Source: Thermoflexus hugenholtzii JAD2 (GTDB taxonomy: Bacteria; Chloroflexota; Chloroflexia; Chloroflexales; Roseiflexaceae). From it: DNA of 42,626 nucleotides. Position numbers and translations under genes: made by a program. The DNA lies in the NCBI GenBank assembly GCA_945881915.1, contig CAMCVW010000030.1, positions 1 to 42,626 on the forward strand. The letters run 5' to 3'. Shown here one piece after another: positions 1 through 42,626 of the stretch. Positions within the stretch are counted from its first letter, which is position 1, and each line of letters opens with the position of its first letter. A model generated the notes under the pieces. It did no database searches, was not told where the DNA came from, and saw only the letters and a program-made list of their open reading frames with translations.

Positions 1-153
1 GTTACAGGTTTGAGGTTACAGGTTTGAGGTTACAGGTTTGAGGTTACAGGTTTGAGGTTACAGGTTTGAGGTTACAGGTTTGAGGTTACAGGTTTGAGGT
101 TACAGGTTTGAGGTTACAGGTTTAGGTTACAGGTTTGAGGTTACAGGTGTAGG
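1..153. repeat. Heptamer tandem array (AGGTTTG/AGGTTAC)
   Basis: About 21 head-to-tail 7-mers alternate between AGGTTTG and AGGTTAC, so the apparent period is 14 bp. One unit near 118-123 has lost a base (AGGTTT). The last unit degenerates to AGGTGTA near 150. The array runs off the left edge of the window. A transcription terminator (163-199) follows on the plus strand, so the array probably lies in the 3' untranslated region of a plus-strand gene outside the window, as at the gmd end (13682). It is not a CRISPR because no unique spacers separate the units. Confidence 0.95.
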
Positions 154-162
154 GAGATATCA

Positions 163-199
163 GCGCAGTACCGGAGCAATCCGGACTGCGCTTGTTTTA
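163..199 (+). terminator. Rho-independent terminator of the gene left of the window
   Basis: The arms GCGCAGT/ACTGCGC (163-169 with 185-191) and CCGGA/TCCGG (171-175 with 180-184) form a stem with one bulged A and a GCAA tetraloop. TTGTTTTAG follows. The orientation fits a plus-strand gene ending before position 1, with the heptamer array between its stop codon and this hairpin. Confidence 0.7.
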
Positions 200-254
200 G
201 TGTGTCTTCGCTTGCAATAAATTGATCACTTATGACTGATAACTGATAACTGCT
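186..254. repeat. Dispersed intergenic module ending in ACTGATA heptamers, copy 1
   Basis: The module starts with CTGCGCT, contains the 17-bp block TGTGTCTTCGCTTGCAA (201-217), and ends in degenerate 7-mers (ACTTATG, ACTGATA, ACTGATA, ACTGCTG). The same order and the identical 17-mer recur at 10860-10930. The 5' end overlaps the terminator arm. The rest, up to the phosphatase gene at 350, shows nothing recognisable. Confidence 0.8.
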
Positions 255-349
255 GTGTGAGTTTTTGTCCCAATCATCCTCGCGTGATAATCCGGGGTTA
301 ACACGGCTCGTGTAGTGTGCAAGAGTACGACACAGAGGAGCACACACTC

Positions 350-1114
350 ATGCATAGCAAACGTCACACTCCGATAGCACATCTGCATAACGTCCGCGAT
401 TTGGGAGGATTACCCTGTCGCGATATGACTGTCACCGCATCGCGGCAGTTTTGGCGTGGGGATTCGCCACACCACATCGATGCGGCAGGAATCGAAACAT
501 TCAAACACGCAGTGATGACCACCATCATCGATCTGCGGCAACCAGATGAATGCGCATCCCATCCAAATCCGTTGGCTGCTACGCCGGGATTTACATACCA
601 CCACCTGCCATTGTTCATGGGTAACTCACTGGCTCAGCAACCAACCACACTTGCGTCGTTCTACATCCACATCATCGAGCACGCCAAACCAGCAATTGCA
701 TCTGTGATGCGTGTCTGTGCGGCTGCGCCGTCCGGCGTCTTCTTCCACTGTAAGTTGGGCAAAGACCGGACGGGAATCATCAGCGCCTTGTTGTTGTCGC
801 TCGCAGAAGTACCGGACGCAGCGATTCTCGACGACTATGTGTTGACCGAGGAACGCACCGCCACACTCGTGTCGTCACTGCTGCTCGATCCGCCCGCGTA
901 CCTCGGAGCGCAGATATATACACAACTGTTGGCGACCCAACGGGCGAATCTGCAGGCGAGCCTCGAGCACGTGCGGATCAACTATGGCACTGCCGAGCGA
1001 TATCTTGGCGAAGCAGGGTTGACGACCGATGAGCTCACAGCCATAACGCGAAAACTCACCATGCCTATTGTCAATGACGATGCCAGCGTTGTCCGAACCA
1101 GCACACACACATAA
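350..1114 (+). CDS. Tyrosine phosphatase-like protein (Y_phosphatase3 type)
   Basis: The 254-residue product has the cysteine-phosphatase loop HCKLGKDRTG, with nucleophile Cys134 and Arg140 (CX5R). An N-terminal NVRDLGGLP motif near residue 14 is typical of the bacterial tyrosine/serine phosphatase family PF13350. These enzymes hydrolyse phosphotyrosine, other phosphoesters or phosphoinositides; the substrate here is unknown. I chose ATG 350 because GAGGAG (335-340) precedes it at good spacing; the in-frame GTG at 317 has no such site. It lies 143 bp upstream of the phosphonate operon in the same direction, possibly with its own promoter. A role in phosphonate metabolism is not shown by the sequence. 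No signal peptide or membrane segment is visible, so it is probably cytoplasmic. Confidence 0.85.
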   Translation: MHSKRHTPIAHLHNVRDLGGLPCRDMTVTASRQFWRGDSPHHIDAAGIETFKHAVMTTIIDLRQPDECASHPNPLAATPGFTYHHLPLFMGNSLAQQPTTLASFYIHIIEHAKPAIASVMRVCAAAPSGVFFHCKLGKDRTGIISALLLSLAEVPDAAILDDYVLTEERTATLVSSLLLDPPAYLGAQIYTQLLATQRANLQASLEHVRINYGTAERYLGEAGLTTDELTAITRKLTMPIVNDDASVVRTSTHT

Positions 1115-1175
1115 TCCAATGACAATATCGTCGCGCAGAAGGTTGGCACAGAGATAACCGGATGCACTATGCACC

Positions 1176-1207
1176 TTGACATGTATTTCATATTGCCCCG
1201 ATACAGT
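1176..1207 (+). promoter_or_regulatory. Possible promoter of the phn operon
   Basis: A consensus -35 TTGACA lies at 1176-1181. Only poor -10 candidates follow (GATACA at 1200 or TACAGT at 1202), at spacings of 18-20 bp. A weak -10 would fit a gene needing an activator such as a phosphate-starvation regulator, but I cannot recognise a Pho box. The rest of 1115-1257 shows no other structure apart from the ribosome-binding site AAGGAG before phnD. Confidence 0.3.
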
Positions 1208-1257
1208 TATTGAGTCACAGGTTACGCCCGGTGATTGATTCTTTTTAAGGAGTAGTC

Positions 1258-2364
1258 ATGCGAAAGTTGTTCAGTCTGCTAGTCATGGTCATGTTTGTAA
1301 CGGCATGTGGCAACGCTGCCCCGGCCGCCGAGCCAACGATGGCTCCTGAAGTTGTCGCCGAGCCTACTGCGGCCCCAGAGCCGACTGTCGCTCCGACCGA
1401 AGCCCCAGTCAAGCCCGTCATCATCGTCTGGTTGCCAAACGAATCCGGCGCTGATTTGGTCGCTGCTCGCGATGCCATCGGTGCGCTCGTCACCGAAACA
1501 TTGGGTCGCCCGGTCGAACACAAATTGACCACCGACTACATCATCGCAGTCGAAGCATTGGCAAATGACAATGGCGATTTGGCATTCTATGGTGCTCAGG
1601 CCTACATCGAAGCCAAGAACAAAAACAACAGCGTCGTGCCGTTGGTCATCACCAGTGGTGCATCGGGCACCGCCAAAGATGCGCTCTACCACGCCTGGTT
1701 TGCCGTCAACAAGGGTGAAGAAGAAGCCTATCAAAAAGATGGCGTCTACAGCATCGAAAACATTGTTGGCAAGCGCTTCTCATTCGTTTCGAACAGCTCG
1801 ACCTCAGGATTCAAGGTGCCTGCCAAGGCCATCCAAACGTTGTTCTCCGCTCAACCAGAGTGGAAAGAGCTCGTAGCTGACGATTTGCTCGAAGGCGGCG
1901 CAGACAATTTCTTCTCCGATGTCCAATTCGGCGGGTCACATCAGGGTTCCGCAGTCAACCTCATCTCGGGCAAGTCCGATGTTGCGGTTTTCTGTGACAC
2001 CTGTGTCGAAAACTACACGGAATTGAGCGATGGGGAAGCCAACACGGTTGGTTCGACCTACAAAGTCATCGAAAAAGCAGCCGAACCATTCGACAAGTTC
2101 ACAGGCAAAGAATTCGTCCTCATTTCGGTCACTCCGGTCCTCAATTCACCGTTCGCCGCAAACGGCAACACCCTCACCGCAGAAGAAATCCAAAAGCTTC
2201 AGGTAGCGTTGACCTCAGACGCCACCGCAAACAACCCCATGATTTTTGCCACCAAGGCCGAAATCGAAGCCGGCTACAAACCCATTTTCAAGAAGACCAA
2301 AGAAGAGCGCTTCATCGTCGTCGAAGACTCCTTCTTCGATCCGATCCGCGAATTGTCCAAGTAA
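1258..2364 (+). CDS. phnD: Phosphonate ABC transporter substrate-binding lipoprotein PhnD
   Basis: The 368-residue protein captures phosphonate outside the membrane and hands it to the PhnC/PhnE transporter. The first 17 residues form a lipoprotein signal peptide ending in the lipobox VTAC, so Cys17 should be lipidated. A Pro/Ala/Thr-rich linker follows (about 20-50) with repeated AxEPT units, then a periplasmic-binding fold of the PhnD type, including the segment near residue 100 that reads as AFYGAQAYI. Length matches the family once the linker is allowed for. ATG 1258 follows AAGGAG. It is the first gene of the phn operon and is separated from phnC by a strong hairpin (2373-2406), which would let more PhnD than downstream protein be made. 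Confidence 0.95.
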   Translation: MRKLFSLLVMVMFVTACGNAAPAAEPTMAPEVVAEPTAAPEPTVAPTEAPVKPVIIVWLPNESGADLVAARDAIGALVTETLGRPVEHKLTTDYIIAVEALANDNGDLAFYGAQAYIEAKNKNNSVVPLVITSGASGTAKDALYHAWFAVNKGEEEAYQKDGVYSIENIVGKRFSFVSNSSTSGFKVPAKAIQTLFSAQPEWKELVADDLLEGGADNFFSDVQFGGSHQGSAVNLISGKSDVAVFCDTCVENYTELSDGEANTVGSTYKVIEKAAEPFDKFTGKEFVLISVTPVLNSPFAANGNTLTAEEIQKLQVALTSDATANNPMIFATKAEIEAGYKPIFKKTKEERFIVVEDSFFDPIRELSK

Positions 2365-2372
2365 TCGCGCTT

Positions 2373-2406
2373 CCCCCCACTACAGCCGAGCTGTAGTGGG
2401 GGGTTT
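2373..2406 (+). terminator. Intra-operon hairpin (attenuator) between phnD and phnC
   Basis: A perfect 13-bp stem pairs CCCCCCACTACAG (2373-2385) with its complement (2391-2403). The loop is 5 nt, and only TTT then GTGT follows. The stem is strong but the T-tract is short, so partial termination or 3'-end protection of the phnD message is more likely than a complete stop. Confidence 0.75.
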
Positions 2407-2426
2407 GTGTATAGCATGAGGTGTGT

Positions 2427-3215
2427 ATGACAATCCTACATGTGGACAATGTCCGCAAAACATATGGTGGGAACAGCTACGCCCTCGATGGCGTTTCGTT
2501 TTCGGTCGAAAAGGGTGAATTTGTCGCAATCATTGGACCATCTGGTGCTGGGAAGTCCACACTCCTGCGCTGTGTCAATCGGTTGATTTTTGTCACATCG
2601 GGCGAAGTATCGGTCAACGGAATCGCTGTGACCGGACTTTCGAACCCGTCGCTACGTCGATTGCGGCGTACCATTGGAATGATTTTCCAGCATTACAACC
2701 TGGTAAATCGCTTAACTGTGTTAGAAAACGTCCTGCACGGGCGCCTCGGATATAAATCCACCATCGCTGGCACCTGCGGATTCTATACAGCGAGCGAAAA
2801 AAATCGCGCCTACGAAATCCTGCATGCGGTCGGCTTGCACGAACACATCTACAAGCGCTGTGATCAACTCAGTGGCGGACAAAAACAACGCGTGGGTATT
2901 GCCCGGGCACTCATCCAAGATCCAACGTTGATGCTGTGTGACGAGCCAATTGCGTCGCTCGACCCCAGTGCTGCCAAGATCGTCATGGACACGTTGCGTG
3001 ACATCAACACACGCCTGGGAATCACGGTCGTTGCAAATCTGCACCAGGTCCATGTTGCCCGTGACTATGCGACCCGCATCATCGGTGTCAACAACGGGCG
3101 CGTCATCTACGACGGGCTGCCGAAAGATTTGACAATCGACATCATTCAAAAAATCTATGGGTCTGAAGCACACGACCTCATTCTCGCAGATGGTGACACA
3201 CATGGCACGCATTGA
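2427..3215 (+). CDS. phnC: Phosphonate ABC transporter ATP-binding protein PhnC
   Basis: This 262-residue ATPase energises phosphonate import. It has a Walker A GPSGAGKST near residue 37, a Q-loop (IFQHYN), the ABC signature LSGGQKQRVGIARAL and a Walker B LMLCDEPIASLDP. The FVTSGEVSVNG stretch after Walker A and the overall length match PhnC. I chose ATG 2427, with GAGG at 2418-2421; an in-frame GTG at 2421 would add two residues. Its last codons overlap the start of phnE1 by 14 bp, indicating translational coupling. It follows the hairpin after phnD. Confidence 0.95.
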   Translation: MTILHVDNVRKTYGGNSYALDGVSFSVEKGEFVAIIGPSGAGKSTLLRCVNRLIFVTSGEVSVNGIAVTGLSNPSLRRLRRTIGMIFQHYNLVNRLTVLENVLHGRLGYKSTIAGTCGFYTASEKNRAYEILHAVGLHEHIYKRCDQLSGGQKQRVGIARALIQDPTLMLCDEPIASLDPSAAKIVMDTLRDINTRLGITVVANLHQVHVARDYATRIIGVNNGRVIYDGLPKDLTIDIIQKIYGSEAHDLILADGDTHGTH

Positions 3216-3990
3216 TTTTTTTGTGCGCCAGCGCATCGTGGCGTTTGTCGTGTTCGTGATTCTCTGTGGACTCGTCTATGTGTCTATCGTCGTCACCGAA
3301 TATGATGTCGCAAAAGGGTTTACTTCTATCCCCAAAGCGGTACGTTGGAGTACCGAAAATTTCTACCCTGATGCCGCTTCATTCAAGAAAATAAATAAAA
3401 TAGCCACACGGTTGAGCGACACCATCATTACTGCCGTGACTGCAACGACGTGTGCCTCGCTACTGGCGTTCTTCTTTGCCATCATCGCTGCAACATCCAC
3501 GCGACCACATTGGCTGTTTAGCCTGGTCAGCCGAGCTATCGCGAGCCTCTTTCGGAACGTCGATGTCTCGGCCTGGGCACTCATCCTCCTATTTTCGTTC
3601 GGGCAGAGCACATTCACGGGGTACTTGGCGTTGTTTTTTGTGACCTTCGGATTCATGGTCAGAGTGCTCATCGAAACAATCGATCAAGTCAGCGGGGACT
3701 CCATCGAGGCGTTACGGGCGACTGGTGCGGGGGCAGGCGCAGTCATCACCCAGAGTGTGATACCCGCGTGTCTGCCGCAGATTGTCAGTTGGACATTGTT
3801 TATGATCGAAACCAATATCCGCAGTGCGACCCTTGTCGGTATCTTGACCGGTACGGGCATTGGGTATTTGTTTGATATCTATTACAAAAGCTTGAACTAT
3901 CACGCGGCGAGTTTGGTGATTGTCGCGATTGTTCTGGCTGTATTGGCGGTCGAAGCGCTGTCAAACACCGTACGAAGGATGATGTTGTAA
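3202..3990 (+). CDS. phnE: Phosphonate ABC transporter permease PhnE, first copy
   Basis: The 262-residue membrane protein starts inside the end of phnC. Several hydrophobic segments are visible: about residues 10-30, 80-100, 125-150, 205-225 and 230-250. A cytoplasmic EAA-type loop around residues 170-180 reads EALRATGAGAG and would contact PhnC. ATG 3202 is preferred because the following residues ARIDFFVRQR look like a normal N-terminus; upstream in-frame ATGs at 3157 and 3190 would read further back into phnC. The stop codon overlaps the next start by one base (TAATG). Together with the second PhnE it should form the heterodimeric membrane channel. Confidence 0.92.
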   Translation: MARIDFFVRQRIVAFVVFVILCGLVYVSIVVTEYDVAKGFTSIPKAVRWSTENFYPDAASFKKINKIATRLSDTIITAVTATTCASLLAFFFAIIAATSTRPHWLFSLVSRAIASLFRNVDVSAWALILLFSFGQSTFTGYLALFFVTFGFMVRVLIETIDQVSGDSIEALRATGAGAGAVITQSVIPACLPQIVSWTLFMIETNIRSATLVGILTGTGIGYLFDIYYKSLNYHAASLVIVAIVLAVLAVEALSNTVRRMML

Positions 3991-4811
3991 TGCATGTACC
4001 AACACCACACACCCCGCTGCCACGTCGCCCCTTTGATCGCTCATCGTTCGTCCTGAGTGCGACGCTGGCGATTCTCGCGGTATTGACCATCTATGGATTC
4101 ACAACCTTCGACACCAATGGTGTCGATATGGATATGGCACTTGACATGCTCGGCGACAATGCCAAAACGCTGTTTTTTGCACCAGGGTTATCGAATGTGA
4201 CCATCGAAGGACTGCTCAAAAATCTCGGGGTGACGGTTGCCTTGGGATTTTTGACAACGGTACTCGGGGCTGTCATCGGGATGGTTTTTGCCCTCGCGAG
4301 CGCATTGAATTTGGCACCTGTCTGGTTGAGCGTTGTGGTAAAAGCCTTCACTGCGGTCGTGAGAGCCATCCCTACCGTGCTCTGGGTGCTCATCTTTGCG
4401 GTGTCGGCTGGACTGGGCAGCGTTGCCGCGGTGCTGGGCATGACGTTCCACTCGGCTGGGTATCTCATCAAAGCATACGCAGAATCGTTTGAAGAAGTCG
4501 ACGCCGGCAGTATCGAAGCCCTCAAGGCGAGTGGCGCGGATTGGTGGCAAGTCGTCGGGCAGGTGTTTATCCCGAGTTCCCGGGCAGCCCTTATGTCGTG
4601 GACATTTCTGCGCTTCGAGATTAATTTTTCGACGGCGATTGCCATGGGTGCCGCTGCAGGCGCAGGCGGCATCGGGTTTGACATGTTCATGGCCAGTGGA
4701 TTCTATCTGAATCTGCGTGAGATGGGCGCATTCACCTATGCGATTCTCATTTTTGCGGTGCTGTTGGAGTATGTGGCGACCAAGTTACACACCAAAACCA
4801 TGCAGGGCTAA
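3990..4811 (+). CDS. phnE: Phosphonate ABC transporter permease PhnE, second copy
   Basis: The 273-residue permease begins with the ATG of a TAATG overlap. It has one N-terminal membrane segment (about 22-40), a long extracytoplasmic stretch, then about five more segments. The coupling loop reads EALKASGADWWQV, the same motif as in the first PhnE. Tandem phnE genes are common in C-P lyase clusters. The two copies differ enough to suggest an obligate heterodimer, not a recent duplication. A 97-bp gap, without a visible terminator, separates it from phnG. Confidence 0.93.
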   Translation: MHVPTPHTPLPRRPFDRSSFVLSATLAILAVLTIYGFTTFDTNGVDMDMALDMLGDNAKTLFFAPGLSNVTIEGLLKNLGVTVALGFLTTVLGAVIGMVFALASALNLAPVWLSVVVKAFTAVVRAIPTVLWVLIFAVSAGLGSVAAVLGMTFHSAGYLIKAYAESFEEVDAGSIEALKASGADWWQVVGQVFIPSSRAALMSWTFLRFEINFSTAIAMGAAAGAGGIGFDMFMASGFYLNLREMGAFTYAILIFAVLLEYVATKLHTKTMQG

Positions 4812-4908
4812 TCTGCGGTTAAACATGCGTACGCGTGGAGCTAATGGTTGCGCGCGGTGGTCTTAATACTTTTCGGGAACAATGAACCTATTCGAGATGG
4901 AGAAGCCG

Positions 4909-5328
4909 ATGGCCAGCCCGACGTACGTATTAAGCCAGTGTCCGAGTGCATCTGTGTGCGCAATTGCCGCACAGGCACTCGATTATGTGACGCCGCACAC
5001 AATCGAGATGATTAGTGGTCCCAAAGTAGCCATGGTGCAACTCCGCCTCAAAGAGAGTGTGGCCGAGACGGTCTTCAACGCTGGCGAAGTCCTCGTCACC
5101 GAGACGCGACTCGAGCTGAACGGCACGTTTGGATTCGGCATGATAGTCGGCAATCAGCCCGAGTTTTCGACCGCATTGGCACTCATCGATGCCTTGTTAC
5201 GCATCCCTGGCGAGCATACGGTGCTCCTCGAGGAGCAGATTGCCTGCCTGGCGGCAGAGCTGCAGCACCGACAACACGCACAATTCGCGGCGAGCAACAG
5301 TACCAAAGTCGAATTTGACACCTTCTAA
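4909..5328 (+). CDS. phnG: C-P lyase core subunit PhnG
   Basis: This 139-residue protein is the small PhnG subunit of the PhnGHIJ core complex. With PhnH, PhnI and PhnL it couples phosphonate to ATP, displacing adenine to give ribose 1-phosphonate triphosphate. Conserved features are TVFNAGEVLVTETRLELNG, GFGMIVGNQPEFSTALALID, and a tail ending in VEFDTF. I chose ATG 4909 because GGAG (4899-4902) lies 6 nt upstream. In-frame ATGs at 4882 and 4900 would give 148 or 142 residues and cannot be excluded. PhnH starts 7 bp after its stop. Confidence 0.9.
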   Translation: MASPTYVLSQCPSASVCAIAAQALDYVTPHTIEMISGPKVAMVQLRLKESVAETVFNAGEVLVTETRLELNGTFGFGMIVGNQPEFSTALALIDALLRIPGEHTVLLEEQIACLAAELQHRQHAQFAASNSTKVEFDTF

Positions 5329-5335
5329 GAGGCAT

Positions 5336-5995
5336 ATGAATACAGCATTTCGCACGCCGAGCGCATTTGACGCATTTTGTACCGAGACATATCGCATCAT
5401 GTTGAACTGTCTGGCTCGTCCGGGCACCATTGGCCAGCTGACGCAACCGACGTTTCTCGGTGCACCGGCACCCATCACAAACGCGCACGGCGCGGTGCCA
5501 GCAAACATGTACGCACTGGGTGCGTGTATGTCACTCATCGACCAAGAGACCAATTTCGTGTTGGGTTGTGACAACGCATGGCTCTTGCAAGGACACGAAG
5601 CAACGTCGTGGGTACACGTGCGGACCAATGCGCGCCGTGTCGCGCCACAAGACGCACAGTTTGCCTACCTGTGGGATGTGGCTTCGTTGGCACTCATTCC
5701 GCAGCTGCCGCGCGGCTCACTGACATTCCCCGAGCGGAGCACGACGGTCTTTTGTGCGGTGCCCGAAATATCCGAGAGCGGCAGCTGGCGACTGCGCGGC
5801 CCGGGGATTGATGGAAGTGCGTCTTTTGGTACCGACGAAAAGACCATGCGCCAGGTGGGTTTTATCCAACAGACACGCACACAATTCCCGCTGGGGGTCG
5901 ATGTTTTTCTCATCGATCAGGCAGGCAAATGTGTCGGCTTACCGCGGACGACGCGAATCGAACTCATTGCAGCGCACTCCGTGCGAGGAGGATAA
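5336..5995 (+). CDS. phnH: C-P lyase core subunit PhnH
   Basis: The 219-residue protein is PhnH, a core subunit of the lyase complex that resembles a PLP-enzyme fold but lacks the cofactor. It opens with NTAFRTPSAFDAFCTETYR followed by the family motif LARPGTIGQL. It also has the internal LIDQETNFVL segment and ends with a conserved LPRTTRIEL. ATG 5336 follows AAGAGG; a longer open frame upstream only reads through phnG in another frame. It is 25 residues longer than the 194-residue E. coli protein. phnI starts one base after its stop, behind a strong GAGGAGG. Confidence 0.92.
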   Translation: MNTAFRTPSAFDAFCTETYRIMLNCLARPGTIGQLTQPTFLGAPAPITNAHGAVPANMYALGACMSLIDQETNFVLGCDNAWLLQGHEATSWVHVRTNARRVAPQDAQFAYLWDVASLALIPQLPRGSLTFPERSTTVFCAVPEISESGSWRLRGPGIDGSASFGTDEKTMRQVGFIQQTRTQFPLGVDVFLIDQAGKCVGLPRTTRIELIAAHSVRGG

Positions 5996-5996
5996 C

Positions 5997-7163
5997 GTGG
6001 GGTACATCGCAGCGCGTGGCGGAACGAACGCAATCCTCAATGCGGAACTGTTAGTTGAATACATGCGTCTGCAAGGGCAATCGACACCAATTGCTCTGGA
6101 TCAGATTCGTGATCAGATGCGAGCGGCCGTCGGTCGTGCCATGAATGAAGGCGCGCTCTATGCGCCTGAGTTAGCCGCACTCGCACTCAAGCAGAGTGAA
6201 GGCGACAGTATCGAAGCGAGTTTTTTGCTCCGCGCCTATCGCTCAACGTTGCAGCGCGTGATGCCGACGATTCCTGCCGAAGGGACTGCCATCCGCTGTA
6301 TGCGCCGCATTTCGGCTTCATTCAAAGACATCCCCGGCGGACAGATGCTCGGACCTTCGCAAGACTATCAGATACGCATGCTCAACTCCCTCCTCACCAA
6401 TGAATCGCACGCGGATATCCAGCGCGTCATAGATGCCCATGCCACGCTGGCAGCCGAGAGTGACTGCGACCCGCAGGCGATCGGACACTTCAGCAAAGTC
6501 GTCGACTATATGCGCCAAGAAGGTTTTGTGTCGATGCGGCATGACGACGAAGCGGACGAACCATTCGACATCACCCGCACCGCACTGACATTCCCGTGCC
6601 GCCGAAGTGCACGATTACAAAGCCTGGCACAGGGTGACACCGGCTGTCTGCTGACCTACGCCTATAGCAGTGTACGTGGCTACGGCGATGCACACCCCAC
6701 GCTGGCGGAGTTGCGTTTTGGGCTCATGCCCGTCGAAGTCGCCCATCCGATGACGGGCGAACCCATCTGTATCGGCGAGATTGTGGTGACGGAGTGCGAG
6801 ATTGTCTCGAAGGCGCACAGTGTTGCGCATGCGTCGGACAAACCACAGTTTCAACTCGGCTATGGCTTTACGTTTGGACATTGCGAAGTCAAAGCGATGA
6901 GCATGGCCATCCTCGATAGCGTCCTCACCCAAGCAAAACTGAATGGGTTGAGTGGCGAATCGGGGCCGGCTGCCAACGAAGAATTCGTGCTGCTCCATAG
7001 CGATGGAATCGAAGCCAGTGGATTTACGGCGCACTATAAACTCCCGCACTATGTGACCTTCGAAGCAGACCTCAAAGTCCTCGATCGTGCCACCGAGCAC
7101 GTGCAGAGCCAGGCGTTACAAGCCCATGTTGCCCCCGTTGCATCGGGAAAGGATACACCGTGA
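5997..7163 (+). CDS. phnI: C-P lyase core subunit PhnI (nucleosidase)
   Basis: PhnI is the nucleosidase-like core subunit that removes the base while phosphonate is transferred to ATP ribose. The 388-residue product begins VGYIAARGGTNAILNAE and keeps LKQSEGDSIEASFLLRAYRS, RMRRISASFKDIPGGQMLG-like sequence, QLGYGFTFGHCEVKAMSMAI and the C-terminal EFVLLHSDGIEASGF. The start is GTG 5997, preceded by GAGGAGG (5985-5991). The long open frame upstream of it overlaps phnH and is not coding. It is somewhat longer than E. coli PhnI (354), with extra residues at the C-terminus. The stop overlaps the phnJ start by 3 bp (GTGA). Confidence 0.94.
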   Translation: MGYIAARGGTNAILNAELLVEYMRLQGQSTPIALDQIRDQMRAAVGRAMNEGALYAPELAALALKQSEGDSIEASFLLRAYRSTLQRVMPTIPAEGTAIRCMRRISASFKDIPGGQMLGPSQDYQIRMLNSLLTNESHADIQRVIDAHATLAAESDCDPQAIGHFSKVVDYMRQEGFVSMRHDDEADEPFDITRTALTFPCRRSARLQSLAQGDTGCLLTYAYSSVRGYGDAHPTLAELRFGLMPVEVAHPMTGEPICIGEIVVTECEIVSKAHSVAHASDKPQFQLGYGFTFGHCEVKAMSMAILDSVLTQAKLNGLSGESGPAANEEFVLLHSDGIEASGFTAHYKLPHYVTFEADLKVLDRATEHVQSQALQAHVAPVASGKDTP

Positions 7164-8044
7164 GCGCTGCAGCAGAAAACATCTACAACTTCGCCTTTAT
7201 CGACGAAGACTCCAAGCGCGAAGTCAGACGTCAGCTCCTCAAAGCCATTGCGCTGCCGGGCCACCAAGTCCCATTCGCCAGCCGGGATTTGCCCATCGGA
7301 CGTGGCTGGGGCACCGGTGGACTGCAGATTACGATGGCCATCATTGCCCCTTCTGATACCCTCAAAGTCATCGATCAAGGCGACGACGAGAGCGTGAATG
7401 CGGTCAACCTACGCAGGCTCTTGACCCGTACCACAGGCGTTGCCACAACCACCGATACGCAGCAGGCGTCGATTATCCAGACGCGCCACCGCATCCCCGA
7501 AGAAAAAATGCGTGCCGACCAAATTCTTGTGCTCCAAGTACCGATGGTCGATCCGTTGCGCTGGGTAGAACCAAACCTCGAGCGCGCCACCGTTATGCAC
7601 GGCGAAGCCGACTATGGCCGCATGTGGGTCTATATGTACGAGAGCATCATCAAAGCAGGTGATTTGCGCATCGCCACCCAATACCCGGTCATGGTGGCAG
7701 GCCGTTACATGATGGATACCACCCCGATCCCGCGTTGGGACGTGATGCGCCTACACAATGCCGATACGCTGTTTTTGTTTGGTGCTGGCCGCGAAAAGCG
7801 CATCTATGCAGTTCCACCGTATACCACAATCGAGCCCCTCGAATTCGAGGACTACCGCTTCAAAACCGAGTATCAGCCTAATCAGCGCTGCCATCGTTGT
7901 GGTGCGACCAATACATTCTTGACGGGACACTTCGTCAAAGCAACGACCCAGGATGAACCAGGCCACTGGGTCACGAGTTGCTCCGATTCGAGTTATTGTG
8001 ACAAACAGCTCGTCGCCCAAGGGATTCCGGAGCACACACTATGA
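7160..8044 (+). CDS. phnJ: C-P lyase catalytic radical SAM subunit PhnJ
   Basis: PhnJ is the radical S-adenosylmethionine enzyme that cleaves the carbon-phosphorus bond, releasing the alkane and ribose cyclic phosphate. The iron-sulfur ligands are visible as Cys244-x2-Cys247, then Cys274-x5-Cys280. The spacing between the pairs is 26 residues, longer than the 21 I recall for the E. coli protein. The glycine that carries the proposed radical is Gly34 in ALPGHQVPFASRDLP. GWGTGGLQITMAII and WGRYM-like segments are conserved. The start is GTG 7160, overlapping the phnI stop. All catalytic residues I can check are intact, so the lyase should be functional. The stop overlaps the phnK ATG (ATGA). 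Confidence 0.96.
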   Translation: MSAAAENIYNFAFIDEDSKREVRRQLLKAIALPGHQVPFASRDLPIGRGWGTGGLQITMAIIAPSDTLKVIDQGDDESVNAVNLRRLLTRTTGVATTTDTQQASIIQTRHRIPEEKMRADQILVLQVPMVDPLRWVEPNLERATVMHGEADYGRMWVYMYESIIKAGDLRIATQYPVMVAGRYMMDTTPIPRWDVMRLHNADTLFLFGAGREKRIYAVPPYTTIEPLEFEDYRFKTEYQPNQRCHRCGATNTFLTGHFVKATTQDEPGHWVTSCSDSSYCDKQLVAQGIPEHTL

Positions 8045-8892
8045 CACAGCACGACAGTTGGGTACTCAACGTCGCCGACCTCAATAAACGCTACGGTGCC
8101 GGATGTCCGCAATGCGCAGGATCCACTGGCCCCGCACACGGCACCAGTCAATGCCCGTACTGCCTCAGCGTGTTGGCGTGTGTCGATGCAAACCTCACTA
8201 TTTATCACGGTGAGGTGCTGGGCATTGTCGGCGAAAGCGGCAGTGGCAAAAGCACACTGATGCAGCTCATCAATCTGAGCACTACCGCGACCTCTGGTCA
8301 CATTTGGTACCGCGAACCCAGCAACGATGCAGAGCGCACCGACTTGCTGACGATGGATGGATTCACGCGCCGGCACTTCCGCAATGATCGCCTCGGTATC
8401 GTCCACCAACGGCCAGAACTGGGCCTCAACATGCGATTTAGTGTCGGTGGGAACGTCGCCGAAAAACTCCTCTTGGCGAATTGGCGGCACGTCGGTAAAA
8501 TCCGCGAGCGCATCACCGAATTGATGATTCAGACCGAATTACCGCCCGAACGCATCGATGATGACCCGCATACCTTCAGCGGTGGCATGCTCCAACGTGT
8601 CCAGATCGCCAAGGCATTGTCGAGCAATCCTGCGTTGTTGTTACTCGACGAAGTCACCAGTGGCCTGGATTTGTCGGTGCAGGCACGCGTCCTCGACTTG
8701 ATCCGCCGTATTCAGTGGGAGCAGAAAATGACCATGTTGCTCGTGTCACATGATCTGGGCGTCATCAAACAGCTGGCTCGCCGCACCATCGTGATGAAGA
8801 ATGGTCATATCGTCGAAAGTGGACTCACCGACCAAATCCTCGAAGATCCACAGCACCCCTACACGCAGCTTCTTGTTTCTTCGGCATTGTGA
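8041..8892 (+). CDS. phnK: C-P lyase accessory ATPase PhnK with a Cys-rich insertion
   Basis: This 283-residue ABC-type ATPase docks on the C-P lyase core and is not a transporter. It has Walker A GESGSGKST near 64-72, signature FSGGMLQRVQIAKAL and Walker B LLLLDEVTSGLDLS, followed by HDLGV and the PhnK-type ending EDPQHPYTQLLVSSAL. Between the first strand and Walker A (residues about 20-48) lies an insertion with Cys22-x2-Cys25, Cys38-x2-Cys41 and Cys47. It resembles a small zinc ribbon that E. coli PhnK lacks. Walker B has DEV in place of the common DEP. The gene overlaps both neighbours. Confidence 0.94.
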   Translation: MTQHDSWVLNVADLNKRYGAGCPQCAGSTGPAHGTSQCPYCLSVLACVDANLTIYHGEVLGIVGESGSGKSTLMQLINLSTTATSGHIWYREPSNDAERTDLLTMDGFTRRHFRNDRLGIVHQRPELGLNMRFSVGGNVAEKLLLANWRHVGKIRERITELMIQTELPPERIDDDPHTFSGGMLQRVQIAKALSSNPALLLLDEVTSGLDLSVQARVLDLIRRIQWEQKMTMLLVSHDLGVIKQLARRTIVMKNGHIVESGLTDQILEDPQHPYTQLLVSSAL

Positions 8893-9587
8893 TGGTGGAT
8901 ACGATGCAGACACCACTCCTTCAGGTTCAGCAGCTCAACAAATCATTCGACTTGCACCTCATCGACGGACGGACCATTCACCCCGTCAAAGAGATGTCTT
9001 TTGCCGTCATGCCGCGCCAACACTTCCTCATCTGGGGCCGCAGCGGGGTCGGCAAAACCAGTGTGCTTAAGTGCATCTATCGCACCTATCTGAGCACCAG
9101 CGGGCATATCTTGTACGATTCTGAGCATGCCGGGATTATCGATATGACGACTATCCCCGAGCGCACCGTCCTGGCATTGCGTGAGCAAGAAATAGGCTAT
9201 TGTTCGCAGTTCCTCAAGGTTTTGCCACGCGTGTCGGCGCTCGACGTCATCAGCGAACCATTACGCCGCACGGGTATGGACGTGAAGCACGCCCACGAAC
9301 TGGCGATGCGTTGGCTCACCAAACTCCAAATAGCGCCGCATCTCTGGCAAGCCAGCCCAGTGACCTTCAGCGGCGGCGAGCAACAGCGCATTAACTTGGG
9401 TCGTGCGTTTATCACCGCACCCCGGCTCCTGTTGCTCGATGAACCGACCGCCAGCCTCGATATCCATTCGAAGCAAATCGTCATCGACCTGATTCGCGAT
9501 GCGCTCGCCAAAAACACCACCATCGTCACTGTCTCGCACGACATCGATACCCTCTCGTCGGTCGCCGATCAACAACTCGCACTGTAG
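8892..9587 (+). CDS. phnL: C-P lyase accessory ATPase PhnL
   Basis: PhnL is the second ABC-type ATPase of the pathway and associates with PhnGHIJ-K to drive the nucleotide-coupling step. The 231-residue protein has Walker A GRSGVGKTS, a Q-loop with SQFLKVLPRVSALD, signature FSGGEQQRINLGRAF and Walker B LLLLDEPTASLDI. The Q-loop motif with LPRVSALDVI is typical of PhnL. ATG 8892 shares its first A with the phnK TGA; a GTG at 8889 would add one residue. phnM follows 12 bp downstream. Confidence 0.94.
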   Translation: MVDTMQTPLLQVQQLNKSFDLHLIDGRTIHPVKEMSFAVMPRQHFLIWGRSGVGKTSVLKCIYRTYLSTSGHILYDSEHAGIIDMTTIPERTVLALREQEIGYCSQFLKVLPRVSALDVISEPLRRTGMDVKHAHELAMRWLTKLQIAPHLWQASPVTFSGGEQQRINLGRAFITAPRLLLLDEPTASLDIHSKQIVIDLIRDALAKNTTIVTVSHDIDTLSSVADQQLAL

Positions 9588-9599
9588 CAGAGGTATCAC

Positions 9600-10775
9600 A
9601 TGCAGACTATTTTGTGGAATGCAACCGTCGTGTTGGCTGATCGCGTGATTACCTCGGGGTGGGTGTCCATCGAACATGCGTATATCACCGGGTATGGGTC
9701 GTTGCCTGTGCCCCCTGACTATGGCACTGCGACCCTCGTCGACTGCGCGGGCGGATTCATTATTCCTGGCATTATTGACCTCCATTGTGACGCCATCGAA
9801 AAAATGGTTCAGCCCCGACCAGGGGTCATGGTCGACACCGCGATTGGTCTGCAGGTCACCGATCGATTACTGGTCAGTGCCGGTGTGACCTGTGAGTTCC
9901 ATTCACTGTCCCTCGACGACGCAGAATTCGGCGTGCGCAACGATGATTTTGTCAGAGACTTCATCACCCACATTGCTGCATCCCGTGCCACAACGGTGCG
10001 TCATTTGGTGCATGCGCGCGTCGAGATAAGTAGCGTGCGCGGCACCGAATCGTTGGCTACCATTATCGATGACCCGGCAGTGCGTCTCGTGTCGATTATG
10101 GATCATAGTCCGGGTCAGGGTCAGTACGCTACCGACGAGGCGTTCCGCTACTATGTGGCCAAAACAACCGGTCGGAATGACGCAGAAATAGATCAAATCA
10201 TCGCTCACAAGCAAGCACAACGCACTTTCATCGCCGATCGGATCGATTACGTCGTCGCGGCGTGTCAGCAGCGTGGCATACCGATTGCAACGCACGACGA
10301 CGACACTGCGGCCAAAATTGCAGAGTGGAATCGGTTGGGTATCCAAATCAGTGAATTCCCGACGACATTCGAAGCAGCCACCGCTGCTCACGCGAGTGGC
10401 ATGCACGTCGGTATGGGTGCTCCCAACGTCCTGCGCGGCAAGTCGAGTAGTGGCAATCTGAGCGCACTCGATGCAATCAAAGCCGGGGTTGTCGATTGGC
10501 TGTGTGCCGATTATTACCCTGCTGCACTGTTGCCTGCGGCTTTTTCAATCGCGACTGCAGGTATCTTGACGCTCCCGCAAGCGATTGCGTTGATCACGGC
10601 GAATCCCGCCAAAGCGGTCGGAATGGATGCACAGCTTGGGAGCATAGACGTCGGCATGCTGGCTGATGTGTGTGTCGTGCGGTACGAAGGCCATGCACCA
10701 ATCGTCGAGCAGGTCTATGTCAATGGTCGAGTGGTCTATACGGTCTCACCTGCAAACGTGACATTCGCACACTGA
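9600..10775 (+). CDS. phnM: PhnM, ribose 1-methylphosphonate 5-triphosphate diphosphatase
   Basis: PhnM removes pyrophosphate from the ribose 1-phosphonate triphosphate to give the PhnJ substrate. It belongs to the amidohydrolase superfamily. In this 391-residue copy the metal site begins with His62-x-Asp64 in IIDLHCDAIEK. Other conserved parts are LVSIMDHSPGQGQYA, ATHDDDTAAKI, SEFPTTFEAATAAH, MGAPNVLRGKSSSGNLSA and SADYYPAAL-like DYYPAALLPAAF. AGAGG precedes ATG 9600. It is the last gene of the operon and is followed by a strong terminator. No phnN, phnO, phnP or phnF homologue lies beside it. Confidence 0.95.
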   Translation: MQTILWNATVVLADRVITSGWVSIEHAYITGYGSLPVPPDYGTATLVDCAGGFIIPGIIDLHCDAIEKMVQPRPGVMVDTAIGLQVTDRLLVSAGVTCEFHSLSLDDAEFGVRNDDFVRDFITHIAASRATTVRHLVHARVEISSVRGTESLATIIDDPAVRLVSIMDHSPGQGQYATDEAFRYYVAKTTGRNDAEIDQIIAHKQAQRTFIADRIDYVVAACQQRGIPIATHDDDTAAKIAEWNRLGIQISEFPTTFEAATAAHASGMHVGMGAPNVLRGKSSSGNLSALDAIKAGVVDWLCADYYPAALLPAAFSIATAGILTLPQAIALITANPAKAVGMDAQLGSIDVGMLADVCVVRYEGHAPIVEQVYVNGRVVYTVSPANVTFAH

Positions 10776-10794
10776 TTGTTGTCTTGTATGGCGA

Positions 10795-10829
10795 AAAAAG
10801 ATACCCCGCGCGGCAGCGCGGGGTTTTTT
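10795..10829. terminator. Bidirectional terminator after phnM
   Basis: CCCCGCGC (10804-10811) pairs perfectly with GCGCGGGG (10816-10823) around a GGCA loop. TTTTTT follows on the plus strand (10824-10829). A run of six A lies upstream at about 10795-10800, giving a T-run on the minus strand a few bases beyond the stem. It can therefore end both phnM and the convergent cystathionine gene. Confidence 0.9.
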
Positions 10830-10859
10830 CATTTACAGGCTAAAGAAATGTTCCATGCA

Positions 10860-10930
10860 CTGCGCTGATTTATTTTGTGTCTTCGCTTGCAAAAAACTGA
10901 TCACTGATCACTAATAACTGATCACTACTG
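10860..10930. repeat. Dispersed intergenic module ending in ACTGATC heptamers, copy 2
   Basis: The module has the same layout as 186-254: CTGCGCT, an identical TGTGTCTTCGCTTGCAA block (10876-10892), then 7-mers (ACTGATC, ACTGATC, ACTAATA, ACTGATC, ACTACTG). Its right end contains the stop codon (CTA at 10925-10927) of the minus-strand cystathionine gene. Read along that gene, the message runs from UAG straight into AGTGATC-type units. Confidence 0.85.
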
Positions 10931-12076
10931 CTTCAGCGCGTGTGCCAAATCCGCAATCAAATCCTCGGTCTCTTCGATCCCGGCCGAGATGCGTACCAGA
11001 TGCGCAGGAATCTCGTGTGCCGATCCTGCTGCATGCGTCAAAATACGTGGCAACTCAATCAGACTCTCGACCCCGCCCAAACTGACCGCATAGGTGAACA
11101 ACTTGGTCGATTCGACCAGACGATGCGCGGCAGCAGTCCCGCCTTTGACGGTGAACGACACCATGCCGCCGTACAGACGCATCTGCCGGGTGGCCAGGTC
11201 GTGTTGTGGGTGGTTTTTCAACCCCGGGTAGTAGACATGTTCGATGGCAGGATGTTTTTCGAGATATTCAGCAATCGCCTGCGCGTTGCGGCAATGGGCT
11301 TGCATGCGCAATGCCAGAGTTTTGACGCCGCGCATAATCAGGAACAAGTCGAAAGGCGCGGGGACCGAGCCGACGGCGTTTTCGATGTAGCGCAGCTTTT
11401 TCGCCAAATCGGGAGTATTGGTCACCAACGCCCCACCAATCACATCGCTGTGCCCGCCGTGATACTTGGTTGTGCTATACGAGACAATATCTGCCCCCAG
11501 CGCCAACGGCTGCACGAGGTACGGCGAGGCGAAGGTGTTGTCGACAACCGTGAGCGCTTTGTGTGATTTTGCGATGGCACTCAAGGCGGCGATGTCGGCG
11601 ACGCGCAACATCGGGTTGGTCGGCGTCTCGATCCAGAGCAATTTGGTCGCGCTGGTGAATGCCGCAGCCACGGCTGCTTGGTCGGTCACGTCGACGAAGG
11701 TCGTGGTGATGCCGTGTTGGGCGAAGATTTTGGTGAGCAAGCGGTGCGTGCCGCCGTAGACATCATCACTGGCGACGACGTGATCGCCGGGCGAGAGCAT
11801 GTGTAGGACGGCCGTTTCGGCGGCCAAGCCCGATGCGAACGCCAGCGCGTCGCAGCCACCATCGAGTGAGGCCAGTACCTGTTCGAGCGCGGTACGGGTC
11901 GGGTTTCCTGAGCGTGCATAGTCGTATGGTTGATTGCTGCCCACTTCGAACTGGGCAAAGGTCGACGTCTGGTAGATGGGGAATGCCACGGCGCCGGTCT
12001 GTGGGTCGGGTTCTTGGCCGACGTGGATGGCTTTGGTAGCAAAACCGACGGTTTTCAAATGGGGTTGCTGCGTCAT
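10925..12076 (-). CDS. Cystathionine gamma-synthase/lyase family PLP enzyme
   Basis: The 383-residue enzyme belongs to the Cys/Met metabolism PLP family (MetB, MetC, MGL). Lys204 in SYSTTKYHGGHSD should bind pyridoxal phosphate. YDYARSGNPTR near 51-61 is the active-site tetramer motif, and IETPTNP and VVDNTFASP flank the cofactor. The C-terminal SLGGVESLIELP is usual for gamma-synthases and gamma-lyases. Sequence alone does not separate cystathionine gamma-synthase from gamma-lyase, so I give no symbol. ATG 12076 follows GGAGAAGG. The gene ends in a heptamer repeat, converges on phnM, and stands alone 90 bp beyond the XRE gene. Confidence 0.92.
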   Translation of the reverse strand: MTQQPHLKTVGFATKAIHVGQEPDPQTGAVAFPIYQTSTFAQFEVGSNQPYDYARSGNPTRTALEQVLASLDGGCDALAFASGLAAETAVLHMLSPGDHVVASDDVYGGTHRLLTKIFAQHGITTTFVDVTDQAAVAAAFTSATKLLWIETPTNPMLRVADIAALSAIAKSHKALTVVDNTFASPYLVQPLALGADIVSYSTTKYHGGHSDVIGGALVTNTPDLAKKLRYIENAVGSVPAPFDLFLIMRGVKTLALRMQAHCRNAQAIAEYLEKHPAIEHVYYPGLKNHPQHDLATRQMRLYGGMVSFTVKGGTAAAHRLVESTKLFTYAVSLGGVESLIELPRILTHAAGSAHEIPAHLVRISAGIEETEDLIADLAHALKQ

Positions 12077-12166
12077 GTGCGAATTCCTTCTCCATTGTGT
12101 ATGTAGGGAACTTGTCGGAATGCTCTGGGTAACGTAGCGTATGAGAGCGGAGCAGTGTGTTGCACA

Positions 12167-12631
12167 TTAGACGTGCGGGTCGAACCGCTGCAACACCACT
12201 GCCTCGAGTTCGCGCACGCGTTGCACATCAGTCTGTTCGCCGTGTGCGCTATATGCCTCGGCGATGCGGTTCAGCCATTCGTGGCGCAGACCGGGGCGTA
12301 CCTGCCCTGCCTGTACCCAAGCAATATCTGCATCGAGCAGTGCAGCAAGCATATCGATCGCCGTATAGCGTGCGGTGGTGGCCGGCAGGCGATCACGTTT
12401 GGCGTCAGGATAACTAGTGCCGGCGACGAGTTGCGGTGGTTCGAGGTTGAACATGCCGGCGAGCAGCACGACGGTGCGTTCCGAAGGGACGGACAAACCC
12501 ATTTCGATGTGTGACACGGCCACGCGCGACACCGCGAGCCGTTCGGCCAGGCGTTCTTGGGTCCAGCCATGCTCGCTGCGCAGGCGGGCGATTTTTTTGC
12601 CGAGTGATTCACGTGGCTCTATCAGGTTCAT
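12167..12631 (-). CDS. XRE-family helix-turn-helix transcriptional regulator
   Basis: The 154-residue protein has an N-terminal Cro/CI-type helix-turn-helix (about residues 8-62). The sequence runs KIARLRSEHGWTQERLAERL then VSRVAVSHIEMGLSVPSERT. The C-terminal 90 residues have no domain I recognise. ATG 12631 is preferred; an in-frame TTG at 12664 would add 11 residues and read through a likely operator. Only a weak GGTGA precedes the ATG. It is divergent from gmd and co-directional with the cystathionine gene 90 bp downstream, so it could control either. A perfect inverted repeat (12644-12658) just upstream suggests autoregulation. Confidence 0.85.
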   Translation of the reverse strand: MNLIEPRESLGKKIARLRSEHGWTQERLAERLAVSRVAVSHIEMGLSVPSERTVVLLAGMFNLEPPQLVAGTSYPDAKRDRLPATTARYTAIDMLAALLDADIAWVQAGQVRPGLRHEWLNRIAEAYSAHGEQTDVQRVRELEAVVLQRFDPHV

Positions 12632-12643
12632 GTCACCAATCCC

Positions 12644-13681
<1,038 letters not shown>

Positions 13682-13683
<2 letters not shown>

Positions 13684-13709
13684 GTTACAGGTTACAGGTT
13701 ACAGGTCTG
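13682..13709. repeat. Heptamer array (AGGTTAC) starting in the gmd stop codon
   Basis: Three AGGTTAC units and one AGGTCTG unit follow directly, and the first A and G belong to the TAG stop codon of gmd. The same unit makes up half of the array at 1-153. The last unit supplies the 5' arm of the gmd terminator. Confidence 0.9.
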
Positions 13710-13745
13710 GGGAGGATGCGCTGCATCGCCTTAGACCTGTTTTTT
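13701..13745 (+). terminator. gmd terminator whose 5' arm is a heptamer unit
   Basis: ACAGGTCT (13701-13708) pairs with AGACCTGT (13733-13740), with an inner GATGC/GCATC hairpin between. TTTTT follows the stem directly (13741-13745). Confidence 0.75.
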
Positions 13746-13842
13746 GAATGATGAATTGTCTCAGTGAAGATTCGATGCGCGCCATGAGGTAGGTACAGTG
13801 ACTGACGAGACAAGATGATGGCGGGCGAGGTAGGGAGATAGC

Positions 13843-13955
13843 GGGCGAGGTCGTCATACCCCGCGAAGTGGGGTACTCGCCCTTATTGGTCAGTGCACGC
13901 TAGCGAACAACCAGGGGCGACGTAGTCATGCCCTGCGAAGCGGGGTACGTCACCC
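13843..13955. repeat. Two copies of a REP-like palindrome
   Basis: Copy 1 (13843-13882) has outer arms GGGCGAG/CTCGCCC and inner arms TACCCCGC/GTGGGGTA around GAA. Copy 2 (13915-13955) has GGGCGACG/CGTCACCC and TGCCCTGC/GCGGGGTA around the same GAA. The copies are clearly related, and most differences keep base-pairing through G-T pairs. A further GCGGGCGAGGT direct repeat lies at 13821 and 13841. REP-type palindromes are mobilised by RAYT transposases, and one is encoded at 41972. Confidence 0.65.
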
Positions 13956-14000
13956 GCAGATGCAAATCGCACAGGTATTCATCGCCCGCAGATGCAAATC
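13953..14000. repeat. 16-bp direct repeat CCCGCAGATGCAAATC
   Basis: Identical copies lie at 13953-13968 and 13985-14000. Each contains GAT-GCAA-ATC, a small hairpin with a GCAA tetraloop. The same ten bases occur on the minus strand at 18905-18914 inside the aldo/keto reductase terminator. No gene is visible in 13710-14124; its content is these repeats, the gmd terminator and the promoter listed next. Confidence 0.7.
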
Positions 14001-14040
14001 AAACATAGCGCGGGATCGCATTTGTGTTTTCTGTGCGGAT

Positions 14041-14092
14041 CTGATAACTACTCATTACTACCTACAAACTACTAATTCGTAACTGCTATAAT
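14041..14092 (+). promoter_or_regulatory. Extended -10 promoter at the end of a degenerate heptamer run
   Basis: TGCTATAAT (14084-14092) is a perfect extended -10 element, 33 bp before the dehydrogenase start codon. No good -35 is present, as is usual for extended -10 promoters. The 45 bp upstream read as degenerate 7-mers (CTGATAA, CTACTCA, TTACTAC, CTACAAA, CTACTAA, TTCGTAA, CTGCTAT), and the last one merges into the -10. Confidence 0.6.
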
Positions 14093-14124
14093 TGCGTCAA
14101 AGCAACCCCAACAAAGGAAACGTA

Positions 14125-15180
14125 ATGAGCAATGCAACGATGCAGGGGCTCGTCTACCGCGGCCCACGCGAACGCACGCAGATCGAAGAAGTCTCGGTGC
14201 CGACTCCCGCAGCCGGCCAAGTCTTGATGAAGGTCGGCGCTGTCGGCGTCTGTGGCACCGACATCCATGTCTGGCAGGGTGATAATCACCAGATGGAAGG
14301 TCCACGCATTCTCGGCCATGAGTTTTCGGGCGAGGTCGTCGCATTAGGCGCGGGGGTCAGCGATTTTCGCATTGGGGAGCGCGTCGTCTCCGAAACAGCA
14401 TCGTGGGTGTGCGGAGTCTGCCCGTACTGCCGCGCTGGCCAATACAACGTCTGCCCCACGCGCAAGGGTTTTGGTTTTGGTGCAGACGGCGCGATGGCCA
14501 ACTACGTCATCAGTCGTCCGGGAATTCTGCACCGTATTCCCGACCGGGTATCGATGGCGCATGCCTCGATGACAGAGCCTGGCTGTGTGGCCTATAACGC
14601 TATTTTTGAGAAAAGCAGGCCCCGTCCTGCCGACCACGCCGTCGTCCTCGGACCCGGCCCTATCGGCCTGATGTGCATCGCCATGCTGCGCATCGCCGGC
14701 GTCGGTCGCATTAGTGTGATCGGCCTCCGTCGTGACGGCCATCGCCTCGACCTCGCCAAAACGATGGGTGCCGACGACGTGCTCGTCGCCGACGAAGTAG
14801 ACGCCGTCAAAGCCGTCATCGACGCCGGCGATGGATTCGGGGCACATCTGGTGGTGGACGCCGTCGGCGTCTCCAAAACCCTTGATCAGAGCCTCGACAT
14901 GGTTCGTCCCAATGGACAAATCACCAAAATCGGCTGGGGTCCCGCACCCGTAGGCTTCAGCCTCGACCGACTCATTATCAAAGCCGCCACCCTGCAGGGC
15001 TCATTCAGCCATCTGCATGGCACCTGGGAACGGGTGCTGGCGCTGATGGGCACCGGGCAGCTCAATGTCGCTCCATTGGTGACCGAATTCGATCTGCATG
15101 ACTGGCACGAGGGCTTCATGGCGATGGAAGAATTGACCATCCCCAAAGCAGTGTTGCGCCCCAATGGGTCTGTCGCCTAA
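14125..15180 (+). CDS. Zinc-dependent medium-chain dehydrogenase (polyol/threonine type)
   Basis: The 351-residue enzyme oxidises an alcohol, probably a polyol or sugar, with NAD(P). Catalytic zinc ligands are Cys43, His65 and Glu66 (GHEFSGEV). The structural zinc is held by Cys96, Cys99, Cys102 and Cys110. The Rossmann motif GPGPIGLM lies near residue 174. It resembles sorbitol and threonine dehydrogenases, but the substrate is not deducible. ATG 14125 follows AAAGGAA; an upstream TTG at 14092 overlaps the promoter. It leads a tight operon of five oxidoreductase or isomerase genes ending at 18760. Confidence 0.9.
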   Translation: MSNATMQGLVYRGPRERTQIEEVSVPTPAAGQVLMKVGAVGVCGTDIHVWQGDNHQMEGPRILGHEFSGEVVALGAGVSDFRIGERVVSETASWVCGVCPYCRAGQYNVCPTRKGFGFGADGAMANYVISRPGILHRIPDRVSMAHASMTEPGCVAYNAIFEKSRPRPADHAVVLGPGPIGLMCIAMLRIAGVGRISVIGLRRDGHRLDLAKTMGADDVLVADEVDAVKAVIDAGDGFGAHLVVDAVGVSKTLDQSLDMVRPNGQITKIGWGPAPVGFSLDRLIIKAATLQGSFSHLHGTWERVLALMGTGQLNVAPLVTEFDLHDWHEGFMAMEELTIPKAVLRPNGSVA

Positions 15181-15192
15181 TACGGAGGGGCT

Positions 15193-16218
15193 ATGTCATT
15201 GCACATCGGGCGCAATCCCATTGGGTTAGCGGCCTATTCCTTCCCGTGGCGTTGCGGCTTCGCCGGCGCCGGTACAGACCGCGTCTGCCCACGCCCGTAC
15301 GACGCACATGCACTGCTCGAGCTCGCCTCGTACTACAACATGGCTACGGTCGAAATTCCCGTCGACATTATCCGCGATCAATCCGCTGCCGGCCTGACCG
15401 AATTCCGGCGCAGGGCCGATTCACTCGGTATCGGCATCGTCGTCGATGGCGCGGTGATAGACTCCGCGATGCTGGAGGCACTCTTGCCCAAAGCTGCATT
15501 GCTCGGCGCCAAAGTCCTGCGCGTGATGCTCAGTGGGATGCTCGAAGGCGCACGGGCTTCGTTCCCCGGCGGCTGGGAAGCGCACCTCGTACGCCAAATC
15601 GCAATCCTCAAAGCCAATCGATCCCTCGCCGAACACCACGACATTGTCATCGCTGCCGAAAATCATCAGGACCTCGATAGCCACGACCTCATCCGCATGT
15701 GCGACGAAGTCGGTGGTCGACACATCGGCGTTACCCTCGATGCCGTCAATCCGCTTGCCGTCGCCGAAGAGCCCATTGCCTTTGCCCGCGCGCTCGGCAC
15801 ACGCATCGTCAATGTGCACCTCAAGGATTACACCATCCATCTGACCAGCGAAGGGTATCGTCTGGTGCGCTGTGCCCTCGGTGCGGGAGTACTCGACGTC
15901 CCTGCCCTGTTTGCAGTGCTCGCCGAGGTCGCACCACAGGCCACCTGCAACATCGAGCTGGCCGCCATCAATGCCCGCCACATCCGCATCTGGACGCCGG
16001 AATGGTGGCAGGGCTACCCGCGCACCTACAGCCCCGCCACACTCCAGCCGTTGTTGGCATTCCTGGCCAAACACGTCAGTAGCGCAGCCTTCGATTGGCG
16101 CACACCGTGGGAACAAGGCGCTGACGCAGTGACGTTGGGCGCCTACGAAGAAGGTCAATGTGCACAGAGCGTGGTCTATCTGCGTTCCCTGATGCCACAC
16201 CATACAGGGGGTCGTTGA
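15193..16218 (+). CDS. Sugar phosphate isomerase/epimerase-like TIM barrel protein
   Basis: The 341-residue protein resembles the xylose-isomerase-like TIM barrel (AP endonuclease 2) superfamily. Supporting features are AAENHQDLDSHDLIRMCDEV near 155-175, a metal-binding ENH, the VTLDAVNPLAV strand, and VNVHLKDYTIH, whose His and Asp are typical metal ligands. Such enzymes isomerise or epimerise ketoses or act on keto-sugars. GGAGGGG precedes ATG 15193. It lies 12 bp after the dehydrogenase and its stop overlaps the next ATG by one base, so it belongs to the same sugar oxidation pathway. The substrate is unknown. Confidence 0.8.
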   Translation: MSLHIGRNPIGLAAYSFPWRCGFAGAGTDRVCPRPYDAHALLELASYYNMATVEIPVDIIRDQSAAGLTEFRRRADSLGIGIVVDGAVIDSAMLEALLPKAALLGAKVLRVMLSGMLEGARASFPGGWEAHLVRQIAILKANRSLAEHHDIVIAAENHQDLDSHDLIRMCDEVGGRHIGVTLDAVNPLAVAEEPIAFARALGTRIVNVHLKDYTIHLTSEGYRLVRCALGAGVLDVPALFAVLAEVAPQATCNIELAAINARHIRIWTPEWWQGYPRTYSPATLQPLLAFLAKHVSSAAFDWRTPWEQGADAVTLGAYEEGQCAQSVVYLRSLMPHHTGGR

Positions 16219-16985
16219 TGACTGCAGTTACTCCGCTGGAATTATTCAAACTCGACGGCAAAGTCGCCCTCATCACCGGTGCTTCGGGTGGGTTAGGCGA
16301 AGTCTTTGCGCATACACTCGCTGCCGCTGGGGCAGACATCATCCTGGTCGGCCGTCGCAGCGAACCGCTCGAAGCCCTCGCGATTACCCTGCGTGACCTC
16401 TACGGTCGGGTAATTACTCCCTATGCCGCTGATGTGACTGACGTCGCACAAATCGATGCAATGGTGCAGGCGGTCGGCAATGTCGACATCCTCATCAACA
16501 GCGCCGGCATTAATTTGCGCAAACCAGCGGTCGAGTACCCCATCGACAAATGGGACGAACTCATGAAGGTCAACTTGTCTGCCCCGTTCTACATGGCCCG
16601 TGCATTTGCACCGCAGATGATCGCGCGTCGCTGGGGTCGCGTCATCAATATCAGTTCGATGTTGGGCACCGTCGGTCTCGCCGAACGCGCCCCCTACACA
16701 GCCACAAAAGGTGGTCTCATCCAGTTGACGCGCACCTTGGCGCTCGAATGGGCCAGTAGCGGAGTTACCGTCAATGCACTCTGCCCGGGACCCTTCGCCA
16801 CCGATATGAATATCCCCATTATGAATAATCCGGCAGCCTATCAGTGGTTCATCGAACGCCTCCCCATTGGGCGTTGGGGTGATCTCAAAGATCTGCACGG
16901 CCCGATTTTGTTTCTGGCGTCTGAAGCGTCGGCATTCATGACTGGCGCATCGATGGTCGTCGATGGCGGTTGGACCGCGCAGTAA
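16218..16985 (+). CDS. Short-chain dehydrogenase/reductase (gluconate 5-dehydrogenase-like)
   Basis: This 255-residue classical SDR has the cofactor motif TGASGGLG (20-27), NSAG near 94-97 and the catalytic set Ser147, Tyr160 and Lys164 in YTATKGG. An LCPGPFATDMN segment follows, and the protein ends at the usual MVVDGGWTA. The general look is that of gluconate 5-dehydrogenase and related sugar-acid reductases, but specificity cannot be read off. The ATG at 16218 overlaps the previous TGA by one base; the longer upstream frame is inside the preceding gene. Confidence 0.9.
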   Translation: MTAVTPLELFKLDGKVALITGASGGLGEVFAHTLAAAGADIILVGRRSEPLEALAITLRDLYGRVITPYAADVTDVAQIDAMVQAVGNVDILINSAGINLRKPAVEYPIDKWDELMKVNLSAPFYMARAFAPQMIARRWGRVINISSMLGTVGLAERAPYTATKGGLIQLTRTLALEWASSGVTVNALCPGPFATDMNIPIMNNPAAYQWFIERLPIGRWGDLKDLHGPILFLASEASAFMTGASMVVDGGWTAQ

Positions 16986-17018
16986 ATCACCGGCGCATTG
17001 CGCCGTAAGGAGGCTCAT

Positions 17019-18044
17019 ATGGCTCAGGGTTACCGCGTCGTTATGCCCAAAGAATACACCGTCGAAATCCAAGAATTCCGCATCCCCGATGTCGGTCCCG
17101 ACCAAGTGTTGGTGCAGACCGAAGCCTCCGGCATCAGTGCCGGCACCGAGTTGGCGATCTACACGGGCATTCATCAGTGGCTCAAAGACCCCACCAACAC
17201 ATGGGCCAAGTTCCCGTTCATCCCCGGCTATAGCTCAGTGGGTCGGATCATCGCGGTCGGCAAAAACGTCACCCGCTATCGCGAAGGACAGCGTGTCTTT
17301 GGTCCTGGTCGGCACGAGAGTCACGCCGTCATCGACGTCCATGGCGAAACAGAACTCTTCCCCATTGCCGACCACGTCCCTTCCCCACAAGCGGCCATGC
17401 TGTCGTTGGCGCGATTCCCATTCACATCACTCGTCCAATCACAACGCATCCTGGGGCAAGCAGTCGTCATCCTCGGTATGGGCATGATTGGTCAGATTGC
17501 CACGCGCTTGTTCGCTGCATCGGGTGCCTACCCGATTATAGGGGTGGACAGCTTCGCCCAGCGGCGCAAATGGGCTGAGCAGGTCTATGGCGTTCGTACC
17601 ATCGATCCCAGCAACGGCGATGCGCCGGCGCAGCTCCAAGCGCTGTTGGGTCGCAAGGCCGATGTCGTCGTCGACGCAACCGGAGTGCCTGCAGCCCTCC
17701 AAGATGCCCTCAAACTCGTCGCTGATGGCGGTCAAGTCGTGTTGGTGGGCAGCCCGCGCGGGATTATTCAAAACTTCGACTCCTACTGGGATCTGCATGG
17801 TCGATCGGTCACCGTCACCGGGGCGCACGGCAGTGCAATTGGTGGGAGCGTGCGCGAGCACTTCCCGTTCACCCGTGACCGTGCATTACCGTTGATTGCG
17901 CACTATGCCGAAAGCGGCAAAATCGACTTGTCCAACATGCTCACCCATCACGTCCACGCCAGCCAAGCGCACGAAATGTACGACGGATTGTTGCATCACC
18001 GCAACGAATACTTGGCGGTGACGTTGCATTGGGATGCGGTGTAA
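17019..18044 (+). CDS. Zinc-type medium-chain dehydrogenase lacking the structural zinc lobe
   Basis: The 341-residue MDR protein has a GroES-like N-terminal domain with SGISAGTELAIY and FIPGYSSVGRI. Its nucleotide-binding domain contains ILGMGMIGQIATRL (about 150-163) and VVVDATGVP. The Cys-x2-Cys-x2-Cys cluster of the structural zinc is absent, and the catalytic Cys position is replaced (ISAGTE). This resembles the BchC-like and inositol or sugar dehydrogenase-like branch. AAGGAGG (17006-17012) precedes ATG 17019. It is the fourth gene of the operon. Substrate unknown. Confidence 0.85.
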   Translation: MAQGYRVVMPKEYTVEIQEFRIPDVGPDQVLVQTEASGISAGTELAIYTGIHQWLKDPTNTWAKFPFIPGYSSVGRIIAVGKNVTRYREGQRVFGPGRHESHAVIDVHGETELFPIADHVPSPQAAMLSLARFPFTSLVQSQRILGQAVVILGMGMIGQIATRLFAASGAYPIIGVDSFAQRRKWAEQVYGVRTIDPSNGDAPAQLQALLGRKADVVVDATGVPAALQDALKLVADGGQVVLVGSPRGIIQNFDSYWDLHGRSVTVTGAHGSAIGGSVREHFPFTRDRALPLIAHYAESGKIDLSNMLTHHVHASQAHEMYDGLLHHRNEYLAVTLHWDAV

Positions 18045-18046
18045 TC

Positions 18047-18760
18047 ATGACATACGTGGTACTTATTTCGGGCGCAGGCAGTGGGATTGGGGCAGCCACG
18101 GCGATGCGCTTTGCCGCTGCCGGTTCGACCGTCGTGTTGCTCGGACGGCGTGTCGAAGCCCTGAAAGAAACCGCCGTGCAGTGCCACGAACGTGCCGTAA
18201 TACTGCCCTGTGATGTCACCGATCCCGTCGCGGTACGTGCAGCAGTTGCACATGTGGAGTTCCGTTATGGGCACATCGATGTGCTCGTCAGCGCCGCCGG
18301 CACAAATCTGCCTGCCCGCACGGTGCCCGAACTCACCGCGGCGTCGTGGCAAATGATGCTCGATGCCAACTTGACCGGTGCCTTCCACCTCATGACCGCC
18401 TGTGCGCAATTGGTGCGCAATGCCAGAGGCGTCGTCATCGCCATCGGCTCGACGTCTGTGCCGCGTCCCAGTGCGCTCGGTGGTGCAGCCTATAATGCCG
18501 CCAAAAGCGGATTGTCGGCGTTCGTGCGTACCATGGCCCAAGAGGAAGCCGCCCACGGCGTGCGCATGACGATGCTCCAACCCGGCGAGGTCGATACCCC
18601 ACTCATCGACAAAAGACCCGCACCTGTCAGCGCCGAACGGCGTGCCACCATGCTCCAATCCGATGATGTGGCGCTGACGATTCAATTCATTGCCAGCCTG
18701 CCCGCTCGCGCGCATATCCCCGAAATGATTCTCACCCCGAGTGCAAATCCGTTTGTCTAA
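18047..18760 (+). CDS. Short-chain dehydrogenase/reductase
   Basis: The 237-residue SDR starts 2 bp after the previous stop codon. It has SGAGSGIG (8-15), SAAG at 82-85, a GSTSVP serine near 135-137, and Tyr149/Lys153 in YNAAKSG. MLQPGEVDTPL is the usual PG motif. The C-terminus is short and lacks the VDGG end. It closes the operon begun at 14125, so two SDRs and two MDRs flank one isomerase-like protein, a set suited to stepwise oxidation or epimerisation of a sugar or polyol. The SD sequence is weak, implying translational coupling. Confidence 0.88.
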   Translation: MTYVVLISGAGSGIGAATAMRFAAAGSTVVLLGRRVEALKETAVQCHERAVILPCDVTDPVAVRAAVAHVEFRYGHIDVLVSAAGTNLPARTVPELTAASWQMMLDANLTGAFHLMTACAQLVRNARGVVIAIGSTSVPRPSALGGAAYNAAKSGLSAFVRTMAQEEAAHGVRMTMLQPGEVDTPLIDKRPAPVSAERRATMLQSDDVALTIQFIASLPARAHIPEMILTPSANPFV

Positions 18761-18781
18761 TTGTCGACAGTAGGGGCGTTT

Positions 18782-18826
18782 CACGCAGAGTCGCAAAGAC
18801 GCAGAGAAACACGCAGAGACACAGAG
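18782..18826. repeat. ACGCAGAGA-type dispersed repeat
   Basis: About five imperfect 9-bp units (ACGCAGAGT, CGCAAAGACGCAGAGAAAC, ACGCAGAGA, CACAGAG) follow the last gene of the operon. Repeats of this wording are widespread in intergenic DNA of several bacterial phyla. I see no gene in 18761-19202, which holds this repeat, a minus-strand terminator and the large heptamer array. Confidence 0.7.
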
Positions 18827-18885
18827 CAGGTGAAGTACCTGATTCTCGTGCTGTGCGTGTGTTTTTGGTGAGGATTGTCTAGAGC

Positions 18886-18927
18886 AAAAAAATGTGGCAG
18901 AGCGGATTTGCATCCATCCCTACCACA
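18886..18927 (-). terminator. Terminator of the aldo/keto reductase, beyond its heptamer array
   Basis: Read on the minus strand, TGTGGTAG pairs with CTGCCACA (18920-18927 with 18893-18900, one G-T pair). An inner GGAT-GCAA-ATCC hairpin lies between, and TTTTTTT follows the stem (18892-18886). The distance to the stop codon is about 275 bp and is filled by the array. Confidence 0.65.
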
Positions 18928-18928
18928 A

Positions 18929-19202
18929 CACACTACTCACTACTCACTGCTACCTGATACCTGCTACCTGCTACCTGCTACCTGCTACCTGCTACCTGCT
19001 ACCTGCTACCTGCTACCTGCTACCTGCTACCTGCTACCTGCTACCTGCTACCTGATACCTGCTACCTGCTACCTGCTACCTGCTACCTGATACCTGCTAC
19101 CTGATACCTGCTACCTGATACCTGCTACCTGCTACCTGATACCTGCTACCTGATACCTGATACCTGATACCTGCTACCTGCTACCTGATACCTGATACCT
19201 GC
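18929..19202. repeat. Large heptamer array (CCTGCTA/CCTGATA)
   Basis: About 37 tandem 7-mers: ACTACTC units at the left edge pass into CCTGCTA and CCTGATA units in irregular order, ending directly at the stop codon (TTA, 19203-19205) of the minus-strand aldo/keto reductase. On that gene's strand the units read AGGTAGC and AGGTATC. Units are nearly perfect at the gene side and more diverged at the far side. A plus-strand open frame through it encodes only CYLLPAT repeats and is an artefact of the 7-bp period. Confidence 0.95.
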
Positions 19203-20213
19203 TTATCGTCGTGCAACGGCGATATCACGCTCGCGGGGCAGATCAAACCAAACGTTGTTACAAACTGCCATTGCATCGGCGTCCAGCACGAGGTTCAGAC
19301 CCGACAAAGAGTCCGCAAGTTGCTCGGGGCGACTCGCCCCGATGATGGGGGCAGTGATGCCTTCTTGGGCGCGCACCCACGCCAATGCAGCGTGCGTCAA
19401 CGAGATACCACGGCCGGCGAAGTATGTCTGTAATTCTGCGACGGTGTTGTGTACTTCGTCGTTCCAATACCGTTTGCGGTAGAGTTCCCCAGCGCCGGTC
19501 AGATTGAAGCGCGTGCCGGGTTGAAGCGTCCGTTGTGCGGTATACCGACCGGTCAACATGCCGCCGGCGAGGGGATTGTACGGAATGACGCCCAGACCGT
19601 ATGCTTTGGCGACCGGCAGGATTTCGTCCTCGATCATGCGGAACAGCATGTTGTAGCGTGGCTGGAGCGACACGAAGCTGCTCAGATGGCGTGCATCGCT
19701 GGTCCACAGCGCCTGCATAATCTGCATCGCCGAAAAGTTGGAACAGCCGATATAGCGCACTTTGCCCACACGTACCAAATCCGTCAACGCTTCGAGCGTC
19801 TCGGCAATCGGCGTCTCGGGGTCAGGCGAATGTACCTGGTAGAGATCAATATAGTCGACCCCGAGGCGAGTCAGGCTCGCGTCACAGGCTGCCATGATGT
19901 GCTTGCGCGACAATCCTTCGTTGTTCGAACCGGGAGCCATGGCACCGCGACATTTGGTAGCCAGGACGAGGTCATGGCGATTTTTGCGGGCTTTGAGCCA
20001 CGAGCCAATGAAAACCTCGGTGCGGCCGGCACTACTGAAATCGCCACCGAGCGGGTAGACATCAGCGGTATCGATAAAGGTAATGCCGTTGGCGATTGCC
20101 GTATCGAGAATAGCGTGTGCAGTAGCTTCGTCGGCTTGGTTGCCGAAGGTCATCGTTCCGAGGCACACCTCACTCACGTGCAATCCCGTCCGGCCGAGTC
20201 TTTTCGTTTGCAT
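19203..20213 (-). CDS. Aldo/keto reductase
   Basis: The 336-residue NAD(P)H-dependent oxidoreductase has the full catalytic tetrad: Asp48 and Tyr53 (FIDTADVY), Lys87 (LATKC) and His128 (YQVHSPD). GCSNFSAMQI and the C-terminal IIGASRPEQL cofactor motif are also present. The family reduces aldehydes and ketones or oxidises sugars; YajO and tas-like proteins are the nearest class by eye. GGAAT precedes ATG 20213 with weak SD character. The stop codon abuts the largest heptamer array of the window, and the terminator lies beyond the array. Confidence 0.93.
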   Translation of the reverse strand: MQTKRLGRTGLHVSEVCLGTMTFGNQADEATAHAILDTAIANGITFIDTADVYPLGGDFSSAGRTEVFIGSWLKARKNRHDLVLATKCRGAMAPGSNNEGLSRKHIMAACDASLTRLGVDYIDLYQVHSPDPETPIAETLEALTDLVRVGKVRYIGCSNFSAMQIMQALWTSDARHLSSFVSLQPRYNMLFRMIEDEILPVAKAYGLGVIPYNPLAGGMLTGRYTAQRTLQPGTRFNLTGAGELYRKRYWNDEVHNTVAELQTYFAGRGISLTHAALAWVRAQEGITAPIIGASRPEQLADSLSGLNLVLDADAMAVCNNVWFDLPRERDIAVARR

Positions 20214-20277
20214 AGTGATTCCTTATCGGGTCAGTGGATAGGACGAGTGTACAACAGATTGGGTGTTTTGGGGCAAC

Positions 20278-20313
20278 AAAAAACGAGCGGAGGCGCACCC
20301 TGGCCTCCGCTCG
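20278..20313 (-). terminator. Terminator of the RRM protein gene
   Basis: An 11-bp perfect stem, CGAGCGGAGGC (20284-20294) with GCCTCCGCTCG (20303-20313), has an 8-nt loop. On the minus strand it is followed by TTTTTT (20283-20278). Confidence 0.9.
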
Positions 20314-20329
20314 TGTGATGAATTATGGT

Positions 20330-20629
20330 TTAGTAGCGGTTGTCGTCGCGTGGTCCGCGGCGAGGAGCGCCTGCACCGAAACCGGGCTTTTCGTCCGATT
20401 CGTTGACGCGCAACTGACGACCGGCAGTTTCGAGGCCATTGGTGGCCGAAATTACTTCTTCGACGTTGTCGACTTCCATCTCGACGAAGCCAAACCCACG
20501 TGAACGCTGGGTATCACGGTCGATGACGACTCGGGCACTGACAACTTCACCGTGATCGGCGAATGTGTTGCCCAAATCTTCACTCGTCATACGCCATGGC
20601 AAATTACCAACAAAAAGCTTGACACGCAT
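20330..20629 (-). CDS. RRM-domain RNA-binding protein
   Basis: The 99-residue protein is a single RNA recognition motif. RNP2 is LFVGNLPW (residues about 5-12) and RNP1 is RGFGFVEM (about 44-51). A short Gly/Arg/Pro-rich tail (PGFGAGAPRRGPRDDNRY) resembles the glycine-rich RNA-binding proteins of cyanobacteria and Chloroflexota, which are often cold-induced. The start is ATG 20629, behind GGGAGTGG; an upstream in-frame start at 20707 reads through the leader. A long leader with a 20-bp palindrome precedes it, suggesting post-transcriptional or operator control. It has its own promoter and terminator. Confidence 0.93.
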   Translation of the reverse strand: MRVKLFVGNLPWRMTSEDLGNTFADHGEVVSARVVIDRDTQRSRGFGFVEMEVDNVEEVISATNGLETAGRQLRVNESDEKPGFGAGAPRRGPRDDNRY

Positions 20630-20665
20630 TACAATCCACTCCCTCTGCCCACCAAATTGGACATC

Positions 20666-20685
20666 GCGAAATCTATAGATTTCGC
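20666..20685. promoter_or_regulatory. Perfect 20-bp palindrome in the RRM gene leader
   Basis: GCGAAATCTA is followed directly by its reverse complement TAGATTTCGC, 37 bp before the start codon. In RNA it would form a hairpin with a tight loop; in DNA it could be an operator. The rest of 20630-20994 carries the promoter below and no gene. Confidence 0.6.
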
Positions 20686-20846
20686 CTAAACCGTACCTAG
20701 TTGCCAATCCGAGGTCTCACCCCACTGCCTGACCGGTCTGCGTATCAACCTTGAACTCACATCCTGCCGGGTGCTACCGTGAACGGAAGGCGGAAGGTGG
20801 GACTTCGAAGATGCGTGTCGAAGTTCGATACGTCAATTGACACTTG

Positions 20847-20855
20847 ATTATATCA
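20847..20855 (-). promoter_or_regulatory. Extended -10 promoter of the RRM gene
   Basis: On the minus strand the sequence reads TGATATAAT, a perfect extended -10. A good -35 is not seen. Transcription would begin about 210 nt before the ATG, giving an unusually long leader for a 99-codon gene. Confidence 0.6.
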
Positions 20856-20994
20856 TGCTTTTGTGAGCAAGTGATGATGATGTTCACCAAAAACCCAGGT
20901 TCCCTCGCTTTTCTTTAGATATTGTAATGAATGTCCGTCGGTATACCCACTGGTGCGCCATGCTTCGTGTACGGCGCACCATGAACGTGCGTAA

Positions 20995-22353
20995 TCACGC
21001 ACCCAAACGCATCAATAACGCTGCCATGTGGCGCATCCCATTGCGAAAATCATTGATACGTATATTTTCGTTTGGTGCATGGATGCGTGAACCTGAGTAG
21101 CCGACACCCAGAGTGATAATCGGGACGCCGATATCGTGCGAAAACAGATAATTGGGACCTGATCCTCCCGACATCGGCCAAATCAACGGCTCTCGCCCGT
21201 AGACATCTATGGCAGAATCGACCAATGTCTGTACCAACGGATGATCCGAAGCGGTCCGCGCAGGCCGACCTGCGCCGACCACGGTAATCTGAATGTCTTG
21301 GAATCCATGCGTATCGAAGTGGGCGCGTAACTGTTTGACTACATCTTCGGGCTTTTGATCGGGTACCAGACGGAAGTCTACCTTGGCGCTGGCACGTGCC
21401 GGCAATACTGTCTTTTGACCAGCCCCTTGGTATCCGGAGGTAATCCCACAGATGGTGCAGGTCGGTTCAAAAATCTCGCGGCGGCGCAATTCAACGCCAG
21501 ACGCATTTTTCAAAAACATCGTGTTGCCAAACAGCTCTTGCATCTCTTCGTCGCTGTCGGGCAACGCCGCTAGGAGCTCCATGTCGCGGGCTGTTGGGGC
21601 AATCACTGATTCGTAGAAGTTCGGTAGCTGGATGCGTTCGTCTTGGTTTTTGAGGGTATTGAGCGCCCATACCAAACGCCAAGCGGCGTTGGGTAGAATC
21701 GATCCCGCGATGCCCGAATGGGTGTCGATTTTGGCCGTTTCGACCGACAATTCCAGGTAACAAATACCACGCAAGCCGAGGTAGCTAATCGGTACGCCAT
21801 CGGCATTGTGTGTGCCGAATTCCCAGACGCAGGCATCTGCCTTGAGGCGCTCGACATTGGCGTGGATAAATGGCGCGAGGTTGGGCGATGCGATTTCTTC
21901 TTCACCTTCTATCAGGAACTTGATACCCACGGGGAGTTCACCAAGCACGTGCTTGACGGCGGCGATAGCGGCTATGCGACTGACTAATTCGCCTTTGTCG
22001 TCGGCCACACCACGGGCAATCAACAGGTTATCTTTGCGCGTCATGGTGAAGGGATCGCTGTGCCACAAATCGAATGGTTCGGCGGGCTGCACATCGTAGT
22101 GGTTATAACAGAGCAGCGTTGTGTCACGCGTGCCTTTTGCCTCGGCATAGACGACGGGATTGCCGGCGGTGGGCATGATATGTGCGTCCAGGCCAACCTC
22201 GGTCAGGAGTTCGGCGACACGCGCTGCACAGGGTTCGACTCCCAAGCCTTGTGCTGCGACACTGGGAATGGCACACAATTCACCGAGCATTCCGAGGAAT
22301 CGGTCGAAGTGTTGGTCAATGTAGGTGTCAACGCGCTGCAACGGTGTCGTCAT
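20995..22353 (-). CDS. M20-family metallopeptidase (dipeptidase)
   Basis: The 452-residue enzyme is a zinc-dependent dipeptidase or carboxypeptidase of family M20. Metal-site residues are visible: His85 and Asp87 in YNHYDVQP, the bridging Asp near 118 in GVADDKG, and the general base within GEEEIAS (about 150-156). The C-terminal PMSGGSGPNYLF and GVGYSGSRIHAPNE carry the last metal ligand and substrate residues. The dimerisation insert lies near 190-320. It resembles the M20 dipeptidases annotated as beta-Ala-Xaa or cytosolic nonspecific dipeptidases. The start is ATG 22353. It diverges from the rhamnose operon and has no co-directional partner. Confidence 0.93.
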   Translation of the reverse strand: MTTPLQRVDTYIDQHFDRFLGMLGELCAIPSVAAQGLGVEPCAARVAELLTEVGLDAHIMPTAGNPVVYAEAKGTRDTTLLCYNHYDVQPAEPFDLWHSDPFTMTRKDNLLIARGVADDKGELVSRIAAIAAVKHVLGELPVGIKFLIEGEEEIASPNLAPFIHANVERLKADACVWEFGTHNADGVPISYLGLRGICYLELSVETAKIDTHSGIAGSILPNAAWRLVWALNTLKNQDERIQLPNFYESVIAPTARDMELLAALPDSDEEMQELFGNTMFLKNASGVELRRREIFEPTCTICGITSGYQGAGQKTVLPARASAKVDFRLVPDQKPEDVVKQLRAHFDTHGFQDIQITVVGAGRPARTASDHPLVQTLVDSAIDVYGREPLIWPMSGGSGPNYLFSHDIGVPIITLGVGYSGSRIHAPNENIRINDFRNGMRHMAALLMRLGA

Positions 22354-22415
22354 GTCATCTATCCTCGTCGTGCCAATCTCTTGCGATTGTACACCAGTGC
22401 GCGCTGCAAGGATGT

Positions 22416-22444
22416 TTGACGCACATAGAGCGATGTTCTACCAT
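22416..22444 (+). promoter_or_regulatory. Promoter of the rfbD-glycosyltransferase operon
   Basis: TTGACG (22416-22421) and TACCAT (22439-22444) are separated by 17 bp and lie about 36 bp before the rfbD start codon. Both match the sigma-70 consensus moderately. Confidence 0.5.
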
Positions 22445-22479
22445 AGACAGACAACAGATACACCATAGGGAGTTGGGTC

Positions 22480-23325
22480 ATGCGGATAGTTGTCACGGGG
22501 GCCAATGGACAACTCGGCCAGGCAGTCATGCGGCAATTCCATGGGCTACACGACCTCTCTGCGCTCGGGCATGCAGATATCGAGCTGTCCGAAGCACGCA
22601 CCGCCGACACTATAGCCGCACTGCGGCCACAGGCCATCATCCATGCGGGTGCTATGACCAATGTCGATGGATGTGCCCGTGACCCCGACGCCGCCTACGC
22701 AGCGAATGCGCTGGGTTCGCGCTGGGTCGCACAGGCTGCGGTACGTGCCAATGCGCGCATGATATACATCAGCACCAATGAGGTGTTCGACGGCACAGCA
22801 ACGACACCCTATGGTGAATTTGATTGTCCCAATCCCATAAATGCCTATGCACGATCCAAATATGCCGGCGAACAAGCCGCGCGAGAATTACTCGATCGCC
22901 TGTATGTGGTACGCGTTGCCTGGCTATTTGGAGGAACACGGAACTTTTTGCGTACGGTGATACGTCTGAGTAGTGAGCAGTCGTCACTGCGGATGGTCGA
23001 CGATGAAATCGGGTCACCGACACATGCCGGTGACGTGGCAGCGGCCCTCGGGCAGCTCCTCACGACCGATGCCTACGGCACGTACCATTTTGTGAATCAG
23101 GGATCATGCTCACGCTACGAATTAGCCGCTGCGACGCTCGCCGCTGCTGGTCGAAGCTCGGTCACGCTCGAGCCAATGAAGTTGGCCGAGTTCGTCCGTC
23201 CGAGTCGTGTTCCGCTCTACACCGCGCTGAATAACTATGTTGGTGCAGCGCAAGGAATCGTTTTTCGGCCCTGGCAAGACGCCGTGAATACATTCGTGCA
23301 CAGCATCATCGAGGGCCAAGCGTGA
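22480..23325 (+). CDS. rfbD: dTDP-4-dehydrorhamnose reductase
   Basis: The 281-residue protein catalyses the last step of dTDP-L-rhamnose synthesis, reducing dTDP-4-dehydrorhamnose. It begins with TGANGQLGQAV and has the AGAMTNVDGCARDPDAAYAAN block. ISTNEVFDG stands where the family usually has STDYVFDG. Tyr123/Lys127 in YARSKYAGE and VVRVAWLFGG complete the match. The Asp-Tyr to Asn-Glu change in the STDYVF motif is uncommon, so a related 4-keto-sugar reductase is possible. GGGAG precedes ATG 22480. No rfbA, B or C lies here. The next gene overlaps by 4 bp, tying it to glycosyltransferases for surface polysaccharide. Confidence 0.88.
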   Translation: MRIVVTGANGQLGQAVMRQFHGLHDLSALGHADIELSEARTADTIAALRPQAIIHAGAMTNVDGCARDPDAAYAANALGSRWVAQAAVRANARMIYISTNEVFDGTATTPYGEFDCPNPINAYARSKYAGEQAARELLDRLYVVRVAWLFGGTRNFLRTVIRLSSEQSSLRMVDDEIGSPTHAGDVAAALGQLLTTDAYGTYHFVNQGSCSRYELAAATLAAAGRSSVTLEPMKLAEFVRPSRVPLYTALNNYVGAAQGIVFRPWQDAVNTFVHSIIEGQA

Positions 23326-24260
23326 TCGATGTCATCGTGCCAAACTACAATGGTCGCCATCATTTGGAGATCTGCCTTCCCGCACTGCTTCGGCAGTCGC
23401 GGTTCGCTGATGTTCTCGTGACTGTTGTTGACGACTGCTCAACCGATGATTCTGTGGCATATGTGCGCTTCGCCTTCCCCGAGGTCTCGGTCATCAGCTT
23501 GCCCCAAAATGCCGGGTTTGTGGCTGCATGTAATACGGCAATAGCTGCGACGTCCGGCGAATTTGTGGTACTGCTCAACAACGACACCGAATGTGACGCA
23601 CATTGGTTGGCCGAACTCGTGGGGGCACTCGAATCTGCACCTGAGTACGCCTTCGCTGCGTGCAAACTGCTGTTGTTTGAGCGGCGTGATATTATTCATT
23701 CAGCCGGCGATTTCTATCGTATCGATGGAATTCCGGGCAATCGCGGCGTGTGGCAGTCCGATTCGCCCGCGTATAATGTACGCGAGGAAGTCTTTGGACC
23801 CTGCGCCGGTGCTGCTGCATACAGACGGAGCGCACTGGATTCACTCGCTGTGGATGGAGCGGTCTTCGACGCAGATTTGGGAATGTACTGCGAAGACGTA
23901 GACCTCAATCTCCGCGCACGCGTGCGCGGTCTGCGTACGCTCTATGTGCCGACTGCGGTCGTCTATCATCGCCTCAGTGCAACCGGCGGTGGCGCATTGG
24001 CGAGTTACTATTGTGGACGCAATTTTGTTTTGGTATGGATCAAAAACATCCCACCAGCGCTCTTTTGGCGCGCAATGCCGGCAATGCTATGGCAACAGGT
24101 GCTGATATTTGGTTCTGCATTGCGACATATTCGTGGGACCGCGGCGCAGGCACGGATTCGTGGTCAACTTGCGGTGTTCGCCAAACTGGGGCAGTTTGTG
24201 CGTAAACGCGCTGCGATGCCGCACACTGTGGATGCTGACCGGATGTATTTGACACACTGA
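23322..24260 (+). CDS. Family 2 glycosyltransferase (rhamnosyltransferase-like)
   Basis: The 312-residue GT-A enzyme begins with IDVIVPNYNGRHHLEICLPAL and has DDCSTDDSV, LLNNDTECD (the metal and nucleotide-sugar motif) and CEDVDLNLRARVRG, a pattern typical of rhamnosyl- and related polysaccharide glycosyltransferases. A hydrophobic stretch near 230-255 could associate with the membrane. It starts with GTG 23322 in a GTGA overlap with rfbD, so it probably transfers a rhamnose or similar deoxysugar made by that pathway. The acceptor cannot be deduced. Confidence 0.9.
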   Translation: MIDVIVPNYNGRHHLEICLPALLRQSRFADVLVTVVDDCSTDDSVAYVRFAFPEVSVISLPQNAGFVAACNTAIAATSGEFVVLLNNDTECDAHWLAELVGALESAPEYAFAACKLLLFERRDIIHSAGDFYRIDGIPGNRGVWQSDSPAYNVREEVFGPCAGAAAYRRSALDSLAVDGAVFDADLGMYCEDVDLNLRARVRGLRTLYVPTAVVYHRLSATGGGALASYYCGRNFVLVWIKNIPPALFWRAMPAMLWQQVLIFGSALRHIRGTAAQARIRGQLAVFAKLGQFVRKRAAMPHTVDADRMYLTH

Positions 24261-24301
24261 TACCGGTGTTTTCCGAGAATGTACTTCCGAGAGGATACGA
24301 T

Positions 24302-25087
24302 ATGACCACGGCGCACGCACCCTTACTCACGATTGTCATCCCAGCGTACAACGAGCAAATGCGACTGCCAGGTACACTGGCAGCCATCAAGACATATGTC
24401 GAACAGACCACATTGACGGTCGAGGTGCTGGTTGCAGACGACGGAAGCAGCGATGCAACTGCCGCTATTGTGCGTGATGCGGCGGCCAATTGGCCTGCGT
24501 TACGACTGCTAGCGCTCGATCATCGTGGCAAAGGGTTCGCGGTCCGGGCGGGAGCACTCGCCGCAGTCGGCGAATACGTCCTGCTCTGCGATGCGGATTT
24601 GGCGGTACCCATCAGCGAATGGGAACGGATTTATGCGAACTTCATCATGGGCTACGATGTGGTCATCGGCTCACGTGAGGGGCAAGGTGCGCACCGCGAA
24701 GGGGAACCGTTCCACCGGCATCTGATGGGACGTGTTTTCAATGGATTGGTACGATTGCTCGTGGTTGGGAACTTCCACGATACACAGTGCGGCTTCAAGG
24801 CATTCCGGCGTCCCGTGGCCCATGATTTGTTCCGCCGGGCACGCATCTATGGGGACGACGCCCCGGTCATCAAAGGGGCTGCGGTGACTGCTTTTGATGT
24901 CGAAATCTTGTACCTCGCAGTGATGCGTGGGTACCGCGTCTCTGAACTCCCCGTACTCTGGCACTACGGCGAAGAGACCAAAGTGGACCCCATTCGCGAT
25001 GCAGTACGGAATCTGCGCGATATTCTGCGCGTCCGCATTTTTGCCATGCAAGGCTTATACAAACGCCTCGATGACCCCCGCGTATAA
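24302..25087 (+). CDS. Family 2 glycosyltransferase (dolichyl-phosphate glucosyl/mannosyltransferase type)
   Basis: The 261-residue protein resembles the DPM1/ALG5 group that charges a polyprenyl phosphate carrier with a sugar. It has TIVIPAYNEQMRLPGTL, ADDGSSDAT, the DADL motif at CDADLAVP (about residues 98-105), VIGSREG, and DTQCGFKAFRRPVA, the last being typical of ALG5-like enzymes. No C-terminal membrane segment is seen. ATG 24302 follows GAGAGGA; an in-frame upstream GTG at 24266 lacks a site. It is the third gene of the rhamnose operon and ends at a strong terminator. Confidence 0.9.
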   Translation: MTTAHAPLLTIVIPAYNEQMRLPGTLAAIKTYVEQTTLTVEVLVADDGSSDATAAIVRDAAANWPALRLLALDHRGKGFAVRAGALAAVGEYVLLCDADLAVPISEWERIYANFIMGYDVVIGSREGQGAHREGEPFHRHLMGRVFNGLVRLLVVGNFHDTQCGFKAFRRPVAHDLFRRARIYGDDAPVIKGAAVTAFDVEILYLAVMRGYRVSELPVLWHYGEETKVDPIRDAVRNLRDILRVRIFAMQGLYKRLDDPRV

Positions 25088-25106
25088 ATTACACTGCCAT
25101 TCTGTG

Positions 25107-25145
25107 AAAAACGATAGCCCCACGGCATGCCGTGGGGCTATCGTT
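25107..25145. terminator. Bidirectional terminator between convergent genes
   Basis: A perfect 34-bp palindrome (17 + 17 bp, 25111-25127 with 25128-25144) has AAAA before it, so the minus strand ends with a run of T. It ends the minus-strand operon and probably also the glycosyltransferase operon, although the plus-strand T-run is poor. Confidence 0.85.
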
Positions 25146-25172
25146 ACGGCATGGCGTATCGATATGCGTTTT

Positions 25173-26189
25173 CTACAAAAACAGCACAAACGACACGCTA
25201 TTCACGGGTATGGTTCCCACTCGTGCACCAATCTGTCCCGTTGCCACGTCGCGGGGCAACACGGCGATGATGTTGTCGTTTTGGCAAGCGACGAGGACGT
25301 AACTGCCATCGGGACTGAATGCAAAGTTACGCGGCCACGCACCGCCACAAGAAACAACCTCGATGCGTAACAGGTTGCCATCGGCGAGAATCCGATAGGT
25401 TGCAATGGTGTTTTCGCCGCGCGTCGTGACGCTCAAAAATTGTCCACAAGGGCTGATGTGAATGTCAGCGACGGTGTAGTCAATCAGTGGCGTTGCGATG
25501 GTCGAGTGTTCCCAGAGCGGCCGCAGGGTGTCTTCGCTGTAGGCATAAACCGCCACCGTGCACGAAATCTCGTTGGCGACGTACAGGATCGGCTTGCTCG
25601 GATGGAAAACCGCATGCCGTGGTCCGGAACCGGGTTTGACGTCTACGGCGTGCATCCGGCGCAGCTGATTCGTCTGTGGCTGCACTGTATAAAAGACCAA
25701 CTCGTCGGTCCCCAAATCTGCAGCGATGACAAATCTGCCGTCTGGCGTGACTGTCGCCGAATGCGCGTGTGGGCCGCTCTGGCGGTCCGTCACTGGCCCG
25801 TTGCCGTCGTGCTGGCGGATGTCATTCAGCCCTGCAATGTCTGCGTTGGTGCCGATGCGCAGCAAACCCATGGTGCCGGTGCCATAGTTCGAGACAACCA
25901 AGTGTTGGGCGTCCCGCGTCAGAATAATATGGCAGGGCCAATTACCGCCACTGGGGCGACGGATTCCGGCGCTCAACACGCCGTTGCGATACGTCACGGC
26001 GACGACCCCGCCGGCAGCGTTCGTCTCAGACACGGTATAAATCATGTCGCCATGCCGTACCATATATGACGGGTTGGCAATGCCGCTCAGCTCTGCCAGC
26101 GGAGCGTATTGACCACGACTATCGACTTCAAAGACATGCATCCCGGCAGCACCGGGGTCGGCATAACCGCCGACAAGAATACGATCCAT
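25173..26189 (-). CDS. Lactonase family protein (6-phosphogluconolactonase-type propeller)
   Basis: The 338-residue protein is a seven-bladed beta propeller of the Pgl/cycloisomerase 2 type. It contains PHAHSATVTPDGRFVIAADLG, KPGSGPRHAVFHPSKPILYV, and the repeated strand pattern of the family, near the end PRNFAFSPDGSYVLVACQ. Members hydrolyse sugar lactones such as 6-phosphogluconolactone. In this operon, after a uronate-dehydrogenase-like enzyme, an aldarolactone or similar sugar lactone is a plausible substrate. ATG 26189 follows AGAGGAG. It is the last gene of the six-gene operon. Confidence 0.9.
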   Translation of the reverse strand: MDRILVGGYADPGAAGMHVFEVDSRGQYAPLAELSGIANPSYMVRHGDMIYTVSETNAAGGVVAVTYRNGVLSAGIRRPSGGNWPCHIILTRDAQHLVVSNYGTGTMGLLRIGTNADIAGLNDIRQHDGNGPVTDRQSGPHAHSATVTPDGRFVIAADLGTDELVFYTVQPQTNQLRRMHAVDVKPGSGPRHAVFHPSKPILYVANEISCTVAVYAYSEDTLRPLWEHSTIATPLIDYTVADIHISPCGQFLSVTTRGENTIATYRILADGNLLRIEVVSCGGAWPRNFAFSPDGSYVLVACQNDNIIAVLPRDVATGQIGARVGTIPVNSVSFVLFL

Positions 26190-26215
26190 AGATGCTCCTC
26201 TCTGCGGCAATCCGC

Positions 26216-27388
26216 TTACCAGTTGGTGACCGAGCCATCAAGACGGCGCAGATGCGGTGCTTCCCAGAACTTCCAGGTGTGTTTTTTGGCAGTCTCTTCG
26301 TCGAATTCGATGCCCAAGCCGGGAGTCATAGGGACGTCGAAGCCGGTGCCATTTAGCTTTGGTTGGACGGGGAACAACACGTCGACGTCGTTGACGCCCT
26401 CACCACGATAAATGTTTTCGCTGGGTGATACACGCACCTCGAGCCAGGCGAAGTTGGCAACTGCTGCCGACATGTGAATCGTCGCAGCGGTACAAATCGG
26501 ACCCAGCGGATTGTGCGGCATCAAATCGATGTAGTGTGTCTCGGCCCAACCGGCTACCTTCATTGATTCGGTGAATCCGCCCAGATTGCAGATGTCGATA
26601 CGTGCAAAATCCGACAAGTGGCGTTCGATGTACGGAGCGAATTGCCATTTGCTGGCGAATTCCTCACCGACTGCAAACGGAATCCCGGTCATCTTGCGCA
26701 GTGCTTCGTAGGCTTCGGGTGACTCGTCGCGGATGGGTTCTTCGATGAAGTCAAGCGTGCCCTGTGGCATGCGTTGACAAAACGATGCGGTCTCGGCCAG
26801 CGACAACCGATGATGGTAATCGATGCCCAGAGTCAATTCCGAGCCCAAGCGTTCGCGGATTTTGACCATGGTCGCGGCGGTGATTCCAATAGTCTCGCGC
26901 GGTTCAAAGACACTGTCGCCGTGCAATCGAGGCTGCAACATGCCAGTCCGAATGACCCGCCAGTCGTTGTCCCACAGCAACTGCGCACTCGCGACGAGTT
27001 CGTCGGGAGTCGAACCGCTCGCTGTCACAAAGCAGGGGACCTTGTCGCGCTGATGACCGCCCAACAACTGGTGCACGGGCACCCCGAGCGCTTTGCCGGC
27101 GATGTCGTAGAGGGCAATGTCGATGGCACTCTGGGCAGCAGTGAGGACGCGGCCACCTTCGAAGTATTGGCTACGGTAGAGTTCTTGCCAGATGCGTCCC
27201 ATCTGCATCGGATTTTGGCCGATGAGGAATTCACGGAAGTGCTTGATTGCGCCCATGACGGCGAGTTCGCGGCCGCTCAATCCCGATTCACCGAGTCCGT
27301 AGATACCCTCGTCTGTTTCGACTTTGACGACCAGCTGATTGCGGTTTCCTACCCAGATTGGGTAGCACTTGATGTCACGAATACGCAT
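26216..27388 (-). CDS. Enolase-superfamily acid-sugar dehydratase (galactonate dehydratase-like)
   Basis: The 390-residue protein is a member of the mandelate racemase/muconate lactonizing family. Metal ligands are Asp190 (GIDYHH, with His192 as possible catalytic base), Glu216 (FIEEP) and Glu242 (AVGEEF). His292 in PHNPLGP is the second catalytic residue. This set matches D-galactonate dehydratase and mannonate dehydratase-type enzymes, which remove water from aldonic or aldaric acids. Galactarolactone cycloisomerase is also in this superfamily and is an alternative in this context. It begins 2 bp after the upstream dehydrogenase stop codon, so the two are coupled. Confidence 0.87.
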   Translation of the reverse strand: MRIRDIKCYPIWVGNRNQLVVKVETDEGIYGLGESGLSGRELAVMGAIKHFREFLIGQNPMQMGRIWQELYRSQYFEGGRVLTAAQSAIDIALYDIAGKALGVPVHQLLGGHQRDKVPCFVTASGSTPDELVASAQLLWDNDWRVIRTGMLQPRLHGDSVFEPRETIGITAATMVKIRERLGSELTLGIDYHHRLSLAETASFCQRMPQGTLDFIEEPIRDESPEAYEALRKMTGIPFAVGEEFASKWQFAPYIERHLSDFARIDICNLGGFTESMKVAGWAETHYIDLMPHNPLGPICTAATIHMSAAVANFAWLEVRVSPSENIYRGEGVNDVDVLFPVQPKLNGTGFDVPMTPGLGIEFDEETAKKHTWKFWEAPHLRRLDGSVTNW

Positions 27389-27390
27389 CG

Positions 27391-28218
27391 TTATTCCTCG
27401 CTATGGGTCCAACCGAGGAGTCGGTTGGCTTTGCTACAGTCAAAAAATCCAGCGTTGCCGGCGAGGCTGCTGTGGAGGGGGACGCTCGGGTAATGGGTTC
27501 GTGCATTGACATCGCTGGTGGTGGCGCTGGCGGCATCTGGAGCAACGATGTAGAACACTTCATGACCGCGCCACGACACATTCAGTGCAGCCATACACGC
27601 ACGAGCGGCAGCACGAGGATGGACGTAGCCCCATACGTGTTTGCGCGCCCCGTCTTTGCCGTCCCAGTACTGAATTGCTTTGTCACGGTCGATGATCCCG
27701 TGGAAGCGCAGACTACTAATCGCCACGTCGCTGCGACGCCGGGCAAATGCATCACCCTGCTGCTCGAGCACCCATTTTGATTGGCTGTAGGCGTCTTGGG
27801 CATAGCAGGGGTGTTTTTCGTCGAGGGGGAAGTAGTTGTAGTGCGGTTCTTTGCTGAATACCGCTCCGATTGCGTTGATACTCGAAGCCATACAGACATG
27901 CTTCATCTGATGAATTTCGGCTGCCAACAGTATGTTGTAGCTCCCCAGTGTGTTGTCGCGGTAGACGACATGGTCGGGGGCATTCATCGGCGAGCGATGT
28001 GCCGCCAGGTGGATGACCGCGTCGCAGCCCGAGAGTGCGCCCACCACACTGCCAAAATCCGAGACATCGACGATGTTCGCTTGGACACCCAACGGGTTGC
28101 CGGTGGTGTTGACGGGCATAGTGCGGTCGATGCTGAGGACTGAATGGCCTGCTTCCTGGAGTAAGGGAATCAAAACACGTGCTAAATCACCACTACCACC
28201 GGTCACTGCAATACGCAT
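27391..28218 (-). CDS. NAD-dependent epimerase/dehydratase family protein (uronate dehydrogenase-like)
   Basis: The 275-residue extended SDR has the cofactor motif TGGSGDLARVLIPLL (6-20), VIHLAAHRSP, and Tyr144/Lys148 in AYSQSKWV. Length, GGSGDLAR and SSLRFHGI suggest uronate dehydrogenase (Udh), which oxidises galacturonate or glucuronate to the lactone of the aldaric acid. The position between a GntR regulator and a dehydratase supports this, but the assignment is inference. ATG 28218 follows AAAGGTA. It starts 16 bp after the gntR stop codon. Confidence 0.78.
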   Translation of the reverse strand: MRIAVTGGSGDLARVLIPLLQEAGHSVLSIDRTMPVNTTGNPLGVQANIVDVSDFGSVVGALSGCDAVIHLAAHRSPMNAPDHVVYRDNTLGSYNILLAAEIHQMKHVCMASSINAIGAVFSKEPHYNYFPLDEKHPCYAQDAYSQSKWVLEQQGDAFARRRSDVAISSLRFHGIIDRDKAIQYWDGKDGARKHVWGYVHPRAAARACMAALNVSWRGHEVFYIVAPDAASATTSDVNARTHYPSVPLHSSLAGNAGFFDCSKANRLLGWTHSEE

Positions 28219-28234
28219 AGGAGTACCTTTCGGG

Positions 28235-28966
28235 TTACATAACCAAATTGCGCTGGATTTCTGCTTCCATCGCCAACACACTGCTCAACGCATCATTCAT
28301 ATGGGCCAACATGAGCAGTCTAGCCTGGGTCGGATTACGCTCATAGATTGCCTCGGCGATGAGTCGATGATACCGCACTGCACGTTCCGTCATTCCCAGT
28401 TCTTGGCTGGTCAAACGGCGCGATATCACAAACAAATCATGCATCCCATGGAGCATCTGGCGGAGTACGGGGTTGTGTGATGCCTGGGCAATGGAACGAT
28501 GGAACGAAATATCCGGTCCCACGAAATCAAGCCCACTCCCTGCTTGTTGCTCCATGGTAATCGCCAACTGCAAAATCTCGGCGAGTTCACTATCGCTGCC
28601 GCGTTCGGCTGCGTAGGCGGCTAACTCGGGCTCGATGAGCCGGCGTGCTTCCGCAAATGCGGCCATATGATCCATCGAATGAGCGGAGTCAGCGTCGAAC
28701 GGCGATTCGTCGACATGCAAACTAATCACGATGACGCCACGACCGTGCTCGATACGCACGAGCCCCTGTGACTGCAGCGAACGCAATGCCTCACGCACTG
28801 ACCCGGTACTGACCGCAAAATCGCTGGCAAGTTGGGTGATACTGGGCAGGTGTTCGCCGGGTTGCCATTCACCTTGGCGCAGGCGTTGTTGGAGTTCGTT
28901 TAAAACCGAACCAAATATCCTGCCTGACCGTACGGGGGCGGTTTTGTCGGTACTCCGTGCACGCAT
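28235..28966 (-). CDS. GntR-family transcriptional regulator (FadR subfamily)
   Basis: The 243-residue repressor has a winged helix at residues about 18-85 (LRQGEWQPGEHLPSITQLA, STGSVREALRSLQSQGLV, GRGVIV) and a C-terminal all-helical FCD domain. Metal and ligand residues of FCD are suggested by the Asp/His positions DISFHRSIAQASHN near 173-186 and the later YHRLIAEAI. FadR-type regulators in sugar-acid operons usually respond to an intermediate and repress their own operon. ATG 28966 follows GAGAGGA. It is encoded in the middle of the operon it probably controls. Confidence 0.92.
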   Translation of the reverse strand: MRARSTDKTAPVRSGRIFGSVLNELQQRLRQGEWQPGEHLPSITQLASDFAVSTGSVREALRSLQSQGLVRIEHGRGVIVISLHVDESPFDADSAHSMDHMAAFAEARRLIEPELAAYAAERGSDSELAEILQLAITMEQQAGSGLDFVGPDISFHRSIAQASHNPVLRQMLHGMHDLFVISRRLTSQELGMTERAVRYHRLIAEAIYERNPTQARLLMLAHMNDALSSVLAMEAEIQRNLVM

Positions 28967-28991
28967 GGCAGTCCTCTCTACACGGCCAACC

Positions 28992-30611
28992 TCACTGTTG
29001 GAACGTGAATTCCCACAGTGATACCTTGTCGCCGAACTCCAGCACATACACCCGGTTTTCGATGGCAGCTGCGTCAATCGGGTTGCGCAAGCCCGTCACG
29101 AGTTCGCGCGCCGTCATGGTGTAGGTGCTTCCCGTTGGGCTCAATTCGAGTGCCAGCATGTCTTGACCGCGATCAGGCAAGGTCCCACCCGCTGCCCCCC
29201 AACTCAGAATGATGGCGTTGAGTCCGTCGTCCGTGTTTTGCCACGATGCCGGGAATGCCCGATCCAAAAAGACCAACCCTAATGGCGATCGATGCGGGGT
29301 GAACGACGGAAGCGTGATGCCCTCTGCTGCCGCATTATGGGCGGCGCCGTCAGCCGTGCGGTAATCAACTCCTGCTGGGCCTGCATTGGCAATCGGGTCG
29401 CTGAAGGTCGTGGGAGCAGCAGGGTATGACGGATCGTTGGCGTATGCACCAATCTGGACCGCAGTGAAGTCCGGCTGGAGGTATCCGTCGTTCGTTGGGT
29501 CGTACGCCGGGTCACGTTGTGGCGTATCGGTTGTGCCGAAGCGCCAGGGGAATCCGTAGTGCAGGCCCGGCGTAATGGCATTCAGCTCGTCCGGCAAATC
29601 CGCATCCGGGCCGTTGTCACCAGCAAAGAGCACCCCGTTGGGTGCAAAAATCGGGTCGTAACTGTTACGGAAGCCTTTGGCGTACACATAGGCTGCGATG
29701 GCTTCTTCGGAGTTCTGTAACAAAATGTCGTTGCCGTTGATGGGGAGTTTGAACATGCGCGCAGTGAGTGGTATTTCACGCAGGTCTGGGAATGCACCGT
29801 TCTGACTTTCGACTTCGCCATGATCGGTCCGCGAGCCACTATTGACCACGATGAATTTTTGATCGGGGCTAATCGCAATACCGTTGAAGAGGTGGTCGAA
29901 CGGCGTGTCGCTGCGCGGGTATGGCTCGGTCTTGGCCACCGTCGTCCAGGTATAGGTCGTCCAGCTGTAGCTCTTATTGATGGACGTCATCTGACCAGAT
30001 GGAGTGCCGCGACGAATGATTGCCCGCGTCGTTGTGTCGATGGTCTGATTGCCACTGACGAACACCGTTCCGTCTGCGGCCACGGCCAGACCACTTGTGG
30101 TCGCGCCGGAGAGCATTTCGGCCGGAGTAGCAACGATGTCTTTGATACCGGTCGCGGGGTCGATGCGCACCAAGCCTTGCTCCATGTTGAGCATCAGGAG
30201 ACTCTGTTGGGTGCTGTCATAGGCCAGTCGGATACTGTTGACGGGTATGGACGCAACATACCGGATGGCAAGCCGACTGTCGTGGAGTATCGGTCCGCCG
30301 GCGATCGGTTGGCGCGGATTGGTATCGACCATTGCACCAGTGCCGTCGCTGACGGGAGCGCTGGTCACGGTACTCTCGGCGGTCGCAGTCGCGACGGCCG
30401 GTTCTGCAGTTGCACTGGCTACCGCATCTACAATAGTCGCAGTCGCGACGTCCGTCGGCGCAGGAGCAGCGTCGGTCTGCGTGGGAGTACTCGCAGCCGG
30501 CGCTGTGGTTGGTTCCGCACTGGTGGTAGTCGTCAGCGCAGGCGCACCACAGGCAGTGAGCAGGCTGGTAGTCAGCAGGATGTAGGCAATTGCACGGATG
30601 AGTGGACGCAT
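28992..30611 (-). CDS. PQQ-type sugar dehydrogenase-like lipoprotein
   Basis: The 539-residue protein has a lipoprotein signal (LLTTSLLTACG, with Cys about residue 21) followed by a long Thr/Ala/Pro/Val linker to about residue 90. The body resembles the soluble glucose/sorbosone dehydrogenase propeller: YAKGFRNSYDPIFAPNGVLFAGDNGPD, TPGLHYGFPWRFG, and repeated propeller strands. These enzymes oxidise sugars outside the membrane with pyrroloquinoline quinone. I cannot verify the PQQ ligands, so a non-catalytic propeller is possible. AGAGG precedes ATG 30611; a GTG at 30617 adds two residues. It lies 8 bp after the DUF5107 gene. Confidence 0.75.
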   Translation of the reverse strand: MRPLIRAIAYILLTTSLLTACGAPALTTTTSAEPTTAPAASTPTQTDAAPAPTDVATATIVDAVASATAEPAVATATAESTVTSAPVSDGTGAMVDTNPRQPIAGGPILHDSRLAIRYVASIPVNSIRLAYDSTQQSLLMLNMEQGLVRIDPATGIKDIVATPAEMLSGATTSGLAVAADGTVFVSGNQTIDTTTRAIIRRGTPSGQMTSINKSYSWTTYTWTTVAKTEPYPRSDTPFDHLFNGIAISPDQKFIVVNSGSRTDHGEVESQNGAFPDLREIPLTARMFKLPINGNDILLQNSEEAIAAYVYAKGFRNSYDPIFAPNGVLFAGDNGPDADLPDELNAITPGLHYGFPWRFGTTDTPQRDPAYDPTNDGYLQPDFTAVQIGAYANDPSYPAAPTTFSDPIANAGPAGVDYRTADGAAHNAAAEGITLPSFTPHRSPLGLVFLDRAFPASWQNTDDGLNAIILSWGAAGGTLPDRGQDMLALELSPTGSTYTMTARELVTGLRNPIDAAAIENRVYVLEFGDKVSLWEFTFQQ

Positions 30612-30619
30612 GGTCACCT

Positions 30620-33901
<3,282 letters not shown>

Positions 33902-33975
33902 GCGATCACTCCATTGTGCTGTAGCAGGTGAACTGATGTAATGAGTTGATTCGGAGGGGTCTATAGAATGTGGCT

Positions 33976-34003
33976 ATCATATCACGTATGTGCAATTGCT
34001 CAA
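33976..34003 (-). promoter_or_regulatory. Promoter of the six-gene sugar-acid operon, with a possible operator
   Basis: On the minus strand, TTGAGC (34003-33998), a 16-bp spacer and TATGAT (33981-33976) form a promoter, with an extended TGA before the -10. The spacer and -10 contain CATA-N5-TATG (33978-33990), an inverted repeat that a GntR dimer could use. About 75 bp separate it from the first start codon. Confidence 0.5.
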
Positions 34004-34071
34004 ACAGCATGAATCCTTCAGATGCGAAACTCATTTGATGACGTTTCACTTCTTTTTACCCCGCCCTTCCC

Positions 34072-34292
34072 TCTCCCACCAGCACCCGAGGGAGATCTTT
34101 TTTTGGAGAAAAGTGATGACCGACGACCATTGCCTCGGAAACAGCGCCGGCGCTCAGAACGAGTACTCCGTTATGGCCGTCCACGCGCAGCCCTGCGCGC
34201 ACACTCAGCTGGTCCACGAAAACGGTACACGAGGGTCGCTTTTTGCCAAAAAACGAAAGAACCTCCCATTCAACCGCTATCCTCGTGTTTGA
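34072..34292 (+). other. Intergenic stretch with a weak terminator and a doubtful 58-codon ORF
   Basis: TCTCCC (34072-34077) pairs with GGGAGA (34090-34095) and is followed by T7, a weak hairpin. Just after it, ATG 34116 behind GGAG opens 58 codons to 34292. The peptide has no recognisable motif, and overlapping frames are equally open, so I do not call it a gene. The remainder of 33902-34365 holds the promoter above and the terminator below. Confidence 0.3.
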
Positions 34293-34319
34293 CGCATCAC
34301 AATAGCGTAATTGGCACAT

Positions 34320-34353
34320 AAAAAACGGACGGTGCACTGGTGTGCACCGTCCG
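34320..34353 (-). terminator. Terminator of the class V aminotransferase gene
   Basis: CGGACGGTGCAC (34326-34337) pairs perfectly with GTGCACCGTCCG (34342-34353) around TGGT. On the minus strand TTTTTT follows (34325-34320). Confidence 0.92.
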
Positions 34354-34365
34354 GAACGGGTTGGT

Positions 34366-35460
34366 TTAGCGCAGAATATCGCCGAATGCCTCGAGTGCAT
34401 CGTCGATGTAGGTATCGCTGGCACCTTTGCCCATGTGCCCCACGCGCATGATTTTGGTGGCCAATGGTCCGATACCGCCAGCGGTATAGAAGCCATAGCG
34501 TTCTTTCATCATCTTTTTGATTTCGTTGATGTCCTTGCCTGCGGGGATGAGCACAGAGGTCACTTGTGGCGTGGCCTCACCCTCTGGAACCAGGTGGGAA
34601 ATGCCCATGCTGGCGATACCCTTGCGGAATCGTGCAGCGGCGCGGTAGTGATGGTCCACATACCCTTGCTTGCCCATGGCCAGCACCTGTTTGAGGCGCA
34701 GCTGCACTGCCAACACGAGGGTCGGTGGCATGGTAGCTGGTTGTGGGTGCTCTGGTGTGCCTTCCTGGTACGAGCGCAGCGTGCGCAGGTCGAACAACCA
34801 ACCGATTGGGCCGACGGGGTGGCTGTCCATGTAGGCCCAGCCTTTTGGGCTGACGGCGACAAAGCCCAATCCAGCAGGGGCTGCCAAAGCCTTTTGGGAG
34901 GCGCTGACACAGACATCGATGTCCCATGCATCGACTTCGAGGGGGGTGCCAGCAAAGCCGGTAATGGCGTCGACGATGCTCGGGATACCGAATTCCTTGG
35001 CCAACGCGGCCAATTCTTTGACCGGGTTGAGTGTGCCCGTCGAAGTCTCGGCATAGACAAAGCCCAATGCGTCGAACGGACCGTGTTTTTTCATTTCGGC
35101 GCGGACTACGTCGACCGAGATTGCCCGGCCCCATTCGCCTTCGATGAAGTGGACGCCGATGCCACGGGCTTGAGCGATGTTTGCCATATGTTCACCAAAC
35201 CAGCCGTTGCGCACGATTGCCATGCGCTTGCCCGTGGCGAGCATGCTCCCGATTGCTACTTCGAGGCCGGTCGTACCGGACCCGACAATGGGGAATACAT
35301 TGCCGTTGGTGCCAAATAGATGCTTCAGGTCGGTGCAGACGTCTGCATAGATGGTCGCCCATTCTGCACCGTAGTGGGGAATCTGGGGACTGCCGAGGAC
35401 CTTCAGTACGGCGTCGTCGACGTCGACTGGTCCGGGGATGAGCATTCGATAGGTTGCCAT
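34366..35460 (-). CDS. Class V aminotransferase (alanine/serine-glyoxylate type)
   Basis: The 364-residue PLP enzyme begins MATYRMLIPGPVDV, the usual opening of alanine-glyoxylate and serine-pyruvate aminotransferases. Lys190 in SASQKALAAPAGLG binds the cofactor, Asp164 (IVDAITG) contacts the ring nitrogen, and SGTTGLEVAI, VYAETSTGTLNPV and the late VGHMGKGAS complete the match. 2-Aminoethylphosphonate transaminase (PhnW) is in the same fold, which matters near a phosphonate operon. It lies 24 kb from phnD and has the AGXT-like opening, so I favour glyoxylate or serine transamination. ATG 35460 follows GGAG. It is monocistronic with its own terminator. Confidence 0.88.
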   Translation of the reverse strand: MATYRMLIPGPVDVDDAVLKVLGSPQIPHYGAEWATIYADVCTDLKHLFGTNGNVFPIVGSGTTGLEVAIGSMLATGKRMAIVRNGWFGEHMANIAQARGIGVHFIEGEWGRAISVDVVRAEMKKHGPFDALGFVYAETSTGTLNPVKELAALAKEFGIPSIVDAITGFAGTPLEVDAWDIDVCVSASQKALAAPAGLGFVAVSPKGWAYMDSHPVGPIGWLFDLRTLRSYQEGTPEHPQPATMPPTLVLAVQLRLKQVLAMGKQGYVDHHYRAAARFRKGIASMGISHLVPEGEATPQVTSVLIPAGKDINEIKKMMKERYGFYTAGGIGPLATKIMRVGHMGKGASDTYIDDALEAFGDILR

Positions 35461-35552
35461 GCATCGCTCCAATTCCAATGAAGGGATAGACTTTGTTCAT
35501 TATACCACTCCTGCCCTGGCTGACCGGGTAGGAGTGGTCCTACAGCATCCGG

Positions 35553-36782
35553 CTATTTGAGTCGATCTGCGCCTGCAAAATCCGCAAACAGACGCTTCAT
35601 GTGCGCTGATGGGTCTGCATAGAATTCCGTGGCACTGACGCCCAATGTGACGGGGCGCACCGCCGGTTTGACGGTGGGATTGGTCGCTGCGAAGCGCTTG
35701 ATGACTTCCGCGTGTGGTTTGAGGGTGCCGTCAGGTCGGACCATCCCAAAAAACCGCTCGTGGCGTGCTTCGTCGCAGGGTGGCTCGTTCCAGAGATCCG
35801 AACGGTAGTCGGCAAAGCACCACAGCATGGCCCCGGTGGCACCGACGTCTACCAGTGTGGGCAATACGGCTTCGTAATAGGCGGCGAGGTCTTCTTCGCT
35901 GGCCATAAACTGGGTACGCGGTTTGCCGTAGGCAGTCCAGTTCCAGACCTGTGAGGGGGCTCCCGGAGGGGCGGTGCAGCCGCCGAATTCTTCCATCAAC
36001 GTCGGTTTGCCGCAGAGTGCACTGACGACGGCACAGGTGAATGGCACATAGTCTGGGTCGAGGGGATTCTTCATCCAGCTGACATACATGGGGTACGAGT
36101 GCATGACCGCCAAGTCGGTCTCGGCATAGACCTCGTGCACGCGTAAGTTGTTGGTGCGGAACAGACTGTCGGCATGCAAGCCGCAGCCGACGGGGTGGAT
36201 TGGATCAATGGCTTTGATGAGCTGCGTCATTTCGCGCACCCAGGCTTGGCCGGCAGCAGCGTCGCGGGGCCAGGCGAACAAGTCGGGTTCGTTGCCCAGA
36301 TTCCACCAGCCGATGCCGGGGTGATTTTTGAGGGCAGACACCACCGTCGTCAGCAACAGGCGTTCGGCAGCCAGCGCGACGGGGTCGTGGTAGGGGTTGC
36401 GATACGGTTTGTTGACGATTTTGTTGTTACTGACGACTTGGAGGGAGTGGAAGTTGGTTGCGTCTGCAGGATCGCCCAACAACCAGCCGGGGCACCAGTT
36501 TGGTCCACTCATGTGCCCGGTGAAGAACGTCACGTCGAGGACCAACCCGTGTTTTGCAGCGATGTCTGCCACCGTGTGCAGATTGGCCAGGCTTGCTGGG
36601 TCGACGCTGTCGGGTGTTGGTTGGAAGTCTTCCCAGAGGAGAAAAATCCGTACCACCGTCATACCCAAATCGGCAATTGTGGCGAATTCGCCGTGGACTT
36701 CACCTGCGTCGAAGTCCTTCCACCAGCCCATCGCCTTGCGGCGGGGCCAATAGTTGACGCCCAAAATGAATGGTGTCTCCAT
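35553..36782 (-). CDS. GH5-like glycoside hydrolase
   Basis: The 409-residue TIM-barrel protein has the two carboxylates of clan A hydrolases: Glu165 in GWWNLGNEPDLFAW as acid/base and Glu264/265 in TLMEEFGG as nucleophile. It starts FILGVNYWPRRKAMGWW, near the pattern of GH5-like mannosidases or cellulases. It has no signal peptide, so it would act on oligosaccharides inside the cell. ATG 36782 follows AGAGGAG. It is divergent from the esterase at 36872 with a 89-bp gap, which probably holds both promoters. Substrate unknown. Confidence 0.83.
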   Translation of the reverse strand: METPFILGVNYWPRRKAMGWWKDFDAGEVHGEFATIADLGMTVVRIFLLWEDFQPTPDSVDPASLANLHTVADIAAKHGLVLDVTFFTGHMSGPNWCPGWLLGDPADATNFHSLQVVSNNKIVNKPYRNPYHDPVALAAERLLLTTVVSALKNHPGIGWWNLGNEPDLFAWPRDAAAGQAWVREMTQLIKAIDPIHPVGCGLHADSLFRTNNLRVHEVYAETDLAVMHSYPMYVSWMKNPLDPDYVPFTCAVVSALCGKPTLMEEFGGCTAPPGAPSQVWNWTAYGKPRTQFMASEEDLAAYYEAVLPTLVDVGATGAMLWCFADYRSDLWNEPPCDEARHERFFGMVRPDGTLKPHAEVIKRFAATNPTVKPAVRPVTLGVSATEFYADPSAHMKRLFADFAGADRLK

Positions 36783-36871
36783 TGTGCAGCTCCTCTTCGG
36801 TGCAGACACCGATGCTCAAAACGGATAGAGTATCATTGTATATCGTCAACTTCCTGCGAAAGTGAATCAGC

Positions 36872-37720
36872 ATGACTGCTCCTGCTCCATTCCGCGAACT
36901 GCTCTGGCCGGCAGGTTCGTTGCCCGATGTGGGTCCCGCCGAAGAAACATTTGTCGGTTTGTCGCAGGCGGGCACTCCATTTGGTCAAGTCCGCAATGTG
37001 CGCATTCCGCGCATCACGGTGTACCAGCCTGCCCCGTCGCTGGCCAATGGCACGGCGGTGGTGGTATGCCCCGGTGGTGGCTACCACGTGCTGGCGATCG
37101 ACCACGAAGGTCACGATGTGGCCCGCTGGCTGAATACCAAAGGAATCACAGCAATTGTGCTGGAGTACCGCTTGATTCCATCGCCTGCAGATCCTGCTCA
37201 GCACGCGGCGGAGCTTTCGGCCAAATTATCGGACCCCGTGGTGATGCGTCGCTTGGCCGCCGAGCATGATCCATTGATGCGTGCCGATGTACAACAGGCG
37301 ATTCGGCGTACTCGTGCCATGGCTGCGACGTGGGGCATCCGCCCGGATCGTATCGGCGTGATGGGTTTTTCGGCAGGTGGGCACGTGGCAATCACGGCGA
37401 CGTTGCATCACACGGCGGAGTGCCGGCCGGATTTTGCGGCACCCATCTACCCTGTCTGGTTCGAAGACATCACGATTGGCGCAGATGCCCCGCCGTTGTT
37501 CATGGCATTGGCCAACAACGACGAATTCGGGGCATTGATTTTCACCACAGTGCGCCGCATGCAGGAGGCGTGGATGGCTGCTGCTGTACCGGTCGAGGTG
37601 CATGCGTACGCCGGAGGTGGGCATGGATTCGGCATGATGACACGCCATTTGCCGTGTGACGGCTGGATTGATCGGTGGTATGAGTGGGCCGTGGCGATTG
37701 GTATGGTGACACCGCGCTGA
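36872..37720 (+). CDS. Alpha/beta hydrolase (acetylesterase-like)
   Basis: The 282-residue enzyme carries the nucleophile Ser167 in MGFSAGGHVA, an oxyanion stretch VVVCPGGGYHVLAIDHEG, and the catalytic His late in YAGGGHGFGM. The acid is probably in LFMALANNDEFG. This is the layout of BD-FAE/acetylxylan-esterase-like proteins, which remove acyl groups from sugars. Its place between two glycosidases supports a role in trimming decorated glycans. No signal peptide is present. The next gene begins 16 bp downstream and is co-directional. Confidence 0.88.
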   Translation: MTAPAPFRELLWPAGSLPDVGPAEETFVGLSQAGTPFGQVRNVRIPRITVYQPAPSLANGTAVVVCPGGGYHVLAIDHEGHDVARWLNTKGITAIVLEYRLIPSPADPAQHAAELSAKLSDPVVMRRLAAEHDPLMRADVQQAIRRTRAMAATWGIRPDRIGVMGFSAGGHVAITATLHHTAECRPDFAAPIYPVWFEDITIGADAPPLFMALANNDEFGALIFTTVRRMQEAWMAAAVPVEVHAYAGGGHGFGMMTRHLPCDGWIDRWYEWAVAIGMVTPR

Positions 37721-37736
37721 GCGGCGAGGAGTATCC

Positions 37737-39488
37737 ATGCGACGCAGAACCGTTTTGAGCCTCGGCGCAGGCGCAGTATTGTCTGCCTGTGCACCAGCGC
37801 TGCCCAACCCTGCTCCCACCGCCACCTCGGCGCCAGCCACGTTGGCGGTGCTGCGCGTCGACGCAACGCCGGTCGTTGCAGGGCAGCTTTTTGCATACAT
37901 CGTTAACGTACCTGAACAGCCCGCCAATCCATTCCAGAACGACACGGTCTGGGTCGAGGCAAGCCAGGGGACGACCGTCGTGCGGTCACTGGCGTTTTGG
38001 TACCAAGCATATGACGAGACAACGCTCGCGCCGCAAGGTGCCGCACACTGGCGCGTCCATGTGACCTTGCCCTCGGCGGGACAATGGAATCTGCGGGCAC
38101 AGGTCGGTGACAAACGGAGCCCCGAATTGGAGGTTCCGGTTGCTGCGCGGATTGGGCATGGATATGTGCGTACGGCGGGCGCTGGATTTGTGTATGACGA
38201 CGGCGTACCATTCATTCCGATTGGGCTCAATCTGGGCTGGTCGACGGCACAGGGTATCGCCGTGTTGGCCGATTACCACGCCTGGCTCGATGCGCTGGCG
38301 GCCAACGGAGGCACTGCCTGCCGCATCTGGATGGCCTCGTGGTCGTTCGGCATCGAATGGACCGATACGCCGTTGGGCGATTACAGCGCCCGCATGCGAC
38401 AGGCCTGGATGCTCGATCGGGTATTGGCGATGGCCGCCGAACGGGGCATCGTGGTGATGCTGACGCACCTGAATCACGGCGCATTCAGCACCAGCACGAA
38501 TCCCGAATGGGACGCCAATCCGTACAATCAGCGCAACGGCGGCCCCCTGGCGGCACCGCAGGATTTTGTGACCGACGAATCGGCGCAACTCCTGTTTGCC
38601 CAACGCGTACGCTATATCGCTGCCCGAACTGCAGCCTCGCCGGCTCTGTGGTGCTGGGAGTGGTGGAACGAAGTCAACTGGACGCCCATCAGCGAAGCTG
38701 CCTTGACGCCATGGTTTTCACGCATGAACGCAGTTCTGGCGGCAGTTGATCCGTACGACCACCCGATTACGAGTAGTTGGTCGGCGGCGGGCGACGCGCA
38801 ACGCTGGGAATCGCAACCGCTGGCGATTGCCCAACACCATATGTACGGTGGTGACGATGTGGTACGTGCTTTGAATAGCACACGTATCGCCCTCAAGCCG
38901 CTGGCGGGGAAGGTGCCACTGTTGGTCAGCGAGGTGGGCTGGAGCGGTGGTGGCGTCAATCCGGTCAGCGCCGTCGAGGCAGTGCACCTGCACAACGCGG
39001 TCTGGGCGCCGTTGTTCATGGGGTTTGCCGGCACGGGAATGTATTGGTGGTGGGATACATGGGTTGCGCCGACCGCGCAGTGGGCGGTGTTCCGCGGCGT
39101 GGCAGCGTTCTTTGTGCAACAAAATCCGGCGTTGTTCCGTCCATTCCGTCCCGAAGGATTCGCTGGTGTCGTGCTGGGATTGCGTCGGAGCGATGAGGCG
39201 TTGCTCTGGTTTCGTGCGGCCACGTATACTGCCGGTGATGCGCAACGCGCTGCATTGGCACTGGGCGATGTGCCGGCTGCCTGGGTCTATACGGTGCCGG
39301 TCAAGGCAATCGTGCCTTTGACTGTGAACGGACTGAGTGATGGTGTCTATGCGCTCAGCTGGTTCGATTCGCAGGAAGCAGTGTGGGGGTCGACCGACAC
39401 CGTGACCGTCAGAGAAGGCACAGGGCAATTGCTGGTACCAGATTTTGTGAATGACTGTGTTGTGCGGATGGTAAAAAAAGAATCGTAG
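37737..39488 (+). CDS. GH5-like glycoside hydrolase lipoprotein with an N-terminal beta domain
   Basis: The 583-residue protein has a Tat-like RRRTVLSLGAGAVLSAC start with lipobox Cys18, so it is probably anchored outside the membrane. Residues about 35-140 form a beta-sandwich similar to DUF5060 found before GH5 domains. The TIM barrel (about 145-480) has Glu312 in WEWWNEVNW as acid/base and Glu399 in LLVSEVGWSGG as nucleophile. The last 100 residues look like a C-terminal beta domain. Its substrate is not deducible; it could feed oligosaccharides to the cytoplasmic glycosidase and esterase beside it. Confidence 0.85.
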   Translation: MRRRTVLSLGAGAVLSACAPALPNPAPTATSAPATLAVLRVDATPVVAGQLFAYIVNVPEQPANPFQNDTVWVEASQGTTVVRSLAFWYQAYDETTLAPQGAAHWRVHVTLPSAGQWNLRAQVGDKRSPELEVPVAARIGHGYVRTAGAGFVYDDGVPFIPIGLNLGWSTAQGIAVLADYHAWLDALAANGGTACRIWMASWSFGIEWTDTPLGDYSARMRQAWMLDRVLAMAAERGIVVMLTHLNHGAFSTSTNPEWDANPYNQRNGGPLAAPQDFVTDESAQLLFAQRVRYIAARTAASPALWCWEWWNEVNWTPISEAALTPWFSRMNAVLAAVDPYDHPITSSWSAAGDAQRWESQPLAIAQHHMYGGDDVVRALNSTRIALKPLAGKVPLLVSEVGWSGGGVNPVSAVEAVHLHNAVWAPLFMGFAGTGMYWWWDTWVAPTAQWAVFRGVAAFFVQQNPALFRPFRPEGFAGVVLGLRRSDEALLWFRAATYTAGDAQRAALALGDVPAAWVYTVPVKAIVPLTVNGLSDGVYALSWFDSQEAVWGSTDTVTVREGTGQLLVPDFVNDCVVRMVKKES

Positions 39489-39506
39489 CGCATGAATGGA
39501 GCGACG

Positions 39507-40082
39507 ATGAACGAATATGCGGTGATTGGATTTGGGGCGGTGACGGGGATTGCGTTGAGCTCGGCAGTCGGATTTCGGATTTTTGTGCCGTTTTTGGTGG
39601 CAGCCATCGCTGCAAAACTGGGAATTGTGAGCGTCGCAGCTGATTTTGCTTGGTTGTCGAGCTGGCCTGCCTTAGCGGTGTTGAGCGTCGCTGCGCTGAG
39701 CGAATTGCTGGCCTACTACATACCGGTGTTGGACCACGCCTTCGACGTCATTGGTGCGCCGGCCGCGGTCATTGCAGGGACACTATTGACTGCCTCGATG
39801 GTCGTTGGCATGGACGAATGGTTGCGCTGGTCGCTGGCACTCATCGCCGGCGGCGGAGTTGCTGGTGCATTGCATTCCACGATGGCGACCATTCGGGGCG
39901 CATCGACGGTGACCACTGCCGGATTGGCGAACCCCATTGTGGCAACGGGCGAGGCACTCGGCGCGACGGTCACTGCGGTGAGTGCGCTGGCGATTCCGGT
40001 CGTGGTGGTTGTGATTGCCGTGATTGCCATTGTGGTCATGAGTCGCATGATTGTTCGGCGCGTCTGGAAGAAAGCGACATGA
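39507..40082 (+). CDS. DUF4126 membrane protein
   Basis: The 191-residue protein is almost wholly hydrophobic, with about five membrane segments, and has the DUF4126 pattern (GLRIFVPFL-like SAVGFRIFVPFLVAAI, YYIPVLDHAFDVIGAPAAVIAGT). It may form a small multi-pass membrane protein; no function is known to me. ATG 39507 follows GGAG (39496-39499); an upstream in-frame ATG at 39492 is also possible. It lies 18 bp after the GH5-like gene and its stop overlaps the AlaX gene start in ATGA, so the two are translationally coupled. Confidence 0.88.
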   Translation: MNEYAVIGFGAVTGIALSSAVGFRIFVPFLVAAIAAKLGIVSVAADFAWLSSWPALAVLSVAALSELLAYYIPVLDHAFDVIGAPAAVIAGTLLTASMVVGMDEWLRWSLALIAGGGVAGALHSTMATIRGASTVTTAGLANPIVATGEALGATVTAVSALAIPVVVVVIAVIAIVVMSRMIVRRVWKKAT

Positions 40083-40789
40083 GCACCCAACGCGTCTATC
40101 TGCACACACCCAAGCAGACCCACGTGGTCACGCAGGTTGTTGCAGTGCGATCGGGTGGCTTTGCGGTCAGTGCATCGCCATTTTTTGTGGGTGGTGGCGG
40201 GCAGCCGATGGATACTGGTGTGGTCAGTGTCGACGGGGTGAATCATCGTATCGAACACGTCGAGGTCGATGCGGATGACCACATTTGGCATCTGTCAGAC
40301 GTGTCACTCCGAACCGGCCAATCTGTCGACTTGGTCGTCGATCGGCAACGCCGGCAAACGCTGTCACGCTATCACACGGCGTTGCATGTACTCAATACGC
40401 TGGCACTGACGCACTACGATGCCTGGATAACGGGTGCGCAGATGACCGAGGAATACGCCCGCATTGATTTTGCAATTGCGTGGCTCGATCCCATCATGTT
40501 GGCTGATCTCGAAGCAAGGATGAACGCTGTGTTGACAGCCTATCATCCGGTGCAGTATCGGTCATTGACGGTGGCAGAGTTTGCCCAACGGCCCGATTTA
40601 TTGCGTACCAAAAATGTCCAGCCACCGGCGTATCGTGGTCAAGTGCGGGTGGTAGAGATCGAAGGGTTCGATGCACAGGCATGTGGCGGGACGCACGCCG
40701 AAAGTACGCACGAAGTAGGCCCTTGTCGCATCTACAAAAGCGAAAACAAAGGCAAACAAAACAAACGGCTCTACATTTGCTTTGCCTAG
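40079..40789 (+). CDS. Alanyl-tRNA editing protein AlaX
   Basis: The 236-residue zinc hydrolase removes serine or glycine wrongly attached to tRNA-Ala and is homologous to the editing domain of alanyl-tRNA synthetase. Zinc ligands are His99 and His103 (RYHTALHVL) and Cys202 and His206 (CGGTHAEST). GGGGQPMDTG near 38-47 binds the substrate end. It is a free-standing AlaX-M type without the synthetase. The ATG at 40079 overlaps the stop of the membrane protein gene. Its TAG stop and the TAG of the convergent DCC gene use the same CTAG. Confidence 0.94.
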   Translation: MSTQRVYLHTPKQTHVVTQVVAVRSGGFAVSASPFFVGGGGQPMDTGVVSVDGVNHRIEHVEVDADDHIWHLSDVSLRTGQSVDLVVDRQRRQTLSRYHTALHVLNTLALTHYDAWITGAQMTEEYARIDFAIAWLDPIMLADLEARMNAVLTAYHPVQYRSLTVAEFAQRPDLLRTKNVQPPAYRGQVRVVEIEGFDAQACGGTHAESTHEVGPCRIYKSENKGKQNKRLYICFA

Positions 40790-41187
40790 CGATCGCTGAG
40801 GAAGCGTTCACTATATTCAGGCAACGAAAGCATGCAGGACTCTTTTTGGCCGAACCAGATGTAACGGTTGCGGGCAACCCAGCGGTAGATCGGGTCACGC
40901 ACAAAACGTGGCACGATGCGCAGGACCGTTAAGTGACGCAATGGGGTTGAAAGCGTGCTGACCAGCATCAGTGCGGCATCACTGCCTTGGTAGGCGATGC
41001 TTTCGTGTACAAAAACCATGCTGATGAGTTCACTCGCGTTTATTCCGTAGCGGTTGCAGATTTTCGCTCCACTCGGGGATTGGAGTGCCGCAAATTGTAT
41101 ATTCGCAGCTGGGTCGCGGGGAATTACCCACTGCACGATTCCGGCGCACAGATTACACACTCCATCAAATAGTACTATTGAAGCCAT
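40786..41187 (-). CDS. DCC-family thiol-disulfide oxidoreductase
   Basis: The 133-residue protein is DUF393/DCC: FDGVCNLCAG holds Cys11 and Cys14, followed by FAALQSPSG and a terminal YRWVARNRYIWFG. Members are thioredoxin-like and some are membrane-linked redox proteins. ATG 41187 follows AAGGAGTGCGT; the longer in-frame extension runs through the neighbouring gene on the opposite strand. It diverges from the AhpD-like selenoprotein with only 69 bp between the start codons, so both may answer to the same redox signal. The stop overlaps the alaX stop in CTAG. Confidence 0.92.
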   Translation of the reverse strand: MASIVLFDGVCNLCAGIVQWVIPRDPAANIQFAALQSPSGAKICNRYGINASELISMVFVHESIAYQGSDAALMLVSTLSTPLRHLTVLRIVPRFVRDPIYRWVARNRYIWFGQKESCMLSLPEYSERFLSDR

Positions 41188-41256
41188 ACGCACTCCTTTA
41201 TCTGTATATACGGTACCATGTTCGTGTGAATGTGCAATGAGCTTCGGGAGGGTTGT

Positions 41257-41823
41257 ATGGCTTGGATTCGAATGATTCCAGAAGGGGAAGCAGAGGGCGA
41301 GCTCAAAGCAGAATATGCCGGCGCAATGGAGCCTTGGGGTGGTGTGGACAATATCATGAAAATCCACTCACTCAACGTCGCGACGCTCAAGGCGCATATG
41401 TTCATGTATGTCACCGTGATGCGCGGACCTTCGGACCTATCACGTGCCCAGCGTGAGATGATTGCCGTCGTCGTATCGGCGGCGAATCACTGCCATTACT
41501 GAATGACGCATCATGGACGGGGTCTCCGTCGCTTAACCAAAAATCCCGCTCTGGTACGCGCCCTCAAAAAAGACTGGCGCCGCGCACCCATCAGCGCCGC
41601 TGAACATGCCATGCTCACCTATGCCGAAAAACTGACTCTCACTCCCGGCATTATGGCCAAAACCGATGTGATGGCATTGCGCGCTGCGGGCTTCAATGAT
41701 ACTGCCATCCTCGATATCAACCAGGTGACTGGGTACTTCGCCTATGTGAATCGTCTGGCAGATGGGTTAGGTGTGCCGCTCGAGTCGTTTTGGCAAGATG
41801 TGGTCGAAGACGAAGATATGTAG
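41257..41823 (+). CDS. AhpD-family peroxidase-related selenoprotein (CxxU), read through TGA 41500-41502
   Basis: Reading TGA as selenocysteine gives one 188-residue protein of the AhpD-like, peroxidase-related family (carboxymuconolactone decarboxylase fold). It begins AWIRMIPEGEAEGELKAEY and has AQREMIAVVVSAANHCHY, Sec82, then MTHHGRGLRRLTKNP. The second half, AAGFNDTAILDINQVTGYFA, is the normal C-terminal part of the family. Sec82 falls exactly where homologues have the second Cys of CxxC (Cys79 is the first), the reactive thiol of AhpD. ATG 41257 follows GGGAGGG. A SECIS-like hairpin follows the TGA. No frameshift is needed and the frame stays open on both sides. The alternative, a decayed gene with one nonsense mutation, does not explain the hairpin. 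Standard gene finders will split it at 41502/41503, where an ATG follows the TGA by chance. Confidence 0.93.
41500..41530 (+). promoter_or_regulatory. Bacterial SECIS element for the in-frame UGA
   Basis: Eighteen nt after the UGA begins GGUCU (41521-41525), the loop of a perfect 5-bp stem, GACGG (41516-41520) with CCGUC (41526-41530). From memory, the E. coli fdhF SECIS has the same GGUCU loop also starting 18 nt after its UGA. Counting from U of UGA, G23 and U24, the loop bases contacted by SelB, are present. The bulged U17 of fdhF is not; a G stands there. Confidence 0.85.
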
Positions 41824-41971
41824 TTCCCTTGATTGTCGTTGATAGTGTGTGCGCAGGGTTGTGCTGGGGCTTGTATACATCTTGCCGGAACTCGGGTCAC
41901 TGATGGTGGTGCAGACGTACCTTTTTTGCTTGTCTCAGCGGTAGAACTTCCAAGCAGGAAGGAGCTATCGC

Positions 41972-42508
41972 ATGAAGCAGAAACGGACGATGTACCGCCG
42001 CAATGGTGTGATGGTGTGGGGCCGGTACAATTCTCAGCGGAAACCGGGTCATGACTATCGGGCAAACGGGTATTATTTTGTGACATTGAATTCTGAGGGA
42101 CGGGAACCGGTATTGGGAGTGGTCGCCAGTGCCGTCATGACCGTGTCTCGCATTGGGGCAATGGTTTGGGAATGTTGGTATGAAATACCAAAACATTTTC
42201 CTTTTGTGAAGCTCGATGCGTGTATTGTCATGCCCGAGCATGTGCATGCAATCATCGTAATCGCGCACCCGCCAGATGCGGTACTCGCAGAGCAACCGGC
42301 ACATGGTACATCCCAGACGTTGGGGTCTATCGTGCGCGGTTGGAAGATTGGTGTCCGCAATTTGATGCAAGAGTGCGGAATCGATTTTGATTTGTGGCAG
42401 CGTGGCTTTCATGATCGGATTATCACGAGCGATGATGGATTATGGCGTGCTCGGCGGTATATATACAATAATCCGAAAAATTATAAGCGGAGACGGAGAA
42501 TTCACTGA
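41972..42508 (+). CDS. RAYT-type Y1 transposase (REP-associated tyrosine transposase)
   Basis: The 178-residue protein has the IS200/IS605-like Y1 fold: YYFVTLNSEGREP near 34-46, the HUH motif His90-x-His92 in MPEHVHAIIVI, LGSIVRGWKIGVRN, and WQRGFHDRIITSDDGL, then the candidate nucleophile Tyr163 or Tyr165 in RRYIYNNPKNY. A very basic tail (KRRRRIH) ends it. RAYTs cut and join at REP palindromes. GGAAGGAG precedes ATG 41972. No flanking REP hairpin is obvious in the 148 bp upstream. A (GTCA)n tract starts 6 bp after the stop codon. Confidence 0.88.
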   Translation: MKQKRTMYRRNGVMVWGRYNSQRKPGHDYRANGYYFVTLNSEGREPVLGVVASAVMTVSRIGAMVWECWYEIPKHFPFVKLDACIVMPEHVHAIIVIAHPPDAVLAEQPAHGTSQTLGSIVRGWKIGVRNLMQECGIDFDLWQRGFHDRIITSDDGLWRARRYIYNNPKNYKRRRRIH

Positions 42509-42514
42509 AAATTG

Positions 42515-42626
42515 TCAGTCAGTCAGTCAGTCAGTCAGTCAGTCAGTCAGTCAGTCAGTCAGTCAGTCAGTCAGTCAGTCAGTCAGTCAGTCAGTCAGTC
42601 AGTCAGTCAGTCAGTCAGTCAGTCAG
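42515..42626. repeat. Tetranucleotide microsatellite (TCAG)n to the window end
   Basis: About 28 perfect TCAG units (112 bp) begin 6 bp after the transposase stop codon and run off the window. The period is not a multiple of three, so it is not coding. Its perfection suggests recent expansion, and repeat length may be an assembly artefact or variable between cells. Confidence 0.95.

Follow-up and report, generated by a model that had tools for sequence, protein, structure and literature searches.

AhpD-like selenoproteins with a CxxU motif were described in 2005 from the Sargasso Sea data, where 27 sequences were found (PMC1088965), and they also occur in GOS (PMC2398784). A 2026 inventory lists the combination TIGR01926 / CxxU (MCB9421940.1) in its Table 1 and cites the Sargasso Sea paper for it (PMC13188914, PMC1088965). 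The gene studied here, at 41257-41823 on the forward strand of the window (the whole stretch of 42,626 nucleotides that was analysed), shares with the Sargasso Sea TIGR01926 selenoprotein the TIGRFAM, the CxxU motif, Sec at its second position and a downstream bacterial SECIS. It brings no new chemistry or architecture. What goes beyond the Sargasso Sea protein is that the genome around the gene could be seen to contain the complete Sec machinery, and that the gene was followed through one genus and phylum. The preliminary description rightly regarded AhpD-like selenoproteins as a known class, but the peroxidase-related subfamily, whose member here it held to be worth describing, is already catalogued as TIGR01926 CxxU (PMC13188914). 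New are the abundance across Chloroflexota, the repeated exchange of Sec and Cys and a variant without the first Cys.

The gene comprises 188 codons plus stop and contains a single internal TGA, at 41500-41502 (codon 82); re-reading the sequence confirmed the frame, the coordinates and the lone TGA as first reported. ORF calling with table 11 cuts it into 41230-41502 and 41503-41823. Since the orthologues in the genus all start with MAWI[RK]MI, we place the start at ATG 41257, which is preceded by GGGAGGG. In a profile search the joined protein scored 151.6 bits against TIGR01926 (cut-off 81.8), in agreement with the proposed identity as a peroxidase-related member of the AhpD family, and it also matches PF02627 CMD. 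NF041238 AhpD_rel_CFYUT and the AhpD-like (seleno)proteins of NF041047 / COG2128 are likewise AhpD-related and CxxU-bearing, but represent other subfamilies; with 58 bits against a cut-off of 175 the window protein is not a member of NF041238. The claimed motif C-H-Y-U occupies residues 79-82 and is followed by HH at residues 85-86. On the sequence evidence we are highly confident that 41257-41823 is a true selenoprotein gene, in which Sec is inserted at the UGA of one AhpD-like protein.

The homologues support this reading. From a search for relatives and a phylum sample we aligned 151 loci by protein, nearly all of them from Chloroflexota, and the column of codon 82 holds TGA in 100, TGC in 41, TGT in 10 and no other codon. 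The TGA therefore aligns with the Cys of homologues, as the preliminary description expected, and in every locus with a TGA there it sits at exactly this column. Further TGAs in the extracted frames lie 95-104 codons downstream and in one case 81 codons upstream, at the frame edges, and are most likely true stops. The TGA is kept in 9/9 genus orthologues found (own genome and eight others), and it is present at codon 82 in a Calditrichaeota MAG and several other Chloroflexota as well, so that chance, earlier judged unlikely, is not the explanation for it. In a sample of 400 Chloroflexota genomes, 67 of 117 strong TIGR01926 matches contain an internal TGA; apart from TGA, a single TAA is the sole internal stop among the 117, and the match concerned carries the TGA too. 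A sequencing error, or a pseudogene arisen by point mutation, would need just one base, as TGA is one base away from TGC and TGT. Such an accident is nevertheless of negligible probability, since the TGA recurs at this codon in nine members of the genus, each represented by its own MAG, and in many other Chloroflexota, and since purifying selection persists downstream of it. Pairwise dN/dS among the genus orthologues, a rough measure here with dS near saturation, is 0.012-0.068 before the UGA and 0.044-0.087 after it. The low values after the UGA indicate that translation past it is under selection, and judged from these ratios the protein constraint is similarly strong on either side.

The two open frames could also be taken at face value, as a split enzyme: translation of the first would stop at the UGA, and the AUG that directly abuts it (UGAAUG) would restart translation for the second through translational coupling. 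Both ORFs are intact in the window, and the codon next to the UGA is indeed ATG. However, ATG follows the TGA in only part of the Sec homologues, with CTG, GTC, AGG, ACG and others elsewhere, and the paralogue in the own genome also does without it. The break would moreover fall within CxxC, and 51 homologues have Cys in one continuous frame. We consider two polypeptides very improbable and a single selenoprotein the far better reading.

The bacterial SECIS model demands a loop of 3-9 nt, a stem of 4-16 bp, a G within the first two loop positions and 16-37 nt from UGA to loop, with an energy guideline of -7.5 kcal/mol or lower (PMC13188914). At 41516-41530 on the forward strand, the SECIS-type hairpin GACGG-GGUCU-CCGUC lies within the limits for loop (5 nt), stem (5 bp), G position and spacing (18 nt). 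It pairs 41516-41520 with 41526-41530. The 5-bp stem and GGUCU loop of the preliminary description hold, but it is the loop, and not the hairpin, that begins 18 nt downstream of the UGA; the stem begins after 13 nt. The likeness to the E. coli fdhF SECIS, given there as identical in loop and spacing, is almost correct: a 47-mer of fdhF, which was matched at that gene in 5368 of the 5426 E. coli genomes, has the loop AGGUCU 17 nt after the UGA, as counted on the matched 47-mer. An Rfam gathering scan of the whole window returned no matches. The hairpin alone reaches -6.1 kcal/mol, weaker than the guideline, and the surrounding 43-46 nt -8.0 to -8.4 kcal/mol (-8.4 for the 46 nt from the UGA). 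Compared with shuffled sequences the energy is unremarkable (z -0.09). Since the thermodynamics are not significant, we relied on conservation at synonymous sites and on the comparison of Sec and Cys loci. Across eight genus sequences, 18 of 127 degenerate codons with an invariant amino acid are also invariant as codons. Codons 85-91, which overlap the hairpin, are so in 7/7 cases, compared to 11/120 elsewhere, and form the only run of at least four such codons in the gene. A SECIS-like hairpin (loop and spacing rules, -5 kcal/mol or lower) was found at 94 of the 100 loci with Sec and at 20 of the 51 with Cys (Fisher 4e-13, for loci that are not independent). The frozen synonymous sites and the placement thus bear out the SECIS that had been predicted.

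The own genome (3.09 Mb, 98.6% complete) was predicted to carry selA, selB, selC and selD, and all four were found. The tRNA-Sec on contig C50 scored 59.1 bits against an Rfam cut-off of 47, and ARAGORN reads its anticodon as tca (UCA). SelA and selD reached 498 and 347 bits, the latter gene having its own in-frame TGA at SSAG-U-AAKMGP, and selB lies on a short contig (C55), which may account for its absence in some genus MAGs. In the genus, selA is above cut-off in 9 of 11 genomes, and selB is not above cut-off in 5 of 10 other MAGs (G001, G004, G005, G007, G010). Of these five, G004, G007 and G010 do have selA above cut-off, and G005 has it in fragmentary form, so the missing selB genes are probably gaps in fragmented assemblies. 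The starts of contigs C20 and C55 (L014 and L015) show the same match to the selB model, at bases 9-230 and with identical score; these stretches are probably copies of EF-Tu at which the assembly breaks. The complete pathway bears on whether the UGA might be read as an ordinary amino acid, either as Cys by a tRNA-Cys(UCA) or as Trp by a reassigned code. TGA exchanges only with Cys codons, a pattern that Cys insertion would also give. The genome nevertheless possesses a tRNA-Sec above the Rfam cut-off together with SelA, SelB and SelD, and the conserved hairpin provides what SelB requires. There is no reassignment of the code, because TGA is the normal stop of 13 of 34 other genes in the window. 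Reading as Cys or Trp is in our view hardly credible, and Sec remains the preferred residue at codon 82.

As to the protein itself, in M. tuberculosis AhpD and P. aeruginosa PA0269 the relay residues are Glu-Cys-Tyr/His-Cys-His (PMC3141380). All residues of this proton relay are present in the window protein as Glu67, Cys79, Tyr81, Sec82 and His86 (41455-41514, forward strand). Their spacing of 12/2/1/4 is identical to that of AhpD and PA0269, which have Cys for Sec, and Sec82 corresponds to the second Cys (Cys51 of PA0269, Cys133 of M. tuberculosis AhpD). Glu67 is found in 149 of 151 homologues and His86 in all 151. Relatives in the PDB recognised by sequence are 3c1l, 2pfx, 6k40 and 2oyo, with 3c1l and 2pfx the closest. 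The Cys-type TIGR01926 structures (3c1l, 2pfx, 2oyo, 2prr) and the AhpD structure 6k40 are homologous over most of the length, with E down to 6e-32; they share the position of CxxC but have Cys where the window protein has Sec.

We propose that SelB with Sec-tRNA(Sec) would bind the hairpin just past the UGA, so that Sec is inserted at residue 82 of a 188-residue protein with AhpD fold (CMD superfamily, TIGR01926). Cys79 and Sec82 would form the redox pair, in which Sec82 acts as the chalcogen of the Glu67-Cys79-Tyr81-Sec82-His86 relay, cycles with Cys79, and the pair reduces a hydroperoxide or the disulfide of a partner protein. We infer Sec incorporation in vivo as well as the peroxide/disulfide-reductase reaction, and hold the redox role to be likely by analogy with the described relay. 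M. tuberculosis AhpD differs in its topology and has an AhpC partner dedicated to it; such a partner was not recognised here. Among the 8 AhpC-TSA matches of the genome no canonical AhpC was recognised. The two that were scanned, as the likeliest peroxiredoxins, match the models for PrxQ/Bcp and for Tpx and are far short of AhpC TIGR03137. By eye, the remaining matches are TlpA/ResA-, Sco- and thioredoxin-like, and one is a UxxC selenoprotein candidate on contig C4. Since no canonical AhpC was recognised and PrxQ/Bcp and Tpx types are present, a classical AhpC/AhpD pair appears disfavoured, and direct hydroperoxide reduction or reduction of PrxQ/Tpx disulfides would be the favoured reaction.

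The gene neighbourhood gives a variable picture. No AhpC or other peroxiredoxin was found among the neighbours examined at six loci, and an operon with a peroxiredoxin was rejected for this reason. The divergent neighbour at 40786-41187 on the reverse strand encodes a DCC1-like thiol-disulfide oxidoreductase (PF04134), with which the preliminary description had paired the selenoprotein. The two genes do adjoin in 5 of 9 genus orthologues (own genome, L022, L023, L028, L038) and not in L024-L027, which have SSB, a phytase-like protein and DNA ligase, among others, as neighbours; as a conserved partner the DCC gene was therefore rejected. On the other side lies an ORF at 41972-42508 without Pfam match, which on its sequence we take for a REP-associated transposase; relatives of it are located beside the orthologous selenoprotein gene in L022 and L023. 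Just after this ORF the contig ends in 28 perfect GTCA copies (window 42514-42626).

Several other candidate Sec codons came to light. A scan of the 42-kb window for TGA-joined frames outside coding ORFs gave one weak candidate, at 4983-5321. In the whole genome, the PF02627 search found only two CMD-family proteins, both of them Sec forms. The second (G000:C39:9164-9727; L019, L063) is a TIGR01926 selenoprotein with CLY-U and Sec at the same column. The loop of its hairpin starts 24 nt after the UGA, each of the ten copies found in the genus retains the TGA, and by eye it adjoins a ParA-like gene. The AhpC-TSA/SelL-related candidate on contig C4 (L192, G000:C4:65872-66321) has an in-frame TGA at LRHFG-U-PFCRQ (UxxC) and is likely a fourth selenoprotein of the genome, beside selD and the two AhpD-like genes.

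A quick tree with long branches, on which Sec/Cys changes were counted without direction, requires at least 9 changes, of which at least 5 are forced by well-supported branches. One TIGR01926-like lineage with the motif GAP-U (L072, L073, L077) has Sec but lacks the first Cys of CxxU, and its Cys-type sisters (L179, L180, L183) are likewise without the first Cys. It is conceivable, as a tentative suggestion, that in Chloroflexota the AhpD fold serves as a Sec-dependent and AhpC-independent peroxidase or disulfide reductase, in which Sec would strengthen the weak direct activity of AhpD enough for the protein to act on its own, and that the protein of the GAP-U lineage might manage with a single Sec, its motif having no resolving Cys.

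For genes of this kind ordinary annotation produces two ORFs and conceals the active site. Since 67 of the 117 strong TIGR01926 matches have an in-frame TGA, truncated annotations are likely to be common in Chloroflexota. The repeated exchange of Sec and Cys within a small fold provides natural pairs for testing what Sec contributes to an AhpD-type enzyme.
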